The notes: generated from the letters alone by a model not told the origin. DNA of 8,826 bases from Candidatus Rokuibacteriota bacterium (GCA_016188625.1 JACPHL010000139.1:1-8826); one strand, 5' to 3'. Positions 1 to 8,826 are shown, counted from the stretch's first letter. Program-made: numbers and translations.

Positions 1-2
1 CC

Positions 3-140
3 CCCCGGAAGCTCGACTGCCTGGTCTTTGGCTATCTCTGGCTGGAGAAGGTCATCTCAGGCCTCGGCGACATCAAGCGCCTGGCCGTCTCCGAGGTCGT
101 CGCCACCCAACCGCGGACCCGGGGACAAAATGCCTCTTGA
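3..140 (+). CDS. C-terminal tail of an unidentified protein (5' partial)
   Basis: An open frame enters from the left edge and ends at a TGA at 138-140, giving about 45 residues. It begins PRKLDCLVFGYLWLEKVI and ends in the polar tail TRGQNAS. Codon third positions are mostly G or C, like the genes downstream, so it is probably real coding sequence. The central part (LDCLVFGYLWLEKVISGLG) could be a hydrophobic or amphipathic helix. I do not recognise the family from so short a fragment. Its stop codon overlaps the -35 element of the next promoter, so it likely belongs to a separate upstream transcription unit. No terminator hairpin is visible between it and the next gene. Confidence 0.55.
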   Translation, partial: PRKLDCLVFGYLWLEKVISGLGDIKRLAVSEVVATQPRTRGQNAS

Positions 141-166
141 CTGGCCGGGATACGGATTGTTATGAT
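137..166 (+). promoter_or_regulatory. sigma70-type promoter for the GntR regulator gene
   Basis: TTGACT at 137-142 matches the -35 consensus at 5 of 6 bases. TATGAT at 161-166 matches the -10 consensus at 5 of 6. The spacer is 18 bp. This is one of the few AT-richer patches in the window. The predicted transcription start lies near 172-174, leaving a leader of about 28 nt before the ATG at 201, with GGAG at 191-194 as the ribosome binding site. It is the only convincing promoter seen before the operon. Confidence 0.6.
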
Positions 167-176
167 GTTATGACAT
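158..176 (+). promoter_or_regulatory. candidate operator (tandem TGTTATGA repeat and GT-N4-AC palindrome)
   Basis: Two perfect tandem copies of TGTTATGA occupy 158-165 and 166-173. The second copy is embedded in the imperfect palindrome ATGT-TATG-ACAT (165-176), whose core GTTATGAC has the GT...AC ends typical of GntR/HutC-family operators. The element overlaps the -10 box and the likely transcription start, where a bound repressor would block initiation. This suggests autoregulation by the adjacent GntR protein. The central AT differs from the TA described for the HutC subfamily, so the assignment is an inference. Confidence 0.4.
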
Positions 177-200
177 TCCGGCCCTGCTTCGGAGTCTGAC

Positions 201-956
201 ATGGCTGAAATCCAGCGCGAGAGCCCCGTGCCGCTCTACCACCAGCTCCGCGAGATCCTGCGGAGCGAGATCCTCGAGGGGCGCTTCAAGCCCGGGGAGC
301 GTCTCCCCACGGAGTTCGAGCTGATCGCCCGATACCAGGTCAGCCGGACGACCGTCCGCCAGACCATCGGCGAGCTCCAGAAGGAAGGGCTCGTCACCGT
401 CCACCGGGGGAAGGGGACCTTCGTCCGCGACGGCAAGATCGAGCCCGAGCTCTCCGCCCTGACCGGGTTCGTGGAGGACATGCTCGCGCTGGGGATCGAG
501 GCCTCGGCCCGGGTCCTCTCCATCGAGGAGGTCCGCGCCGACAAGCTGGTGGCGGGCCAGCTCGGGCTCAACCCGAGCGATCGGGTCATCAAGATCGTGC
601 GGATCCGGCTGGCCAACCAGGAGCCCCTCTCCTACGACGTCTCCTTCCTCCCGTACGAGATCGGGGCCAAGCTCGCGCAGGAGGACCTCGTCGTCTACCC
701 CATCTTCACCCTGCTCGAGGACAAGTACGGCGTGCCGCTGGGCGAGGCCGATTACCGGATCGAGGCGAGCCTCGCCGATCGCAAGATCGCCGAGGCCCTG
801 GGGATCAGGAAGGGCGCCGCCATGCTTTCCATCGAGCGGACCACCTACAGCGCCAGCGGGGTCGCCGTGGACTTCGAGCAGCTATTCTACCGAGGGGATC
901 GAATCCGGTACACGATGCGGCTCAAGCGAAAGCGGCCCGGCTACTCCGCGACGTAA
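201..956 (+). CDS. GntR-family (HutC subfamily) transcriptional regulator with UTRA ligand-binding domain
   Basis: A 251-residue DNA-binding regulator of normal HutC-subfamily length. Residues 8-75 form the GntR winged helix: PLYHQLREILRSEIL, then PGERLPTEFELIARYQVSR and TTVRQTIGELQKEGL, ending in the wing HRGKGTFV at 68-75. Residues ~88-240 form the UTRA effector domain, beginning LTGFVEDM and containing the typical VIKIVRIRLANQEPLSYDVSFLP-like strand pair (split here at about 129-151), with a C-terminal FYRGDRIRYTMRLKR strand. The UTRA ligand is usually a small metabolite tied to the regulated pathway. Here it is unknown, but is probably a substrate or intermediate of the downstream genes. 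The ATG at 201 is supported by GGAG 6 nt upstream and by the canonical N-terminus. The gene lies 127 nt before the amidohydrolase on the same strand, and the operator-like site at 158-176 suggests autoregulation. The family is certain; the regulated pathway is inferred. Confidence 0.95.
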   Translation: MAEIQRESPVPLYHQLREILRSEILEGRFKPGERLPTEFELIARYQVSRTTVRQTIGELQKEGLVTVHRGKGTFVRDGKIEPELSALTGFVEDMLALGIEASARVLSIEEVRADKLVAGQLGLNPSDRVIKIVRIRLANQEPLSYDVSFLPYEIGAKLAQEDLVVYPIFTLLEDKYGVPLGEADYRIEASLADRKIAEALGIRKGAAMLSIERTTYSASGVAVDFEQLFYRGDRIRYTMRLKRKRPGYSAT

Positions 957-1083
957 CGCGTGCGGGGTCGTCAGGGTGGCCACGACTCGGGAAGGAGGTG
1001 GATGAGGGGGCGCTGGAACACGGGGAGATGGACAGGACCGTGGGTCAAGAGAAAGATTCAGAGGAGGGACAAGGAGGGGTTCG

Positions 1084-2274
1084 ATGGGAAGGCTGACGAG
1101 CTATCCGGTCGTTGACTGCGATGGGCACATCTTCGAGCCCATCGACCTCTGGGAGAAGTGGATCGAGGCGCCCTATAAGCTGGCCGCCCCGAAGGTCATG
1201 AAGGACTGGCGCGGGGATCAACGCGAGTACGTGGAGGGCAAGTTCTACCCGATCCCGTACGGCCCCGGGGCCGGCCTCCCCCACGGCTGGCAGGGGATCG
1301 CCAAGGTCCAGCAGGATGACGTCCTGGGCGGCGCGTACCCCCGCGGCTACGAGGCCGCCGAGGTGGCCGGCTTCGACCCGAAGGCCCGCCTCGAGGCGAT
1401 GGACAGCGAGGGGATCGACATCGGCGTCTGCTACCCCACCCGCGGGCTCTACAGCATCAACGTGGACGACCCGGGCCTGGCCGCCGCCGTCAGCCGCGCG
1501 TACAACAACTGGCTCTACGAGACGTGGGTGAAGACCGATCCCAACCGCCTCATCGGGGTGGCGATGGTGCCGTTCTGGCAGGACGTGGACGCGGCCATCA
1601 AGGAGATGGAGCGCTGCAAGCGGGAGTTCGGCTTCTACGGGACCTACATCCGGCCGAACCCCCGGCGGGGCCTGACCTTCGCGAGCCCCCACTTCCACCC
1701 CTTCTACGAGGCCGCCCAGGACCTCGGGATGCCCATCGGGCTCCACGAGGGGACCGGCTTCAGCGCGGCGGCCGGGACCGAGCGCTTCGACCGCTTCATC
1801 ATCAACCACGCCATCTCCCACCCCTTCGAGCAGATGCTGGCGATGATCGCCTTCATCCTCGGCGGGGTGCTCGAGAAGTTCCCGCGGCTCCGGGTGCTCT
1901 TCCTGGAGTCCGGGGCGAGCTGGGGGGCCTACTGGCTCTGGCGGATGGACGAGCACATCGAGAAGCGCCCGGACGAGTGCCAGGACCTCCGGATGTCCGC
2001 GACGGAGTACTTCCGCCGCCAGTGCGTCATCACCACGGAGACCGACGAGCACCCGGTGGCCGGGGCCGCCGAGTACATCGGGGAGGACAACATCGCCTGG
2101 TCCACCGACTTCTTCCACTGGGACGCCAAGTTCCCGGGGTCGGTGGAGTACGTGGTCAATCGGAAGGACCTGAGCGACACCTTCCGCGAGAAGCTCCTGG
2201 GTACCAACGCCATCCGGATCATGGGCCTCGAGAAGCAGGCCCAGGCCGTGATGAAGTCCAGCAAGAAGAGGTAG
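1084..2274 (+). CDS. amidohydrolase-2 family metal-dependent hydrolase/decarboxylase (COG2159-like)
   Basis: A 396-residue TIM-barrel enzyme of the amidohydrolase superfamily, in the group that includes ACMSD and gamma-resorcylate decarboxylase. The N-terminal VVDCDGHIFEP carries the metal-binding D13-x-H15 pair, a DxH form of the usual HxH. Further likely ligands or active-site residues are H221 (GLHEG), H246 (SHPFEQ) and D342 (WSTDFFHWD). E275 lies in LFLESGASWGAYW, a signature of these proteins. It has no signal peptide or membrane segment and is probably cytoplasmic. Family members decarboxylate or hydrate aromatic and unsaturated acids, or hydrolyse C-N or C-C bonds; the substrate here cannot be told. 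The start is fixed by a strong AAGGAGG at 1071-1077, 6 nt before the ATG. Its stop is followed after 25 nt by an 11-bp hairpin (2300-2326) before the flavoprotein gene. It may belong to the same operon, but need not be part of the redox complex. Confidence 0.9.
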   Translation: MGRLTSYPVVDCDGHIFEPIDLWEKWIEAPYKLAAPKVMKDWRGDQREYVEGKFYPIPYGPGAGLPHGWQGIAKVQQDDVLGGAYPRGYEAAEVAGFDPKARLEAMDSEGIDIGVCYPTRGLYSINVDDPGLAAAVSRAYNNWLYETWVKTDPNRLIGVAMVPFWQDVDAAIKEMERCKREFGFYGTYIRPNPRRGLTFASPHFHPFYEAAQDLGMPIGLHEGTGFSAAAGTERFDRFIINHAISHPFEQMLAMIAFILGGVLEKFPRLRVLFLESGASWGAYWLWRMDEHIEKRPDECQDLRMSATEYFRRQCVITTETDEHPVAGAAEYIGEDNIAWSTDFFHWDAKFPGSVEYVVNRKDLSDTFREKLLGTNAIRIMGLEKQAQAVMKSSKKR

Positions 2275-2299
2275 CCTCCGAACCGGTCATACCACGGCG

Positions 2300-2326
2300 G
2301 CGGGAGGGGGGCGATCCCCCTCCCGC
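2300..2326 (+). repeat. perfect 11-bp hairpin between amidohydrolase and flavoprotein genes
   Basis: GCGGGAGGGGG (2300-2310) pairs perfectly with CCCCCTCCCGC (2316-2326) across the 5-base loop GCGAT. It starts 26 nt after the amidohydrolase stop and ends 10 nt before the flavoprotein ATG at 2337. No T-tract follows, so a classical intrinsic terminator is not supported. The only SD-like bases of the next gene (GGGG, 2327-2330) abut the stem. It could be a U-less terminator, an mRNA processing or stability element, or a translational control structure. Confidence 0.7.
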
Positions 2327-2336
2327 GGGGACATCG

Positions 2337-3998
2337 ATGCCCGATCACACCGTAGTGGTGGTCGGCGGCGGGGTGGCGGGGATCCGAGCGGCCCTGGCCG
2401 CCAGGGCCCAGGGAGCCGACGTGGCCCTGGTCTCCAAGGTCCACCCGCTTCGAAGCCACTCCTGCACCAGCCAGGGCGGGCTCAACGCGGCCCTCGCCCC
2501 CGACGACTCGTGGGAGACCCATGCCCAGGACACCGTGGCGGGCGGGGACTTCCTGGGGGACCAGGACGCCGTCGAGACCCTGGCCCGCGAGGCCCCCGAC
2601 GCGGTCCTGGAGCTGGACCGCTGGGGGGCCCCCTTCAACCGCGACGAGCGCGGCCGCCTTGCGCTCCGCCGGCTCGCGGGCGCGAACCGCGCCAGGGCCT
2701 GCTACGCCGACGACCTGACCGGTCACGTCGTCCTCCAGGTCCTGCACGAGCAGCTCCTGGCCGCGCGCGTCCCCGCCTACGTCGAGTGGGTCGTCACTTC
2801 GCTCCTCATGGACGACGGGGCCTGCCGGGGCGTCGTCGCGCTGGAGCTGGCGACCGGGACCCTCCACGCCATCACGGCCCGGGCCGTGGTGCTCGCCACC
2901 GGCGGCTTCGGTCGGGTCTACGAGCCGACCGGGGCCTCCCTCGGCCTGACCGGGGACGGGCTCGCCCTCGCCTATCGCGCCGGGGCCGTCCTGATGGACA
3001 TGGAGATGGTGCAGTACCACCCCACGGCCCTGACGGGGACCGGGGCCCTCCTCACCGAGGCCCTCCTGGGCGAGGGGGCCCTCCTGGTCACGGGGGGCGG
3101 GGAGCGGGTGATGGCGGAGGCCGCGCCGCGGCTCGGCGAGCGGGCCCCGCGGGATCTCCTCAGCCGGAGCATCGCCTCCCGCCTCAAGGCCGGCGAGGCG
3201 GTCCTGCTCGACGCCCGGCCGATCGGCGGGGCGCGGCTCGGCCGGAGTTTCGGGGTGACCCGCCACCTGGTCAAGGCGGTGGCCGGTCTGGACCTCGCCA
3301 AGGAGCCGGTCCCGGTGGAGCCGGTCCCCCACCGGACGATGGGGGGGGTCCGGGTGGATCTCCACGGGGCGACGGGGCTCCCCGGGCTCTTCGCCGCGGG
3401 CGGGTGCGCGGCCACCGGGGTGCACGGGGCCAACCGCCTGGGCGGCAACTCCCTCCTCGAGGCGCTGGTGTTCGGGCGGCGTGCCGGCGAAGCGGCGGCC
3501 CGCGCCGCGGCCGCGGCCCCGACGGGGCAGGGCGCCTCGAGCCGGCTCGCCGATGAGGAGCGGGCCCTCGAGGCCCTCACCGCGCGAGGGGGTGGCCCGG
3601 ACGCGGCCGCCGCGATCCGCCAGGCGCTGACCCGGACCATGCGTGAGCAGGTCGGCCTCTTCCGGGAGGCCGCCGGGCTCGCCGAGGCGACCCGGACGAT
3701 CGTCGGGCTCCAGGAGCGACACCGGGGGCTCGGGGTGACGGCCTCCGGCCGGCGGTGGAACTCCGCCCTGGTGAGCCACCTCGAGCTCGGCCATCTGCTC
3801 GAGGTGGCCCGCGTGGTGGCCGCGGCGGCCCTGGCGCGCCAGGAGAGCCGGGGCGTCCACGCCCGGCGGGATTTCCCGGAGCGGGACGATACCGGCTGGC
3901 TCCGGCACACCCTGGCCTCCTTCACCCCCGACGGCCCCAAACTGGATGCCCAGCCGGTGGTCATCACCCGATGGCCGCCGGGGCGGAGGGCGTACTGA
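2337..3998 (+). CDS. fumarate reductase/succinate dehydrogenase-type flavoprotein subunit
   Basis: A 553-residue FAD protein of the SdhA/FrdA/TfrA family that interconverts fumarate and succinate, or a related pair. VVVVGGGVAGIRAAL at 6-20 is the dinucleotide-binding fold. SHS at 40-42 provides H41 at the position of the histidine that binds FAD covalently, followed by QGG. The active-site motifs are HPT at 228-230, RDLLSRS at 272-278 (catalytic-Arg region, R272), PHRTMGG at 331-337 and HGANRLGGNSLLEALVFGR at 363-381. ESRGVHARRDFPERDD at 503-518 is the typical C-terminal domain signature. The H41 context and the adjacent iron-sulfur subunit argue against L-aspartate oxidase. There is no Tat signal before the Rossmann motif, unlike periplasmic Mfr flavoproteins, so it should be cytoplasmic. 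The ATG at 2337 was chosen because the Rossmann strand begins right after it; the SD is weak (GGGG, 6 nt away). Its stop overlaps the next start (TGATG), showing translational coupling. Confidence 0.92.
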   Translation: MPDHTVVVVGGGVAGIRAALAARAQGADVALVSKVHPLRSHSCTSQGGLNAALAPDDSWETHAQDTVAGGDFLGDQDAVETLAREAPDAVLELDRWGAPFNRDERGRLALRRLAGANRARACYADDLTGHVVLQVLHEQLLAARVPAYVEWVVTSLLMDDGACRGVVALELATGTLHAITARAVVLATGGFGRVYEPTGASLGLTGDGLALAYRAGAVLMDMEMVQYHPTALTGTGALLTEALLGEGALLVTGGGERVMAEAAPRLGERAPRDLLSRSIASRLKAGEAVLLDARPIGGARLGRSFGVTRHLVKAVAGLDLAKEPVPVEPVPHRTMGGVRVDLHGATGLPGLFAAGGCAATGVHGANRLGGNSLLEALVFGRRAGEAAARAAAAAPTGQGASSRLADEERALEALTARGGGPDAAAAIRQALTRTMREQVGLFREAAGLAEATRTIVGLQERHRGLGVTASGRRWNSALVSHLELGHLLEVARVVAAAALARQESRGVHARRDFPERDDTGWLRHTLASFTPDGPKLDAQPVVITRWPPGRRAY

Positions 3999-4954
3999 TG
4001 GAGCTGATCTTCAAGGTCTACCGACACGATCCCACGGCGGGGACCAAGCCGGCCCTCGAGAGCTATCCCGTCAGCCTCCCCGACGGCGCGACCGTCCTGG
4101 ACGGCCTCCTCCAGATCCGGGACCGCCACGACGGCGGCCTGGCGTTCCGGGCCGCGTGCGGGCGCGGGTTCTGCGGGGAGTGCACGCTCCGGATCAACCG
4201 GAGCGGCAAGCTCGCCTGCATCACGCGGGTCGCCCAGGTGGCCAAGGACGGCGAGGTGACCGTCGAGCCGGTCCGGAACATCACGGTCCTGAAGGACCTC
4301 GTCTACGACGTGGACGAGCTCCTCTGGCAGAAGATCGCCTGGGTGGAGCCGTGGCTGCGCCCGGCGACCGCTCAGCCCGACGGCGGGTACGTGATCCCGG
4401 ACGCCGAGCTCGAGCCGATCAGGAAGGCGATGAGCTGCTACTACTGCGGCCTCTGCGACGAGGGGTGCAGCGTCATCCCCTTCGACCGCCGCTTCTCGGG
4501 CCCGGCCGCCCTCACCAAGGCCTTCCGGGTCGTCTTCGACCCCCGGGACGGGGCGGCGCGGGAGCGGCTGAAGCGGCTCGGGGAGCCGCGGGGGATGTGG
4601 GACTGCGTCCACTGCTACGAGGCCAACGAGCACTGCCCGCGGGGGATCGACCCCACCGACCGGATCTTCGACCTCAGGGACAAGGCGGTCGAGCTGGGAG
4701 TGAAGTCGGGGACGGCCAACCCCCAGGTGGCCCGGCACTACGACAGCTTCGCCGCGTCGGTCAGGCAGAGCGGCTGGCTCGACGAGGGGCGGCTGGCCCT
4801 GGAGACCTGGGGGCTCGGGCGGCTGGGGGAGCTCCTCCCCATGGCCTGGCGCGCCCTCCGACGGGGGAAGCTGCCGGTCCCCTACCTCCATCGCAAGCGC
4901 CCGGGGGCCGAGTGGATCCGACGGATCTTCGACAAGGTGGAGAAGCGATCATGA
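3998..4954 (+). CDS. FrdB/SdhB-type iron-sulfur subunit with HdrC/TfrB-like C-terminal extension
   Basis: A 318-residue electron-transfer subunit linking the flavoprotein to the HdrB-like partner. The N-terminal plant-type ferredoxin domain (about 1-105) has C54-x4-C59-x2-C62-x11-C74 for a [2Fe-2S] cluster, with the same spacing as E. coli SdhB. The bacterial-ferredoxin domain has C147-x2-C150-x2-C153-x3-C157 and then C203-x2-C206-x6-C213-P. In the second motif the third ferredoxin position is A209, and a cysteine sits at 206, the reverse of classical SdhB. Cluster 2 therefore has an unusual ligand set. Residues ~220-318 extend beyond normal SdhB length (about 240) and end in LRRGKLPVPYLHRKRPGAEW, like HdrC/TfrB-type proteins. 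The start codon overlaps the flavoprotein stop (TGATG), and its own stop overlaps the next start (ATGA). No signal peptide or membrane helix is visible. Family assignment is firm; the physiological electron acceptor is unknown. Confidence 0.92.
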   Translation: MELIFKVYRHDPTAGTKPALESYPVSLPDGATVLDGLLQIRDRHDGGLAFRAACGRGFCGECTLRINRSGKLACITRVAQVAKDGEVTVEPVRNITVLKDLVYDVDELLWQKIAWVEPWLRPATAQPDGGYVIPDAELEPIRKAMSCYYCGLCDEGCSVIPFDRRFSGPAALTKAFRVVFDPRDGAARERLKRLGEPRGMWDCVHCYEANEHCPRGIDPTDRIFDLRDKAVELGVKSGTANPQVARHYDSFAASVRQSGWLDEGRLALETWGLGRLGELLPMAWRALRRGKLPVPYLHRKRPGAEWIRRIFDKVEKRS

Positions 4955-5826
4955 GCTACGCCTTCTATCCAGGGTGCGTCTCGCGGGGGGGGTGCCCCGA
5001 GCTCTACCCCTCCGCCGTGAAGGTCGCCGGGCGGCTCGGGCTCGGCCTCGAGGAGCTCACCGACGTCGGCTGCAACGGCGCCGGGGTCCTGAGCCGCGCG
5101 GTCTCGGACCCGATCAACGCCCGGACCTTCGCCAAGGCGGAGGCGCGCGGGCTCACCCAGCTCATGACCATCTGCAGCACCTGCACCGGGGTCATGGGCG
5201 GGGCCAACCTCCGGCTGAAGGAGGCCCCGGCCTACCGGGAGCGGATCAACCGGGAGTTCCTGGCCGAGGAGCGGCTCGCCTACCAGGGGTCGGTGGACGT
5301 CAAGCATCTCCTCTGGCTCCTCGTCGAGGACTACGGGCTCGACCGGCTCCGCGCCGAGGTCCGGCGCCCGCTCAAGGGCCTTCGGGTCTCGCCGTTCTAC
5401 GGCTGCTACATCCGCCGGCCGGACGGGATCCTGGAGGGCAAGCCCGCGCGCAAGCGCTACCTCGAGATGGTCATCGAGGCGCTCGGGGCGGAGGTGACCG
5501 ACTTCGGGGGGAAGGGGAAGTGCTGCGGCTTCCCGGTCCTGACCGCCAACGAGCCGAACTCGATGGCGATGGTGGCGGCCCACACCGGCGAGGCGAAGAG
5601 CAAGGGGGCCGAGTGCATGGTGACGCCCTGCCCGCTCTGCCATCTCAACCTCGACGGGGGCCAGCCCAGGGCGGCGAAGATGAAGGGGACCGCGATCGAC
5701 CTGCCGATCCTCCACCTCCCCCAGCTTATCGGGCTGGCGCTCGGCTTCTCGGCGGAGGAGCTCCACCTCAAGCGCCACATCGTCCCCACGCGGCAGGTCG
5801 CCGAGAAGGTCTCGCTCCTCACCTGA
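4951..5826 (+). CDS. HdrB/SdhE-like CCG-domain protein (third subunit of the fumarate-reductase-type complex)
   Basis: A 291-residue protein with two CCG (DUF224) domains, as in heterodisulfide reductase HdrB, type E succinate:quinone reductases, MfrE, and the C-terminal half of thiol:fumarate reductase TfrB. The first motif has C9 in YPGC, C41-N42-G43 and C75-S-T-C78. The second has C152 in FYGC, C191-C192-G193 and C227-P-L-C230. The second is complete for a noncubane [4Fe-4S] cluster. The first has Asn where the second Cys of the CC pair should be. No transmembrane helix is visible. Within known complexes this subunit passes electrons to or from a quinone, disulfide or similar acceptor. The ATG overlaps the preceding stop by 4 nt (ATGA), so all three subunits are translationally coupled. 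The ordering A-B-E supports one stable complex. Quinone versus thiol/disulfide as partner cannot be decided from sequence. Confidence 0.92.
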   Translation: MSYAFYPGCVSRGGCPELYPSAVKVAGRLGLGLEELTDVGCNGAGVLSRAVSDPINARTFAKAEARGLTQLMTICSTCTGVMGGANLRLKEAPAYRERINREFLAEERLAYQGSVDVKHLLWLLVEDYGLDRLRAEVRRPLKGLRVSPFYGCYIRRPDGILEGKPARKRYLEMVIEALGAEVTDFGGKGKCCGFPVLTANEPNSMAMVAAHTGEAKSKGAECMVTPCPLCHLNLDGGQPRAAKMKGTAIDLPILHLPQLIGLALGFSAEELHLKRHIVPTRQVAEKVSLLT

Positions 5827-5878
5827 GGCCCTCGGCCGCTCGGCGACGAGCTGAATGAGCGCTGGTCCCCCGAGGGCC
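5827..5878 (+). repeat. 9-bp inverted repeat enclosing the start of the alpha/beta hydrolase gene
   Basis: GGCCCTCGG (5827-5835), directly after the stop of the HdrB-like gene, is perfectly complementary to CCGAGGGCC (5870-5878), inside codons 6-8 of the next gene. The 34-nt loop holds the weak ribosome binding region and the ATG at 5855. Folding could affect translation of the hydrolase. In such GC-rich DNA a 9-bp match can arise by chance, so support is moderate. Confidence 0.4.
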
Positions 5879-6775
5879 GCGCCCGTCGCCCTCGACGGGC
5901 TCACGCATCGATCCGTCGAGGTGGAGGGCGCCCGATGGCACTGCGTTCGGGCCGGGGCCGGACCGCCGGTGGTGATGCTGCACGGCTGGCCCGAGACCTG
6001 GTACTGCTGGCGACACCAGATCCCGGCCGTGGCGGCGGCTCGCACGGTGTACGCCCCGGACCTTTTGGGCTGGGGGGAATCGGACAAGCCTGAGGGGGAC
6101 TACTCGGTCCCGGCCATGGTGGGGAGGCTGAAGGGGTTGCTCGACGCCCTGGGGATCGGGCGGACGGCCCTGGTCGGTCACGACTGGGGCGGGATCCTCT
6201 CCTACCCGTTCGCCCTCCGGTACCCGGAGATGGTGGACCGCCTGTTCATCATCAACGCCGCCTTCCACCGGCGGCCCCCGCTCGCCCCGCTCCACCGCTA
6301 CTACTTTCACCTCCCCCTGCTCCCCGAGCTCCATGCCCGCCTGTCGGGGGATTCGCTGATCCGTGGCATCATCCGGTGGTGGGCCGCGAACCAGGCGGCC
6401 TTCCCGCCCGAGGTGATCGCCGTGTACCAGGAGGCCTTTCGCCGCCCCGGGGCCCACGCCGCCACCCTCCGCTACTACCGGGCCTCCAGCGTGAGCGGGA
6501 TGTGGCGGCGCCGGCGGTACCGGGGGCCGCAGATCGCCGCGCCGCTGCTGGCGGTGTGGGGGGAGCGGGATCCCGTGCTCCCCGTCAGGGCGGCCGAGCA
6601 GCTGAAGGAGGACCTCCCCGCCACCCGGGTGGTGCGGGTCCCCGGGGCCGGTCACTTCCCCCATGAGGAGCAGCCCGAGCAGGTGACCCGTCTGCTGCTG
6701 GCCTTCCTCGACGGCCGCCTCCCCCCCGACGCGGGCGGGGAGGAAGGGGCGCCGGGGGGTCCCGCAGCCCACTAA
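5855..6775 (+). CDS. alpha/beta hydrolase, epoxide hydrolase/dehalogenase-like
   Basis: A 306-residue alpha/beta-hydrolase-fold enzyme of normal length for soluble epoxide hydrolases. HGWPETWYCWRHQIP at 43-57 is the oxyanion-hole motif. GHDWGG at 108-113 places an aspartate nucleophile, D110, as in epoxide hydrolases and haloalkane or haloacetate dehalogenases rather than serine esterases. D239 (WGERDP) is the likely acid and H267 (GAGHFPHEEQP) the base. Tyr pairs Y149-Y150 and Y207-Y208 lie in the cap region and could supply the epoxide-activating tyrosines. The arginines following the nucleophile in fluoroacetate dehalogenase are absent, favouring epoxide hydrolase or another C-O hydrolysis. 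The tail after ~288 (PPDAGGEEGAPGG) is low-complexity. It starts 28 nt after the HdrB-like gene with only a weak GACGAG upstream, so expression may depend on coupling. Fold and nucleophile class are confident; the substrate is unknown. Confidence 0.9.
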   Translation: MSAGPPRAAPVALDGLTHRSVEVEGARWHCVRAGAGPPVVMLHGWPETWYCWRHQIPAVAAARTVYAPDLLGWGESDKPEGDYSVPAMVGRLKGLLDALGIGRTALVGHDWGGILSYPFALRYPEMVDRLFIINAAFHRRPPLAPLHRYYFHLPLLPELHARLSGDSLIRGIIRWWAANQAAFPPEVIAVYQEAFRRPGAHAATLRYYRASSVSGMWRRRRYRGPQIAAPLLAVWGERDPVLPVRAAEQLKEDLPATRVVRVPGAGHFPHEEQPEQVTRLLLAFLDGRLPPDAGGEEGAPGGPAAH

Positions 6776-6778
6776 CCC

Positions 6779-6804
6779 GCCCTCCCGCCGTCAACGGGGA
6801 GGGC
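6779..6804 (+). repeat. 8-bp hairpin between hydrolase and PanB-like gene
   Basis: GCCCTCCC (6779-6786) pairs perfectly with GGGAGGGC (6797-6804) around a 10-base loop GCCGTCAACG. It lies 3 nt after the hydrolase stop and just before the strong AGGAGG SD (6808-6813) of the next gene. No T-tract follows. Its right arm shares the 11-mer CGGGGAGGGCC (6795-6805) with the hairpin at 7703-7738, and its reverse complement shares CGGCGGGAGGG with the 2300-2326 region. Confidence 0.55.
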
Positions 6805-6821
6805 CAGAGGAGGAGAGGACG

Positions 6822-7691
6822 ATGGCCGAGGCTCCAGCACGAAAAAAGATCACGATCCCCATGCTCATGGAGAAGAAGCGGAAGAAAGAGCCGATCACCA
6901 TGCTGGCGGTCTACGATTACCCGACGTCCATCCTGGCCGACCGCGTGGGGATCGAGATCCTCTGCACCAGCGACACCGGCGGGATGATCCTCTTCGGGCA
7001 CGAGACCACCGAGACCGTGACCTTCGAGGAGGTTCTCTTCATGACCCAGGGGATGGCCCGGGGCGCCAAGTACGGCCTCCGGATGACGGACATGCCGTAC
7101 ATGAGCTACCACTTCTCCGAGGAGCAGGCGATCCGGAACGCCGCGCGGTTCGTCGCCGAGGGGCGGGCCGAGGTGATGAAGTGCGAGGGGAACAAGCACC
7201 ACGCCAAGTTCATCGGGGCCATCGTCCGGGCCGGCATCCCGGTCATGGGGCACATCGGGATCACCCCCATGCGGGTGGCCCAGCTCGGCGGGTTCGCCGC
7301 CCAGGGGAAGACCGCGGAGCGGGCGCAGGAGCTGGTGGAGGACGCCCTGGCCATGGTGGAGGCCGGCTGCTTCTCGATCCTCTGCGAGGTCACCACCTCC
7401 GAGGTCGCTGAGTACCTCGCCGAGACCCTGCCCGTCCCGGTCATCAGCCTCGGGGCGGGGAACAAGGCCGACGGCGTCCACATCATCACCTCCGACCTCT
7501 TCCGGATGTACGACCGCCACACCCCGCGTCACTCCAAGGTGTACCTGGAGATGTTCCCGATCATCCAGAAGGTGTTCGAAGAGTACCGGGACGACATCCT
7601 CAACCGTCGCTACCCGGGCCCCGAGCACACCGTCTTCATGAAGGAGGAGGAGCTGAAGCGCTTCCGCGACGTGGTCGGCTGGCACAAGTAG
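6822..7691 (+). CDS. divergent PanB-family (3-methyl-2-oxobutanoate hydroxymethyltransferase-like) enzyme
   Basis: A 289-residue TIM-barrel protein of the PanB branch of the PEP mutase/isocitrate lyase superfamily. True PanB adds a hydroxymethyl group from 5,10-methylene-tetrahydrofolate to 2-oxoisovalerate. Recognisable elements are ITMLAVYDYPT (25-35), SDTGGM (50-55, metal ligand D51), TDMPYMSY (89-96, D90), VMKCEG (118-123, K120 and E122), MGHIGITP (142-149), E189 at the general-base position and SLGAGNKADG (209-218). The catalytic skeleton is kept, but substrate-side motifs differ from canonical PanB: SDTGGM for GDSLGM, E-V-T-T for E-C-V-P. It is longer than E. coli PanB (264), mostly through a basic N-terminus and a C-terminal tail. 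No panC or panD is nearby, and the neighbours are catabolic and redox genes, so pantothenate synthesis is doubtful. A strong AGGAGG (6808-6813) 8 nt upstream fixes the start. It may be a paralog acting on another 2-oxo acid, possibly in the C1-releasing direction. Confidence 0.82.
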   Translation: MAEAPARKKITIPMLMEKKRKKEPITMLAVYDYPTSILADRVGIEILCTSDTGGMILFGHETTETVTFEEVLFMTQGMARGAKYGLRMTDMPYMSYHFSEEQAIRNAARFVAEGRAEVMKCEGNKHHAKFIGAIVRAGIPVMGHIGITPMRVAQLGGFAAQGKTAERAQELVEDALAMVEAGCFSILCEVTTSEVAEYLAETLPVPVISLGAGNKADGVHIITSDLFRMYDRHTPRHSKVYLEMFPIIQKVFEEYRDDILNRRYPGPEHTVFMKEEELKRFRDVVGWHK

Positions 7692-7702
7692 CGGTCAGGG
7701 CC

Positions 7703-7738
7703 GGGGAGGGCCGTTGAGGGGTCCCCCCGGCCCTCCCC
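7703..7738 (+). repeat. 10-bp hairpin between PanB-like gene and NuoE/F-like gene
   Basis: GGGGAGGGCC (7703-7712) pairs perfectly with GGCCCTCCCC (7729-7738) around a 16-base loop, and G7713-C7728 can extend the stem to 11 bp. It starts 12 nt after the PanB-like stop and ends 26 nt before the next ATG. There is no T-tract downstream. It shares CGGGGAGGGCC with the hairpin at 6779-6804. The position fits a U-less terminator or an mRNA-processing structure. Confidence 0.6.
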
Positions 7739-7764
7739 ACGACCCTCGGAGAGAGACCCGCCTG

Positions 7765-8826
7765 ATGGAGACCCACGATCCCGAGCGCGTGAGGGGCCGG
7801 ATCGCCGCCTTCCCCCGCGAGCGGACCTGGCTCCTGCCCGCCCTCGAGGCGGTTCAGGCCTCGGAGGGGTGGCTCAGCCTCGAGAGCCTCGAGGCGGTGG
7901 GCGAGCACCTCCGGGTCCCGAAGAGCGAGGTCTACGGCGTCGCGACCCACTACCCCGAGTTCCGCCTCGCCCGGCCCGGCGCGCACCTGATCCGCGTCTG
8001 CACCGGCGTGAGCTGCCGGCTCACCGGCTCGCTGGAGTGCCTCGGGCGCCTCCAGGCGCGCTTCGGGATCGAGGCCGGCCAGACGACGGCGGACGGCCAG
8101 GTGACGCTGGAGGAGGCCGACTGCTTCTTCGTCTGCTCGGCCGCCCCGCTGGTGGAGGTGGACGGCGCCTGCCACGGCCGGGTGAACCCCGCCGAGGCCG
8201 AGCATGTCCCGGTCTGGTACCGCTTCTCCCGGGCGCCGCACGCGGCCGGGGTCGCGCGCCCCTCGGCCCCGCCCGAGCTGCCGGGGGAGAGCGCCCGGGC
8301 CCGCCTCGCCCACCTCGTCGAGGCGGCCCGGCGTCGCGCCCGCGAGCGCCCGCCGATCCGCCTGCTCGTCCAGGCCGGCTCCTGCGGGGCGGCCGTGGGC
8401 GCCGAGGAGGTGGTCAAGGCGCTCCGGACGCTGGCGGCGATGCGGGGGCTCGAGGCCGAGGTCCTCGAGGGCGCCTGCAACGGGATCTGCTACGGCCAGG
8501 TCGCCGTCGAGGTCCGCCGGGAGGGGTGGCCCAGGCTGACCGTGACGAACGTGACGAAGGATCGCGTCCCGGACCTCCTCCACGCCCTCTTCTCGACCGA
8601 GGCGCCGGTGAGCGGGTTCGACGGGGTGGTCTGGGCCGATGCGTCGTGGCGGGGCTTCCCGCCGGCCCGCGAGCACCCCTTCCTCCGGGGCCAGCACCGC
8701 GTGCTCCGCGCGCAGCGCCTCGCGCACCTCGCCGTCCCCGTCCCCGGCGACGCACGCGACCGCCCCGGCCAGCGAGAGCTGCGCGGCGAGCTCCTCCGGA
8801 GTGAGCAGGTGGTTCAGGGGCGCGGC
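7765..8826 (+). CDS. NuoE-NuoF fusion (NADH-oxidising diaphorase subunit, 3' incomplete and probably interrupted near 8706)
   Basis: The frame is open from ATG 7765 to the window end (354 codons). Residues 1-155 are a complete NuoE/HoxE/FdsG-like thioredoxin-fold [2Fe-2S] protein: EVYGVATHYPEFRL at 55-68, C79-x4-C84 and C120-x3-C124. A linker rich in Ala, Arg and Pro (~156-196) leads to the NuoF/HoxF/FdsB N-terminal thioredoxin-like domain: GSCGAAVGAEE at 206-215 (C207), C238-x3-C242, and TVTNVTKDRVPDLL at 259-272. HPFLRGQHRV (304-313) matches the lead-in to the NuoF flavin domain, where LRNCG-like sequence should follow. Instead the frame becomes unrelated Arg/Pro-rich sequence, so coding similarity ends near 8706. 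In Nuo, soluble hydrogenases and NAD-dependent formate dehydrogenases this unit moves electrons between NADH and an iron-sulfur chain. The SD (GGAGAGAG, 7748-7755) is distant from the ATG; GTG 7789 is an alternative start. Confidence 0.8.
   Translation, partial: METHDPERVRGRIAAFPRERTWLLPALEAVQASEGWLSLESLEAVGEHLRVPKSEVYGVATHYPEFRLARPGAHLIRVCTGVSCRLTGSLECLGRLQARFGIEAGQTTADGQVTLEEADCFFVCSAAPLVEVDGACHGRVNPAEAEHVPVWYRFSRAPHAAGVARPSAPPELPGESARARLAHLVEAARRRARERPPIRLLVQAGSCGAAVGAEEVVKALRTLAAMRGLEAEVLEGACNGICYGQVAVEVRREGWPRLTVTNVTKDRVPDLLHALFSTEAPVSGFDGVVWADASWRGFPPAREHPFLRGQHRVLRAQRLAHLAVPVPGDARDRPGQRELRGELLRSEQVVQGRG
8707..8826 (-). pseudogene. possible fragment of an acyl-CoA synthetase (ANL family), minus strand, N-terminal part
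   Basis: Read on the minus strand from the right edge, the frame begins AAPLNHLLTPEELAAQL and continues with a SLAGAVACVAGDG stretch. This closely resembles the region of AMP-forming acyl-CoA synthetases with PLN-x-LT-x-EEL and an AGA-x-x-V strand. Codon third positions are nearly all G or C. The same bases in the plus NuoF frame give unfamiliar Arg/Pro-rich sequence. Similarity fades around 8707-8727, where NuoF similarity on the other strand begins. The gene would thus be truncated after an early segment, and its start is outside the window. The identification rests on about 35 residues and is tentative. Confidence 0.4.

Follow-up and report, generated by a model that had tools for sequence, protein, structure and literature searches.

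A putative TCA cycle-independent, substrate-diversified type E complex II variant with an apparently remodelled third iron-sulfur site

RESULTS

Gene organization and subunit identity

The window, i.e., the whole stretch of DNA analysed here, is a complete 8,826-bp contig (C265). It comes from a metagenome-assembled genome of 2.6 Mb and 84% completeness, the nearest named relatives of which belong to Candidatus Rokuibacteriota. The contig carries eight genes on the same strand, namely those for a GntR/UTRA regulator and an amidohydrolase-2 family protein, the triad A, B and E, and three more (Table 1). The sole promoter-like site in the window is located at positions 137 to 166, and the regulator may control the cluster. 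A, B and E are translationally coupled, as had been predicted with the same coordinates; the stop codon of A and the start codon of B share TGATG (1-base overlap), and the stop codon of B and the start codon of E share ATGA (4-base overlap). An alternative in-frame ATG at position 3971 would extend B to 327 aa.

Table 1. Features of the 8,826-bp window
Feature	Position	Strand	Basis
GntR/UTRA regulator	201..956	+	PF00392, PF07702
Amidohydrolase-2 family protein, adjoining A on the upstream side	1084..2274	+	PF04909 (5.8e-32)
A, FrdA/SdhA-like flavoprotein, 553 aa	2337..3998	+	PF00890, PF02910, TIGR01812, tree
His41 codon of A, covalent-FAD histidine	2457..2459	+	Alignment with solved Sdh/Frd chains and relatives
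Arg367 codon of A, substrate-carboxylate arginine	3435..3437	+	Alignment with solved Sdh/Frd chains and relatives
B, FrdB-like iron-sulfur subunit with HdrC-like C-terminal extension, 318 aa	3998..4954	+	PF13085, PF13183, PRK12577
Ala209 codon of B, cluster-Cys position in type E and canonical complex II	4622..4624	+	B alignment
E, two-CCG-domain SdhE/HdrB-like subunit, 291 aa	4951..5826	+	PF02754 in two stretches
Degenerate N-terminal CCG motif of E, C41-N42-G43	5071..5079	+	Sequence
Intact C-terminal CCG motif of E, C191-C192-G193	5521..5529	+	Sequence
Alpha/beta hydrolase, 28 bp past E	5855..6775	+	PF00561
Ketopantoate hydroxymethyltransferase-like protein	6822..7691	+	PF02548 (4.1e-82)
NuoE-like [2Fe-2S] protein, interrupted by contig end	7765..8826	+	PF01257 (2.2e-36)

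Profile searches matched A over its full length to PF00890 (6.5e-91) and PF02910 (9.3e-37), and its score against TIGR01812 (598.9 bits) is above the cut-off of 567.3. Alignment located the catalytic residues His41, His228, Thr240, Glu241, Arg272, His332 and Arg367, and the covalent-FAD histidine expected at position 41 indeed aligns at residue 41 with the solved Sdh/Frd chains. B combines a Fer2_3 domain (PF13085) with a 4Fe-4S dicluster domain (PF13183), and a PRK12577 match covers residues 1 to 317, in agreement with its proposed identity as an FeS subunit with an HdrC-like extension. E shows homology to PDB chains of HdrB (E 1.6e-37) and reaches 181.6 bits against NF042965, below the cut-off of 500. 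Its proposed two CCG domains were recovered as two stretches of the CCG family, but the first motif reads CNG.

The triad encodes an anchor-less, probably cytoplasmic enzyme of type E-like build, as its sequence had suggested at the outset, and the absence of a Tat signal, a transmembrane anchor and a fusion was upheld by the N-terminus, the hydropathy and the separate genes. The N-terminus of A (MPDHTVVVVGGGVAG) opens at the FAD-binding Gly motif and therefore carries no Tat signal. A transmembrane helix is absent from A, B and E, where no 19-residue stretch exceeds a mean hydropathy of 1.6, compared with 2.14 for the anchor of the other Sdh of this genome (see below). A search of the whole genome for PF01127 anchors gave zero matches, which by itself proves little, because the model also misses that second anchor, which was recognised by gene order and hydropathy.

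Type E anatomy is common to the relatives

E subunits from four relatives served as queries and gave 80 loci, the sample thus being made up of loci found via E-subunit peptide patterns. Nearly all intact loci among them carry the same A-B-E triad. In Chloroflexota and at two further loci (L048 and L058), it adjoins genes for fumarase, malate and isocitrate dehydrogenase or sucCD, and the triad there is therefore the Sdh of the TCA cycle. The type E layout, a FrdA/SdhA and a FrdB/SdhB with a CCG subunit and without an anchor, is present in the window, and so is the intact C-terminal CCG motif, for which C152, C191, C192, C227 and C230 are invariant in 81 E proteins. Most type E relatives have T, N or S as the middle residue of the first motif, and five have Cys. 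Type E has been described in similar terms (PMC2680327). An HdrC-like tail and split genes without an anchor or a Tat signal are normal for type E, and the unfused, anchor-less anatomy, which had been regarded as distinctive, is standard among the triads compared. What is distinctive relative to ordinary type E is the clade to which the window belongs.

A second, anchored Sdh in the same genome

The original prediction held that the triad is not a TCA-cycle Sdh, and the genome bears this out. Another contig (C280) carries a full TCA cluster in the order acn-idh-mdh-fumA-fumB-anchor-sdhA-sdhB-sucC-sucD, so that the window does not hold the only sdh locus. The SdhA encoded there reaches 1068.6 bits with PRK07803 (cut-off 819), the anchor contains several hydrophobic helices, and the enzyme looks like a class F Sdh of the M. 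smegmatis Sdh1 type in the scheme of PMC10238741. A third FrdA-like gene lies on contig C68.

The same separation is seen among the relatives. TCA genes occur near 0 of 32 derived loci, i.e., those of the clade described below, versus 30 of 46 others (Fisher p 3e-10, a value that ignores relatedness and unequal locus length). Six closed chromosomes that carry a derived triad were checked, and each encodes a further SdhA with a higher score. A close E was found in 4 of 95 genomes of the window's class, and the module is therefore accessory.

The derived clade

In a careful tree of A, the window groups with two Rokubacteria (97/97) within a derived clade of 20 rows (100/100). Both in this and in a larger quick tree, the clade stands apart from the Rokubacterial anchored Sdh and from class F SdhA, and it is placed beside or within the TCA-linked type E enzymes. 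The trees of B and E split it from TCA-linked type E likewise (support of 100 and 99, respectively; SH-aLRT support of the clade in the A, B and E trees is 99 to 100). As anticipated, the flavoprotein thus groups apart from the respiratory Sdh of its relatives (separate clades at 100/100), and neither a grouping with Rokubacterial or class F SdhA nor a TCA operon or an anchor gene was found for the window. Sulfolobus, Wolinella and methanogen references were compared through HMM scores only. The clade comprises Rokubacteria, Binatota, Tectomicrobia, "Deltaproteobacteria" and some SAR202, and a literature search of open-access papers found no description of it.

Cys-to-Ala exchange in the iron-sulfur subunit

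Position 209 of B is Ala in all 36 derived-clade proteins and Cys in all 46 other type E proteins, and canonical complex II also has Cys at the matching position. The motif is C-x5-C-x3-CP in canonical complex II, C-x2-C-x2-C-x3-CP in other type E enzymes and C-x-H-C-x-E-A-x2-[HK]-C in the derived clade (36/36), the replaced residue being the middle Cys that the canonical and type E motifs have in common. Two residues beside the second cluster of B are also consistently different in the derived clade. The type E B subunit has been characterized by a Cys pattern for a second [4Fe-4S] cluster replacing the [3Fe-4S] cluster (PMC2680327). The window has C203-C206-A209-C213 where the 46 others all have four Cys, and the locus, although its enzyme would work like type E, was therefore not filed as an ordinary member. 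Judged from these alignments, the third iron-sulfur site is best described as remodelled.

Drift of the flavoprotein active site

A has diverged more than its partner. In the derived triads (n = 31), every pair shows lower conservation of A than of E (mean of 49.7% vs 68.9%), whereas both subunits are equally conserved in the respiratory type E triads (64.6% vs 65.4%; n = 36), and at matched E identity the identity of A is 45% versus 64%. Six catalytic positions are all canonical in 5 of 31 derived triads, one of them that of the window, compared with 36 of 36 respiratory triads. The FAD-linking histidine (His41 in the window) was lost once and is Asn in a subclade of 14 loci. The carboxylate arginine (Arg367) was lost at least three times within the derived clade, being replaced by Gly, Ala, Cys or Leu, and the proton-shuttle residue Arg272 is kept where Arg367 is lost. 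We take the position of Arg367 to be equivalent, by its place in the motif, to Arg560 of urocanate reductase. Arg560 is carboxylate-binding (PMC7921117). Since covalent FAD is required for succinate oxidation (PMC2680327), the Asn-bearing relatives are unlikely to be succinate dehydrogenases.

An acceptor other than fumarate had been suggested for the window enzyme; the pocket changes support this for the clade, but not for the window protein itself, which retains every catalytic residue, so that succinate or fumarate may still be its substrate. An accessory succinate dehydrogenase or fumarate reductase, e.g., for electron disposal or for oxidising succinate from a local catabolic pathway, with a substrate switch confined to the relatives, would match these residues and the TIGR01812 score. 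This reading is a serious but unlikely one, given that the closest relatives of the window, which share its clade and part of its gene neighbours, lack Arg367, that the B subunit of the window has the Ala209 of the clade, and that a class F Sdh is already present in the genome. With respect to a substrate switch, the canonical active site of the window is the strongest reason for caution.

Electron partners

The original prediction named a thiol/disulfide, a quinone, and NADH via the nearby NuoE/F protein as possible partners. The first of these did not hold up. A bacterial thiol:fumarate reductase, in which E acts on a thiol/disulfide like HdrB or TfrB, would account for the homology of E to HdrB, but the first motif of E reads CNG and, like that of most type E SdhE proteins compared, departs from thiol-active HdrB, which makes a thiol partner unlikely. 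Moreover, E lacks the two complete CCG motifs of HdrB, the scores against the HdrB and TfrB models are far short of the cut-offs (TIGR03288, 157.1 of 345.15 bits; TfrB, 110 of 385 bits), and in Tfr the FeS and CCG parts are fused. The thiol route was rejected on the degenerate motif and these scores, and we consider it highly improbable.

Of the NuoE/F protein, the NuoE part is present, and a NuoF part is not seen before the contig ends. A NuoE-F-like gene lies directly 3' of E in three Rokubacteria loci (L065, L066 and L067) and near E in the window, and a fused EtfBA gene lies directly upstream of A at three others (L075 to L077), as would suit a soluble reductase of enoyl or unsaturated acids fed by NADH through the NuoE/F-like protein or by an electron-transfer flavoprotein. 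However, the NuoF-like domains of L045, L046 and L065, aligned with the genome's own NuoF, lack the Gly-rich FMN/NADH loop, and those of L045 and L046, which both run to their end, also lack the C-terminal 4Fe-4S domain, so that the NADH route, contrary to the proposal, appears doubtful, though the cysteines of NuoE are intact. As the partners furthermore vary between subclades, such a reductase is rather improbable. The respiratory and derived groups share a conserved E, which speaks for an unchanged acceptor side and would make quinone the most economical acceptor; a quinone site is not readable from the E sequence.

Gene neighbours

The amidohydrolase gene adjoins A upstream in the window, in another Rokubacteria locus (L066) and in L071, and fumarase/aspartase-like genes precede A in L070, L072 and L073. 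Amidohydrolases, SDRs, luciferase-like monooxygenases and alpha/beta hydrolases each occur in four sublineages. No family besides A-B-E recurs consistently among the neighbours of the compared loci; the neighbourhood past the triad is not conserved and therefore indicates no substrate. A deduction of the substrate from the recurring families was rejected, since these are too general.

DISCUSSION

Overall, A-B-E is best explained, with a probability of roughly 55%, as a substrate-switched paralogue of type E (HdrB-anchored) succinate dehydrogenase that serves catabolism and probably passes electrons to quinone through E. The altered substrate pocket and the missing cluster Cys of the derived clade point to a probably different acid in catabolism. 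The enzyme would be a flavin dehydrogenase/reductase of the cytoplasm, attached to the membrane peripherally if at all, that belongs to a catabolic gene cluster outside the TCA cycle, and A would interconvert a C-C and a C=C bond adjoining the carboxyl group of some organic acid. The predicted electron path starts at FAD and crosses the three centres of B, of which the final one is remodelled by the exchange of Cys for Ala. E would then receive the electrons at its one intact CCG centre, of the non-cubane type, and most likely deliver them to quinone, as other type E enzymes do. For the window protein, we infer the electron path, its direction, the quinone acceptor and the non-succinate substrate. 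The locus may thus be best described as a TCA-independent, substrate-diversified type E complex II variant.

The window shares with the TCA-linked type E Sdh of Chloroflexota and other bacteria the A-B-E order, the subunit sizes, the HdrC-like extension of B, an E with a C-x-G N-terminal and a CCG C-terminal motif, and the lack of a membrane helix, but differs in Ala209 of the clade's B subunit, the absence of TCA neighbours and the variable active site of A. MfrABE of Wolinella and Campylobacter likewise comes from a split sdhABE operon and lacks a membrane helix (PMC2680327); unlike Mfr, the A subunit of the window retains the FAD histidine and carries no Tat signal, and A, B and E are all below the cut-offs of the Mfr models (NF042982, 401 of 1100 bits). 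Methanogen TfrAB has a homologous flavoprotein and homologous FeS/CCG parts, whereas B and E of the window are separate, overlapping genes, and A is also below the cut-off of TfrA (404.9 of 718 bits). Precedents for a substrate change via few active-site residues are urocanate reductase and other Frd-like reductases (PMC7921117), which use FMN- or haem-bearing domains and no B-E partner; UrdA requires the carboxylate Arg that several relatives of the window have lost.

The classification of complex II rests on the membrane parts, and its members are regarded as enzymes of succinate and fumarate. For class E (type E), no structure had been reported as of a 2023 review (PMC10238741). We tentatively suggest, as a possibility short of an even chance, that the clade represents an unrecognised complex II-like class in uncultured soil, groundwater and marine bacteria, with a conserved B-E module, a remodelled third centre (Ala for Cys beside an invariant His) and flavoproteins that diversified to other acids, some of them without covalent FAD or the carboxylate Arg. 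If true, a respiratory electron-delivery module has been reused for other catabolic oxidations in uncultured bacteria. Ala209 of B is a simple sequence marker against naming such genes succinate dehydrogenase.

In Binatia (loci L086, L087, L090, L091 and L093), a class F-type anchor-sdhA-sdhB operon lies directly downstream of the derived A-B-E triad, which carries Ala in B in place of a cluster Cys of other type E enzymes, so that two complex II-like enzymes stand side by side. The derived triads next to an EtfB-EtfA fusion, which is a single gene directly upstream in L076 and L077 as in L075, have an A subunit without the covalent-FAD histidine.

This histidine is absent from the third FrdA-like flavoprotein of the window's own genome (L014), and no B gene adjoins it. 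The genes beside it encode a ThDP enzyme in two parts, an alpha/beta pair resembling fumarase and a transporter of the TRAP-TAXI type.

Features in the window's genome and in relatives
Feature	Locus	Position	Strand	Remark
FrdA-like flavoprotein, TfrA-like	L014 (G000:C68)	1613-3346	complement	575 of 718 bits
NuoE-NuoF-like protein	L046	4275-6146		
NuoE-NuoF-like protein	L045	886-2708		
NuoE-NuoF-like protein	L065	1874-3085		
EtfB-EtfA fusion, one gene	L075	5517-7370		~615 aa; directly upstream of derived A-B-E

The NuoF domain of the three sister NuoE-NuoF-like proteins lacks the FMN/NADH glycine loop, and the C-terminal 4Fe-4S domain is likewise missing wherever their end is visible. The window's match to them stops at ~8690, short of the contig end, with no NuoE-F similarity beyond in the frames listed; this loss at 8690-8826 could reflect a frameshift, a chimeric end or real divergence.

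Finally, B may start at 3971 (3971-4954), overlapping A by 28 bases; a comparable upstream start occurs in the relatives L045, L046 and L069.
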